From: Methanobacteriota archaeon
Lineage (GTDB): Archaea; Thermoplasmatota; Poseidoniia; Poseidoniales; Thalassarchaeaceae
DNA: 46,141 nt
Direction: 5' to 3'
NCBI GenBank assembly: GCA_002726275.1
Contig: PBSO01000033.1
Span: forward strand, 1-46,141
Positions 1 through 46,141 of the stretch are shown here, in pieces. How positions within the stretch are numbered: position 1 is the first letter of the stretch; every line of letters starts with the position of its first letter. The position numbers were made by a program, and so were the translations under genes. The notes beneath the pieces were generated by a model. The model did not search any database. It saw only the letters and a list, made by a program, of their open reading frames with translations, and was not told where the DNA came from.

Positions 1-642
1 AGAGGCAGCCTTCTCCAAACCCGAGTTCTCCGTCCTTAGGTGCATCATCCTATTTTCTGCATCCTCCAGGGTCTGTGCGAACTGCTTCCTTTCATCATGC
101 GCTTCGTCCCTTGAGGACAAATCTGGATATATCGAGGCTAGAGAGGCGATGATTACCACCGCCCAGAGGGTGCTAGGGGCATCGGAGGCGGCCATGACCG
201 CTATCGCGATGGCTATTCCCGCAATGCCCGTGAGCCCACGAAACCTACGTGCAGAAATCGAGTAGTCGAAGGTGGTGGCTGCCGATGATCGCAGAACGAT
301 TGCTACGAACAATAGTATTGCTGATGCCACCATGTCATCCTGCGATGATAGGTCCAATCCAGCCATAGCCAAAATGCCAGGCCATGCTATGTTGGATGCA
401 GTGCCTATCCTGGTGCGCTCCACAGGGCCGTAGTCTATCAGGTCGGATAGGAATATGGCTGAGAGGAAGAGTGCGGCGACTGGTCCTGATCTAGTGATCA
501 GTTCCGCTTCCCCCTGAACTGCAGGCCAGAGCCACCACCCGCCTCCGAAAACAAGTATGAGGAGGCCCAAGAGGGCGAACTTCTCCACCCTGACCCTGTG
601 CTCGTTGATTACCCTCTGGGGGTAGTCGGGAAGCAGAACCAT
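1..642 (-). CDS. Membrane protein with C-terminal coiled coil, 3' end outside window
   Basis: The frame opens at an ATG at 642 and stays open to base 1, giving 214 codons with no stop, so the C-terminus lies outside the window. The protein starts with a short cytoplasmic-looking segment (MVLLPDYPQRVINEHRVRV), followed by several hydrophobic segments near residues 22-42, 52-66, 82-92, 104-118 and 137-170. The end of the visible part is hydrophilic and heptad-like (about residues 180-214), suggesting a coiled coil. I do not recognise the family. It lies 51 bp downstream of the serine hydrolase gene on the same strand and may be cotranscribed with it. The reading frame is well supported; the function is unknown. 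Confidence 0.7.
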   Translation of the reverse strand, partial: MVLLPDYPQRVINEHRVRVEKFALLGLLILVFGGGWWLWPAVQGEAELITRSGPVAALFLSAIFLSDLIDYGPVERTRIGTASNIAWPGILAMAGLDLSSQDDMVASAILLFVAIVLRSSAATTFDYSISARRFRGLTGIAGIAIAIAVMAASDAPSTLWAVVIIASLASIYPDLSSRDEAHDERKQFAQTLEDAENRMMHLRTENSGLEKAAS

Positions 643-693
643 GACTGTTGAGCACCCGTCTCTCTCAAGAGGTTCGCGGATGATTGACTGCCA

Positions 694-3600
694 TCAGGGC
701 CCAGTTGCGTCTCGTCCCCAGAGGCGGTTAGCCCCCCATATGGCAAGAGTGAGTATGACCAAGACCGCTAGGAAGGCCTGCGTCGAGCTGCTGATGGAGG
801 ATACGACCTCGGACTTCGCGTGTATGGCATCATCGAAGTCGAGAACGCCGGCGTCATCGTCCATGGAGCTCACCCATTCGAAGTAGAGGTCGTAGCTCCC
901 GGTTCCATCCAAGTACACATTCAACTCGGAGCTGAAAACCCCCGTCGACCCGGAGGTGGCTCCTGGGATTGTTACGTACCCGGTGCAATTGGAGGTATAG
1001 CAGAGCCTTCCTGATGCTGAAGTGGCTCCCGCATTCTGCATCGTCACGATGAAGGTGACGGTCTGGCCCTCTACCTGATCTCCGATAACGTTCTGCTGCA
1101 GTACCTCGATATCGACGCCAAGAGCAGGTGCCACGGCTAGGTAGAACGAGATTGTTCCCCTGTTCCCTGAAGAGTCCCATGACTCTATCTGGAATAGGTG
1201 GTTCCCTGATTCCATGGGGGGCATCTGAACCTTCTCTGCGTCTTCCCAAGTGGCATTGTCCACAATCTTCTCGCCTTCGAGGGACACTGTCCAAACCAGG
1301 TCCTCGATGGAGTCTATGTCATCGAATGACTCCGTTAGTGAGAGGATAACTTCGTCGCCCTCCCTCGCTGGGTTGTCGGGGGAGATTGGAACCGACTCGG
1401 CGAGTATCTCGGGGATTATTGTCGGGGGCGAGGCGTCCAGCACTAGGATGGTCCAGATTCTGGATTCGTTGTTGCCGGCCTCGTCGGTGACCGTCATGGC
1501 AAGTTCCCAGACGCTCCTCTCCTTCGACTCGTGACGCTCGCTCAAGTTCAGGTGCATGCCATTCACCTGGCTCCCCTGGGAGAATCTGTCAGTGAATCCG
1601 AGTTCGTCATTGGAGAAGTGTCTCCATCCCTGGGACTTGTTGGATGTCACTTCTATCGAGACAGGTTGAATGAAGTCGTCAGTGGCTGTGACATTCATCG
1701 TCAGCATACTATCCGACCTGACTCGTATATTGCTCTGTGATTCATCATGGATTACCTCTGAGCCATTGGACTGAATCTCGGTGAAATGAGCATACCAGAC
1801 AGGGGCAACGCCGTCGATGACTGTGTTCTCATACCAGAAAACTGAGGACGAGAAGCTGTCTGTGCAGGTCACTGTCGCTGAGAGGACATCTCCGGCTGAG
1901 TACCCCAACTCAGAGGGCACTATCGTCTGCTCGATCTCCCTTGACTCGAGCATGAAGGTCCCATTGTTGGCAAATTCCCAGATTATTGAGGGAGTCTCCA
2001 GAGCGCTGTCCGTGCATGATGCCGAGTATGTTGTTGGCAAGTCCAATGGCATTGTCACGGTCCCAGTCGCACCGGCCCTCTCGGCTGAAATGATGGGTGC
2101 TTGGTTCTCGTCGATTGAAATCCTGATGTCGGTGTATACCGGGGACTGGTCCCTGTACACTGTGAATTCGCTTGGTGTTCCCTCGACTATTGGCTGCATG
2201 GCACTGTATCTGAACTCCCAGGGGTATGGGAGAGATATCGTCAGGGGGACCTCCTCGATCACCGATCCTGTTCTTGGTAGGTCCAGAAGCCTCGTCGCCC
2301 TCGAGTCGGCTTGCGCGACGAGCGCCGCTGACTCGTTCCACCCCCAAGTTCCGTTTTCCATGTCCACGGAGCCCGTGACAGGGGGCAATACCTCGACGGA
2401 GGCTCCTTCGTAGGAAGTCATCGACTGGTAGTCGAATGAGCAGCACCCACCTGATTCAGAATCGGTCCATGCCCTCGATGACTCGACCAAGTTAACGAAA
2501 GCCGATATCTCAGCATTGTCCAGAAACCCGTTGGAGTTTCCCAAATGGAGGTCAATCTGCTGCCTGAGCCCCAAGGACTGGTTCTGCAGAAGATCTGTTC
2601 CGTACGCCTCTTGCATGGTGATACTGGCTGACCATGATGCGTTAAACTGGGCCCCTTGGGTGATTTCGCCCGTAATAGTGAGGAAGGACTCGCCCTCGAT
2701 ATCACTGTCCTGAGGTGGCAATGGCTCGAAGTCGTCTGTTTCCAGGGGAGTTACGTTCGTGTAGTCTACATCCATCATCGCCTCCTTGATGACATCCTCC
2801 CTGACGCTCTTCCAGTTTCCATCGGGCCGAGTATTGGTGAACATGACGAAGACCACTGATTCACCGGAATCAGTGACATCCCTACGGAAGTTGGTGGATG
2901 ATCCGGAGAAAGATCCCCAGTGGTTCCATGTATCTGCTGGCTCACCCACTATTCCAATTCCTCTGCCGTACCAATGACCAGATGGGTTGCCGGTGAAATA
3001 ATCAAACGGATTTTCGAAGATGTCGCTTTGGATTGACTCATCAATGTGCGAGATGAACCTCGCATAGTCCGAGGCGCTTGCAATCCACCCTCCGCCGCCA
3101 TCTTTCTCCTCGACTACGAAGGCTCCACAGTCTGGGTCTGGAGATATTGGGAAGATGGGGTCACCGTCCTCATCCTGACCAGATGGGAAGTGGCACCAGC
3201 CAGTGCCATCGTCGAAGTATGACACCTCTCCGAATGCTCTCTGCTCGGGCATTGTCATTCCTATCGACATGCTGTCTATGCCCATGGGCGTAAGGACGTT
3301 CTCTACAATGTAGTCCTCGTATTCCATCCCGGTCTGTGCCTCGATTATCTTCCCAAGAATCTGATAACCTACATTGGAATACACGTATTCTGTTCCGGGT
3401 TCGTATTCCAGTGGCCTCCGGAGCCACTCAGAGAGGATCCTATCCATCGAAATAGGAGCTAGGTTCCCATTGTCGTAGTCATCAATCAGTGATTGCTTGT
3501 CGATACACTGGTCGTTCTGCCATGAGCCGACCCAGTTCCTCCAATGTCGGTATGTTGGGTCTATGCTGGGGTCGAAGCCTGCACGGTGATTCAGCAGTAG

Positions 3601-4068
3601 TGAGACGTTTATGTCGTCTATTGAATACGATGTGGCATGGTTTGGGTAGTTGCATCCCTCTAGTTCGGCAGGGAGGATTTGCGGCACTAAATCCACCATC
3701 TTGTCATCTAGGGAAATCACCCCCTCCTCGATGAGTGTCAGGATTCCTGCGGAAGTTACCGCCTTGGAGAGGCTGGCGATCCTGAACTTCGAGTCTGCGT
3801 CTACTGGGGTGGACCAATAGTTCCCATCAGAGTCTGTTCCATTAGCGGCTATCCCGTATCCCTTGTTGAAGACTAGGGAGCCGTTGTACATCACTGCAAC
3901 TTGGGCACCGGGGATGTCCCAATCTGCAAGCAGGTCGGAAACATCGGTGTCGAGACCCAAAAACGGGTCGTTCAAAGATACCGGGTCATCATTAGCGGAG
4001 GTGATTGTCGGGAACGTGGAAATCAGCATTATCGATGTGATGACCATGGCCATGGACTTGGAACCCAT
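694..4068 (-). CDS. Large secreted, membrane-anchored serine hydrolase (beta-lactamase/penicillin-binding-protein fold)
   Basis: A 1124-residue protein with an N-terminal signal peptide (about 1-25). Residues about 35-430 form a class C beta-lactamase-type serine hydrolase domain. The catalytic SxxK is S99-L-S-K102, the second motif is Y230-S-N, and H383-W-G is a plausible third box. This family includes DD-peptidases, D-aminopeptidases and esterases; the substrate cannot be read from the sequence. The remaining ~650 residues look like beta-sandwich domains rich in Asp, Ser and Thr, with a CARDB-like segment near 1000-1080, then a transmembrane helix (about 1093-1112) and a short basic tail. 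The active domain therefore probably sits outside the cell on a long stalk. It follows the GHMP kinase gene after 4 bp. Archaea of this type lack murein, so a role on bacterial peptides or on self glycoproteins is only a guess. Confidence 0.85.
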   Translation of the reverse strand: MGSKSMAMVITSIMLISTFPTITSANDDPVSLNDPFLGLDTDVSDLLADWDIPGAQVAVMYNGSLVFNKGYGIAANGTDSDGNYWSTPVDADSKFRIASLSKAVTSAGILTLIEEGVISLDDKMVDLVPQILPAELEGCNYPNHATSYSIDDINVSLLLNHRAGFDPSIDPTYRHWRNWVGSWQNDQCIDKQSLIDDYDNGNLAPISMDRILSEWLRRPLEYEPGTEYVYSNVGYQILGKIIEAQTGMEYEDYIVENVLTPMGIDSMSIGMTMPEQRAFGEVSYFDDGTGWCHFPSGQDEDGDPIFPISPDPDCGAFVVEEKDGGGGWIASASDYARFISHIDESIQSDIFENPFDYFTGNPSGHWYGRGIGIVGEPADTWNHWGSFSGSSTNFRRDVTDSGESVVFVMFTNTRPDGNWKSVREDVIKEAMMDVDYTNVTPLETDDFEPLPPQDSDIEGESFLTITGEITQGAQFNASWSASITMQEAYGTDLLQNQSLGLRQQIDLHLGNSNGFLDNAEISAFVNLVESSRAWTDSESGGCCSFDYQSMTSYEGASVEVLPPVTGSVDMENGTWGWNESAALVAQADSRATRLLDLPRTGSVIEEVPLTISLPYPWEFRYSAMQPIVEGTPSEFTVYRDQSPVYTDIRISIDENQAPIISAERAGATGTVTMPLDLPTTYSASCTDSALETPSIIWEFANNGTFMLESREIEQTIVPSELGYSAGDVLSATVTCTDSFSSSVFWYENTVIDGVAPVWYAHFTEIQSNGSEVIHDESQSNIRVRSDSMLTMNVTATDDFIQPVSIEVTSNKSQGWRHFSNDELGFTDRFSQGSQVNGMHLNLSERHESKERSVWELAMTVTDEAGNNESRIWTILVLDASPPTIIPEILAESVPISPDNPAREGDEVILSLTESFDDIDSIEDLVWTVSLEGEKIVDNATWEDAEKVQMPPMESGNHLFQIESWDSSGNRGTISFYLAVAPALGVDIEVLQQNVIGDQVEGQTVTFIVTMQNAGATSASGRLCYTSNCTGYVTIPGATSGSTGVFSSELNVYLDGTGSYDLYFEWVSSMDDDAGVLDFDDAIHAKSEVVSSISSSTQAFLAVLVILTLAIWGANRLWGRDATGP

Positions 4069-4072
4069 CTGA

Positions 4073-5041
4073 CTAACCCCTGTGGACTATTGTGGAGCCT
4101 TCCTCATCTATCTCGAGGGGGATTGTCACCAAACCCAGTTTTTCCAGCCCGGGCCTTACCTCGGCGCCTCCGTGTACTAGGAAGAAGCCCCCTCCTCCCG
4201 CGCCGAGGAGTTTCGAACCCGTCGCGCCGGTTTGCATTATCTGGTCGTGGATTTGTTCTATCTCGTCGCCGCTGACGCTGAAGGATATCCCCCTCTTGAG
4301 ACTCCACGTCTCCCTCAATAGCTCACCGAGCCCCATGAGGTCCCCCCCTTCGAGGAGGTCTCGTGCTACATCCGCGTGCCTCCTGATTTCACGGAGCCTG
4401 GATGTCTTGTCATTGGAATCCTCGGGAGTCTCGCTTAGTACGTCGCTTGCGCGCCTTGTAATTCCGGTGAAAACCAGTGTGAACTCCTCCGAAATCCTGG
4501 CTGTCACCTCTTCGGTTATTTTCAATGGGGCTACGTTGGTTCCTTCGGAGCCGAACGAGATGCTGTTTATTCCCCCATAGGCCGCCGCATACTGATCCTG
4601 CCTTCCAATTGGCTGACCCAGGATATCTATCTCTATCTCACAGGCCTCCTCGGCTAATTGGCGCGGGGAGGGGGATCGCCCTGCATACGCATGCAGAGCG
4701 TTGAGAAGTCCGACGGTGACCGAAGATGACGACCCTAGTCCGGTCCCCCTGGAGGGGATGTCCGCGATGGTCGTAATCTCGACCCCCGAAGTCACTCCCG
4801 TCATCCTCATCGACTCTCGAACTAGCTCGTGCTCGATGTCCTCGAAGTTCTCCACTAGCTCCATCTTTGAGTAAGAGACCCTGACCATATCGTCGAATCG
4901 TCGGTTCACTGTGACGTGTATATGACGATCCAATGCGGCTGATGTGACCATCCCCCCTGTGCTCTCGGAGTTTGAGAACCAGTCTAGGTCTGTTCCGCCT
5001 CCACAGAACGAGACGCGGAGCGGCGTCCGGCTGATTATCAT
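4073..5041 (-). CDS. GHMP-family sugar kinase (HddA/heptose-7-phosphate kinase-like)
   Basis: The protein has the three GHMP kinase motifs: an N-terminal SRTPLRVSFCGGGTDL, the phosphate-binding GTGLGSSSSVTVGLLNA, and a C-terminal LLGAGGGGFFLVH. The CGGGTDL start and overall plan match the D-glycero-D-manno-heptose 7-phosphate 1-kinase and L-fucose kinase-like branch, so it probably phosphorylates a sugar or sugar phosphate at the anomeric position. The frame extends upstream to an ATG at 5071. I prefer 5041 because homologues begin at the residues corresponding to MIISRTPLRVSF, and the extra ten residues (MMWGAPPPVL) are encoded by a GC-rich hairpin. No heptose or nucleotide-sugar genes are next to it, so the substrate stays open. 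It is divergent from pyrB and heads a possible three-gene unit with the serine hydrolase. Confidence 0.82.
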   Translation of the reverse strand: MIISRTPLRVSFCGGGTDLDWFSNSESTGGMVTSAALDRHIHVTVNRRFDDMVRVSYSKMELVENFEDIEHELVRESMRMTGVTSGVEITTIADIPSRGTGLGSSSSVTVGLLNALHAYAGRSPSPRQLAEEACEIEIDILGQPIGRQDQYAAAYGGINSISFGSEGTNVAPLKITEEVTARISEEFTLVFTGITRRASDVLSETPEDSNDKTSRLREIRRHADVARDLLEGGDLMGLGELLRETWSLKRGISFSVSGDEIEQIHDQIMQTGATGSKLLGAGGGGFFLVHGGAEVRPGLEKLGLVTIPLEIDEEGSTIVHRG

Positions 5042-5049
5042 CAATACTG

Positions 5050-5064
5050 GGGGTGGCGCACCCC
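5050..5064. other. Perfect inverted repeat just upstream of the GHMP kinase start
   Basis: GGGGTG-GCG-CACCCC, six-base arms with a three-base loop, ends 9 bases before the preferred kinase start codon at 5041. In a transcript of the minus strand it could fold next to the start. If translation begins at 5071 instead, it is coding sequence for a Pro-rich stretch. Function is unknown. Confidence 0.4.
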
Positions 5065-5152
5065 ACATCAAGCCGACGGTATCGTGTCAGGTTAGCAAAA
5101 AGGTCGATGACAACACATATGACCGAGCGTCCGCCGGCTCGGAGGGAGAAAG

Positions 5153-6082
5153 ATGTCCGACGTCGTGACAATGGATGATCTTACCAACAAAGAAATCGTG
5201 TCTATTCTCGATGACGCGGAAAGACTCGTGCCCGTCGCCAAGGGCGATGTTCCCCTGCCTCTCCTAGAGGGGAAAGTCCTAGCAAACATGTTCTTCGAGA
5301 ACTCGACGAGGACAAGGATGTCATTCGAGGCTGCCATGAAGAGACTTGGCGGTTCCGTGCTGAACTTCACATCCGTGGGAACATCTGTGGCCAAGGGAGA
5401 AACGCTGTTCGATACCATGCAGATGGTTGACGGCTATGCTGACGTAGCAGCGATCAGGCACCCGCAGCAAGGCGCGGCCCAATACAGCGCGGATGCCGTT
5501 GGAATCCCAATACTGAATGCGGGGGATGGAGCAGGGAACCACCCCACTCAGACGATGCTCGACCTTTTCACCATCAGGGAGGCACACGGAACTCTCGAGG
5601 GCCTGAATGTGGTGCTCGTCGGGGACCTCAGGTATGGCAGGACTGTCCACAGCCTTTCTCATGCCCTAGTTAGGTTTGGCGCGACTCTGACCCTAGTCTC
5701 ACCAGAGAGCCTCAGGATGCCAGAGGAGATCGTATCCGATCTCCGGGAGCATGGGGCGGATGTCACCGAGACCGTCAACCTGGACGCGGCGCTGCCGGAT
5801 GCAGACGTCATCTACATGACGAGGATCCAGAAGGAGAGGTTCCCCGATGATGACGAGTATTCCAAGGTAGCGGGGATATACATGCTGGACTCATCGGACA
5901 TGGCTAGCGCCAAGAACGGGATGATTGTGATGCATCCCCTCCCAAGAGTGAGCGAGCTTCACCCGAGCCTCGACTCGACCGAGAATGCAAGATACTTCCA
6001 GCAGGCGTTCAACGGGGTCCCAACGAGGATGGCCCTGCTATGCAGGTGCCTGGGTGTCAAAGTGCCAAAGAAGGTGAAGTAA
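5153..6082 (+). CDS. pyrB: Aspartate carbamoyltransferase catalytic subunit
   Basis: A 309-residue protein that condenses carbamoyl phosphate with aspartate, the committed step of pyrimidine synthesis. Visible signatures are the carbamoyl-phosphate loop FFENSTRTRMSFE, the HPTQTMLDL segment and the HPLPRV segment, all at the normal places for a ~305-residue catalytic chain. The start at 5153 has a strong ribosome-binding site (GGAGGGAG, 5141-5148). The stop overlaps the pyrI start by one base (TAATG), so the subunits are translationally coupled, as expected for the allosteric complex of catalytic trimers and regulatory dimers. Confidence 0.97.
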   Translation: MSDVVTMDDLTNKEIVSILDDAERLVPVAKGDVPLPLLEGKVLANMFFENSTRTRMSFEAAMKRLGGSVLNFTSVGTSVAKGETLFDTMQMVDGYADVAAIRHPQQGAAQYSADAVGIPILNAGDGAGNHPTQTMLDLFTIREAHGTLEGLNVVLVGDLRYGRTVHSLSHALVRFGATLTLVSPESLRMPEEIVSDLREHGADVTETVNLDAALPDADVIYMTRIQKERFPDDDEYSKVAGIYMLDSSDMASAKNGMIVMHPLPRVSELHPSLDSTENARYFQQAFNGVPTRMALLCRCLGVKVPKKVK

Positions 6083-6549
6083 TGAGCGAGATGAGGAGAG
6101 TCACTGCAATCTGCAATGGCACTGTGATAGATCACATCCCAGCTGGCCATGCACTCCAGGTGATCAGGATGCTGAGGATAGACACGAACAGGTCGAATCC
6201 CGTCTCTCTGGTGATGAACGTGCCTAGCGACAAGTTGGGGAGGAAGGACGTCCTGAAAATCGAGGACCTGGAACTGAGCCAGGAGGAACTGGACAGGCTC
6301 GCCCTGATTTCCCCTCACGCCAGCGTCGCGATAATCAGGAACTACGGGGTAGCCGAGAAGAGGGTCGTGGAGCTAGCCGATGAGTTGGTGAACGTGGCCA
6401 GCTGCACATTCTCCAACTGCATTACGCAGAATTCCCGAGAGCCCCTCCCCCAGAAGCTCAGGGTAGTGAGTCGTGAGCCCATGGAAGTTAGATGCTACTA
6501 CTGTGGGCGTGGCCAGGACCTTGACGAGATCGTCGAGAACATCCTCTAA
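6082..6549 (+). CDS. pyrI: Aspartate carbamoyltransferase regulatory subunit
   Basis: A 155-residue regulatory chain. The N-terminal half is the nucleotide-binding domain (TVIDHIPAGHALQVIRML is typical). The C-terminal zinc domain has the four cysteines in the usual arrangement: C-x4-C in SCTFSNC and C-x2-C in CYYCG. The chain binds effector nucleotides (CTP, ATP, UTP in studied enzymes) and links catalytic trimers. An ATG 42 bases upstream is in frame, but the start at 6082 overlaps the pyrB stop and matches the family N-terminus. The next gene is convergent and ends one base after this stop. Confidence 0.96.
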   Translation: MSEMRRVTAICNGTVIDHIPAGHALQVIRMLRIDTNRSNPVSLVMNVPSDKLGRKDVLKIEDLELSQEELDRLALISPHASVAIIRNYGVAEKRVVELADELVNVASCTFSNCITQNSREPLPQKLRVVSREPMEVRCYYCGRGQDLDEIVENIL

Positions 6550-7695
6550 TCAGTGGCCGTGCTCGATTAGTCCTGCAGCGTCAGCACCGAATAGGATTAG
6601 GACCAGGACTAGAACTCCAATTATGACGTTCACCATAGCCTCCCTACCCGACACGGCATTGTGTATATCGGGCAGAGTGTCCACGGTGGCCACATACAGG
6701 AATGTGCCTCCTGAGAACAGCATCGCGAGCGCTATCATCTGCTCATCGAAATCCTGAAGCGCGAAGAATGAGATCACAATCATAACAGGGGTTGCAATTG
6801 AGAACAATACAACGTCCCTGATGGAGTCGTTCCTGTCCTCTCTCTCGTGCAACGAGAACACACCGAGGCTGAATGCCGCCGGGACCTTGTGGATGAGAAC
6901 CGCTAGTGCGACCAGCGCAGTCACTGCCTCGGTGCTTCCTGCTGCTGCAGATCCTATCGCAAGTCCATCGGCGGCAGAGTGCAGGGAAAGGCCGAGGACG
7001 ATAATCCAAGGCGCCGCCCTGTGATGAACGTGCTCGTGTCCGTGCTCCTCCTCGTGCTCGTGATGCTCCTCGTGAACAGCGTGGCCTACACCAGAGCCCT
7101 CCATTACGAGCATCAAAACGAATCCGGCGAGCACGGCCCCTCCGATAATAAGACTCTCAAGCGTGCTCTCTTCTTCATCGCCATGTTCCCCTTCATGAGC
7201 ATGGGAAGTAATGAGTTCCTCAATCTCCTCGATTCCAGTGGTAGCATTGATCTCCCCTGATTCTACTTCCTCTATCACGTGCTCTATGCCCTCGGAAAGG
7301 GAGTCGCTGGATTCCTCGTCATGCTCATCGCCAGATTCCTCGTCATGCTCGTCATGGCCGCCTAGTAACTCCTCGATCTCTTCGATGGCTTCAGAGGAAT
7401 TGATGTCGCCATGCTCTAGTTCTAGGATTACTAGGGCTACTGATCCAGCCAGTGCATCCTCATCGACGTGCTCATCATGGCCGTGCTCATCATGGCCCCC
7501 CGTAGCCAGTTCAAATCCCTCTGGAATTACCACAAGTAAGGCAGAAGCCAACAGTATCCCTGAAGCTATTCCTGTTATCCTTCGCATAGTGTCATGGTTT
7601 TCCTTGATATTGCTGAATATCGGGGCCAGCCCCCCTACTAGAGCTAGAATTAGCGTCAACGCGATTAGTTCTACTGGCAGGCTTGCTTCGGTCAT
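6550..7695 (-). CDS. ZIP-family divalent metal transporter with long His/Asp/Glu-rich loops
   Basis: A 381-residue inner-membrane protein of the ZIP family, which brings Zn2+, Fe2+ or related cations into the cytoplasm. The signature helices are present: HSAADG at 239-244 (HSxxDG of TM4) and HKVPAA at 269-274 (HKxPxA of TM5). Unusually, the region between the second and third helices (about 66-180) is a very acidic, histidine-rich loop containing a degenerate duplication (about 91-117 and 141-169, both with an IEEIEEL core). A second His-rich loop lies at about 204-225 (HEEHHEHEEEHGHEHVHH). These are plausible metal-capture or sensing regions. The gene is divergent from a NikR-like regulator with only 65 bp between starts, so control by that regulator is likely but inferred. 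Confidence 0.92.
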   Translation of the reverse strand: MTEASLPVELIALTLILALVGGLAPIFSNIKENHDTMRRITGIASGILLASALLVVIPEGFELATGGHDEHGHDEHVDEDALAGSVALVILELEHGDINSSEAIEEIEELLGGHDEHDEESGDEHDEESSDSLSEGIEHVIEEVESGEINATTGIEEIEELITSHAHEGEHGDEEESTLESLIIGGAVLAGFVLMLVMEGSGVGHAVHEEHHEHEEEHGHEHVHHRAAPWIIVLGLSLHSAADGLAIGSAAAGSTEAVTALVALAVLIHKVPAAFSLGVFSLHEREDRNDSIRDVVLFSIATPVMIVISFFALQDFDEQMIALAMLFSGGTFLYVATVDTLPDIHNAVSGREAMVNVIIGVLVLVLILFGADAAGLIEHGH

Positions 7696-7722
7696 GGGGT
7701 TAGGGAACCATTATTACATATT

Positions 7723-7734
7723 TAACAAATGTTA
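7723..7734. promoter_or_regulatory. Divergent ZIP/NikR promoter with candidate operator TAACA-AA-TGTTA
   Basis: The 65-bp gap (7696-7760) is AT-rich. An inverted repeat TAACA-AA-TGTTA lies at 7723-7734. A TATA-like stretch for the transporter (minus strand, about 7718-7726) and one for the regulator (TATTAA, 7733-7738) overlap or adjoin it. Both lie about 25-28 bp from the respective ATG, so leaderless transcripts are possible. A metal-loaded ribbon-helix-helix dimer bound here could close both promoters. The repeat is short, so this is a candidate only. Confidence 0.45.
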
Positions 7735-7760
7735 TTAATTCCAATGTCTTAGCATGAGAT

Positions 7761-8186
7761 ATGAGTCGTATCCTCTCATTCAGCACGGACAAGGAATTTG
7801 CACTAAGACTGGACCAATTAATTTCGCAAACGGGATACAACAATCGAAGCATGTTCCTCAGGGATGCTAGTATTCACTTTGCTGAGGCCACTCTCCGAGG
7901 TGATCTCGATACTATGGAAGAGGAGATGGAGATTGAGGGCACGGCAGTAATCTACTACCAGCATGATGTTGAGAATAAACTCACTGAAATGAGGCACTCT
8001 GACTCAATAATAGTGTCATCTTACCATCACAACTGCCTTACTGAGAGCCATACGTGCGTAGACACCATGCAGATTCGAGGAAAGGCGGGAAACATTCGTG
8101 AGATGGTCGAGAAGCTGAAGAATACTCATGACGTTGACAGGGTGGAGTTTGTTGCCGCCCCTCTCCGCGAAGTTGGATGCTGCTGA
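7761..8186 (+). CDS. NikR-like metal-responsive ribbon-helix-helix regulator
   Basis: A 141-residue protein with NikR architecture: an N-terminal ribbon-helix-helix DNA-binding segment (about 1-45) and a C-terminal ACT-like metal-binding domain (about 60-135). Candidate ligands are H68, H79, H89, H90, C92, H97 and C99. C99 aligns with the nickel-ligating cysteine of Escherichia coli NikR because the following IRG lies at the same spacing, but the preceding HHNCLTESHTC segment is longer and has extra Cys and His, and the protein ends in CC. The metal may therefore be Zn or another ion rather than Ni. The gene is divergent from a ZIP transporter, which is the likely target. Confidence 0.85.
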   Translation: MSRILSFSTDKEFALRLDQLISQTGYNNRSMFLRDASIHFAEATLRGDLDTMEEEMEIEGTAVIYYQHDVENKLTEMRHSDSIIVSSYHHNCLTESHTCVDTMQIRGKAGNIREMVEKLKNTHDVDRVEFVAAPLREVGCC

Positions 8187-8189
8187 TTC

Positions 8190-9317
8190 TCAAGGATGGA
8201 AAAGGAACGCAGCGGCCAGCACGGCGTATGCCCCCAGGAGCATTGCACCCTCGAGCCAATTGGACTTGCCATCAGAAGCTATCACATTGACGATGAGTAC
8301 CGCAAGGAAGGCGGATACCGTCTCCAGCATTCCGAACTCGAACGTCAGAGGGACCCCTAGGAGCCAGGAGATGACGACCATGAGTGGGGCGACGAAGACG
8401 GCGATCTGTGTGGAAGAACCCATCGAGATGGCGAAGGAGAGATCCATCTTGTCCTTCCCAGCGACGGTGACCGCGGTGAAGTGCTCAGCAGCATTACCGA
8501 AGAATGGCAGGAGGATGACGCCGATGAAGAGGTGCGGCATCCCCAGTTCGGCTGCTGCCTCCTCCACTGATGCCACCAGCACCTCTGCCATTATGGAGAC
8601 CAGTATGGTTGCTACTACCAGCAGTATTGCTGCGTCTCTCTGGCTCATAGAGGGCTCCTCGTGGTGCTTGGCATCGGTCGCGAAGAGATGGACGTGGGTC
8701 CTGAACTGGAAGAGCAGGAAGAGGCCGTACAGCGTCAGGAGCACCAATGCTGCGATGTGACTGAGGTTCTCAACTCCCGACACTCCCTCATCACCTGGAA
8801 CTGTCATGTGGAAGACGGAGGGCACCACGAGTACGATCATGGACAGCAGGAGTAACGACCCGTTGGAGCTTACCTGGGTCTCCGAGAATTTCTGCTCTGT
8901 GTGATGTATCCCCCCCCAGACGAAAGCGAGGCCCATGACTAACAGCAGGTTCCCCAGAATGCTGCCGATTAGGCTGGCCTGAACCAAGTGGATCATAGTT
9001 GACTCTGTGGCTGAACCGGCTCCTGCTTGGTATGCTGCGATAATCGCCAGTAGAGCTATGATCATCTCAGCGGCGTTCCCGAAGGTGGCGTTGAGGAGCC
9101 CCCCTAGGGACTCGGAAGTCCTGAGCGCGATTTCCTCGGTGGCCCTCCCCATCAGGAAGGCGAGAGGCATGATGGCAACAAGGGAGCAGAAGAACGCCAT
9201 GGTCGCGTCATGCGCGAACAAATCGAAGTAGAGGGCTAGGGGACCTGCTACGATGAGCGTGTTCAGCTTATTCTCCCTGGGGTCCATGGCACCCAGCCAT
9301 CCAACGGTCTCTGACAT
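8190..9317 (-). CDS. cax: Ca2+/H+ antiporter (CAX family)
   Basis: A 375-residue, about 11-helix membrane protein of the CAX branch of the cation/Ca2+ exchanger superfamily, which exports Ca2+ in exchange for protons. The two alpha-repeats each carry the ion-binding GNAAE (residues 80-84 and 274-278), followed by [11 protein letters not shown] in the first half and [11 protein letters not shown] in the second, as in CAX proteins. A short acidic or polar segment joins the halves. The stop is 3 bp from the convergent nikR stop. The start at 9317 is 90 bp from the divergent kinase gene. Confidence 0.93.
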
Positions 9318-9406
9318 GTCTCCTCAAGGTCGGCTGGGCATATGAGTGGTCAATGTTACGGCTAATCCGCGTAGCGTTCATTGCTTCGCACGTGTGCGGA
9401 CATGCC

Positions 9407-9952
9407 ATGGGAGATGGCTTTCGGGTCGCCATTACCGGAACTCCGGGCGTGGGGAAGACATCTGTCAGCGGGTTCCTGGAAGCTGTCGGTTTCACAGTGG
9501 TATCTGTTGAGGAGCTGGCAGAGGAGCACGGCTGCATAGGCGATGAGGACCCTGAAGACGGGGCTAGGCCAATAGACGTCGGGAAGCTTGGTGGCTTGCT
9601 ATCCGAGGTTTGGGCAGCCTCCCCGAGTGGCATGGTAGCGATAGACGGCCACCTTTCCCACAGACTCCCTGTTGACGCTGTCGTTGTCCTCAGGTGCTCA
9701 CCGGAAGTCCTGAAGAGAAGGCTCCACGAGCGCGGCTACTCAGAAAGTAAAGTCAATTCGAATTACGAATGGGAACTTATGGGCGGTTCATGGAATGATT
9801 CGGATGGGGGAGTTCCATGGACAGAGTTTGACACTACGGCGAGTGAGGTAGTGTCCGTAGTTGATGAGATAGAGGAGTGGGCATCAGATGGCTTCAAGCC
9901 AAAGAGTCTGGGCTCGACAATTGATTGGGTTGCGCGGATGGAGGAGTCGTGA
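9407..9952 (+). CDS. AK6/Fap7-type adenylate kinase-like NTPase
   Basis: About 181 residues from the chosen start. The P-loop ITGTPGVGKTSVS lies within the first 20 residues, followed by a short AMP-binding-type segment and a terminal lid region containing RRLHERGYSESKVNSN. This is the archaeal/eukaryotic AK6 (Fap7, hCINAP) family, which has adenylate kinase and ATPase activity and, in eukaryotes, assists late 40S maturation near uS11. An in-frame ATG at 9353 exists, but family proteins start within a few residues of the P-loop, so 9407 (or 9402 in another frame, rejected) is better. The stop overlaps the next start by one base (TGATG), so the two genes are coupled. Confidence 0.88.
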   Translation: MGDGFRVAITGTPGVGKTSVSGFLEAVGFTVVSVEELAEEHGCIGDEDPEDGARPIDVGKLGGLLSEVWAASPSGMVAIDGHLSHRLPVDAVVVLRCSPEVLKRRLHERGYSESKVNSNYEWELMGGSWNDSDGGVPWTEFDTTASEVVSVVDEIEEWASDGFKPKSLGSTIDWVARMEES

Positions 9953-10626
9953 TGTTTGAGAAGATGCGTGCAAAATGGACGAAGGCGATTCATCCTCTGG
10001 TTCTGAGGATGGGCGATCTGGATCCCAGCGTTCTCACATGGGCGAGCCTGGTACTGGCACTGGGGGCGTTCTACCTGCTTTCGGGAGCGGGTGCCGACAG
10101 CGCTGGAGCGATGTCGATACTCGGAGGGGTCGTTCTGATTCTGGTGGCGGGAGTACTAGATGCTCTCGATGGGGCGCTTGCGAGACACCAAGGCGTCGAC
10201 GGCCCCTACGGAGATTTCCTTGATCACACGATAGACAGGGTCGTTGATGTCGGTCTCCTAGTAGCTCTGGGGATGAACGCGGCCTTTGTCAGCGACCCTC
10301 GCTCTGGACTGCTTGCTGGACTGTTGACCCTCTTCGGATCATACATGGGCACACAGGCACAGTCAGTTGGATTAGGCAGGATATACGGCGGTTTCTCAAG
10401 GGCTGACAGAATGGTACTCACACTACTTGGACTGATAGCCGCAGCATGGCAAGCACAGACCGGGACGATGGGGGTCGCTTACTCGAGTATACATGAGATG
10501 GCACAATGGGCACTTCTGGGTAACGACGAGTTGAATGGCGTCACCTTTGCTCTGGCAGTTTCTGCCTGGGGGGGACTCTATACCTTCATTGTGAGATTCG
10601 TCAAGACCAGGGAGCAGCTTCTTTGA
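9952..10626 (+). CDS. CDP-alcohol phosphatidyltransferase (archaetidyl-inositol-phosphate synthase-like)
   Basis: A 224-residue, about 6-helix membrane enzyme. It carries the complete signature D-x2-DG-x2-AR-x8-G-x3-D-x3-D, beginning with DALDGALARH and ending DFLDHTIDR, which binds the CDP group and metal ions. In archaea, enzymes of this size and type join CDP-archaeol with a polar head group such as myo-inositol phosphate; the exact head group cannot be read. The start at 9952 overlaps the kinase stop and gives a short amphipathic N-terminus (MFEKMRAKWTKAIHPLVLRMG) before the first helix. Confidence 0.9.
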   Translation: MFEKMRAKWTKAIHPLVLRMGDLDPSVLTWASLVLALGAFYLLSGAGADSAGAMSILGGVVLILVAGVLDALDGALARHQGVDGPYGDFLDHTIDRVVDVGLLVALGMNAAFVSDPRSGLLAGLLTLFGSYMGTQAQSVGLGRIYGGFSRADRMVLTLLGLIAAAWQAQTGTMGVAYSSIHEMAQWALLGNDELNGVTFALAVSAWGGLYTFIVRFVKTREQLL

Positions 10627-10644
10627 CGGTCCCTTGGGGTCCGT
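10626..10644 (+). terminator. Hairpin after the CDP-alcohol transferase gene
   Basis: ACGGTCCC-TTG-GGGTCCGT is a mirror-symmetric inverted repeat with one T-T mismatch that starts inside the stop codon. It closely resembles the hairpin after ftsZ (GAGCCCC-TT-GGGGCTC). No T-tract follows, so it may be an RNA-processing or stability element instead of a terminator. Confidence 0.4.
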
Positions 10645-10680
10645 GACTAAACACCCACGAAGTGCCTCCCCACTGGGGTA

Positions 10681-11832
10681 ATGGTTATCCTCTGTTCGAG
10701 TCGGCTCGTGTCCGTGAAGCACCTCATCAACAGAGTATTGGAGCTTGAGGACGAGGAGGATGTACCCACGGGACCCCTCGATACCGAGAGTGACCCGGAG
10801 CTTCAGAGCCTCCTGATGTCATTGCAGCCAAAGATCAGGGTATTCGGTTGTGGAGGCTGTGGATCCAACACAGTCGCACGCCTGGAGCACGAGGATCTTT
10901 TCGATGAGGAGTATGTACGAGGAATAGCAGTCAATACTGATGCACAGCACCTGTTGCGAGTGGCCGTTAGCAACAAGGTTCTGATTGGGAGGTCGGCGCG
11001 AGGCAGGGGCGCTGGCGGAGACCCAGAGAAGGGGGAACAGGCAGCCTACGAGTCAGAGCGCTCGTTGAAGGACGAGATTGAGAATTGTGATCTGGCCTTC
11101 ATCACAGCTGGGCTCGGCGGGGGTACCGGCACAGGGAGCGCACACGTCATAGCACGTCTTGCACGCTCCGCCGGTGCCCTCACAATTGCTGTTGTCAGCT
11201 ATCCCTTCCTTTCCGAAGGCGCACTGCGAAGGCAGAACGCAGAATGGGGCCTAGAAAGGCTCAGGGAAGTCTGCGACACTGTGGTGGTCCTTCCCAATGA
11301 GAGGCTGCTAGAAGTTGAGGGAGTCAGAGACCTCCCCCTGGATGCCGCTTTCCGGGTTGCCGACGAGCTTCTGATGAGGAGCATCAAAGGTGTCTCGGAG
11401 ATGATTGCCAAGGAGGGCATCGTAAATCTGGACTTCCAAGACCTCAGGTCTGTGATGGAGAATGGTGGTGGCGTCGCGATGATTGGCCTGGGCGAGGCAG
11501 AAGGCGAGGACATGGCAGTCAAGGCTACAGAGGAGGCTCTGCAATCTCCTCTCTTGGACATAGACATCTCAGATGCAAGGGGCGCTCTGGTCAACGTCGT
11601 TGGAGGTTCAACTCTATCACTAGGGGACGCGGAATCGTGTGCCAAGATAATTCGAGACAGGATTAACCCATACGCCCGAATCATCTGGGGAGCGACAACG
11701 GACCCCAGCATGGGAGATGGCATACGAGTCCTGCTGGTTCTTACCGGTGTGAAGAGCGAGCAAATTCACGGAGCGGCATTGCACACGCAGATGCGTAACC
11801 TGCGAAGTAGAACCGTTGAGTTTGTGGGATGA
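10681..11832 (+). CDS. ftsZ: Cell division GTPase FtsZ
   Basis: The tubulin-fold GTPase that forms the division ring. The nucleotide-binding motifs are present: FGCGGCGSNTV (residues 55-65), GLGGGTGTGS (144-153, tubulin signature) and the T7 loop VNLDFQDLRSVM that completes the GTPase site of the neighbouring subunit. The ATG at 10681 gives 383 residues. Archaeal FtsZ usually begins near the segment HLINRVLELEDEED, so the GTG at 10714 (372 residues) is an equally plausible start; neither has a clear ribosome-binding site. A hairpin CCCC-ACT-GGGG at 10668-10678 lies just before the ATG. It heads the secE-spt5-ribosomal cluster, an order common in euryarchaea. Confidence 0.95.
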   Translation: MVILCSSRLVSVKHLINRVLELEDEEDVPTGPLDTESDPELQSLLMSLQPKIRVFGCGGCGSNTVARLEHEDLFDEEYVRGIAVNTDAQHLLRVAVSNKVLIGRSARGRGAGGDPEKGEQAAYESERSLKDEIENCDLAFITAGLGGGTGTGSAHVIARLARSAGALTIAVVSYPFLSEGALRRQNAEWGLERLREVCDTVVVLPNERLLEVEGVRDLPLDAAFRVADELLMRSIKGVSEMIAKEGIVNLDFQDLRSVMENGGGVAMIGLGEAEGEDMAVKATEEALQSPLLDIDISDARGALVNVVGGSTLSLGDAESCAKIIRDRINPYARIIWGATTDPSMGDGIRVLLVLTGVKSEQIHGAALHTQMRNLRSRTVEFVG

Positions 11833-11841
11833 TGTTCTCGA

Positions 11842-11857
11842 GAGCCCCTTGGGGCTC
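11842..11857 (+). terminator. Perfect hairpin after ftsZ
   Basis: GAGCCCC-TT-GGGGCTC starts 9 bases after the ftsZ stop. It shares its CCCTTGGGG core with the hairpin at 10626-10644. It could terminate or stabilise the ftsZ message and separate it from the secE-spt5-ribosomal unit. Confidence 0.45.
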
Positions 11858-11912
11858 ATCCGTCGTGCTTAAATGAGGTCCTCCGGTCGGCAGACCGCTT
11901 CGAGGTTGAGAC

Positions 11913-12176
11913 ATGGCTATCGAGAGTTCCAATGTAGGTCCCATTGAAGAGACCGTGCAGGGCTGGCAAGATGGCATAGAAGGACGTGTCAAAAGCCTCC
12001 AAACAGGTTCCTACGCAAGGATTTTGAAGATGGCTAGGAAGCCTTCGAAGCAGGAGTTCAGACAGACCGTCATTGTTTGTGGCATAGGGATGTTCGTTCT
12101 GGGCTTCATAGGATTCGCTATGCTATGGGCAATGGATACTGCTCTACCCAAGTTCTTCGCATGGCTGATTAACTAG
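11913..12176 (+). CDS. secE: Protein translocase SecE/Sss1 gamma subunit
   Basis: An 87-residue, single-span membrane protein. The amphipathic surface helix (about 27-55, SYARILKMARKPSKQEFRQ) followed by one C-terminal transmembrane helix (about 56-76) is the SecE/Sss1 gamma plan. The helix clamps SecY in the translocon. Its place between ftsZ and spt5 is the conserved archaeal location. The ~30-residue N-terminal extension is slightly longer than in many archaeal homologues. It is followed after 8 bp by spt5, whose ribosome-binding site (AGGTGA) overlaps the end of this gene. Confidence 0.93.
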   Translation: MAIESSNVGPIEETVQGWQDGIEGRVKSLQTGSYARILKMARKPSKQEFRQTVIVCGIGMFVLGFIGFAMLWAMDTALPKFFAWLIN

Positions 12177-12184
12177 GTGAAAAT

Positions 12185-13084
12185 ATGTCTGATGCATTTG
12201 TTGCTTACGTCCGCCATGGAGAAAAGGTCCTATTGATGCAGAGAGCGGACGAAGTGGCCGATTTCCCCGGTGCATGGGATGGTGTCTACGGAGTCGGTGA
12301 TTCAGATGACTTGGACTCTGTTGCTGCGAGAATCTCAGAGACCACCGGAATCGGTGCCGAGAGCCTGACTTTCGTTCGATCGGGTGATGCAAGGGGGCTT
12401 GAATTCGGCAATAGGCTCAATGATGTGACTCCATTGCTTTTCCTGAGTGACAGTGAGACTGTCGAGGCTCGTGGGCTCTACAAGAACTTCAGCTGGGTCG
12501 ACCCTGGGTACATCAACTGGGTAGAGCCTGCAGATACGTCGGACAGCAGGTCTTCTAGGTACATGGTTCCACAACTGGGCAATATGTATGGAGACGTCGC
12601 ATCTTTCCTTTACATTCTGAAGACCAGTATGGGGCAAGAGCAGAACGTTGCAAGGGAAATTCGTGCTCGCCTATCCGGAACAGGTTCACTAAAGGACATC
12701 CAGGACAAGATCTTCGGCGTTCTCAGTCCCAGTTACCTCAAGGGATTCGTATTCATCGAGGCTACTGCACTTCATCACGTCGAGAAGCTGATAGGGAGAG
12801 TGGGCGTTTCCGCTACCCCGATGAAGAACTGCCGCAAGGTTCTGGACGGCGAGTCTCCACTGCGTGACATTCTCCCATACCTAGAGCCGAAGGCAGCTAC
12901 TGCGGGAATTGAGGAAGGTAACATCGTAGAAATTAGAGGCGGTGCATTCAAGGGGGCCACTGCTAGAGTAATAGGGGTTAGCGAGAGTAAGGAGGAGGTA
13001 ACTGTGGAGCTGTTCGAAGCGGCTGTTCCAGTGGCCCTTAACATCAGAGCTGACCAAGTTAGAGTCACTCAGAGAGTGGAGTGA
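12185..13084 (+). CDS. spt5: Transcription elongation factor Spt5 with an N-terminal degenerate Nudix domain
   Basis: Archaeal Spt5 is normally ~150 residues: an NGN domain that binds RNA polymerase and Spt4, plus one KOW domain. Here residues about 141-233 (FLYILKTSMGQEQNVA to DILPYLEPK) are NGN and about 240-296 are KOW (GNIVEIRGGAFKGATARV). Residues 1 to about 118 are an additional domain with a Nudix fold pattern: VAYVRHGEKVLLMQR, FPGAWDGVYG, an AARISETTGI helix and a final FSWVDP. The Nudix catalytic box is degenerate: in the ARISETTGI segment that aligns with REUxEExGU only one of the key glutamates is kept. Thus it is probably a binding domain rather than a hydrolase. There is no stop or start between the parts, and the linker is about 20 residues. 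It sits between secE and the ribosomal genes as usual. Confidence 0.93.
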   Translation: MSDAFVAYVRHGEKVLLMQRADEVADFPGAWDGVYGVGDSDDLDSVAARISETTGIGAESLTFVRSGDARGLEFGNRLNDVTPLLFLSDSETVEARGLYKNFSWVDPGYINWVEPADTSDSRSSRYMVPQLGNMYGDVASFLYILKTSMGQEQNVAREIRARLSGTGSLKDIQDKIFGVLSPSYLKGFVFIEATALHHVEKLIGRVGVSATPMKNCRKVLDGESPLRDILPYLEPKAATAGIEEGNIVEIRGGAFKGATARVIGVSESKEEVTVELFEAAVPVALNIRADQVRVTQRVE

Positions 13085-13167
13085 GGAGAAAGACGGTTCC
13101 TTAGCGGTTACATCACGCTCAAATAGGGAGAGTAGGTCGCCGGGGCGCACCAAGGGGGTAATGAGAG

Positions 13168-13446
13168 ATGTCAGCACGTAACGAGACACCTCACAAGATC
13201 ATCCAGTCAATGGGCAAGCAGAAGTGCAATGGCTCATGGGAGGAGGCTTCCGAGAATCTTACCATGGACCAAGTCAAGAAGCTGGCTGAGGACCAATCAG
13301 ACAGGCTCACTGGTGCTAATCTGTACGCAAAGTGCCGTGAAATCATGGGCACGTGTGTTTCCATGAGGGTTAACGTCGAGGGCATGCCCCCGAAGGAAGC
13401 TCTCGCTGCTATGAGCAAGGGGGACTTCGCTGAGCATTTCGCATAA
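13168..13446 (+). CDS. rpl11: Ribosomal protein uL11, C-terminal rRNA-binding domain only
   Basis: A 92-residue protein. From about residue 7 it matches the C-terminal half of archaeal uL11: ENLTMDQVKKLAEDQ, GANLYAKCREI, MGTCVSMRVNVEG. Archaeal uL11 is normally ~160 residues, and its N-terminal domain (with the PPLGPALG-type segment) contacts translation factors at the GTPase centre. That domain is absent. An in-frame TGA (13162-13164) lies just before the ATG and only 83 bases separate it from spt5, too little for ~70 missing codons in any frame. The usually conserved Gly of the SMG segment is Arg here. It lies exactly where uL11 should be, upstream of uL1, uL10 and bL12-like genes. Confidence 0.88.
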   Translation: MSARNETPHKIIQSMGKQKCNGSWEEASENLTMDQVKKLAEDQSDRLTGANLYAKCREIMGTCVSMRVNVEGMPPKEALAAMSKGDFAEHFA

Positions 13447-13452
13447 TGCTTC

Positions 13453-13494
13453 ACGAGTTGCGGGAGAGGGAAACCTCGTTGACCGCAGAGGTGA
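13453..13494 (+). promoter_or_regulatory. Possible pseudoknot and strong ribosome-binding site in front of rpl1
   Basis: In the 53-base gap, ACGAG (13453-13457) can pair with CTCGT (13475-13479), and TGCGG (13459-13463) can pair with CCGCA (13483-13487). The order is that of an H-type pseudoknot. The second stem abuts the very strong ribosome-binding site GAGGTGAT (13488-13495) before the ATG at 13500. Many L1 proteins repress their own message at such sites. Five-base stems arise by chance, so confidence is low. Confidence 0.3.
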
Positions 13495-13499
13495 TTTGA

Positions 13500-14144
13500 A
13501 TGAAGGAAAACATACAGAACGCTATCCAACAGGCTCTAGATGAGTCTACTGAGCGTAACTTCGTCGAATCTCTGGAAATTGCATTCACCCTAATGGACGT
13601 TGACCTGAAGAACCCAACCAACAGGATCCAAGAGGAAGTTAGACTCCCCTCTGGTAGAGGCAAGCCAGTCAGGATTGCTATGTTCGCGGGCGGGGAAATG
13701 TCGACCAAGGCAAAGGCGGCTGGAATAGACGTCATCGATCCTACACAGATAGAGGACATTGGTGGAAACAGGCAGCAGGCCAGAAAGATGGCAAACAGGT
13801 ACGATTTCTTCCTATCCGAAATTCCTCACATGGGAACGGTCGGTAGGTTCCTTGGTGTTGTCCTTGGACCCAGAGGTAAGATGCCAAGGCCCGTTCCACC
13901 AAACGTTGACCCTGGGATGATTGCTGCTGGCCTCAAGGACACTGCGATTGTAAGATCAAGGGACAAGGTCACCTTCCACACCGCCATGGGCTCGAGGGAG
14001 CAGGGAATCAGTGAGCTCACAGCAAATGCAATGGCGATATGGACCAGGGTCGTTGGAAGGTTGGAAAGAGGCGCTGGGAATATCCGGTCATGCTACGTCA
14101 AGACTTCAATGGGCCCCTCAATAAAGGTCGAGGTGGTTCTGTGA
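13500..14144 (+). CDS. rpl1: Ribosomal protein uL1
   Basis: A 214-residue protein of the usual archaeal length. It builds the L1 stalk of the large subunit at the E site and, in several archaea, represses its own operon. Visible signatures are LPSGRGKPVRIAMFA in the first part, GRFLGVVLGPRGKMPRPVP in the middle domain and a C-terminal SMGPSIKVEV. It has a near-perfect ribosome-binding site. Its TGA overlaps the GTG start of rpl10 (GTGA), indicating coupled translation. Confidence 0.97.
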   Translation: MKENIQNAIQQALDESTERNFVESLEIAFTLMDVDLKNPTNRIQEEVRLPSGRGKPVRIAMFAGGEMSTKAKAAGIDVIDPTQIEDIGGNRQQARKMANRYDFFLSEIPHMGTVGRFLGVVLGPRGKMPRPVPPNVDPGMIAAGLKDTAIVRSRDKVTFHTAMGSREQGISELTANAMAIWTRVVGRLERGAGNIRSCYVKTSMGPSIKVEVVL

Positions 14145-15157
14145 TTCCAAAGATTGCAGGTTGGAAGCCTGATCGCGTTTCCGAACTATCGGATATCGTA
14201 AGCAGAGACGGGATTGTTGGAGTCGTGGATGTCGCTGGTGTTCCAGCGAAGAACATGCTGGACATGAGAGCCTCACTCAGAGGGATGCTTACCATGACCA
14301 TGGCCAAGAAGAGTCTGATCAGGATTGCATGGAAGGATGCGGGACTGACAGAAGATGACTTGGAGACCCTGCTAGAAGGAGCCATACAACCATGCGTCGT
14401 ACACACGGACTCACTGAACTGCTACGAATTGTTCGATGAGCTGGAGAAGACGAGGCAGGGTAGGGCTGCAAAGGAAGGCGAGTTGGCCCCAGACGACATC
14501 ATCGTTGAGAAGGGACCAACGGAGTTTGGCCCTGGACCAATAGTCGGGGAGTTCAACGCTGTGGGAATCCCTGCTAAGATAGACAAGGGCGCAGTTGCAA
14601 TCCAGAAGACCGTGACAGTTGTCAACAAGGGAGATCCTATTGAGGGGGACCTTGGACTAATGCTCTCCAAGTTAGGCATCAACCCAATTGAAATTGGCTT
14701 GATACTTATTGGGGTGCTGGATGATGGCGATGTTCTTTCGGCGTCTGACTTGGACCTCGACACTGATGGCCTGAGGAATGACATACTGGTAGCCAATTCT
14801 GGTGCATACAATCTGGCATGCAACATACGGTGGTTCTCACCGATAACCATGCCTGCCCTACTTTCCAAGGCTAGCAGCGAGGCCCTCTCTGTTGCAATAG
14901 AGGCTGGCATCGTCAATGATGAGACTGCTTCCTTGTTCATATCACGTGCAAACGCACGCGCTCTGGCCATTGCTGGCCAATTAGATTCCTCAGCGCTCGA
15001 TGACGAGCTCGCAGCCGCGCTTGGCGCTGCTGCAGTATCGAATGCTGCCGCCACGGCCTCCGAAGTGGCGGAAGACGAAGCCGAAGCACCGGCTGAAGTC
15101 CAGGAGGAGGAAGAGGAGGAAGGCGGGTTCGATGGACTCGGCGACCTCTTCGGTTGA
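14141..15157 (+). CDS. rpl10: Ribosomal protein uL10 (P0 stalk base)
   Basis: A 338-residue P0-type protein that anchors dimers of the acidic L12/P1 protein to 23S rRNA beside uL11. The N-terminal rRNA-binding domain includes VGVVDVAGVPAKNMLDMR and SLIRIAWKDAG; helical stalk-binding segments follow, and the C-terminus is an Ala/Glu-rich hinge ending in GFDGLGDLFG, the factor-binding tail shared with the L12 protein. The start is a GTG at 14141 that overlaps the rpl1 stop; upstream ATGs in this frame lie inside rpl1 and encode non-family sequence. Confidence 0.96.
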   Translation: MIPKIAGWKPDRVSELSDIVSRDGIVGVVDVAGVPAKNMLDMRASLRGMLTMTMAKKSLIRIAWKDAGLTEDDLETLLEGAIQPCVVHTDSLNCYELFDELEKTRQGRAAKEGELAPDDIIVEKGPTEFGPGPIVGEFNAVGIPAKIDKGAVAIQKTVTVVNKGDPIEGDLGLMLSKLGINPIEIGLILIGVLDDGDVLSASDLDLDTDGLRNDILVANSGAYNLACNIRWFSPITMPALLSKASSEALSVAIEAGIVNDETASLFISRANARALAIAGQLDSSALDDELAAALGAAAVSNAAATASEVAEDEAEAPAEVQEEEEEEGGFDGLGDLFG

Positions 15158-15175
15158 AAAAGAAGGTGAAAAAAG

Positions 15176-15487
15176 ATGGAATATGTGTATGCTGCAATGC
15201 TACTGCACTCGGCCGATAAGGAGATTGACGAAAAGGGCGTAAGCGCTGTGCTGACCGCTGCTGGAGTGGACGCTGATAGCGCCCGCGTTAAGGCAATGGT
15301 TGCATCGTTGGGATCTGTGGATATCGGAGAGGCGATGGCCACTGCCGTAGCCGCACCAGTCGCCTCGGCCGCCCCCGCGGCAGCTTCGGGTGGAGCATCT
15401 GATGATGCCCCAGCAGAGGCAGCTGCAGAGGAAGAGCCGGAGGACGACGGTGGTGGCTTCGAAGGCCTCGGCTCGCTCTTCGGGTGA
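15176..15487 (+). CDS. rpl12: Archaeal acidic stalk protein L12 (P1-type)
   Basis: A 103-residue protein with the N-terminal dimerisation helices ([34 protein letters not shown]), an Ala-rich hinge and an acidic tail ending [10 protein letters not shown] that recruits elongation factors. The tail nearly repeats that of uL10, as in other archaea. The 18-base gap after rpl10 holds the ribosome-binding site AAGGTGA. Confidence 0.96.
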
Positions 15488-15516
15488 AGTAACTGCTGAA
15501 TCATAGTCGCGAAGGC

Positions 15517-15531
15517 GCTATGGGCGATAGC
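15517..15531 (+). terminator. Weak hairpin after rpl12
   Basis: GCTAT-GGGCG-ATAGC, a five-base-pair stem, lies 30 bases after the rpl12 stop. No T-tract follows. It may end the ribosomal unit but is weak. Confidence 0.25.
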
Positions 15532-15547
15532 CTAGAGGCGTAGCCAT

Positions 15548-16024
15548 ATGGCCCCTACCCGAATCCTCGAGATTCCGGTTTCGGTAACTCCTGCGGATGC
15601 GATAAGGTCGTTCAGAACCGTTTGCGAATCCCGAGATTGGGAGATGCACAGGGTCGAGGAGACCCGGGTTGTAAATCGATGGGCAATAATAATGCCACTG
15701 ACCAGATCAGCAAGAGTCCTTGGCATGGTAATCGATGACAAAAATGCTGGTGGACTATCTCTTAGATCGTGGAGTTTTGTCCCGGGTTCGGCGGGAAGGG
15801 GGTCTATGGTTTCCTTCGAGGTCCCATATGAAATGGACTCTGAGGAGTGGTTCGGCATCTTCTCAGAGTGGTGTTCAATATTGCCAAGGTGTCCCTGGAA
15901 GTGGTCATTCTGGGAGAGGTCAATGATTGGTTATTTCATTCCCGAGTTCCGTCGTTCGAGGATCGCCTTCAGGAATGAAGGGGTTGACGTTTCATCTTGG
16001 GCTGGTTATGTTGAAGTGGACTAA
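15548..16024 (+). CDS. Uncharacterised 158-residue cytoplasmic protein
   Basis: No family is recognised. The protein is soluble, with no signal peptide or membrane segment, and is notably rich in Trp in its second half (EEWFGIFSEWC, CPWKWSFWERSM). The N-terminus (RILEIPVSVTPADAIRSF) and the alternating pattern suggest an alpha/beta fold, possibly a SRPBCC-like or ligand-binding domain, but this is a guess. It follows the ribosomal cluster by 60 bp. Coding status is supported by the long open frame, the packed context and the sensible composition. Confidence 0.65.
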   Translation: MAPTRILEIPVSVTPADAIRSFRTVCESRDWEMHRVEETRVVNRWAIIMPLTRSARVLGMVIDDKNAGGLSLRSWSFVPGSAGRGSMVSFEVPYEMDSEEWFGIFSEWCSILPRCPWKWSFWERSMIGYFIPEFRRSRIAFRNEGVDVSSWAGYVEVD

Positions 16025-16081
16025 TTGCCTCTTGAGTAATCTGATGATAGAGGACTTGAAAGAGAGGGCGTTGACCGGGGT

Positions 16082-16774
16082 TTGAAGAAAATGGACATTC
16101 AAGACCTCTTCGATACGCCGAGGAAAATAGGTATGTTCAGCGGCAGCGTTGCTTTTCTCATCCTTTTCCCTGCATATTTCGCTTGGATGCCATTGGTAGA
16201 CGATGGGATGGTTTCTGGCGGCTCTGGGGCCTCTGGAGACTGGGAGGTCGGCTTTGCCGAGACGCCTATAGTCCTGCAAGAAACCCAGATACTGGGAGAC
16301 GGTGATACTCACGATACTTTCTTCGATGTCGCCTCAGAGATGAACATAGGCTACATCGAGTTGGATATCGACTGCAATGACAACGATGATCCCGGTCCCG
16401 GCTTCACAGACGGGGCAGATGGGGTCAGCGATCTCAGTGGTGTCGAGGGGCACTCCTCGGGCCACATAGAAGATCAAAGCGGGGATGGGATGTGCTCGGG
16501 CGGAGATTCTGGGTTCACACTGAGATGGGACGTTACTGCGAATTACTCGGGAGCGAACTTCACCGCCTCTGGTGTGAGCGAGTCCGAAATCAGGGCAGCG
16601 TGGAATGATGGTGGTCTAGGCAGGGGGACATGGGCTGCTACCATCACTGCCGACATCAGCTCCCCTCCATCCCCTCTAGGCTCTATAGTGGACTCGGATG
16701 AGGAGTACGAAATCACATGGACTGCGATGACTTACGAATTGATTCTGCAACCTGCAGCAGAGTTAGCGGCCTAA
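16082..16774 (+). CDS. Membrane-anchored extracytoplasmic protein, unknown function
   Basis: The start is either TTG at 16082 or ATG at 16091 (three residues shorter). A single N-terminal hydrophobic helix (about 17-36) anchors a ~190-residue extracellular domain. That domain is very acidic, with a Asp/Asn/Gly-rich segment at about 98-140 (including DCNDNDDPGPGF) that could bind Ca2+, one pair of Cys, and a beta-rich C-terminal part with predicted N-glycosylation sequons (NYS, NFT). The family is not recognised. It ends one base before the convergent YchF stop. Confidence 0.65.
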   Translation: MKKMDIQDLFDTPRKIGMFSGSVAFLILFPAYFAWMPLVDDGMVSGGSGASGDWEVGFAETPIVLQETQILGDGDTHDTFFDVASEMNIGYIELDIDCNDNDDPGPGFTDGADGVSDLSGVEGHSSGHIEDQSGDGMCSGGDSGFTLRWDVTANYSGANFTASGVSESEIRAAWNDGGLGRGTWAATITADISSPPSPLGSIVDSDEEYEITWTAMTYELILQPAAELAA

Positions 16775-18061
16775 TCAGGTCTTGGCGTAGATGCTGATAA
16801 TATCCCCATCTTGGACCTCGTAATCCGCACCTATCACCCTTGAGCTCCTCGCATCTACTGCTCTGATGAAGCCATCGCCCAAATCCGAATGGACCTCGTA
16901 TGCCAGTCCCTTTGCTGTTGTCCCCTCTGCAATTAGTAGTGCGTCAGGGAGTATGTTGCCATCGCCATCGGTCCAATGGGTCTCATCCTGGACGGGGTAA
17001 GCAACCCTTCTTGATAGTCTATCGAAAACGACTTCGCTCAGAAGTCCAATCAGGCCGCCTCCATCCCAGTTCCCGAGTGATTCGACAATTGATTTCAGAG
17101 CATTTTCCTGTTTCTCAGTCATGTTTTCCTTTCCTTTCTCTGTTATTTGGAAGGAGGTCTCGCCGGGATTGTTCTGAATCAGTCCGGCTTTGGATGCCCT
17201 CCTGAGGGCCAGCTCAGCCTCGGCACTTGTCGGAACTACCGAGCCACCGGCGTCATTGACCATTTTGGAAAGGTCTTCCCAAGACCCTTGTTCGGCCCTG
17301 TCTGCCTTGTTAGCAGCTACTGAAATAGGAAACAGCTCTTTCCTGATTGTGGATGAGAGGACTTGGAGGTGTTTTCTCTTCCACTCCCATGGGGGCCCCG
17401 CATCTGGGTGTTTTGAGTGGACTTCAGAGAGAGCCATTGAGACGTGCCTCTCCTTTACCCCTATTCCAGTGAGCTGGTCGAGTACGTATGATGAAAGTGC
17501 CTTGTCGCCCTCTGCCTGAACCCTTCTTGTCCCTCTCTGCCAGCCCGCTTCGAGTATTCCGATAATCCAGCAATCTATCTCATCCAAAAGGAATCGGTGC
17601 TCATCAAGGGGGTCTGAGCCGCCCGTTCCAACGGGATTCCCCTCCATGTCAGTTGATCCAGAAACATCGACTACCTGTATCAGAGCGTCACATCTGGCCA
17701 GATCGGAGAGGAACTGGTTGCCCCTTCCCCTGCCTTCGTGGGCACCGGGAACCAGTCCTGCTACATCTATCATAGTAACAGGTACGAGTCTCTTGTGATT
17801 CCTGCACCTTCCCGAGTTGGGGACGCATATGCTACCTAGTCGGGGATCTTCATGGGTTTGTTCCTCCAATCTTCCTGAGTCCTCCCTTTTCCTGCGTAGT
17901 TCCTGACAGGCGCAATTGTCCGGGAGGGGTAGCCAAGCAACACCCACGTTAGGTTCAATTGTGGTGAATGGGTAGTTGGCTATCTCAACAGGGGTCTCTG
18001 TCAATGCTGAGAACATGGTTGATTTGCCGACATTCGGCTTTCCAACGAGGCCTATTCGCAT
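16775..18061 (-). CDS. ychF: YchF/Ola1-type P-loop NTPase with TGS domain
   Basis: A 428-residue Obg-related NTPase of the archaeal YchF branch. The N-terminus MRIGLVGKPNVGKST is the P-loop; VTMIDVAGLVPGAHEGRGRGNQFL is the G3/switch II region (read in two pieces), and the protein ends in a TGS domain with DGDIISIYAKT. YchF proteins bind the ribosome and often prefer ATP. A long insertion and helical region lie in the middle, typical of the archaeal subgroup. An upstream ATG adds six residues (MGCGDD); 18061 is preferred because the P-loop strand should start at once. Confidence 0.9.
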   Translation of the reverse strand: MRIGLVGKPNVGKSTMFSALTETPVEIANYPFTTIEPNVGVAWLPLPDNCACQELRRKREDSGRLEEQTHEDPRLGSICVPNSGRCRNHKRLVPVTMIDVAGLVPGAHEGRGRGNQFLSDLARCDALIQVVDVSGSTDMEGNPVGTGGSDPLDEHRFLLDEIDCWIIGILEAGWQRGTRRVQAEGDKALSSYVLDQLTGIGVKERHVSMALSEVHSKHPDAGPPWEWKRKHLQVLSSTIRKELFPISVAANKADRAEQGSWEDLSKMVNDAGGSVVPTSAEAELALRRASKAGLIQNNPGETSFQITEKGKENMTEKQENALKSIVESLGNWDGGGLIGLLSEVVFDRLSRRVAYPVQDETHWTDGDGNILPDALLIAEGTTAKGLAYEVHSDLGDGFIRAVDARSSRVIGADYEVQDGDIISIYAKT

Positions 18062-18108
18062 GTCATCCCCACATCCCAACAGAGGCAGTATTCCCTCAAG
18101 TTGACGGT

Positions 18109-19773
18109 CTAGAGTTCAGTTGCTGATCCGGCCTCTTCACTCTGAGTTACTGGAACTATCTCAGTGTCGAGAGTGGCCCCACCGGCCATGATCTTCCTCA
18201 CAGTGGCCGAGTTTGCTAGTTCGTACGTCTGAGGTGTCAGAGTCGTGGAAGATTGCATTTCATCGTCAATCATCTCTCCCCTGAACTGCCCGCTAATCAC
18301 ATTGGTGCAGTGGAAGATTGACCCGAGAACAGTTCCATAGAACACTACAGAACCGAGAGTCCTGAGTTCGTCTGTAATCGAAGAGGAGTTTTCCGCGAGG
18401 GCTTCTGCTAGAGCCATGTCATTGAGGTCGGCCATTATGGTGAATGTTAGACCTGCTACGGCGCCCCCTGACATAAGCCAGAAAGCAGCCCTGGAACGAT
18501 TGGAGGACATTACCTTCCTGCCACTGGCCTGAGGTAGGACATAGAGGGAAGCGCCGAGGGACAGTGGAATCAGAACCGCCCAAAGCGCGAGGAGGTCAAG
18601 GGACTGAGCGATTCCCGATAGCTCACCTGCGCCGCCAAGAGCATCGGTCTGAACGAAAAGAGAACCTATGGCTATTGGGATAAGCATCCAAGCACCCATG
18701 TTCATCTCTGCGATTCCCGGTGAGTCGCTGTTTCCGACAAATGCGCCATTGCCCCTCAGGGTTACCAGTAGATTGGAGCTGAAGGCGATGATTGGGATTG
18801 CAGCTAGGGCCATTAGGAATGATCCAGAGATGTGATCTTGGGAGGAGGCTGCTATTTCTGATGCTTCGAGGCCGAGCATGTCAACCGCCATCGACATGTC
18901 GGTTTCTCCCATTGGATTGATTGCGATAATCGCCCCGAACAGTGTGACTCCGACCAATGTCCTTGACCACAACGGATTGCCGCTTCCCATGCTCGAAGCA
19001 TAGAGGGAAACGCCAGCTACTCCACAGAAGAAGAACGTCCCGCCTATCATGTGGTAAACGAGCCACTGGCCGACACCGGTCTCGTACGCGCCGCTCAGTA
19101 TCACTGAGAGCACCGCAGCCGGGTCCCCAATCAATCCGAATATGATCAGCCACCCAGGGATGGCCATTGGACGCGTGGCATTGGAGATAGTCAGTAGCTG
19201 GTTGAGGATGATTGCCATCATAGCCAGTGTCTGTAGTACTGTTCCAAGCATTATGAAGTTGATTCCAAGTATCTCCTTCGAGTGAGCTCCAATCACTAGT
19301 ATGAGTACTGAGAATGTCCAAAGGAGGGAGACTAGGGTTGCATTGGACTCACTGGCTAGTTTTGTTCCGGAGAGTGAAGGGATGACATGTAGTCCAGCCC
19401 CTATTACCATCATCCCCACTGCTCCGAATAGTGCTGCAAACCTGCCAGCGTAGATTAGATCCTGCGAGTCGGGGGAGTAACCCCATGATCCCAGGCTGTG
19501 TAGTGCAGTTGGATCGTGTGATAGCCACAGCCCCTCAAACGTGAGGATGGATGCCACCATTGCCCATATCATCCCGTGAAGTATCCACGTCTTGGATGCA
19601 GAACCTGGCTTACCCTGAACAAAGTCAATTGCGGGACCTAGTGCTTTCTCGAGCATGAACATGCCCATTGTCTTCGCGACATCGTTGAATATCGAGAGGC
19701 CTCTCTTGATGAGTATGAATGATATTACCATCAATAGCCAGAAAATCGACATTGTTGAAATTATATCGTTCAT
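18109..19773 (-). CDS. Polytopic membrane protein resembling heme-copper oxidase subunit I without most heme ligands
   Basis: A 554-residue protein with about 12-13 transmembrane helices. Several segments resemble cbb3/NOR-type subunit I: GRFAALFGAVGMMVIGAG with LHVIPSLSG (110-136), GQWLVYHMIGGTFFF (235-249) and LGASLYVLPQASG (407-419). H241 falls where the first CuB histidine would be. The other ligand positions (His in helix 2, the His-His pair, the His-x-His of helix 10) appear to be replaced by non-ligating residues. I therefore read it as a degenerate relative or a merely similar membrane fold. The resemblance is by eye only. The small two-helix protein gene upstream is 9 bp away and is probably its partner. 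Confidence 0.5.
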   Translation of the reverse strand: MNDIISTMSIFWLLMVISFILIKRGLSIFNDVAKTMGMFMLEKALGPAIDFVQGKPGSASKTWILHGMIWAMVASILTFEGLWLSHDPTALHSLGSWGYSPDSQDLIYAGRFAALFGAVGMMVIGAGLHVIPSLSGTKLASESNATLVSLLWTFSVLILVIGAHSKEILGINFIMLGTVLQTLAMMAIILNQLLTISNATRPMAIPGWLIIFGLIGDPAAVLSVILSGAYETGVGQWLVYHMIGGTFFFCGVAGVSLYASSMGSGNPLWSRTLVGVTLFGAIIAINPMGETDMSMAVDMLGLEASEIAASSQDHISGSFLMALAAIPIIAFSSNLLVTLRGNGAFVGNSDSPGIAEMNMGAWMLIPIAIGSLFVQTDALGGAGELSGIAQSLDLLALWAVLIPLSLGASLYVLPQASGRKVMSSNRSRAAFWLMSGGAVAGLTFTIMADLNDMALAEALAENSSSITDELRTLGSVVFYGTVLGSIFHCTNVISGQFRGEMIDDEMQSSTTLTPQTYELANSATVRKIMAGGATLDTEIVPVTQSEEAGSATEL

Positions 19774-19782
19774 TGAATCGCC

Positions 19783-20061
19783 TCACTCACTGGTTGCCTC
19801 GGCTAACATGGTTGCAACTATTGCGAATACACCAAGCATTGCACCTAACAGGAAGAACCAGATTCCAGAATCGAACACGCCCTCGAACATTGGCAGCAGC
19901 TCTGAGACCACGGGCATGTCTCTACCGGGATAGAGGACGCCATAGAGCACTAGGAATGAGAGCATGGAGACCACGCCAATCATGATCACAACATAGGATG
20001 ACTCTGGTTCTTTTTCTCCTTGAATGAACTCAGTAATTTGGCCAGAGCCTTCATCGGACAT
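19783..20061 (-). CDS. Small two-helix membrane protein, likely partner of the downstream oxidase-like protein
   Basis: A 92-residue protein with a ~20-residue acidic N-terminus, a first transmembrane helix (about 23-43) and a second (about 67-88), joined by an extracellular loop containing PGRDMPVVSELLP. No family is recognised. Small accessory subunits of this size and plan are common in membrane oxidoreductases. It is transcribed ahead of the oxidase-like gene with a 9-bp gap, so the two are almost certainly one operon. Confidence 0.7.
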   Translation of the reverse strand: MSDEGSGQITEFIQGEKEPESSYVVIMIGVVSMLSFLVLYGVLYPGRDMPVVSELLPMFEGVFDSGIWFFLLGAMLGVFAIVATMLAEATSE

Positions 20062-20129
20062 AGGGAATCACCTCGCTACGAGCTGCAGGAGCGGACTGAA
20101 CCAGCGGAGATTGCCCCTTAAGCATTGGG

Positions 20130-20148
20130 CGAGGGACTACGTCCCTCG
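20130..20148 (-). terminator. Perfect hairpin between raSEA and the small membrane protein gene
   Basis: CGAGGGAC-TAC-GTCCCTCG, eight perfect base pairs with a three-base loop, lies 4 bases beyond the raSEA stop (reading the minus strand). It is well placed to end the raSEA transcript before the promoter of the next operon. Confidence 0.5.
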
Positions 20149-20151
20149 TAC

Positions 20152-21330
20152 TCATGGGGCCCTAAGTGCATCCAATCTGTTCCCACGCCTATCACTGCCG
20201 GAGCCTAGTGGAGTTGGTAAGCTGCTGTCAGAAATGACCTCTGCGTTCCACGATGATTTGCAATCACAATCAAGGCCGTCGAATTCCCCGAGGCTTCCAG
20301 AAACGGAATACCTCTCGATGGCTGCTACGACGTCGGCATCGCAGATGCCACAATTGTGGGACCCTCTCAACTTGCCACCTGCTGTTGGGTGCACTATTAC
20401 TCGGCAGTCGAGGCCGGAGATGGATTCGTGTGAGGTTGTTATCATCTCCACCAATGACCATAGCCATGGTGGCCTGTACTCCCTGTTTCTGAACAATCGA
20501 TCGACTATGGTTCTCTTCTGTATGTTCATCGGGTTGATTGAGACTTCGTCAGAGATTGGGGCTACCTCAGATATCCACTTTGTCGTGTGAAGGAGGGCAT
20601 CCGCCTCTGACATAAATGGCGGTTTGAATAGGAGGTAGGTCTTGACCCTCAGACCGTTTTCCCTCAATGAGTCAACTGCCCTATGCCACTGCTTGGTGGA
20701 AAATCCCTTGTTAGCGTGGAATCTAAGCACTTTGTCGTCATAAGCCTCCAAGCCAATTGCAACTGTGCAGCCGGGATGCCTCTCGGCGACCCATGAGAGT
20801 TTCTCGGGGGTGCACATCTGTGCTTGGGCCTCTATCACAAGATGCAGGCCCATCTCATGAGTCTCTCTAAGAACGGCTTCCTGCCATTCAGGTGGATTCT
20901 CCCGGTCTTCGAAGAATGTCCCGGACGTGTAGACCTTGATCATCTGACAATCCTCGAAGTTTTTCGTACGGCGCTTTGCTTCCTCCCATTGATTGAACAT
21001 GTCCTCGGTGGTAACATCGTCCCTGACGTCGTTGAAGTATCCGCAGAATGTGCAGCCGGACTTCCACCACCAGGCGCACCCCTTCGTTCTGAGGATGACC
21101 GTCACAGCCTGACAGGGTGTCCCATCGGGGAGATTCTCTGGTGTCTTGTATACCGTTACCGGTTTACTGGCGTCCCATGACTCCCTGATGGAAACTGACT
21201 CGGGAGTGTTCTCGGGCGCCTTCACCAAATGGTGCACCTTGACGGACTTTGCGCCATCGCCCATCAACCCGCAAGCCTGTCCCATGAGTATCGCCCCATC
21301 GGGTTTCTTATTGAGATTGGCTACGGTCAT
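20152..21330 (-). CDS. raSEA: Archaeosine-pathway radical SAM enzyme RaSEA
   Basis: A 392-residue radical SAM protein of the COG1244/TIGR01210 type. The iron-sulfur motif is C85-x7-C93-x2-C96 (GCAWWWKSGCTFCGYF) rather than the common CX3CX2C, which is the hallmark of this family. Further landmarks are IKVYTSGTFFEDREN, EAQAQM and GLEAYDDKVLRFHANKGF. RaSEA acts with ArcS to convert preQ0-lysine adducts into archaeosine at position 15 of archaeal tRNA. ArcS is not in the window. The start at 21330 lies 23 bp from the divergent transporter start, so the promoters must overlap. Confidence 0.9.
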   Translation of the reverse strand: MTVANLNKKPDGAILMGQACGLMGDGAKSVKVHHLVKAPENTPESVSIRESWDASKPVTVYKTPENLPDGTPCQAVTVILRTKGCAWWWKSGCTFCGYFNDVRDDVTTEDMFNQWEEAKRRTKNFEDCQMIKVYTSGTFFEDRENPPEWQEAVLRETHEMGLHLVIEAQAQMCTPEKLSWVAERHPGCTVAIGLEAYDDKVLRFHANKGFSTKQWHRAVDSLRENGLRVKTYLLFKPPFMSEADALLHTTKWISEVAPISDEVSINPMNIQKRTIVDRLFRNREYRPPWLWSLVEMITTSHESISGLDCRVIVHPTAGGKLRGSHNCGICDADVVAAIERYSVSGSLGEFDGLDCDCKSSWNAEVISDSSLPTPLGSGSDRRGNRLDALRAP

Positions 21331-21353
21331 GAAGGTACTGATTTCGTTAATTC

Positions 21354-23195
21354 TTGGGCGACACTAAAGACTCGATAACATCTCCGAGGAACGTGTCTGG
21401 CGATTCCAATGTGGGAGTGGAGAGTTCAGATGTAGTTGCTAGGCTTCTGAAGGAGATGGATCCAGAATCAAAAAAGTCGCTTCAGAGTTGGTACTGGTTC
21501 GATTGGGCGAACCAGGCTTTCGCACTCACTGTGATCACGGTTGTTGTTCCAACCCTTCTGTCCAATATGTTCAATCTGGCTAATGGGGGTAGCGCTGACT
21601 ATGCTGGAATGACATTCACTGGGGACAGTTTCTACGCAGTGGTACTTGGGGTCTCGAGTGTCTTCGTTGCGATAGTTAGTCCTATCCTGGGTGCAATTGC
21701 CGATAGAATGCCGATAAAGAAAAGGATACTGCGAATTTACACCATTGTTGGGATCCTATTCACCGGACTTATGGGATTGGCCCCCTTCATGGATGATGGT
21801 TCGTCGTACAAGTTCCTAGCCATATGCCTCATTATGGGCAACATAGGATTCGCAGGTGGTCATGCGATTTACTCTGCATTCCTACCATATCTGGGTGACA
21901 AACGCCTGATGGACCACATATCCAGCTGGGGATATGCCTACGGCTTCCTAGGAGGCTCGATACTCCTTACAATTCACTTAGTTGTGGGTCTCAAACTGGG
22001 ATTCAACGATCCATATGTGCAATCTTTTGTTTTCGTGACAAGCGCACTCTGGTGGTTGGGATTCTCGATACCCATATTCAGAAACACCCCGGAGCCCGAG
22101 ATCCCCAATCCGACCGAGTACGCCTCTTTCGGAGAGGCAGTGATAGATGGGATAAGGGAAATCAGGAACACTTTCTCCGAGATTAGGAGATACAGGATCC
22201 TGTCTCTTTTCATGATTGGTTACCTTCTTTTCTATGACGGTATCAATGCAATAGGGGGGCTTGCTGCGGCATACGCTGACTCCGTGCTGAGGATTGATAT
22301 CAGCATGAATTTCGTCCTCCTCCTCTCAGCGAACATTGCTGCCATTCCGATGACAATCATCGGTGGCAAGCTAGCTAGCAAATACAGCAACAAGAACATC
22401 CTAGGTGCTGCACTTACGATATTCTGTATCATCTCCGTCCTCGGCGTCGGATTCGCCCCGCTTGAGCTCGGCGGCGATCACGATAGGTATGATTTCCAGT
22501 ATGACTGGGACGATGAGGAGGAAGCGTATCGCCTTTCGACGTTGTATGACAGGGGCGTCGATGGCTGGGTTAGCGAGTCTGGAGAGGGGGACGAGGATTT
22601 CCGCAATGCCTTCCTGACATACCTAAAATCGGGCGATGAAGAAATTTCGCTTCTTGGCATAGAGGAGGCCCGGAGCCTCTCCTCGGAGATGCCGGGGATG
22701 ACTGATCACAGGTTCTCCTTCTCTTTCCTCGGAGGGGAGCTGGATGGAGAGGCCTCGGTCGGAGGTGAGCACCCAACAGTAATCGAGGGAGGGCCAATAG
22801 ACTGGTGGCCCAATTTCCTGAGGGACAACGTATGGGAGCCTGCAGGCCTTGGAATCAACATGCAATGGATAATTCTAGGGATGTCATTTGGAATGGTCAT
22901 GGGTGTCGCTGGTGCCCTCTCTAGGAGCCTCTTCAGTATGCTCATCCCCGCATCCAAGACGACTGAGTTCTTCGGCTTCTTCGCCTTCATCGGAAAGGCG
23001 GTATCCGTACTGGGGCCAATCATATACGCTATTGTCGCTGCTTCGATGGATAGCAGAATGGGGCTTCTCAGCGTAGTCGTCCCGATACTCGTGGGGATGT
23101 GCTTCTTCTTCGTCGTCGATGTCGATGAGGGGATCAGGGTCGCCGACCAAGTAGACGCAGAGGCGGGGATCAGCAAAATAGGAGGGGCGGAGTGA
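21354..23195 (+). CDS. MFS transporter of the UMF1/Atg22-like family with a large external insert
   Basis: About 613 residues from a TTG at 21354. The start is uncertain: GTG codons follow and the first ATG is at 21456, inside conserved sequence. The WYWFDWANQAFALTVITVV segment is the UMF1/Atg22 signature, and MFS loop motifs such as ADRMPIKKR follow. About 12 helices are seen. Between about residues 372 and 500 lies a ~130-residue soluble, acidic, aromatic-rich insert that is not typical of the family and probably faces outside. Atg22 exports amino acids from vacuoles; prokaryotic substrates are mostly unknown. The stop overlaps the next start (TGATG), linking it to the acyltransferase. Confidence 0.85.
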   Translation: MGDTKDSITSPRNVSGDSNVGVESSDVVARLLKEMDPESKKSLQSWYWFDWANQAFALTVITVVVPTLLSNMFNLANGGSADYAGMTFTGDSFYAVVLGVSSVFVAIVSPILGAIADRMPIKKRILRIYTIVGILFTGLMGLAPFMDDGSSYKFLAICLIMGNIGFAGGHAIYSAFLPYLGDKRLMDHISSWGYAYGFLGGSILLTIHLVVGLKLGFNDPYVQSFVFVTSALWWLGFSIPIFRNTPEPEIPNPTEYASFGEAVIDGIREIRNTFSEIRRYRILSLFMIGYLLFYDGINAIGGLAAAYADSVLRIDISMNFVLLLSANIAAIPMTIIGGKLASKYSNKNILGAALTIFCIISVLGVGFAPLELGGDHDRYDFQYDWDDEEEAYRLSTLYDRGVDGWVSESGEGDEDFRNAFLTYLKSGDEEISLLGIEEARSLSSEMPGMTDHRFSFSFLGGELDGEASVGGEHPTVIEGGPIDWWPNFLRDNVWEPAGLGINMQWIILGMSFGMVMGVAGALSRSLFSMLIPASKTTEFFGFFAFIGKAVSVLGPIIYAIVAASMDSRMGLLSVVVPILVGMCFFFVVDVDEGIRVADQVDAEAGISKIGGAE

Positions 23196-23920
23196 TGAAG
23201 CTGCCCTTCACTTTGGTTCAGAACTTCCTGACCCTGCTAATCATACCGTTCCTCGCAGGCATAGTGGGAATCGCTGCCATTCCAGCTGTCGCCCTATTCG
23301 GAGAGTTGCGCGGAGCACTGTCGAACGGGGAGTACTGGGTGGATACCGCGGCCACAGCAATCTCACTGGGCATGTCGATCATGTTTTGGGGGATCACACT
23401 GGTTGTCATGTGCGGAATGCTGGGTGGCCTATTGCGGCCGAGATTGGCTCCCGGGAGATACCCCCTGGAGTCGTTCCTCACGATCCAGTGGGCATGGTCG
23501 ATGGTGTTCCACAAGATAGCCCTGTTCTTCCTTCCTCACCTGGTCCCATCTTTCATCGGGAACCTGTACTACAGGCTATCGGGGGCCAAAATAGGAAAGG
23601 GGGCACAGATCAACTCCCCAAACGTCAACGACGCTGGCTCAGTCACAATAGGGGACAGGGTGGTGATTGGCGGACACGCGACAATCAATGCACATCTCAC
23701 GGAGAAGGGGGAGTTGGTGATGGCCCCCGTTGTGATTGGCGATGGCGCACTGATCGGGACTGGATCAATAGTCCAGCCGGGATGCACGATTGGCGAGGGG
23801 GCTGTCGTGGCCTCAAGGGCCGTCGTGCCGAAGTGGACGGAAATACCCCCTGGAGAGGTCTGGGGCGGGATACCTGCTAAATGCATCAGGCTAGCTGATG
23901 GGACCAAACCGGGTGGATGA
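23195..23920 (+). CDS. Membrane-bound left-handed beta-helix (hexapeptide) acyltransferase-like protein
   Basis: A 241-residue protein. The N-terminal half has about three hydrophobic helices (about 10-38, 55-83 and 100-118). The C-terminal half (about 125-230) has hexapeptide repeats typical of a left-handed beta-helix: IGKGAQINS, VTIGDRVVIGGHATI, VVIGDGALIGTGSIV, CTIGEGAVVASRAVVP, closing with the usual WGGIPAKCIR. Such proteins transfer acetyl or other acyl groups to sugars or amino acids; similar membrane forms occur beside adenylation domains. The catalytic His is probably H in GGHATINAH. The ATG overlaps the transporter stop and follows a strong GGAGGGG site. Confidence 0.82.
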   Translation: MKLPFTLVQNFLTLLIIPFLAGIVGIAAIPAVALFGELRGALSNGEYWVDTAATAISLGMSIMFWGITLVVMCGMLGGLLRPRLAPGRYPLESFLTIQWAWSMVFHKIALFFLPHLVPSFIGNLYYRLSGAKIGKGAQINSPNVNDAGSVTIGDRVVIGGHATINAHLTEKGELVMAPVVIGDGALIGTGSIVQPGCTIGEGAVVASRAVVPKWTEIPPGEVWGGIPAKCIRLADGTKPGG

Positions 23921-24811
23921 ATGACCAAGTGCAAGGGGCTCAAGGACGATGGGGGCGCCTGTTCGAAGCACATCATGTACAATTCCGAGTACTGCAAGGA
24001 ACACCAGCACCAGGACCCTTCAATCGTAATATGCTTGAGCGAGGATAAGAGGGGTAGGCGCTGCTCGCGTCACGCAATGGAGGGTATGTTGTTCTGCAAG
24101 ATGCATCTGGAGCAGATAGCAGAATTGGAGAATTTGGATTGCCCCAGAGGATGCGGGAAGATGGAATTCAAGTCAGGATACATCAGGGGAAAACTGGACG
24201 GCTTCTACAGATGCAGGGAATGCGAGGGTCGGTTGCTGGATGCCAAGCGCATGGATAGGATCATGAAATACTCCGATGACCTGAGTCGGTTCCTCGAAAG
24301 TGGAGAGGAATGCGACATTAGGTGCCCGACCTGCAATTCGGGAATGGTCGATGTCAGAGTCAAATGCAACGTACCCGATGACCGAGGAGGGGGGCCCCAC
24401 CTCGGAGGCGGCGGCAGTATTGGCGGATTGGTTCTCGGAATAGCGATAGCGGGGTTGGTTGAGTCTGCAAAGCAAAACAACAGGGAAAAGAAACGCATAA
24501 GTTCGGGGTCTGTTTTTGATGGTGAGTTCACATACATGAGCGTGGATGGGTGCCGGGATTGCGGCTCATTCTGGTTCGACGGGGGAGAGATGCAGAATAT
24601 CCAAAGTAGCATTGACTTGAGAAGCACGACGACGGAAGAATGGGCAGAAGTCAAAGAGATGCTGGAGGAGAGGAATCAGGAGCGCTTAGAGAGAAGGATG
24701 TCGGAGACGGGAGGCAATATATGCAGTCACGTAGGAGAAGACGGGGCGCCCTGCCTCAAGCAAAGAATGCACAATCAGGAGTACTGCTGGAAGCACAAGC
24801 GGCCGAAGTGA
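23921..24811 (+). CDS. Multi-zinc-finger protein: three C-x9-C-x10-C-x2-H fingers and two zinc ribbons
   Basis: A 296-residue Cys/His-rich protein. Three short fingers have exactly the same spacing: C4/C14/C25/H28, C38/C48/C59/H62 and C268/C278/C289/H292. The pattern (Cys, a loop with Gly-x-x-Cys, then YC/FC-x2-H) resembles small DUF5763-like fingers. Between them are two zf-TFIIB-like ribbons: C74-x3-C78 with C98-x2-C101, and C135-x2-C138 with C211-x2-C214 followed by FWFDGGEM. A Gly-rich hydrophobic stretch at about 161-181 interrupts the second ribbon and could be a membrane segment. A charged helical linker (240-262) precedes the last finger. The gene begins one base after the acyltransferase stop. 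Function is unknown; nucleic-acid or protein binding is likely. Confidence 0.8.
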   Translation: MTKCKGLKDDGGACSKHIMYNSEYCKEHQHQDPSIVICLSEDKRGRRCSRHAMEGMLFCKMHLEQIAELENLDCPRGCGKMEFKSGYIRGKLDGFYRCRECEGRLLDAKRMDRIMKYSDDLSRFLESGEECDIRCPTCNSGMVDVRVKCNVPDDRGGGPHLGGGGSIGGLVLGIAIAGLVESAKQNNREKKRISSGSVFDGEFTYMSVDGCRDCGSFWFDGGEMQNIQSSIDLRSTTTEEWAEVKEMLEERNQERLERRMSETGGNICSHVGEDGAPCLKQRMHNQEYCWKHKRPK

Positions 24812-25444
24812 TCAGTGATCGTCTTCCTCTGGCTCTTCGTCGGAGTCTCCCTCCTCATCGGTGGGCATCTCGGAAGCGGCCTCCTTTGCTGCCTCCAGGG
24901 TCTCCTCCATCCTCTCCTTGAACAGGTCCTTCTTCTCCTCGAACTCCTTGTAGGCCTCCACGGCGCTGTCAATCATGGCGTACCTGGTCTGGATTGCCTC
25001 GCTGAGGTCCTCGAAGAGCTTCATGTGCTGGGCGTACCAGTCGTCCCTCGCCTTCATCTCGACCATTGAGGTCTGAAGTGCTGTGTCGAGCTCCTCCGCC
25101 ACCTCGAACACCCTGCCGAGCCTTGCCTGCTCGCGAGTGTACATCTCCTGGGTCTTCTCCAGCTCGGGCTCCAGGTGCTTGACCCTGGTTCCGGCCTTGG
25201 CTCCCTCTAGCTCGAGGTCCCTGATCCGGTTGTCCTTGTCATTGAGAAGTGCCTCCAAGCCCTCCTTCTCGATCTCCTTGTCTATGGCGTCCTTCTCGAG
25301 AACCTCGATATGCGCCTTAGCGTCATTGAAGTCCGTTTCCAGTGCCTGATAGGCGACGTACAACTTATCCAGGCGCTCCTTCTCCATGGCCAACTGCTCG
25401 TGGACATTGTCCTCCGCAGGCGGAACTTGCTCTTCCTCGCTCAT
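24812..25444 (-). CDS. Acidic coiled-coil protein
   Basis: A 210-residue, highly charged helical protein with no membrane segment. Residues about 15-125 and 140-190 show heptad repeats, with an acidic disordered tail ending DEEPEEDDH. No enzymatic motif is visible. It could be a scaffold or an SMC-like or prefoldin-like helper, but that is speculation. It converges on the zinc-finger gene with no gap. High GC at third codon positions compared with neighbours is visible but may only reflect Glu/Lys/Leu choice. Confidence 0.75.
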   Translation of the reverse strand: MSEEEQVPPAEDNVHEQLAMEKERLDKLYVAYQALETDFNDAKAHIEVLEKDAIDKEIEKEGLEALLNDKDNRIRDLELEGAKAGTRVKHLEPELEKTQEMYTREQARLGRVFEVAEELDTALQTSMVEMKARDDWYAQHMKLFEDLSEAIQTRYAMIDSAVEAYKEFEEKKDLFKERMEETLEAAKEAASEMPTDEEGDSDEEPEEDDH

Positions 25445-25525
25445 GGTGCCCCTCAGACAACTCGGGCCATACTTCCCCTTTAACCCCGGCGGAAAACGGG
25501 AGAGCTAATTTCGCATTATCGGCAT

Positions 25526-26998
25526 TCACGAGGATATCGCGGCTATGGTGGACGACAGCACCGCAGTGAGCCTCTTTGCGGATGGAATGTGCAGCTTCTC
25601 GTCTGGGCCGTGAGCATTGTTGCCCGGTCCAGAGGGGCCTGTGCAGAGGAACTTGGCCTCTGGGTACCTGCCCTGCATCATCGCCATGAATGGTATTGTC
25701 CCCCCTATCCATGTGGCCAGGGGCGGTAGTCCTGAGAGGTGCATGGAGGCTTCGTTGATGGCTTCCTTCACTGCCCCCTCCAATGGAGGGGCGTCGAATC
25801 CGTTAGCTGAGGAGTCGAGGGTGAATGTTACCTCCGCCCCGTATGGAGGGTCGGCTTCCAGGGTCTGCTTTATGATCGGCTCAAGAGAGTCCGCGTCCAC
25901 GCCTGGGGGAATCCTGAAGCTCAGTTTCAGATCGGTGTTCGTCCTCAGTACGTTTCCGGCCACTTGGACGGAGGGCATCCCATCCGCTCCGATGATGCAC
26001 AGTGAGGGTAGCCAGTTCATACCCAGAATCATCTCTGAAACGCTGTCTGCTACGGGAGTGAGGGAGTCGACGGTGGGAAACTGCTCCCAGACCGAGTTGC
26101 CGACTACCGAGGCCAGCGAGTCAGCCTTCGCCTTGAGATCGGAGTCTACGTCCACGTACATCTCTGGTATCAGTATCCTTCCTGTTTCGGAGTCCTCGAC
26201 CCTGTCAAGCAGGGTCCTTGCTATCCTGAAGGAAGAGGGGATCGACCCTCCGGAGTTGCCTGAGTGTATACCCTCATGTGATACCTTGACCGACAGGGTT
26301 CCTGATACGAGTCCCCTGAGGGCCTCGGTCATCCAGATGTGGTCATAGTCCGGCCCCCCACTGTCCATGACCACTATCATGTCCGGATCGCCTAGGTCTC
26401 CACTGAGTAAATCGAGGTATGGGGGGAGGTCGAAGGAACCCGATTCCTCGCAAGTCTCGATTAGGAAGGTGCACTTGGGATGGGGTATTCCTGATTCCTG
26501 CAGCAGTCTGACCGAGGTAACGCATAGGTAGCCCCCGTATCCATCGTCTATTGAGCCCCTTCCGTATAGCCACGGGTCCCTCCTTACGGGCTTCAGCGGG
26601 TGGAGTCCCTCCGACCATAGTTCGGGCTTGGATGGCTGCTTGTCCAAGTGGGAGTAGAACACCACCTCGCCAGAACCGGTTCCTTCTATGGAAACCAGTA
26701 GAACTGGGGACTTTCCCTCTATCGTGTGCTTTTCGTAGCTCATTCCAGAGATTTCCTGCTCGTCTAGCCAAGTGCAGAATAGGTCTATCGTGGCATCCAG
26801 CTCACCCAGCGACTCCCAGTCTGGTTCGAATAGTGGCGACAGCGCCTTGATCTCTATGAATTCGCCAAGGGATGGCAATATCGAGCTCTCCCATATCTCC
26901 TCACTTCTTTCCATCATTCGGTCCAGTGCCTCTGGCATGGCCCTGTGTGGGGGCATGCACAAATGGATTCTTCTGCCAGAGGGGGGTTGATCATTCAT
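25526..26998 (-). CDS. M20-family metallopeptidase (carnosinase/CNDP-like)
   Basis: A 490-residue di-zinc peptidase. The metal ligands are seen in SHLDKQP (H117, D119 counted from this start), RGSIDDGYGG (D151 or D152), ETCEESGS (the general-base and ligand Glu pair) and VMDSGG. A lid or dimerisation domain (about 215-370) includes the typical HEGIHSGNSGGSIPSSFRI (in the family GxxHSG...). Members cleave dipeptides or short peptides with free ends. The start overlaps the AddA-like stop as ATGA, so it is translationally coupled to the helicase-nuclease. This may be mere gene packing. Confidence 0.9.
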   Translation of the reverse strand: MNDQPPSGRRIHLCMPPHRAMPEALDRMMERSEEIWESSILPSLGEFIEIKALSPLFEPDWESLGELDATIDLFCTWLDEQEISGMSYEKHTIEGKSPVLLVSIEGTGSGEVVFYSHLDKQPSKPELWSEGLHPLKPVRRDPWLYGRGSIDDGYGGYLCVTSVRLLQESGIPHPKCTFLIETCEESGSFDLPPYLDLLSGDLGDPDMIVVMDSGGPDYDHIWMTEALRGLVSGTLSVKVSHEGIHSGNSGGSIPSSFRIARTLLDRVEDSETGRILIPEMYVDVDSDLKAKADSLASVVGNSVWEQFPTVDSLTPVADSVSEMILGMNWLPSLCIIGADGMPSVQVAGNVLRTNTDLKLSFRIPPGVDADSLEPIIKQTLEADPPYGAEVTFTLDSSANGFDAPPLEGAVKEAINEASMHLSGLPPLATWIGGTIPFMAMMQGRYPEAKFLCTGPSGPGNNAHGPDEKLHIPSAKRLTAVLSSTIAAISS

Positions 26999-29900
26999 TG
27001 GGGGCAGTTTGCGCACGAGCATTCGTAGTCTGAAATAGTGGGTTCTGACTCTAGAGACATCGCGGCTGCCAGGGACAGTGCCTTATCCAGTTCTTTGAGT
27101 GTGGCATTGAACATTTCTTCGGGGTACTCGACTATCCTCCCAGTGACGCCTACCAATATTGCCGGCCTCAGAACTGTCCTGCTCGGAAGTCCTCTCTTCT
27201 CCCTCTCTTCCTCTATCGTCCTCAGGGCGAGGTAGTAGAGTGCCAGTTGCATGCTATGGTTCTCTAGCATCTCAATTTCTGCATCGCACTGAGGGTCGAA
27301 TGAGTGGTTCCCGTGCGACTCCACAAGACCATCTAAACTCCCTGAATTCAGTTTGTGGGCTTCCTCCGTCTTGAGGTCGATTGGCCTGATGTGTTTTCCC
27401 TCTCCGGAAACCGTGCATAGAACTAGATCTATGACTCCATCCATTTCAACGGCGACCTCGTCGATTGCGGATAGTGGCTCTGGCCCATCGGGCGTCCATC
27501 TCGTCCTGACGACCCTGTCGAGAGGAGTTGTTTTGGACAAGTGGAATGGCATTTCAGTTCTCAGCCCTTCAACGATATGGCCATTGACCGCTCTACCGGA
27601 TACCAAGTCTCCCATGATTCCCTCCTTTATTCGAGACAACATTTTGCCCATTAGAGAACGGCAGGCTTCTCTGTCGGCATCTGAAGGGAGGAATTCGTCT
27701 AGGACCTGCCCGATAACCGATGCATCGTCCAGTTTGTCGTCTCCTGCAGAGGCCCATGAGTCCGGTAGATCGATGTTCTCACCATCTGGTGGTCCGGGAT
27801 TTCCAAGTCCTATCTCGAAGGTCCTGTGAACTATTTTCCCAAATCCAGCAGCATCGATACCTTGAGGGAGGTAGGCTTCCGATTCTAGTTTGGAGTTGTT
27901 AGTTGGCTTTTCAATGGTCAGACCCCCCCTAGTCTCCAGCCAATATCTGCGTTTGCATTTCTGTAGTGTTGAAAGCCTGTGTGGGGTCACCCTTACCCTG
28001 CTGGAAATATTCCACCTAGGGGTTGTCATGGGAGGAACGTGATTCATGGAGGACTCCCTGGCTGCATCATCGACCATCTCGATCATCTGGAGTGGGGTGA
28101 GTAGTGATGCGGTTCCATTGTCCGGATCATCAAGACAGTCAGGGTGGTGAATCAGGGTGAGCCCGGGAAGGGTGTTGGAGCCGAGGAAGCCCTCCGACAG
28201 TGCTTTCATAGGATCGAAGATTCTCTCTCCTTTCTTGCTTACTGGCGGTTTTTCTCCGGATTCCGAATCGTCCTCGGACATCCAGTGAGACTCCTTCTCG
28301 CCCCTCTCCCAGGAACCCTGGCGAAGAGACTCTATCCACATCTGCCCAAGTTGTGGGATGGGGCTTGAGTATGCCCAGGGGATCACTAATCCCTCTCCTT
28401 CCCTCCATTCTGTTTCCTTCGGGGAGCCCGTGATTATCAGCTTGCTCTCAGCCCTAGTGGCTGCTACATAGAGCAGTCTCCTAGACTCGGCATCCTTCCT
28501 AGCAATATGTGTTCTCATCAGGTGTTTCCAAAGTGGCGAGTGGGGGTGGTCCTTGCCGGATTTCTTAATGGGCCATGGCTTCGGCCTCCCTCCGAACATT
28601 TCTGGGGTGACTATCATCTTGTTCTTGTTCTCATTCATGAGATTTGTCTGTCTTCCCGAGAAGACGTCTGCGAGAATTACGACCTTCGACTGGAGTCCTT
28701 TTGCCCCATGAATGGTCATTACCCTGACAGCATCGTTTTGCACGGGTGAGGATGCCTGCAATGACGAGGAGTCACTCTCTTTGATCGTGGATATTCTATC
28801 TGCCAGGACCATCGGATCCCCGCCAATCTCCTTGGAGAGGGAGCGAATCAGTGAGATGAAGTCCTCAGCGTCCTGCCTGTCCCCCGGATTAGGATTGGCG
28901 ACTAACAAATCGGAGTTGTCTATTGATTCCTCTAGGGCATCTATTATTCTACCAGATGAGGAGAGTTTTCTCCACCTCGTCACTAGGCTCTTTAGTCGGT
29001 CATTGTCTAATATTTCGACCATCCTTGAAACGAGATCCTCTTCGTCTCCAGCACCCTCCAGAAGACCCTGCAGCCCACTGTCATTGAGTCCAATCATGCT
29101 ACTTCTAGAGGCCCACGCAGCGTTGTGCCTGGATGTTGGCCTTGCTAGGAACTGGAGTAGTCCGTTTAGGCTGTGGGCCACGGGTCTATCCAACAGTCCT
29201 CCCTCTCTGTCTGCCTGGGATTTTATGCCGATAAGTGACAGTTGTCGCGTTATCGAGTCCCTGAGTCTGCTCCTGCTTGGGAGTAGAATCATGATGTCGC
29301 TCGGAGGAACGGGTTTCTCATTGGGTAGTTGGCTCCAGTCTCCTGAAGGTCCTCTGACCCTTACGGGCATCCCGTCGATAAGGTTCCTGACCCTCTTGGC
29401 AATGAGTAGCGACTGCCTCTCGATTGAGTCCGGGCTTCCGTCTTCAAAGGCATCTAGGGGGGTGGTCAATTCGAATGGGGGGTTTTCCTCGGCATCCCCC
29501 ATTACAGGGCATATCCACTCCAAGGATCCGGGAATGCCACTCTTCTCCGGGCTTGGGAATAGTGGTTGAGGAGTGGCGTAGAAATTTCCATCTGGCAAAT
29601 CCCTATGCCTATCTGACAGTATGTCATGCCACCATTGGTCCATCACTTTGAGGAGTCCGCCGTCGGTCCTGTAGTTCACCTGGAGTCTGATTAGTCCTCG
29701 TCGACGCAAATTTACCTCCTCTTGATCGGGTTTCGGGAGGTGTTGATCTGAAAGGTCGAAGGGGATCCACTCGATGGAAGCGAGTCCGGAGTCCTCGAGC
29801 AGTTTTGTTGCCTTGGAGAATCCTATGGATGCGGCATTTCTAGGATCTCGGCTCTCGTCGGGGCGTCTCAATTCCGGGCTCCTGGTCAATTCAGGAACGC

Positions 29901-31860
29901 TTGAGAGTTCGTGATCGTTGACGGACATCAGATTAACGGCGTACTCCAGGAACCCGGCGACCTCGGCCTGCCTGAATGCGTAGATGCTCTGCTTGACGTC
30001 CCCGACAAAGCAAATCGTGGGCTGCCATGGGGTGTCTGGTGGTTCCGGTTCTCCAGAAACATGCCCCCTCACCCCCCACAGTCTGGATAACAGTCTCCAT
30101 TGCAAGGGCGAGTTGTCCTGGGCCTCGTCGATAATGAATGCCCTGTACCTCCTCCTGATTTCCCCCAGGATACTCACTCTAGTCTCTAAATCAAATCTAA
30201 TCGCACCTAGGCTTCCAGATGATTCGGCGGCTAGCGTCGGATTCTCCTCCAGTCTCTTGAGTTCCTCGAGAGCCAGAGCAATGTGATCGTCCCTCCAGGG
30301 TTCGGACTTGAGAGAGTTCAAAGAACTGATGATTTGTGGAGGATAGAATGTCTTGCATGATTCAGGGCAATTGGCCAGAAGTAGGTCTCCCACCAGTCTC
30401 TGAATGTCATCAAAGTCTTCTACCTCGTTTGTCTCCTTCATCTTCTTCAGAATTCCTTTGAATCCGAGATGGACCAGACGTAGATCCTCCAAGTTCTGTA
30501 CTTCACCGTCTATATCGAAGTGATAGGAGGAGGGAGTTTTTCCTGTCGGGATTCTCTCTGGTACCTCTTCTGGCAGGGGTTCTGAGAATGGTTCTCTCCC
30601 CTGTGGCGAACAGGGTGGCTGCCGGGAATCCAGTAGCATTGCTATCTGGACGAAATGGAGAACGTGCCTACCGTTCCTAGTTGACCATAGATTCCTTGTT
30701 CTGTCCACAATACTGTCTATTTCGTTCCTGACCGTTTCCTTGATTCTCGCATCTGAGATCTTTCCGCATGTTTCTATTCCTCTCTCCCAGCCCCCGTCAT
30801 TTGGTAGTGTCTTTGCCCTTCCGGGGAAGATCTTGGGAGTTTTGCTCTGGAGTGACTTCTGGGATGCAGTGCACTCCATATGGTGGCTCATCCAAACCAG
30901 TTGCTCCCAGGATTGGGACGGCAGTGATGATGCCAGATTGTCCATACATGCCATTCTTGATTCGGCAGACCATCCCTTTGGCGACAAGTGGAGTGTATTT
31001 CGTTTGACAATCTCGCAGAAGTCATTGGTTATACTTCGTAATTCTAGAAAGATAGCCTCTATCATCATGGGATCTATTGAGGACATGATTCTCTGGAGGA
31101 GTAGGTCTCTGTCGATTTGCCCGTCCCCCTGGGATATTGAGCGGACGCCTTCATCGATGAATACAGAATTTCTAACTAAGCTCCTTAGGATTCTTGATGA
31201 TGTCCATCTGCCATGGTATCTTCTGGCTATTCTGTCTCTCGCCTCGAGTACTTCCTCGGCTATCTCGCCGCCTACACCTGCGTCTACTGCATCGCCTATT
31301 CTCGACTTGGAGCTAGGGAGTCTCCAGAGGGTGTTTATCGCCTCGTCAATAGACAGTTCTCTCGCTGAGTCTGAAATAATCTCACTTCCATAAGAGTCTC
31401 CGAGAAGTCCCCTGTAGGGAGCAATTAACTGATTGAAGAAGGAGTCTATTGTCCCAACGGGAGCATCTTCCAATTGGGCCAGAAGCATGTCAGGATCCCC
31501 TATATTGGAAACTCTTGGATTGTCTCTGACAGTTAGTTTGGAGATTTTTGATCTCAATCTGTCTTTCATCTCATCTGCGGCCTTGTTTGTGAAGGTCAGG
31601 AGAACGACTTCTCCGGGAAGTAGCCCCTCCCACTTCTGGGGGTCGCTAGTATCGGCAGGAGCGGATAGGTGAGTACCCCCTCCCGGACGTGATGGCCTGG
31701 ATGGGACAGGCGTAATTCTTGTAGCTCTCTGGTCCTTTGAGAAGTAGTGCTCCAATGCCCTATCAACAATAGTGCTGGTTTTCCCTGTACCGGCCCCTGC
31801 ATCAACTACAATGTGGGAGTCGATGTTGAGTGCTAGGCGCTGACCCATATTCAGAAGCAT
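26995..31860 (-). CDS. AddA/RecB-like UvrD-family helicase fused to a PD-(D/E)xK nuclease
   Basis: A 1621-residue superfamily 1 helicase-nuclease. Helicase motifs in order: Q motif region MGQRLAL, motif I DAGAGTGKTS (about 17-26), Ia VVLLTFTNKAADEM, motif II IIDEAQDNSPLQWR, motif III ICFVGDVKQSIYAFRQAE, motif V TIHGAKGLQSKVVILAD and motif VI LLYVAATRAESKLII. The C-terminal ~350 residues are a nuclease domain: VHRTFEIGL, RPIDLKTEEA (catalytic D and K) and QLALYYLAL. A Cys in LQKCKRRYWL plus ECSCANC at the very C-terminus could hold an iron-sulfur cluster; the AddA subunit usually lacks one. The start overlaps the AddB-like stop (TGATG). Such complexes process double-strand breaks. Confidence 0.9.
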   Translation of the reverse strand: MLLNMGQRLALNIDSHIVVDAGAGTGKTSTIVDRALEHYFSKDQRATRITPVPSRPSRPGGGTHLSAPADTSDPQKWEGLLPGEVVLLTFTNKAADEMKDRLRSKISKLTVRDNPRVSNIGDPDMLLAQLEDAPVGTIDSFFNQLIAPYRGLLGDSYGSEIISDSARELSIDEAINTLWRLPSSKSRIGDAVDAGVGGEIAEEVLEARDRIARRYHGRWTSSRILRSLVRNSVFIDEGVRSISQGDGQIDRDLLLQRIMSSIDPMMIEAIFLELRSITNDFCEIVKRNTLHLSPKGWSAESRMACMDNLASSLPSQSWEQLVWMSHHMECTASQKSLQSKTPKIFPGRAKTLPNDGGWERGIETCGKISDARIKETVRNEIDSIVDRTRNLWSTRNGRHVLHFVQIAMLLDSRQPPCSPQGREPFSEPLPEEVPERIPTGKTPSSYHFDIDGEVQNLEDLRLVHLGFKGILKKMKETNEVEDFDDIQRLVGDLLLANCPESCKTFYPPQIISSLNSLKSEPWRDDHIALALEELKRLEENPTLAAESSGSLGAIRFDLETRVSILGEIRRRYRAFIIDEAQDNSPLQWRLLSRLWGVRGHVSGEPEPPDTPWQPTICFVGDVKQSIYAFRQAEVAGFLEYAVNLMSVNDHELSSVPELTRSPELRRPDESRDPRNAASIGFSKATKLLEDSGLASIEWIPFDLSDQHLPKPDQEEVNLRRRGLIRLQVNYRTDGGLLKVMDQWWHDILSDRHRDLPDGNFYATPQPLFPSPEKSGIPGSLEWICPVMGDAEENPPFELTTPLDAFEDGSPDSIERQSLLIAKRVRNLIDGMPVRVRGPSGDWSQLPNEKPVPPSDIMILLPSRSRLRDSITRQLSLIGIKSQADREGGLLDRPVAHSLNGLLQFLARPTSRHNAAWASRSSMIGLNDSGLQGLLEGAGDEEDLVSRMVEILDNDRLKSLVTRWRKLSSSGRIIDALEESIDNSDLLVANPNPGDRQDAEDFISLIRSLSKEIGGDPMVLADRISTIKESDSSSLQASSPVQNDAVRVMTIHGAKGLQSKVVILADVFSGRQTNLMNENKNKMIVTPEMFGGRPKPWPIKKSGKDHPHSPLWKHLMRTHIARKDAESRRLLYVAATRAESKLIITGSPKETEWREGEGLVIPWAYSSPIPQLGQMWIESLRQGSWERGEKESHWMSEDDSESGEKPPVSKKGERIFDPMKALSEGFLGSNTLPGLTLIHHPDCLDDPDNGTASLLTPLQMIEMVDDAARESSMNHVPPMTTPRWNISSRVRVTPHRLSTLQKCKRRYWLETRGGLTIEKPTNNSKLESEAYLPQGIDAAGFGKIVHRTFEIGLGNPGPPDGENIDLPDSWASAGDDKLDDASVIGQVLDEFLPSDADREACRSLMGKMLSRIKEGIMGDLVSGRAVNGHIVEGLRTEMPFHLSKTTPLDRVVRTRWTPDGPEPLSAIDEVAVEMDGVIDLVLCTVSGEGKHIRPIDLKTEEAHKLNSGSLDGLVESHGNHSFDPQCDAEIEMLENHSMQLALYYLALRTIEEEREKRGLPSRTVLRPAILVGVTGRIVEYPEEMFNATLKELDKALSLAAAMSLESEPTISDYECSCANCPQ

Positions 31861-34800
31861 CAGAAATCATCCTCCATTCTAACATCACAAATACTGCTAA
31901 CCGGGCAGTATCTGCAGGATGATTCTGATGGTGTTGGGTGCACCCTCCCTAGTGAAGCGAAATGTGCAGTTCTCAATGCGACGGAAAGTCGTTGGGCCAG
32001 CCAAGCCCTAAACTGGTCACTACTGGTGTCACCTCGCTCGTCGGGGAATCTGTGAAGAGATGAACAGATGTTGGTCTTAGTGCCAATTTGCAATTCATTC
32101 ATGATTCCAAAGTATCCCTCTGAGACTTCCAGAGTGTGTTCTGATTCATGCCCGAATAACGATATCCCTGCTCCAACCACTAGGTCTCCGGGGTGACAGA
32201 CCTCCCAAGCCCTGGCATATACAGCCAACTGGAGTTCGTCCAAGAGTCCTGTTTGGTGCCTCTCCTCTGGGGACTTACCGATGGAGGTCTTTAGATCCCT
32301 GATGGCGACCAATCTCCTGGGTTTCCAATTTGTCCCATGAATTCTTATCGGAGCAACGGTGTCACTACCGGATTTGTCTACCCATATTGTCCCTAGTTCA
32401 TCATGTGGCAACAGGTCCACCCTGTCTATCCTGCCCCTTATCTGAATTGGGGGGATAGATTCCATATCGGGACTGCATATCTGGGATGGCATACTTATCT
32501 CGATTCCAGATTTATTGATTCCATACATGTCCCATTCAAATGCGATGGGCATTGCATCTGGAATCTCATACTCGGAAGATATCATCGCCCCTATTCGTCC
32601 GGAAATTGGGATTGGGGAAGGGTTGGAGAGCCATTCTGTCCACTCTCTGTGATTCATTCCCGAGAGTACTTTCCTCCAGTGGGTTGAGACAGCGTCTGTT
32701 CTTTCCAGCCACCTAGCCCTAGAGTCGAGGGACTCCAATGCACTCATCATGAGTGATTCCCTGGACACTCCGGATTTCGCCAGGCTGACTGGTATATCGT
32801 CACTAATCGCATCCCCTATCTCCCTCTCTTTCCCCATCTCCATCCCCAGAACTCCGCAAAGTAGGTCATAGTGAATTTCGTGCATCAAGTCACCGTGTGT
32901 CCTCTGATCGAGGTCTTCGGACTGTTTCTCATCACCTCTAGCTCTGAGTCCACTGGACAACCAACCCCTTCTGGGGCAACTTGCCCATTCCTGCAATCTA
33001 CTGGCGGACCACATCCTTACATCCTGCTTGGGCCCCTCGAAATGTCCTTGTCTGGAGTCGTGGGTCACTGAGCCGGACGGTAAGAGTGTCAGTGGCCTTG
33101 GATCTATTGTCGGTGTTTTCTTTCCAATTGCAGTAATCGCCCCCACTAGAGGCCATCTTCTTGCAGACCTCGGAGGGTCAAATCCTTCGGGAGCGCTCCT
33201 AGTGAAGTCGTCAGGTTCTACGGAGGTGATGTAGTCCTCGTGGGATTCTGCGAGATAGCCGTCTTCGTCCGATATCGTGGGTTGACGTGCCTCTCTGTCC
33301 CTCTGGAGAGCCACATCAAGAGGGATTGAAATTGAGGCGGAGTTCAACGGGGGCCTTTCTGGGGGGATCATCTTCCTTAGTTGGATTCCCTCTGATTGCC
33401 TCAAATCTCTAGGTCCCAGTGGAGTGACACTTTCGTTATCAAAAACATCCGGCTCTTGTTGGGAGTTGTCTGTAATCTCCCTAATTGGTGCTGCTGCGGG
33501 GAAAGACGACTCTAGGCTGGGGTCCAGTATTACTACCCTAGGGGCGCAATGGGTAATGTGCCTGAGATAGTGTCTAGCATCCATTATCGGTCCTTCCGGG
33601 CTCAACAAATTGTAGGCATGCCTCTCACTATCGCCTAAGAATGCGAATTTTGGAACCTTTAATTTCCATGATGCGCTAGATACATTAGCCATTATCAGCA
33701 AATCGGAAGAACAGCCAAGTGCCATTTCCGGCGTCATTACTCTGAGTCTACTCGAGTTCATTGGATTTGTTGGCATGTTCAAAGCTCTGATTACTTGAGA
33801 TGCCTCCTGGACCCAATCAGAACCACGCTTGGGCGGGCTTTGCCCCATGACTGTCTGCAGCGATCTAAGGGCGTCGTGCTCTGCCAATATTTTCTGCAAC
33901 ACTGCCTCTGGGGGTATTGAGCTGCCATCAACCTGAATCTCGTTTTCCCCATTCAGTATTTTGGAAATATGGATGATCCACTCATCTGCATTAATTGGTG
34001 CATCCTGAATTGGCAATATTTCTCCAGAGTGGCAGCCAACGAAAAAATCCGCGTTTTCCAGTGCGTCTCTGTCTTCTTTCCTCAAGAGTGGTTTGATGGA
34101 GTTTGATAATGACAGTAGCCACCACTGAGCAGATTCCTTCGCAGGCCCGATAACATCCGAGGTTGGAGGTATTCTGAGAGTCTCTAGCCATCTGGAAAGC
34201 GCCCCCCTGCCACCAATCAGGTGCTCTGATCTAGCCAATGAAGAAAGTAAGGCAGGATCGATGTCTGGGGTTATTGATGGATCGGAGGGATGTGCATCGA
34301 TTTTCTCGAAGGGGGTGATGGAAACTTGCATCGATAGGGACCTGATCCTCTCCATCGCGAAAGCATCAGTGCCATGTCCAATGTTGCAAAGTTCGTGTAG
34401 CCAGAACCCGACTGGCGTGCTTAGTACGAGGGTTTCTCGTTCTTGTGATGGGAATCCGATGTTGTTCAGTAATCTGACCCATTTGCTATAGTTATCCTTG
34501 AGTGAAGGATCCACTACGATGACTCTGCTACTATTGTCATTCGATATCTCTTCCTGGATTATTGAAATTGCAGCATTGAATGAATGCTCCTCCTTCTGGA
34601 GCATCAGTCTCTCGAATTCCCCCGATTCCCCAATTGCCGTAATTTCATGATCAGGAACCCAATGTGGAATCTCGGAAGATGATTTGATTGTGCTTATGTC
34701 CTGCAATTGAAAGCCATGGTGGCCTAGTCTGTAACTGCCGGGGTTGGTCAGTTGGTGGATTGGACATATTTTGGATAGTGCCAGCAGGAGTTTTGTGTGT

Positions 34801-35462
34801 GAGTTGGGGAAGGATGGTGGATGGTCAAGCAATATCATTCCATCAAAATCTTTCAGCGTAAAAGGAGGCTTGGAGTTGTCTAAATTCTTCAGGATGCGGG
34901 TGGAGATGAAGTCTGGATGAGTTCCTCCCAGCCTACTTTCCAAATCTCGCAATATTCTGGAAAAGGAGTGTATTCCGGGACCTTCCCAAGACTCTAGAGA
35001 GTCCTCTAGGGACAGGAAGTGATGCAGTTTGGCCAGAGATTTGGTTTTTCCGAGGCCCCAGGACATTTCTGGAAGGGGATTGATGAGGGGGAAGGCTAGT
35101 TCGGCTGCGGCGGCGACGCAGGCCCCGTGTAGAACTACCTCGAATGCTGGATCTGTGGCAATTCTCCTAGGGAGCCTCAAATCTGCTGATAAGGAGGATT
35201 TCAGTGTCTTCATTGTGTGGTGGGCATTTCTATCGAAGGCGAAACCGAGGTCGCTAATTCGGGACATTGCCTCTCTACGGCTCTCCTCGTTTGGATAGAT
35301 AACGAGAATGTTTGAGGGACCTCCTGCTGAAGTTGGTCGGGGGTCTATTGCTTGTCTGATAAGGTGCTCAAATAGCCATTCAGGAATGCCTCCCGGACTG
35401 ACTTCCTCAATCGTCAATGAAGTATCTCCGGTTGGCATTCGACTCCTCCGAGCGTATGCCAT
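31860..35462 (-). CDS. AddB-like helicase-fold protein with iron-sulfur PD-(D/E)xK nuclease
   Basis: A 1200-residue protein. The N-terminal region keeps the shape of a UvrD-type helicase (ILVIYPNEESRREAM) but has no GxGKT, so it cannot hydrolyse ATP in the usual way, as in RecC-like partners. The C-terminal domain is an AddB/Cas4-type nuclease: SASRLQEWASCPRRGWL with the first Cys, RDLKTSIGK with the catalytic Asp and Lys, DELQLAVYARAW, then C-x2-C-x5-C (SCRYCPVSSICDVRM), the canonical four-Cys iron-sulfur arrangement. It precedes the AddA-like gene with a one-base overlap. An ATG at 35438 is an alternative start. Family assignment rests on motifs, gene order and size. Confidence 0.85.
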   Translation of the reverse strand: MAYARRSRMPTGDTSLTIEEVSPGGIPEWLFEHLIRQAIDPRPTSAGGPSNILVIYPNEESRREAMSRISDLGFAFDRNAHHTMKTLKSSLSADLRLPRRIATDPAFEVVLHGACVAAAAELAFPLINPLPEMSWGLGKTKSLAKLHHFLSLEDSLESWEGPGIHSFSRILRDLESRLGGTHPDFISTRILKNLDNSKPPFTLKDFDGMILLDHPPSFPNSHTKLLLALSKICPIHQLTNPGSYRLGHHGFQLQDISTIKSSSEIPHWVPDHEITAIGESGEFERLMLQKEEHSFNAAISIIQEEISNDNSSRVIVVDPSLKDNYSKWVRLLNNIGFPSQERETLVLSTPVGFWLHELCNIGHGTDAFAMERIRSLSMQVSITPFEKIDAHPSDPSITPDIDPALLSSLARSEHLIGGRGALSRWLETLRIPPTSDVIGPAKESAQWWLLSLSNSIKPLLRKEDRDALENADFFVGCHSGEILPIQDAPINADEWIIHISKILNGENEIQVDGSSIPPEAVLQKILAEHDALRSLQTVMGQSPPKRGSDWVQEASQVIRALNMPTNPMNSSRLRVMTPEMALGCSSDLLIMANVSSASWKLKVPKFAFLGDSERHAYNLLSPEGPIMDARHYLRHITHCAPRVVILDPSLESSFPAAAPIREITDNSQQEPDVFDNESVTPLGPRDLRQSEGIQLRKMIPPERPPLNSASISIPLDVALQRDREARQPTISDEDGYLAESHEDYITSVEPDDFTRSAPEGFDPPRSARRWPLVGAITAIGKKTPTIDPRPLTLLPSGSVTHDSRQGHFEGPKQDVRMWSASRLQEWASCPRRGWLSSGLRARGDEKQSEDLDQRTHGDLMHEIHYDLLCGVLGMEMGKEREIGDAISDDIPVSLAKSGVSRESLMMSALESLDSRARWLERTDAVSTHWRKVLSGMNHREWTEWLSNPSPIPISGRIGAMISSEYEIPDAMPIAFEWDMYGINKSGIEISMPSQICSPDMESIPPIQIRGRIDRVDLLPHDELGTIWVDKSGSDTVAPIRIHGTNWKPRRLVAIRDLKTSIGKSPEERHQTGLLDELQLAVYARAWEVCHPGDLVVGAGISLFGHESEHTLEVSEGYFGIMNELQIGTKTNICSSLHRFPDERGDTSSDQFRAWLAQRLSVALRTAHFASLGRVHPTPSESSCRYCPVSSICDVRMEDDF

Positions 35463-35513
35463 GCCCAGCAGGGGTTATTCAACCCAACTGATAGACAGGA
35501 AGAACGATTGGCG

Positions 35514-36443
35514 TCATTGGTCGGTCTGACGGGGAACCAATGCTGCTAGAAAGCACAGGAGGGTAATGATTCCAGGAGCAGGCAGGGGGGAGCCTTTGTC
35601 TGGTGATTCCTGCTCCCAGTCGACAATCAGGACGATGGACATGTCATCTCCGTCCCAAGCGGGAGGCGGAGTCATGGACAATGTTCCATCTTCGCCTTCC
35701 AATTCTATTGCCTCGTGGAGAACGTGCGAGTAGTACTCAAGACCATTTGAGCCATCTGGGAAGTACGCAGAGTCCTCGACGAATAATATCCATGGGCTCG
35801 TCGCGAAAGACGGGCAATCGTCTGCGCAGGAATACATCATGCCAGATGTGTCCCACGAAATTTCTATCTCTTGCTCTTGGCTTGACGAGGTCATCAATGA
35901 TAGCTGTCCCATGACTGGGGCAGAGGTGCCCTCGGAAATTGATAACGAGTAGTCTTCCACCAGCGAGCTGGTCTTTGCACGGGTCCCGAAGTGCAGCCTC
36001 TCACCGTCGATAACGTTAGTCGGTGCCAATCTAGGTGACCCGCCTGCAAGTGTCACTGCATGCCCATACTGCGATTCCCAACGCTCCTCCGTGCTATTGC
36101 TCCCGAACGGGTCGGTTGGCTCGAACCAATGTCTGTGATAGTGGATCAATTCAACGTCAGAGTCCCCTATTGCCTCATCCATATGTCCCTCTGTAGCTAC
36201 GCAATTGGTGCACCAAGTGGCGGTGTAGACCTCTATGACCGTGGGCAATTCGCTGACATCGGAGGAAACTGCGCTTTCGGTTGAATTATCCGAAAGTGGG
36301 ATGGACAGCCCTCCTATGGTCCCCCCGAATGCCCCTTGTGATACTCTTGCATCTTCCCATTCCACATCGGTATCAGTAGCCGCGGAGGAGATTATCGGGA
36401 TCAATAATAGGAGGGACAGCAGAACTGCTAGTGTGGCCCTCAT
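35514..36443 (-). CDS. Secreted thioredoxin-like protein with C-terminal membrane anchor
   Basis: A 309-residue protein with a signal peptide (about 1-21), a thioredoxin-like domain containing C78-T-N-C81 in TATWCTNCVATEGHMDE, a Ser/Thr- and Asp-rich beta region with a second Cys pair (SCADDC), and a C-terminal PLPAPGIITLLCFLAAL helix followed by Arg. It probably forms or reduces disulfides outside the cell. The C-terminal Pro-Ala-Pro-Gly plus helix plus Arg resembles archaeal surface-sorting or anchor tails, though I cannot name a sorting class. It lies 51 bp upstream of the AddB-like gene on the same strand. Confidence 0.82.
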   Translation of the reverse strand: MRATLAVLLSLLLLIPIISSAATDTDVEWEDARVSQGAFGGTIGGLSIPLSDNSTESAVSSDVSELPTVIEVYTATWCTNCVATEGHMDEAIGDSDVELIHYHRHWFEPTDPFGSNSTEERWESQYGHAVTLAGGSPRLAPTNVIDGERLHFGTRAKTSSLVEDYSLSISEGTSAPVMGQLSLMTSSSQEQEIEISWDTSGMMYSCADDCPSFATSPWILFVEDSAYFPDGSNGLEYYSHVLHEAIELEGEDGTLSMTPPPAWDGDDMSIVLIVDWEQESPDKGSPLPAPGIITLLCFLAALVPRQTDQ

Positions 36444-36482
36444 AGCACGTTGTGGTCACACATGATATTGAACGCTTGTGGG

Positions 36483-37529
36483 TCATTGTGCCTTCTCGAA
36501 GGCATTGATTGCCCTGTCAATATCCTCATCGGTAATGTGCAAATGAGTCACGACCCTTATCGAAGAGTCGTCTATGGTCAGAGCGTCTACTCCTTGTTTG
36601 GATAGACGTGTGACGATATCATCCGCTTGGCCTTGCTTGCAACCGATGTAAACCATGTTGGTCTGAACCTGCTGGAGGTCTACCGAGAAAGTTGGCATCT
36701 GTTCAATTGCCTCGGCCAGCCTCCTTGCTCTTGTGTGATCTTCTGAGAGTCTCGCTATGTTGTTGTCCAACGCATAATTGCCCGCAGCGGCGATGATGCC
36801 TGCCTGCCTCATCCCTCCCCCGAACATTTTGCGCCATCGATGAGCACGTGATATCATTTCTTGAGAGCCTACCAAGACGCTTCCAACGGGAGCCCCGAGT
36901 CCCTTGCTCAGGCATATCGATATCGAGTCATAGTCCCTGGCGATTCGTGAGGGGTCTTCTCCAGTGGCAATTGATGCGTTGAATAACCTGGCTCCGTCGA
37001 TGTGTGAGGTGCAGTCATTATCGCGTGCCACCTTTGCTATTGCATCCATTGTACCCAGTGGGTAGCAAGTACCGCCTCCCCTATTCGAGGTGTTCTCAAC
37101 GCAGACCATGGATCCATTTGGGAAGTGGCCGAGGCTCCCATCCACCTTCCTAATTGCCCTAGAGACGTCATTCGGATTCATGATTCCCCTTTCCCCTGGA
37201 ACCAGTGCAACGGATACTCCCGAGAGAGCAGCGAAACCTCCTCCCTCGTAGATGTAGATGTGGCTGTGAGATTCGGTAATTATCTCGTCCCCGGGCTCGG
37301 TCTGGGCCCTGATTGCAGTTGCGTTAGACATGGTGCCAGAGGATACGAACAGAGCTGCTTCCTTGCCGAGCATACGGGCCAATCTCTCTTGTAGTTCGAT
37401 TACAGTTGGGTCGTCTCCGAGAACATCGTCCCCGACAGTAGCAGAAGCCATTGCCTCTCTCATGTCAGGGGTTGGCTGAGTCACCGTGTCACTACGGAGG
37501 TCGACTCTGTCAGATGGGTAATCGCGCAC
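36483..37529 (-). CDS. ltaE: Low-specificity L-threonine aldolase (PLP enzyme)
   Basis: A ~348-residue fold-type I PLP enzyme that splits threonine or allo-threonine into glycine and acetaldehyde. Signatures: DLRSDTVTQPTPDMREAM at the N-terminus, GDDVLGDDPTVIELQ, ALFVSSGTMSNATAI, HIDGARLFNA and SICLSKGLGAPVGSVLVG, whose Lys binds PLP. The open frame runs 45 codons further to an ATG at 37664, but that extension is non-homologous in character and crosses regulatory repeats. I chose GTG 37529, which gives the family length and starts five residues before the conserved block. A TTG slightly upstream is an alternative. Two bp-scale inverted repeats lie just upstream. Confidence 0.88.
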   Translation of the reverse strand: MRDYPSDRVDLRSDTVTQPTPDMREAMASATVGDDVLGDDPTVIELQERLARMLGKEAALFVSSGTMSNATAIRAQTEPGDEIITESHSHIYIYEGGGFAALSGVSVALVPGERGIMNPNDVSRAIRKVDGSLGHFPNGSMVCVENTSNRGGGTCYPLGTMDAIAKVARDNDCTSHIDGARLFNASIATGEDPSRIARDYDSISICLSKGLGAPVGSVLVGSQEMISRAHRWRKMFGGGMRQAGIIAAAGNYALDNNIARLSEDHTRARRLAEAIEQMPTFSVDLQQVQTNMVYIGCKQGQADDIVTRLSKQGVDALTIDDSSIRVVTHLHITDEDIDRAINAFEKAQ

Positions 37530-37762
37530 GTTTATTGCAGAATCGCTATCACATATCAAGTGATTCTGTATTTTCTTCTCAGTGCGTAGCACTGAAACCC
37601 ATGTTAATATTACTAGATAATGCAGTGGACAGCAAGTGTTACTGGGAACACCGGCAAAATGCAAAACATGTGTTTTTCGCCGTTTTTAGGGCTTTTGATA
37701 GGTTCCAATTATAAGATATGGGTGTTGTCGACAACCGCTCACTAAGGTGAGGAGGAAAAAAT
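37530..37762. promoter_or_regulatory. Divergent regulatory region, ltaE / aquaporin-like gene, rich in inverted repeats
   Basis: This 233-bp AT-rich gap holds four notable elements. TCAGTGC-GTA-GCACTGA (37579-37595) is a perfect seven-base inverted repeat. AAAACA-TG-TGTTTT (37663-37676) is a perfect six-base inverted repeat. A TATA-like TTATAAG is at 37709-37715, and the 12-base palindrome GTTGTCGACAAC is at 37724-37735, between the TATA box and the expected start of the plus-strand transcript. A strong ribosome-binding site (GGTGAGGAGG, 37746-37755) precedes the ATG at 37763. The pattern suggests a strong, regulated promoter for the aquaporin-like gene. Confidence 0.55.
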
Positions 37763-38350
37763 ATGGAAATGGACAACAGAGCAATGATGAATGAAGTTGG
37801 AGGTGCCTTTATGGTATCCTGGATGGTTCTCGCGGGAGCCGGCCTAGGAAGCCTAGAGGGCGCTGTCCTACTAGCTGCAGCATGGATGGCAATCAGTGGA
37901 GCGCACATCCTGCCTGTTGTTACTTGGTGCCACATGATGACCGGTGACCTGAGTGACACAGACGGAATGATGGGTAACGCTATGCTACTCCTATCGCAGG
38001 TAGTCGGTGCCGCACTAGCGATCGCACTGATGACCGAGGCTGGAGCTATAGAGACCGGTTGGGCAGCAACAGCCTGGGAGGCCCCTGAGCTATGGGGAGC
38101 ACTCGGGATGATTGCAGGTGGTGCAGTATTCTGGACCATCTACACCCGATGTGACGCATGGGTAGCGGCCTTCTCGTTGATGGCCCTTGCCGGTGCCATG
38201 GGCGGAATGGACGCAGCGCACGAGATGGGAGCCTCGCTCCTAAGCGGCGCGGACGGCATCCAGGATGTCGCCCTAGACTGGATCGTTGACGGCCTACTAG
38301 TAGGTCTCGGCGCCAGAGTCGGCGTAATGGTCGACGACGCAGTCGCCTGA
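37763..38350 (+). CDS. Compact aquaporin/MIP-like membrane protein with both NPA motifs altered
   Basis: A 195-residue protein with about six transmembrane helices. The first half matches the MIP pattern: a Glu in helix 1 (N10-E-V-G-G), then S45-G-A-H-I-L-P-V-V-T54, which aligns with SGAH(I/L)NPAVT, and S-Q-V-V-G-A (78-83), which aligns with the conserved Q-x-x-G-A of helix 3. In the second half, GGMDAAHEMGASLL (147-160) falls where GxAMNPARDFGPAL is expected. Thus NPA is LPV in the first box and DAA in the second, and the selectivity-filter Arg is His153. MIP proteins usually have 230-280 residues, so this is very short. Water, glycerol or another small solute is possible, and so is loss of transport. 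The homology is inferred by eye. Confidence 0.6.
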   Translation: MEMDNRAMMNEVGGAFMVSWMVLAGAGLGSLEGAVLLAAAWMAISGAHILPVVTWCHMMTGDLSDTDGMMGNAMLLLSQVVGAALAIALMTEAGAIETGWAATAWEAPELWGALGMIAGGAVFWTIYTRCDAWVAAFSLMALAGAMGGMDAAHEMGASLLSGADGIQDVALDWIVDGLLVGLGARVGVMVDDAVA

Positions 38351-38382
38351 GATCGATAACACGATTGGTCAGAATTACGTAA

Positions 38383-38414
38383 GGCGGGCTGGGGGGTTCA
38401 CTCCCAGTCCCGCC
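38383..38414 (+). terminator. Strong hairpin followed by pyrimidine/T-rich tract
   Basis: GGCGGGCTGGG pairs with CCCAG-T-CCCGCC (11 base pairs, one bulged T, nine-base loop). It lies 33 bases after the aquaporin-like stop and is followed by a T/C-rich run (about 38427-38441). It fits a terminator for this highly expressed-looking gene, and also separates it from the convergent pth2 gene. Confidence 0.7.
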
Positions 38415-38437
38415 CAATCTCAAACATCTTTCTTATC

Positions 38438-38788
38438 CTATTTGACCAGCGGCAGGCTGCTCGTAATCGAGTCTATGGAACTCCTGGGCCCGGGTCCTAT
38501 CCCTACGACGGTCACAGTGCCTGGTGGAATCTCGGTGTGTCCTGCGTCCTTGACCATGTGTGCTATCAGACCGCTCTCGGCTGCTTCTCCGTAGATCCTT
38601 CTCAGGCCCTCAAGGTGAGGGGCTGCAACCACTATCTTGCGAGCTCCCTCGCTGAGGTATCTCTTCAGTAGCTTTGGTTCCCGAGAGCTCGCCTTCAGTA
38701 CACACTCGCTTACGGCGTGGCCGCATTGCGCTGCTAGCTTTCCCTTTGACAGGTTAAGATCAGCTCTTGTAACCAACACCATGGTCAA
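38438..38788 (-). CDS. pth2: Peptidyl-tRNA hydrolase, archaeal/eukaryotic type
   Basis: A 116-residue Pth2 enzyme that frees tRNA from stalled peptidyl-tRNA. The family pattern is clear: LVTRADLNLSKGKLAAQCGHAV at the N-terminus (seen as LNLSKGKLAAQCGHA), GLRRIYGEAAESGL, and HTEIPPGTVTVVGIGPGP. Length is normal. Start at 38788 or at the second Met two codons later (38782). It follows the ECF S-component gene with almost no gap, so it is in the same transcript. Confidence 0.96.
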   Translation of the reverse strand: MTMVLVTRADLNLSKGKLAAQCGHAVSECVLKASSREPKLLKRYLSEGARKIVVAAPHLEGLRRIYGEAAESGLIAHMVKDAGHTEIPPGTVTVVGIGPGPRSSIDSITSSLPLVK

Positions 38789-38789
38789 G

Positions 38790-39440
38790 TCAGCTTCTGA
38801 GCGCGACAGTCTCTCTCACCACCGTTCTTCTTGTATTGTGCCGAGACATAATCTCGGATATTGGGTTTGAGAGCCAAGCCACGAAGAAGACGTTTCCAGA
38901 CGCGTGGAGGATGTCGAACGGGATTCCCGAAATGATGTACACAGGCAGCATCTCCGCACCGAATGAGTGTAGTGCACTGAGGGAGACTACCCAGTCAAAG
39001 AGGAATGCCGCGGCGACCGAGAAGGCAGCAACCCTAGAAACAGAAATGGAACCAGAGAGTGTCATTCTATCGGAAAGAAGGGAGCCTGCTATCCCTACCA
39101 GTGACCAACCGGCTGCTTGGTACAGTGTCCAAATTCCATGGCCGAGGAAAATGTTCGAGATTAGCGCAATTGTGGTAGCGAGGACTGTGGATCGAGCGGC
39201 GCCGTAGTGAACTCCGGCTAGGAGGACAATTGCCGTGACCGGTTGTATGTTAGGGAGGGGGTCCAGAAGGACCCTTCCAGAAACTGCGAATGCACCTAGC
39301 AGGACTAGTACCATGGCATCGTTTCCAGGGGTCAGAGTCTTCTCTGCCTTCCACATCGACCACCCAATTATAACAAGAAGGGAGACGTTCAATATGAAGG
39401 TCTCAGCAGGAGATAAAGTCACAGCATGCGCGTCTAACAT
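38790..39440 (-). CDS. ECF transporter S component (vitamin-binding, CbrT-like)
   Basis: A 216-residue protein with about six helices. The stretch GAFAVSGRVLLDPLPNIQP, then VTAIVLLAGVHYG, LISNIFLGHGIWTLYQAAGW and a C-terminal HASGNVFFVAWLSNP are characteristic of ECF substrate-binding subunits, and closest by eye to the group that includes cobalamin-type S components. The S component captures a vitamin and works with shared EcfA/EcfA'/EcfT subunits, none of which is in the window. The upstream gene is a DUF4430-like protein, a combination that fits cobalamin uptake. The substrate is inferred. Confidence 0.78.
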   Translation of the reverse strand: MLDAHAVTLSPAETFILNVSLLVIIGWSMWKAEKTLTPGNDAMVLVLLGAFAVSGRVLLDPLPNIQPVTAIVLLAGVHYGAARSTVLATTIALISNIFLGHGIWTLYQAAGWSLVGIAGSLLSDRMTLSGSISVSRVAAFSVAAAFLFDWVVSLSALHSFGAEMLPVYIISGIPFDILHASGNVFFVAWLSNPISEIMSRHNTRRTVVRETVALRS

Positions 39441-39499
39441 GGTGGCACCCTCATACAGATGGGAGGAGCCATCTAATCATGATTTTGCTTCTCATTGCC

Positions 39500-40132
39500 T
39501 CACCAGGTCTCTATTTTCCAAGTTACTACACTATCGTCTTCGAGTGGAAGGTCACTGATTCCAACCAGCGCCATCTGACCATTGTGGTAAAGCCCCCAGT
39601 ATGCTCCAGAAGAGAAGTCTTCTGGGCAGGGAGCAGCATCGCATGGCTCAATCCATCCGATGGAGTCAATTTGCATTCCAAATGAGAATTGAGTTGAATT
39701 GTAGGCAAAGTCACCGCCTGACACCATCACCGCCTCATCCATAAGTTCGATCCCATTTTCAAAGTCAGAGAATCCGCCGATACAGGCCCCAGAGCCATTC
39801 CAGTCGGAGTCGGTCAAGAATTTCGTACCATCACTGTCTATGTGATGCCTTCCACCGCCATAGCCTTCCGGGGCGTTTTCCTCCGGGAAGTTGAAGCAGA
39901 CGACTTGCTTTCCTTCCCAGATGTCCGGTAGTCCATAATGGGAATCCTCGTCATCGTCTACCAACTCCGAAGTCATCCTAGCCCACTCGGTACTCAGAGT
40001 GGGGAATGTGATTAGTAGGAAAAGGACCCAAGCAACAGACAGCGATTTGAGTCTGTTCTCACCATACCTGCCCGATGCACCCACTATCGTGATTATCACG
40101 AATAGGGCTATCAGGGCTACTAAGTCAGACAT
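39500..40132 (-). CDS. Membrane-anchored DUF4430-like protein (transcobalamin-C-domain-like)
   Basis: A 210-residue protein. Two hydrophobic helices (about 3-20 and 31-48) precede an extracellular domain. Its end (about 147-210), with FSFGMQIDSIGW, YWGLYHNGQMALVGI and a final SVVTWKIETW, resembles DUF4430, the small beta domain shared with transcobalamin and intrinsic factor, where a W/Y-x-x-x-x-NG turn and a terminal strand are typical; the usual GD before the last strand is DD here. Paired Cys at 79/117 and 164/169 could form disulfides. It precedes the ECF S-component gene by 59 bp on the same strand. The assignment is tentative. Confidence 0.6.
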   Translation of the reverse strand: MSDLVALIALFVIITIVGASGRYGENRLKSLSVAWVLFLLITFPTLSTEWARMTSELVDDDEDSHYGLPDIWEGKQVVCFNFPEENAPEGYGGGRHHIDSDGTKFLTDSDWNGSGACIGGFSDFENGIELMDEAVMVSGGDFAYNSTQFSFGMQIDSIGWIEPCDAAPCPEDFSSGAYWGLYHNGQMALVGISDLPLEDDSVVTWKIETW

Positions 40133-40156
40133 GGAAATCTAGTGGAGCGTCGAAGG

Positions 40157-40167
40157 TAATTTAACTA
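40157..40167 (-). promoter_or_regulatory. TATA-like box for the DUF4430/ECF/pth2 unit
   Basis: TAGTTAAATTA on the minus strand is centred about 29 bp before the ATG at 40132, which would give a leaderless transcript. A second AT-rich stretch lies at about 40170-40182. The gap between this unit and gatE is only 70 bp. Confidence 0.4.
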
Positions 40168-40202
40168 TGCTAATAGAATTAAAGACGGCGAATAATAGGG
40201 CT

Positions 40203-42233
40203 TTAATCTAACATCTCGGATATTTTCTCCCTTAGGATCTTGCTGACGACCTTCCCATCTGCTGAACCCCCCAGTTTGCCCATAACTACTCCCATGAGTG
40301 GACCTATTGCTCCTTGCCCTCTCTCCATGATGAATTCCTCTCGCTCCTTCAGAACCTCGACCACAGCAATTTCTACTTCGCTATCCCCCGCGGGAGTGAA
40401 TCCCCTCGATGAAGCCTCGGATGCCATCCACTCCAAGAGGTAGTCCGTATCTTCGGATTGGGCCTCAGCGACCAATGGAGAGACTCCATCCCTGGTCATC
40501 ACTCCCTCCTCTCTGAGGTGAATGGCAACTTCCAGGGCCCGTAGCTTCGAGGTACCAAATTCCAAGAGTGCACTGGCCCATGCCTTTGCAGGAATCTTGA
40601 GTGCGCCCTCGATGCCTTCGACTAGTAAATCATCCAACTCATTGTTCAGTATCGACTCTGCCTGATTCTCGGAAATGTCGTAGGAGCCTATTCTTTCTGC
40701 TCTCTCGGATGATGTCAGCGGTAGATCGCCGCATATCTCACCCCACCTGTCAACAGAGAGGCTGAGGACGGGGACATCTGTCTCAGGGTACATCCTCGCA
40801 CCGCCTGGAAGTGGCCTCAGCGCGGTAGTCGTTCCATCCTCGGGCTGACCTTTCCTAATTACCACGTTCCGTACTTCCTGAGGTATTCTGTGGTATGCCA
40901 TTCGGGCCCTGTTGACAACCGATTCCAAAGCTAATTCGGCCTGCCACTGTGGGGCTACGCAGATTGCGAAGGCGTCTGAGTCCGAAAGTGCGAGTGATTC
41001 TCTGATGTCTTCAACCTCTGCTTGCCCTATTCCATATGCAGGTAGCTCGTCAGAGTGGAAGATTCCGGCGACCCCTGCTAGTTTGGCCGCACTTGCCAGC
41101 TCCCTCCCTAGGCGGGGCAATTGGGAGCCTTCGGAGTCCTCCTCCTTCGAACCCAGCTTACCTGAAAACCCCGGTAGGGAAATACATAGGGCGCTATCGC
41201 CATTCTGAATGGACTCTGTCACCCTCTTGGAGTCGCAGCCAGACAGGGAGTCGGAAACATCGTGAATCTCTAGGGGTATCTTCGATTGTGCCGAGAGGGC
41301 GACCCTGCTCTCCACGGGACCCTCTGTCTTCCTCCTATCTGGTGGGAGAGGCGGGAGTCCTGCTTCGTTGCGTAGTTGATTGGCCAATCTGTACATGTGC
41401 AGTTGCCTTGCCATCTCCAGTCTGATAATCCTTGGAATCCAGTCTAGGTCCTGGCACCCCTTGATCTCCACCCTATCACCACATGCGATGCTGACATTGA
41501 GATCCTGCCTGATGGAGCCGAGTCCCCTCCTGACCCTCCTGGTGTCCCTCAGCAGTGTTCCCAGTGCCAATGCTGTCTCCTTTGCATGGTCAGGGGAGAT
41601 TACGTCTGGGTCAGTTGCAATCTCCACGAGAGGTACGCCCAGCCTGTCGAGAGTGTAAGTGACGACCTCCCCCCTAGGCGTGGTTGTAGCGTCGAGCTTC
41701 CTGGCTGAGTCTTCTTCAAGGCATATTACCGCGATTCCGACGTCCCCGGAGGGAGTCGTTATCACGCCGTTCGTGGAGACTAGAGTCGTCCTCTGAAAGC
41801 CGCTGGTGTTTGACCCGTCGACCACTGTCTTCCTCATGGCCTGCATCGCGGGGACTGGCTTTGCCCCCATCATCGCCGAAATGGTAAGTGCTACCTCTAC
41901 TGCGTCTATGTCGTGGCGCATTGGAGGTGCCTCGTCCATCTCGATGAGCCCGGAATTTGGAGACTGGATGTATACGAAGGAACGGTTCCTCCTCTGCTCG
42001 AACCTAGCTGCCACGTCGACCACGCCACCCTCCCCTCTGGATGCCCTGAGCTTTCTCTCGGATACGCCCCAATCAGATGGGACGTCATCAATACCGAATT
42101 CATAGAGCTCGCTTGGCATCCTGGAGTGCAGTTTGCCTGTCGCTAGTTGCTGATGTATCTCGAGCCCGCACATGAACCCGAGAGCCGCTGGATCCAATTC
42201 CGAGGACGCGGATACGTCGCCAATGGGCTCCAT
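40203..42233 (-). CDS. gatE: Glutamyl-tRNA(Gln) amidotransferase subunit E
   Basis: A 676-residue subunit of the archaea-specific GatDE complex that converts Glu-tRNA(Gln) to Gln-tRNA(Gln). The N-terminus GFMCGLEIHQQLATGKLHSR and the ADEAPP-like block (IQSPNSGLIEMDEAPP), VEIATDPDVISPDHA and RVRRGLGSIRQDLNVSI belong to the GatB/GatE cradle (kinase) domain. A central AspRS-like insertion and a C-terminal helical tRNA-binding YqeY-like tail (ERGQGAIGPLMGVVMGKLGG) follow. GatD, which supplies ammonia, is not in the window. It lies 32 bp after mcm on the same strand. Confidence 0.95.
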   Translation of the reverse strand: MEPIGDVSASSELDPAALGFMCGLEIHQQLATGKLHSRMPSELYEFGIDDVPSDWGVSERKLRASRGEGGVVDVAARFEQRRNRSFVYIQSPNSGLIEMDEAPPMRHDIDAVEVALTISAMMGAKPVPAMQAMRKTVVDGSNTSGFQRTTLVSTNGVITTPSGDVGIAVICLEEDSARKLDATTTPRGEVVTYTLDRLGVPLVEIATDPDVISPDHAKETALALGTLLRDTRRVRRGLGSIRQDLNVSIACGDRVEIKGCQDLDWIPRIIRLEMARQLHMYRLANQLRNEAGLPPLPPDRRKTEGPVESRVALSAQSKIPLEIHDVSDSLSGCDSKRVTESIQNGDSALCISLPGFSGKLGSKEEDSEGSQLPRLGRELASAAKLAGVAGIFHSDELPAYGIGQAEVEDIRESLALSDSDAFAICVAPQWQAELALESVVNRARMAYHRIPQEVRNVVIRKGQPEDGTTTALRPLPGGARMYPETDVPVLSLSVDRWGEICGDLPLTSSERAERIGSYDISENQAESILNNELDDLLVEGIEGALKIPAKAWASALLEFGTSKLRALEVAIHLREEGVMTRDGVSPLVAEAQSEDTDYLLEWMASEASSRGFTPAGDSEVEIAVVEVLKEREEFIMERGQGAIGPLMGVVMGKLGGSADGKVVSKILREKISEMLD

Positions 42234-42265
42234 CGTACCACCGGAACGGGCATTCGCTCATAGGG

Positions 42266-44410
42266 TCAGCGGGCGAAGGAGTAGGTTTCGTTCCTAGGCA
42301 TGAACAACTCGCCGGACATTCTCATCTTGGATAGTGCTTCTTCGACCGTTTGCTCCGTGAGGTCCCTGGCTCTGCACCTATTGAGGATGTCAACGAGCGA
42401 GGCAGTTCCATCGGTCTCTTGGCAGATGTCCCTAACTATCTGCCTGATTGTTGTGTTTGCATTCCTCTGTCGGTGAGGGACTCCCGAGTAAAGCTCGGAG
42501 TCGTCCTCGATTCCTGACTCGTCCCTCCAGTGCCTGAAGACGGCTAGGGCAACTGTCGCGTCCGTCTTATTCGCGATCTGTCTAAGATGCATCCTGGCGT
42601 GTGCCTCTGTGAGGCGAATCAATGCCTCGAGGGCTCTTGCAGTTACTGGCACTGGTGCTTCGTCAGACCCATCCTCCCTGCCGTAGGACTGCCTCTCACT
42701 GATGTAGTACTCGTGGATGGCGGTCTTTGCCTCGTCGTCCAAGTCCGGGTGAACGTGCCTCTTTGCATAGGCGACGTACTTCCTGAGGAAGTCGAGTGTG
42801 ATGTGCTCGTGCCCATCTACGCCAACTGAGTATATCTGGTCTTTATCGGGCTCAGAGGGGTCTATCTCCAGTGACTCTTCTAGTTTCATTTCACTGATCG
42901 CACTCGTCCTCGTATCCAAAATGTGCTTGGCAATCCTAGCATCGTCCTCAGCCCTTACCTCGTCTCTAATCATCCAGATTATGTCAAATCTAGAAGCTAG
43001 TGGGGCAGGAAGGCCAGTCTCCTCGTACATTCTTAGGACGCTTTGGTTGGGCCCCCTTCTCGAAAACCTTCCCTCCTTCGGGTTGGCTGCTGCTAATACC
43101 GCACATCTAGCTGGGAGGGTAGCAGTAATTCCACCCTTGGCCACATGTATCTGCTGTTGCTCCATTGCTGGGTGGATAGCGCTCCTGTCCTCCTTGGAAA
43201 TCTTGTCGAACTCGTCGATTGCTGCTAGGCCCTTGTCTGACAGGGGGAGGACCCCTGCTTCTAGAGCGAACCTGCCATCCCCAAAGGCATCCTTCACAGC
43301 AGCTGCAGTTAGGCCAGCACCCGTTACTCCTCCTCCGGATGCTAGTTTACCACGAGGCGCTAAGTTGGACATGTAGGATAGGAGTTGGGATTTCGCCACT
43401 CCCGGGTCCCCCATCAGCAAGATGTGGATGTCTCCCCTCAAGTGGCTCTTGTCGGATGTGGATCTCCTGACCCCGCCGAAGAGCTGCAGCGCCAATGATC
43501 TCTTGACGTGATTCATCACTCGAGTGGCGAAGATCGAGGGAGCAATGGACCTCTGCATCAGTGTGATTAGATCATCCCTCCGGGATACCTCCAAAATAAC
43601 CTCCCTATCCTCCTCGCTGATTTTTATCTCGGTGAATGGTACGCTCTCATGTTCAGAGCTTACTAGGTGGTAGATTATGTCGAACATTGGTGTCTTCTTT
43701 CTATTTTTGACCTCGCTGTGGACGACAGGAATCACATTGGCGGTAATTCTCTCACCTGGTAGGTGCTTGTTCACCAAATCTCCCTCGACTAGGGTAATGC
43801 CTCTCCTTGGTTGTGCTCCACTTGGTACGTTCTCCGGAAGTTCCTGAACCTCCAGCCACTGATTGTTGATCATCCTGGAGACATTCATCACGAGTTTGAA
43901 CCTAGTTTCTCTGGATGATGCGCCGCAGCCGGTTTCCTGGGGGCACTCCAGGGGCTCTTCTAGCTCCCTCTCGTTTTTCTGTTCTACCTCAATCGTGCAG
44001 CCGCATTTCTGACAGAGAAAAACCGCCCTGTGAATCCTGGGCTTCAATTCTGATACCTTTGTGACAGAAACCTCGACGCTTCTCAATTTCTCAATATCGG
44101 AGCTTCCTATCTCCCTCAATGGCCTGCGACTGTCTCTTGGCAGGTCGGTTACCCTGACGATTGCATCCAAATCAACCCCTCTCTCCTTGCATATATCGCT
44201 CAGAGTGGTGCTCCCGCTACCCAGTATCTGCCTTGGCTCGTTGAGTATGTCCTCAGCAAAGTCAGGGTCGAAGCCGGTAAGGTCATGGAATGACACCTCG
44301 ATTACCGGCGTCTGTGTCTGCTTGGACAAGAGGAGCGTGATCTCCGTCTCCTTGGCCTGATTGAGGAATGTCCGCCATCTTGGTGATGAGTCGTGTACGG
44401 CCATTGTCAT
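42266..44410 (-). CDS. mcm: Replicative DNA helicase MCM
   Basis: About 714 residues. An N-terminal domain carries a zinc site (FLCQKCGCTIEVEQ and CPQETGC). The AAA+ core has Walker A GDPGVAKSQLL, Walker B AIDEFDK, the sensor region VLAAANPKEGRFS, and the arginine-finger segment PLASRFDIIW. A C-terminal winged helix ends the protein. It forms the hexamer that unwinds DNA at forks. The frame extends to an ATG at 44446, but this lies directly at a TATA-like box and inside an inverted repeat, so initiation at 44410 (or 44404) is more likely. Confidence 0.96.
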   Translation of the reverse strand: MTMAVHDSSPRWRTFLNQAKETEITLLLSKQTQTPVIEVSFHDLTGFDPDFAEDILNEPRQILGSGSTTLSDICKERGVDLDAIVRVTDLPRDSRRPLREIGSSDIEKLRSVEVSVTKVSELKPRIHRAVFLCQKCGCTIEVEQKNERELEEPLECPQETGCGASSRETRFKLVMNVSRMINNQWLEVQELPENVPSGAQPRRGITLVEGDLVNKHLPGERITANVIPVVHSEVKNRKKTPMFDIIYHLVSSEHESVPFTEIKISEEDREVILEVSRRDDLITLMQRSIAPSIFATRVMNHVKRSLALQLFGGVRRSTSDKSHLRGDIHILLMGDPGVAKSQLLSYMSNLAPRGKLASGGGVTGAGLTAAAVKDAFGDGRFALEAGVLPLSDKGLAAIDEFDKISKEDRSAIHPAMEQQQIHVAKGGITATLPARCAVLAAANPKEGRFSRRGPNQSVLRMYEETGLPAPLASRFDIIWMIRDEVRAEDDARIAKHILDTRTSAISEMKLEESLEIDPSEPDKDQIYSVGVDGHEHITLDFLRKYVAYAKRHVHPDLDDEAKTAIHEYYISERQSYGREDGSDEAPVPVTARALEALIRLTEAHARMHLRQIANKTDATVALAVFRHWRDESGIEDDSELYSGVPHRQRNANTTIRQIVRDICQETDGTASLVDILNRCRARDLTEQTVEEALSKMRMSGELFMPRNETYSFAR

Positions 44411-44434
44411 GTTTTTCACCGTCGGGCTTTGATG

Positions 44435-44457
44435 CCGTGATGTCACGGTCTATAACC
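44435..44457 (-). promoter_or_regulatory. mcm promoter with an inverted repeat between TATA box and start site
   Basis: On the minus strand GGTTATAGA (44449-44457) is TATA-like. Directly after it lies CCGTGA-TG-TCACGG (44435-44448), a perfect six-base inverted repeat. Transcription should begin near 44425, leaving a ~15-base leader before the ATG at 44410. A protein bound to the repeat would block polymerase recruitment. A weaker GC-rich hairpin (AGGGG/CCCCT around GTCGAC) is at 44466-44482. Confidence 0.45.
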
Positions 44458-44620
44458 AAAATGGAAGGGGGTCGACACCCCTGTGCTTCCGATGGAGGAA
44501 TTTGGTTTGCCTATTGTGCCTATGTGAGGTTTGTTGCTTCCACTGAATCGTTTTCAGATTATTCCCGAAATCGTACTTGGGTTGAGAGAGGTTGAAATTG
44601 TTTGGTCCACAGGGTGACCC

Positions 44621-45049
44621 ATGGAACACACACGATCTGGGAGTGACTTATTGGTAAGATTGGACCCTGGGGAAGAAATTCATACATCACTAAAGGAGCT
44701 GGCAGATGACCTTGGATTTGATGCCGCGGCAATAACTAGTGGAATTGGTAGAACTCGTGACAATGCGTATGGCTACATGGACGAGAATGGCGTTTACCAA
44801 AGAAGGGCTTTGAACGCGCCATCTGAATTAGTGAGCCTGTCGGGAAATATTGCACGCACGGAGAAGGGTGATGCATTCACCCACATCCACTGCTGCTGGT
44901 CGGATGATGACAATAATGTCCATGCTGGCCACATGTTCCAGGCGACAGTTCATGTCGTAGCAGAAATTCACATTAGAGTCATGGAGCATGCATCCATGAC
45001 GCGATGCCCTCTTGCTGAATTTGAGCTATTGGGCTTGGAATTTGACTAG
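44621..45049 (+). CDS. PPC/DUF296-domain protein
   Basis: A 142-residue single-domain protein of the PCC/DUF296 family (AT-hook plant proteins and free-standing prokaryotic forms). The typical order is present: LLVRLDPGEEIHTSLKELA, AAAITSGIGRT near the first strand pair, then THIHCCWSDDDNNVHAGHM with the conserved His cluster that binds a metal ion in solved structures, and a final CPLAEFELLGLEF. It forms trimers in known structures. DNA binding is shown for plant members, but not assured here. It starts after a GGGTGA site and is 20 bp ahead of a hydrolase gene. Confidence 0.88.
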   Translation: MEHTRSGSDLLVRLDPGEEIHTSLKELADDLGFDAAAITSGIGRTRDNAYGYMDENGVYQRRALNAPSELVSLSGNIARTEKGDAFTHIHCCWSDDDNNVHAGHMFQATVHVVAEIHIRVMEHASMTRCPLAEFELLGLEFD

Positions 45050-45069
45050 AAAAATAAGGATTTGGTGAA

Positions 45070-45675
45070 ATGCGGGTTCTTTTCGCCCACGGGTTCGAAG
45101 GTGGTCCTTCTGGATCGAAGCCGACCTTCATGAGCGACGTCCTAGGGTGGGATGTAACGGCCCCTGTGATGTCAGATCTCGGCTGGGATATAGAGAAGCA
45201 AACAGAGGTTCTGCTTAGGGAAATAGACGAGTCTGACTATGACTTGGTGATTGGTTCTTCCATGGGCGGACTGGCTGCAGCCAATGCCTCTTCACTCAGG
45301 GGTGATTGTGATTTTCGGCTCCTTCTAATCGCTCCCGCGTTCGGACTTTCCGGTAGCTGGGAAGGGCTCACCAAGGAAGAGCTGTCCAAATGGAGGAGGG
45401 TTGGCACTAGGAGGTACAGGGGATTCGAGCTTGACATAGATCTGGAATGGGGATTCATGGAAGCTGCTGAGAGGATGTCATGGCCAGAACCTCTGCATAG
45501 GACCACGATTGTTCATGGGACGAAAGACGATGTGGTTTCCATCGAGGTTTCCAGGAAGGTTGCCAGGGAAGCCGCATTGGTCGATCTAGTGGAGATAGAT
45601 GATGGACACCGGATGAAGGAGTGCCTTCACTTGCTCTCTGGACTGGCTTCTGAACTAATGTCCCGTGGAGCCTAG
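45070..45675 (+). CDS. YqiA-like alpha/beta-hydrolase (esterase)
   Basis: A 201-residue hydrolase that begins directly at the first core strand (MRVLFAHGFEGGPSGSKP), as in the UPF0227/YqiA group. The nucleophile elbow is GSSMGG with S64; the acid is D153 or D154 in HGTKDDVVS, and the base is H180 in DDGHRM. It has no signal peptide, so it acts in the cytoplasm, probably on small esters. Its 3' end overlaps the convergent ABC ATPase gene by 21 bp. Confidence 0.87.
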   Translation: MRVLFAHGFEGGPSGSKPTFMSDVLGWDVTAPVMSDLGWDIEKQTEVLLREIDESDYDLVIGSSMGGLAAANASSLRGDCDFRLLLIAPAFGLSGSWEGLTKEELSKWRRVGTRRYRGFELDIDLEWGFMEAAERMSWPEPLHRTTIVHGTKDDVVSIEVSRKVAREAALVDLVEIDDGHRMKECLHLLSGLASELMSRGA

Positions 45676-46141
45676 GAAGTACTCCCCTATCTCCGGGTCG
45701 GTCAAGATGGTGGCAGCGTCCCCAGTATGCACTATCTTGCCGTTTGACACTATGTAGCCCCTATCTGACCTCGCGAGTGACAGTCTGGCGTTCTGCTCCA
45801 CTATCAGTACGGTGATACCCTGCTCCCTGAGTGAGTCGATCCTCTCGATTATCTGCTGTTGATACAAGGGGGAGAGCGCTGCGGTAGGCTCGTCGAGCAG
45901 GAGGAACTTGGGGTCTGATATCAGAGCCCTGGATATCGCGAGCATCTGCCGCTCCCCACCTGAGAGGGAGGCTGCTAGGTCATGGACCCTATCTCGGAGG
46001 TCGGGGAACATTTCCAATGCCCTTTCGATCCTCTCGCTGAGCACGGTACTGGAGAGGCTGTTTCCACCCATCTGCAGGTTCTCCAGAACCGAGAGGGAAG
46101 GGAACACGTTGTCCACCTGTGGGACGTATGCTATCCCCTGG
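45655..46141 (-). CDS. livF: LivF-type ABC transporter ATPase, 5' end outside window
   Basis: The visible C-terminal ~161 residues of an ABC ATPase open directly from the window edge (GIAYVPQVDNVFPSLSV holds the Q-loop). The signature LSGGERQMLAISRAL, Walker B FLLLDEPTAAL and the H-loop region TVLIVEQNARLSL follow. The VPQ..VFPSLSV...L.MG pattern and the IVEQNA end match LivF of branched-chain amino-acid importers. Walker A is outside the window. The end of the gene overlaps the convergent hydrolase gene. Confidence 0.87.
   Translation of the reverse strand, partial: QGIAYVPQVDNVFPSLSVLENLQMGGNSLSSTVLSERIERALEMFPDLRDRVHDLAASLSGGERQMLAISRALISDPKFLLLDEPTAALSPLYQQQIIERIDSLREQGITVLIVEQNARLSLARSDRGYIVSNGKIVHTGDAATILTDPEIGEYFLGSTGH

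Follow-up and report, generated by a model that had tools for sequence, protein, structure and literature searches.

What is a Nudix domain doing at the N-terminus of an archaeal Spt5? This question is raised by the spt5 gene of the window, by which we mean the whole 46,141-nucleotide stretch of DNA that was analysed. Of the transcription factors that associate with RNA polymerase, Spt5/NusG has been described as the only one conserved universally, and its archaeal form as one NGN domain followed by one KOW domain (PMC3382729). Relative to this reference architecture, the Spt5 encoded in the window has about 137 extra N-terminal residues, ~112 of which make up a Nudix fold (PMC3382729). The features of the gene and its surroundings are listed in Table 1.

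Table 1. Coordinates of spt5, its domains and its adjoining elements in the window.
Feature	Position	Strand	Evidence
spt5, Nudix-NGN-KOW fusion, 299 aa + stop	12185..13084	+	ATG-start ORF; TIGR00405; frame kept in relatives
Shine-Dalgarno-like aggtga directly 5' of the fused ATG	12171..12184	+	sequence; motif conservation in orthologues
Degenerate Nudix domain, residues 1 to about 112	12185..12520	+	AlphaFold, Foldseek, hhalign, Pfam NUDIX in 28/47 orthologues
Degenerate Nudix box, residues 36-56, GVGDSDDLDSVAARISETTGI	12290..12352	+	column comparison, 24-26 active relatives
Arg49, position of the catalytic Glu in the motif	12329..12331	+	Arg in 114/117
Variable linker, residues about 113-137	12521..12595	+	alignment; mean 20% identity between both families
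NGN domain (expected RNA polymerase clamp binding), residues 142-205	12608..12799	+	Pfam PF03439 4.2e-10; Foldseek 3p8b
KOW domain, residues 245-275	12917..13009	+	Pfam PF00467 5.4e-5
secE, immediate 5' neighbour of spt5	11913..12176	+	Pfam PF00584 7.8e-6

The window protein was confirmed as a genuine Spt5 with an in-frame Nudix-fold domain at its N-terminus. With archaeal Spt5 proteins such as that of P. furiosus (PDB ID: 3p8b), it shares the NGN and KOW domains, the secE and ribosomal neighbours, the Spt4 partner, and a match to TIGR00405, the NCBIfam Spt5 equivalog (residues 143-297, E-value of 1.4e-29, over the cut-off). Because the neighbouring genes encode FtsZ, SecE, uL11, uL1, uL10, and P1/L12, the gene lies in the conserved secE-spt5-ribosomal locus, just as a preliminary description of this DNA, made from its letters, had placed it. 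A Foldseek search with the full-length AlphaFold model, the NGN part of which is of low confidence, gave the P. furiosus structure as the best match (E-value of 1.1e-10), with Nudix proteins coming next. Moreover, Spt4 (PF06093) is encoded in 40 of 40 relatives, the genome of the window included, and so the NGN domain very probably works in its usual complex; that it would also bind the clamp of RNA polymerase is what membership of the family leads one to expect.

By its modelled fold and by sequence homology, the N-terminal domain belongs to the Nudix superfamily. The AlphaFold model of residues 1-119 (from 47 orthologues) has a pLDDT of 88.5, and when it was submitted to Foldseek, all 50 of the PDB matches listed were Nudix proteins (query-normalised TM of up to 0.72), including NudI, MutT from M. 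mazei (PDB ID: 3grn), RppH, Ap4A hydrolases, NudC, and NrtR. In hhalign, the profile of the domain aligned over its whole length (110 columns) with that of 24 active Nudix relatives, at 99.3% probability and an E-value of 1.5e-20. Together, these results bear out the catalytically degenerate Nudix domain that the preliminary description had put forward, and the structure prediction it had suggested for the N-terminal residues did return that fold. The HMM searches, likewise suggested there, found the NGN and KOW domains, but gave a divided answer for NUDIX (PF00293), which was matched by 28 of 47 diverse orthologues (best E-value of 2.4e-5) and not from the window sequence itself: a Pfam scan of its N-terminal part gave no match, nor did a Nudix domain show up when the window protein was scanned directly against Pfam and NCBIfam. 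Since the PDB search by sequence profile alone was marginal (best E-value of 0.02, NADH pyrophosphatase), the claim about the fold rests on the hhalign comparison and the model.

Members of the active family have five invariant Glu residues: one follows the SG turn, one is the RE Glu, two make up the EE pair, and the last belongs to the DWE(H/N) motif. Of these, the Spt5 domain retains one, E52. Hence, the loss of key Glu residues noted in the preliminary description stands, though not their number, as four rather than two are gone. In the window, the REUxEExGU stretch reads A-R-I-S-E-T-T-G-I (x-R-[IV]-x-E-[CSAVT]-T-G-[IL] across orthologues), the Nudix box is two residues shorter than the canonical one, and the active-enzyme pattern Gx5Ex7REUxEExGU with its metal-binding Glu is not found. 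Among 117 distinct genes, the catalytic (RE) Glu position is occupied by Arg49 in 114, and residue 52 is Glu in 102 and Asp in 8. At residue 53, where the EE pair has its second Glu, Glu never occurs, and C, S, A, V, or T is seen instead; the downstream Glu of DWEH is likewise replaced, at residue 98, by L, I, R, or V. R10, D32, Y99, and D106 are invariant (117/117) among the fused forms but not in the parent family, with R49 and G71 coming close to this; the conserved R20, W31, G33, P83, and W104 are inherited from the active family. Over 116 pairs, the Nudix part has a median dN/dS of 0.067 and NGN-KOW one of 0.014. At the protein level, the former evolves about fivefold faster, and the mean identity between both Poseidoniales families is 44% for the Nudix part, 59% for NGN-KOW, and 20% for the linker. 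Taken together, the lost Glu residues, the new invariants, and the dN/dS of 0.067 describe a domain under selection but without its catalytic residues. A Nudix enzyme deprived of those metal-ligand Glu residues should be inactive, and we infer from the alignment columns that the fused domain would have no hydrolytic activity.

The survey for the same fusion that the preliminary description had called for succeeded within the order and came up empty beyond it. Here, the Nudix-Spt5 fusion was found in 116 of 125 sampled Poseidoniales genomes, in both families and all 21 sampled genera, a count obtained from 123 matches of the N-terminal domain among 146 genomes at class level by excluding seven standalone proteins of the sister family f3; it was not found in 20 Spt5 ORFs from other Thermoplasmatota families. 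The nine Poseidoniales genomes without the fusion have an undetectable Spt5 or only contig-end fragments of it, and in no sampled Poseidoniales genome was loss of the Nudix domain from Spt5 detected. According to the literature, the Poseidoniales comprise two families, Thalassarchaeaceae and Poseidoniaceae. The matching GTDB contigs bear names including Candidatus Thalassarchaeum and Candidatus Poseidoniales, and our families f1 and f2 would correspond to Thalassarchaeaceae and Poseidoniaceae, respectively, and f3 to the sister order that often goes by the name of Marine Group III. The Spt5 of f3 has just a short acidic tail before its NGN domain. Two further variations were seen within the order. 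Two loci of genus g3 in the family of the window (L157 and L159) have an extra acidic low-complexity segment of ~55-60 aa before the Nudix domain, which other g3 members lack, and in f2 the NGN region of Spt5 ends with an additional GRDPKARRG-like segment of ~9 residues (alignment A1, columns about 231-242; e.g. L111, L114, and L120) that is absent in f1.

The continuous frame claimed in the preliminary description was likewise upheld. The fused protein is present in the genomes of 57 of 60 relatives, with its Nudix and Spt5 parts in one stop-free frame wherever the gene is complete, and the frame across the fusion is open in every spanning relative (48-95% identity), which excludes the stop in related genomes that had been proposed as a refutation. 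As the fusion is also seen in single-cell assemblies (AG-/AH- isolate names: L076, L077, L087, L088, L091, and L092) and in a one-contig genome of 2.06 Mb (G037, L125), an artefact of assembly or frame is ruled out. Could the two parts still be translated separately, from an internal start at Met134, and so not be a functional fusion? Codon 134 is indeed ATG in 108 of 117 genes, yet a Shine-Dalgarno-like motif precedes it in 3% of them, compared with 85% (GAGGTGA-like) for the fused start. Moreover, the nine other genes have a Leu codon at that position, which in seven of them is none of ATG, GTG, and TTG, and no stop or frameshift lies between the Nudix and Spt5 parts. Separate translation is therefore unlikely, in fact the least probable of all the readings we weighed.

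As to the origin of the domain, its profile finds relatives across the phylum Thermoplasmatota. In the 20 non-Poseidoniales loci examined, these are standalone Nudix proteins of ~135 aa or C-terminal domains behind an AcnX swivel domain, and none is attached to Spt5; with the 20 Spt5 ORFs of other families also lacking a match to the Nudix profile, the same fusion elsewhere in the phylum was rejected. This phylum-wide family aligns with the Spt5 domain over its full length and has R20, W31, G36, TG, P83, W104, and P107 in common with it, but differs in possessing an intact Nudix box with all five invariant Glu. Maximum-likelihood analysis united the fused domains in a single group (100/100 support), set off by a long stem of 2.6 changes per column, whereas the sampled standalone Nudix proteins of Poseidoniales grouped elsewhere in the tree. 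When the genome of the window was searched with the parent-family profile, the fused domain was the best match (1.5e-14), followed by another Nudix protein (1.6e-8). From this match and the separate tree group, the parent seems to survive in Poseidoniales only in fused form. The simplest reading of these sequence relationships would be a single fusion in the Poseidoniales ancestor, followed by fast early change. A viral source was rejected, as no relative was found among viral contigs.

The gene contexts of the parent family differ among lineages, its members lying beside a PIN-ATPase-KH gene, fused to an AcnX swivel domain beside AcnX, or, in f3, beside an L10e-like gene. In families f5 and f29, the standalone gene is directly 3' of the PIN-ATPase-KH gene (L245:136-2318, L241:25-2162, and L246:1856-4085), which suggests that the two may form an operon there. 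An AcnX-swivel-type protein bears an intact Nudix domain at its C-terminus in several families (L228, L231-L238, and L242-L244; e.g. L237:1572-2441), and in L237 the gene for the AcnX large subunit adjoins that of the fusion. The swivel domain in these fusions is of the phosphomevalonate dehydratase small-subunit type (archaeal mevalonate pathway type), suggestive of an unstudied Nudix partner of that enzyme.

Within Spt5, the dead domain with its new invariants probably now serves the transcription machinery as a sensor or as a docking module, a ligand pocket being the most likely and protein docking almost as likely. Our main reading, to which we would assign a probability of roughly 0.4, combines the single acquisition of a Nudix domain by Spt5 with repurposing of its old cleft as a predicted non-catalytic pocket for an anionic ligand. 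In such a scheme, the Spt5 of the Poseidoniales ancestor would have gained, once and at its N-terminus, a domain of the phylum-wide archaeal family, which would no longer hydrolyse its ligand and would use the old cleft for binding. Arg49, in place of a metal-binding Glu, might together with R10, D32, Y99, and D106 bind the anionic ligand without a metal, and this ligand could be a free nucleotide or alarmone, a phosphate, or else the phosphate-rich 5' end of nascent RNA. The variable linker would tether the domain to the NGN domain on the polymerase clamp, and binding would be signalled to the elongating polymerase or its partners, as with the dead Nudix domains of CFIm25 and CCAR2. The functional proposal of the preliminary description, in which a nucleotide or RNA end is sensed and the signal reaches the polymerase or the ribosome, would be in keeping with the altered residues of the pocket, with docking fitting about equally well. 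Against this pocket, it can be held that the conserved R20, W31, G33, P83, and W104 were simply inherited, that the Nudix part changes so much faster than NGN-KOW, and that Arg49 could form an internal salt bridge (e.g. with D32) and thereby close the pocket. We regard as doubtful the more far-reaching proposal of a ligand-gated Spt5, whose metal-free Nudix pocket would respond to a nucleotide signal or to a nascent RNA's 5' end by altering elongation or polymerase-ribosome coupling, as part of a wider, unrecognised habit among Thermoplasmatota of placing different N-terminal regulatory domains on Spt5.

Alternatively, the dead Nudix domain might have no small ligand and serve as a protein docking module that recruits a partner (the ribosome, a termination factor, a chromatin protein, or the polymerase) to the Spt4/5-polymerase complex, its conserved residues then accounting for fold stability or a binding face. 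Such a role, tentative as well, would suit the location of the domain, which lies at the free terminus of a factor bound to the polymerase and is connected through a variable linker, and its faster evolution fits a lineage-specific interface. Other Thermoplasmatota, moreover, put unrelated domains or acidic tails on this end of Spt5 too, suggesting that the common need is for a platform at the N-terminus and not for Nudix chemistry. However, it is within or close to the former active-site motifs that the new invariants are found, and there is no evident reason why a pure scaffold should have an almost invariant Arg in place of the catalytic Glu. An enzyme of altered chemistry, with E52 and either D39 or D106 as metal ligands, is improbable. 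While some Nudix proteins work with atypical boxes, residue 52 (first Glu of the EE pair) is Glu or Asp in 110 of 117, and D39 and D106 are common or invariant, this reading has to contend with the replacement of the RE Glu by Arg, of the second EE Glu by C/S/A/V/T, and of the DWEH Glu by L/I/R/V, as well as with the shortened box. More improbable still is a relic of little function that is merely carried along by its fusion to an essential gene. Faster evolution than the rest of the protein and a poorly conserved linker would agree with it, but the dN/dS of the domain, the invariance of residues across two families, and the fact that no loss of it was detected in the sampled genomes, when in-frame loss of a dispensable domain would be easy, largely refute it.

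Several known systems offer a likeness to the predicted pocket. NUDT21/CFIm25, which takes part in mRNA 3' processing, has an inactive Nudix domain that binds RNA or Ap4A (PMC7705103). Like the Spt5 domain, it is a catalytically inactive Nudix domain in the service of the transcription or RNA machinery, but it is a separate protein of the cleavage complex and not fused to an elongation factor, and no specific sequence relationship between the two was found. The Nudix domain of CCAR2/DBC1 is devoid of the acidic residues, but binds NAD+ and regulates the binding of partners, and CCAR2 functions together with Pol II during elongation (PMC10474295). In contrast to Spt5, CCAR2 is a eukaryotic multidomain protein lacking NGN and KOW, and would be of independent origin. 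NrtR, a Nudix and winged helix repressor that is among the fold matches listed (PDB ID: 3gz8), employs Nudix as a ligand sensor in a transcription regulator, though it binds DNA operators and not the polymerase. Here, we take a ligand sensor in the manner of CFIm25 and CCAR2 as a working analogy for the Spt5 domain and claim no membership. No published description of a Spt5/NusG-Nudix fusion was found in a literature of incomplete coverage, and a search on Spt5 in Poseidoniales gave nothing relevant; a survey of Spt5 evolution (PMC13289920) leaves Nudix unmentioned.

The statement in the preliminary description that archaeal Spt5 normally consists of NGN plus KOW only agrees with the review cited above, but does not hold for many lineages of the phylum, which have another N-terminal extension. 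In several other Thermoplasmatota families, the Spt5 ORFs are about 270-420 codons long, and the 20 copies examined there have, at their N-terminus, either acidic low-complexity tails or an unrelated and apparently beta-rich domain of ~100-130 residues that includes a motif around PxGAxxxD (L248-L258, L260-L262, L265, and L266). This beta-rich-looking domain gave no significant Pfam match. N-terminal accretion is thus not unique to Poseidoniales; by comparison of these sequences, additions to this end of Spt5 recur in Thermoplasmatota, and the Nudix domain is the Poseidoniales version. What had been taken as a minimal protein, the archaeal Spt5, is a core factor that gained a new module, apparently from a single origin and across an order of abundant surface-ocean archaea. 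The domain offers a small test object for direct nucleotide control of archaeal transcription elongation and, given the different domains in related orders, the N-terminus of Spt5 is a place to look for lineage-specific regulation.

As a separate observation, the gene after spt5 (13168-13446, + strand) encodes a uL11 of 92 aa that consists of the C-terminal RNA-binding domain only, and a similarly short uL11 occurs in ten other loci (L031, L044, L053, L101, L111, L112, L118, L125, L188, and L190). The uL11 N-terminal domain (PF03946) had no match anywhere in 68 Poseidoniales genomes, but was found in 18 of 21 genomes of the sister family f3 and in 14 of 14 control genomes. Its absence and the Spt5 fusion have the same distribution, as a co-occurrence at the level of genomes.
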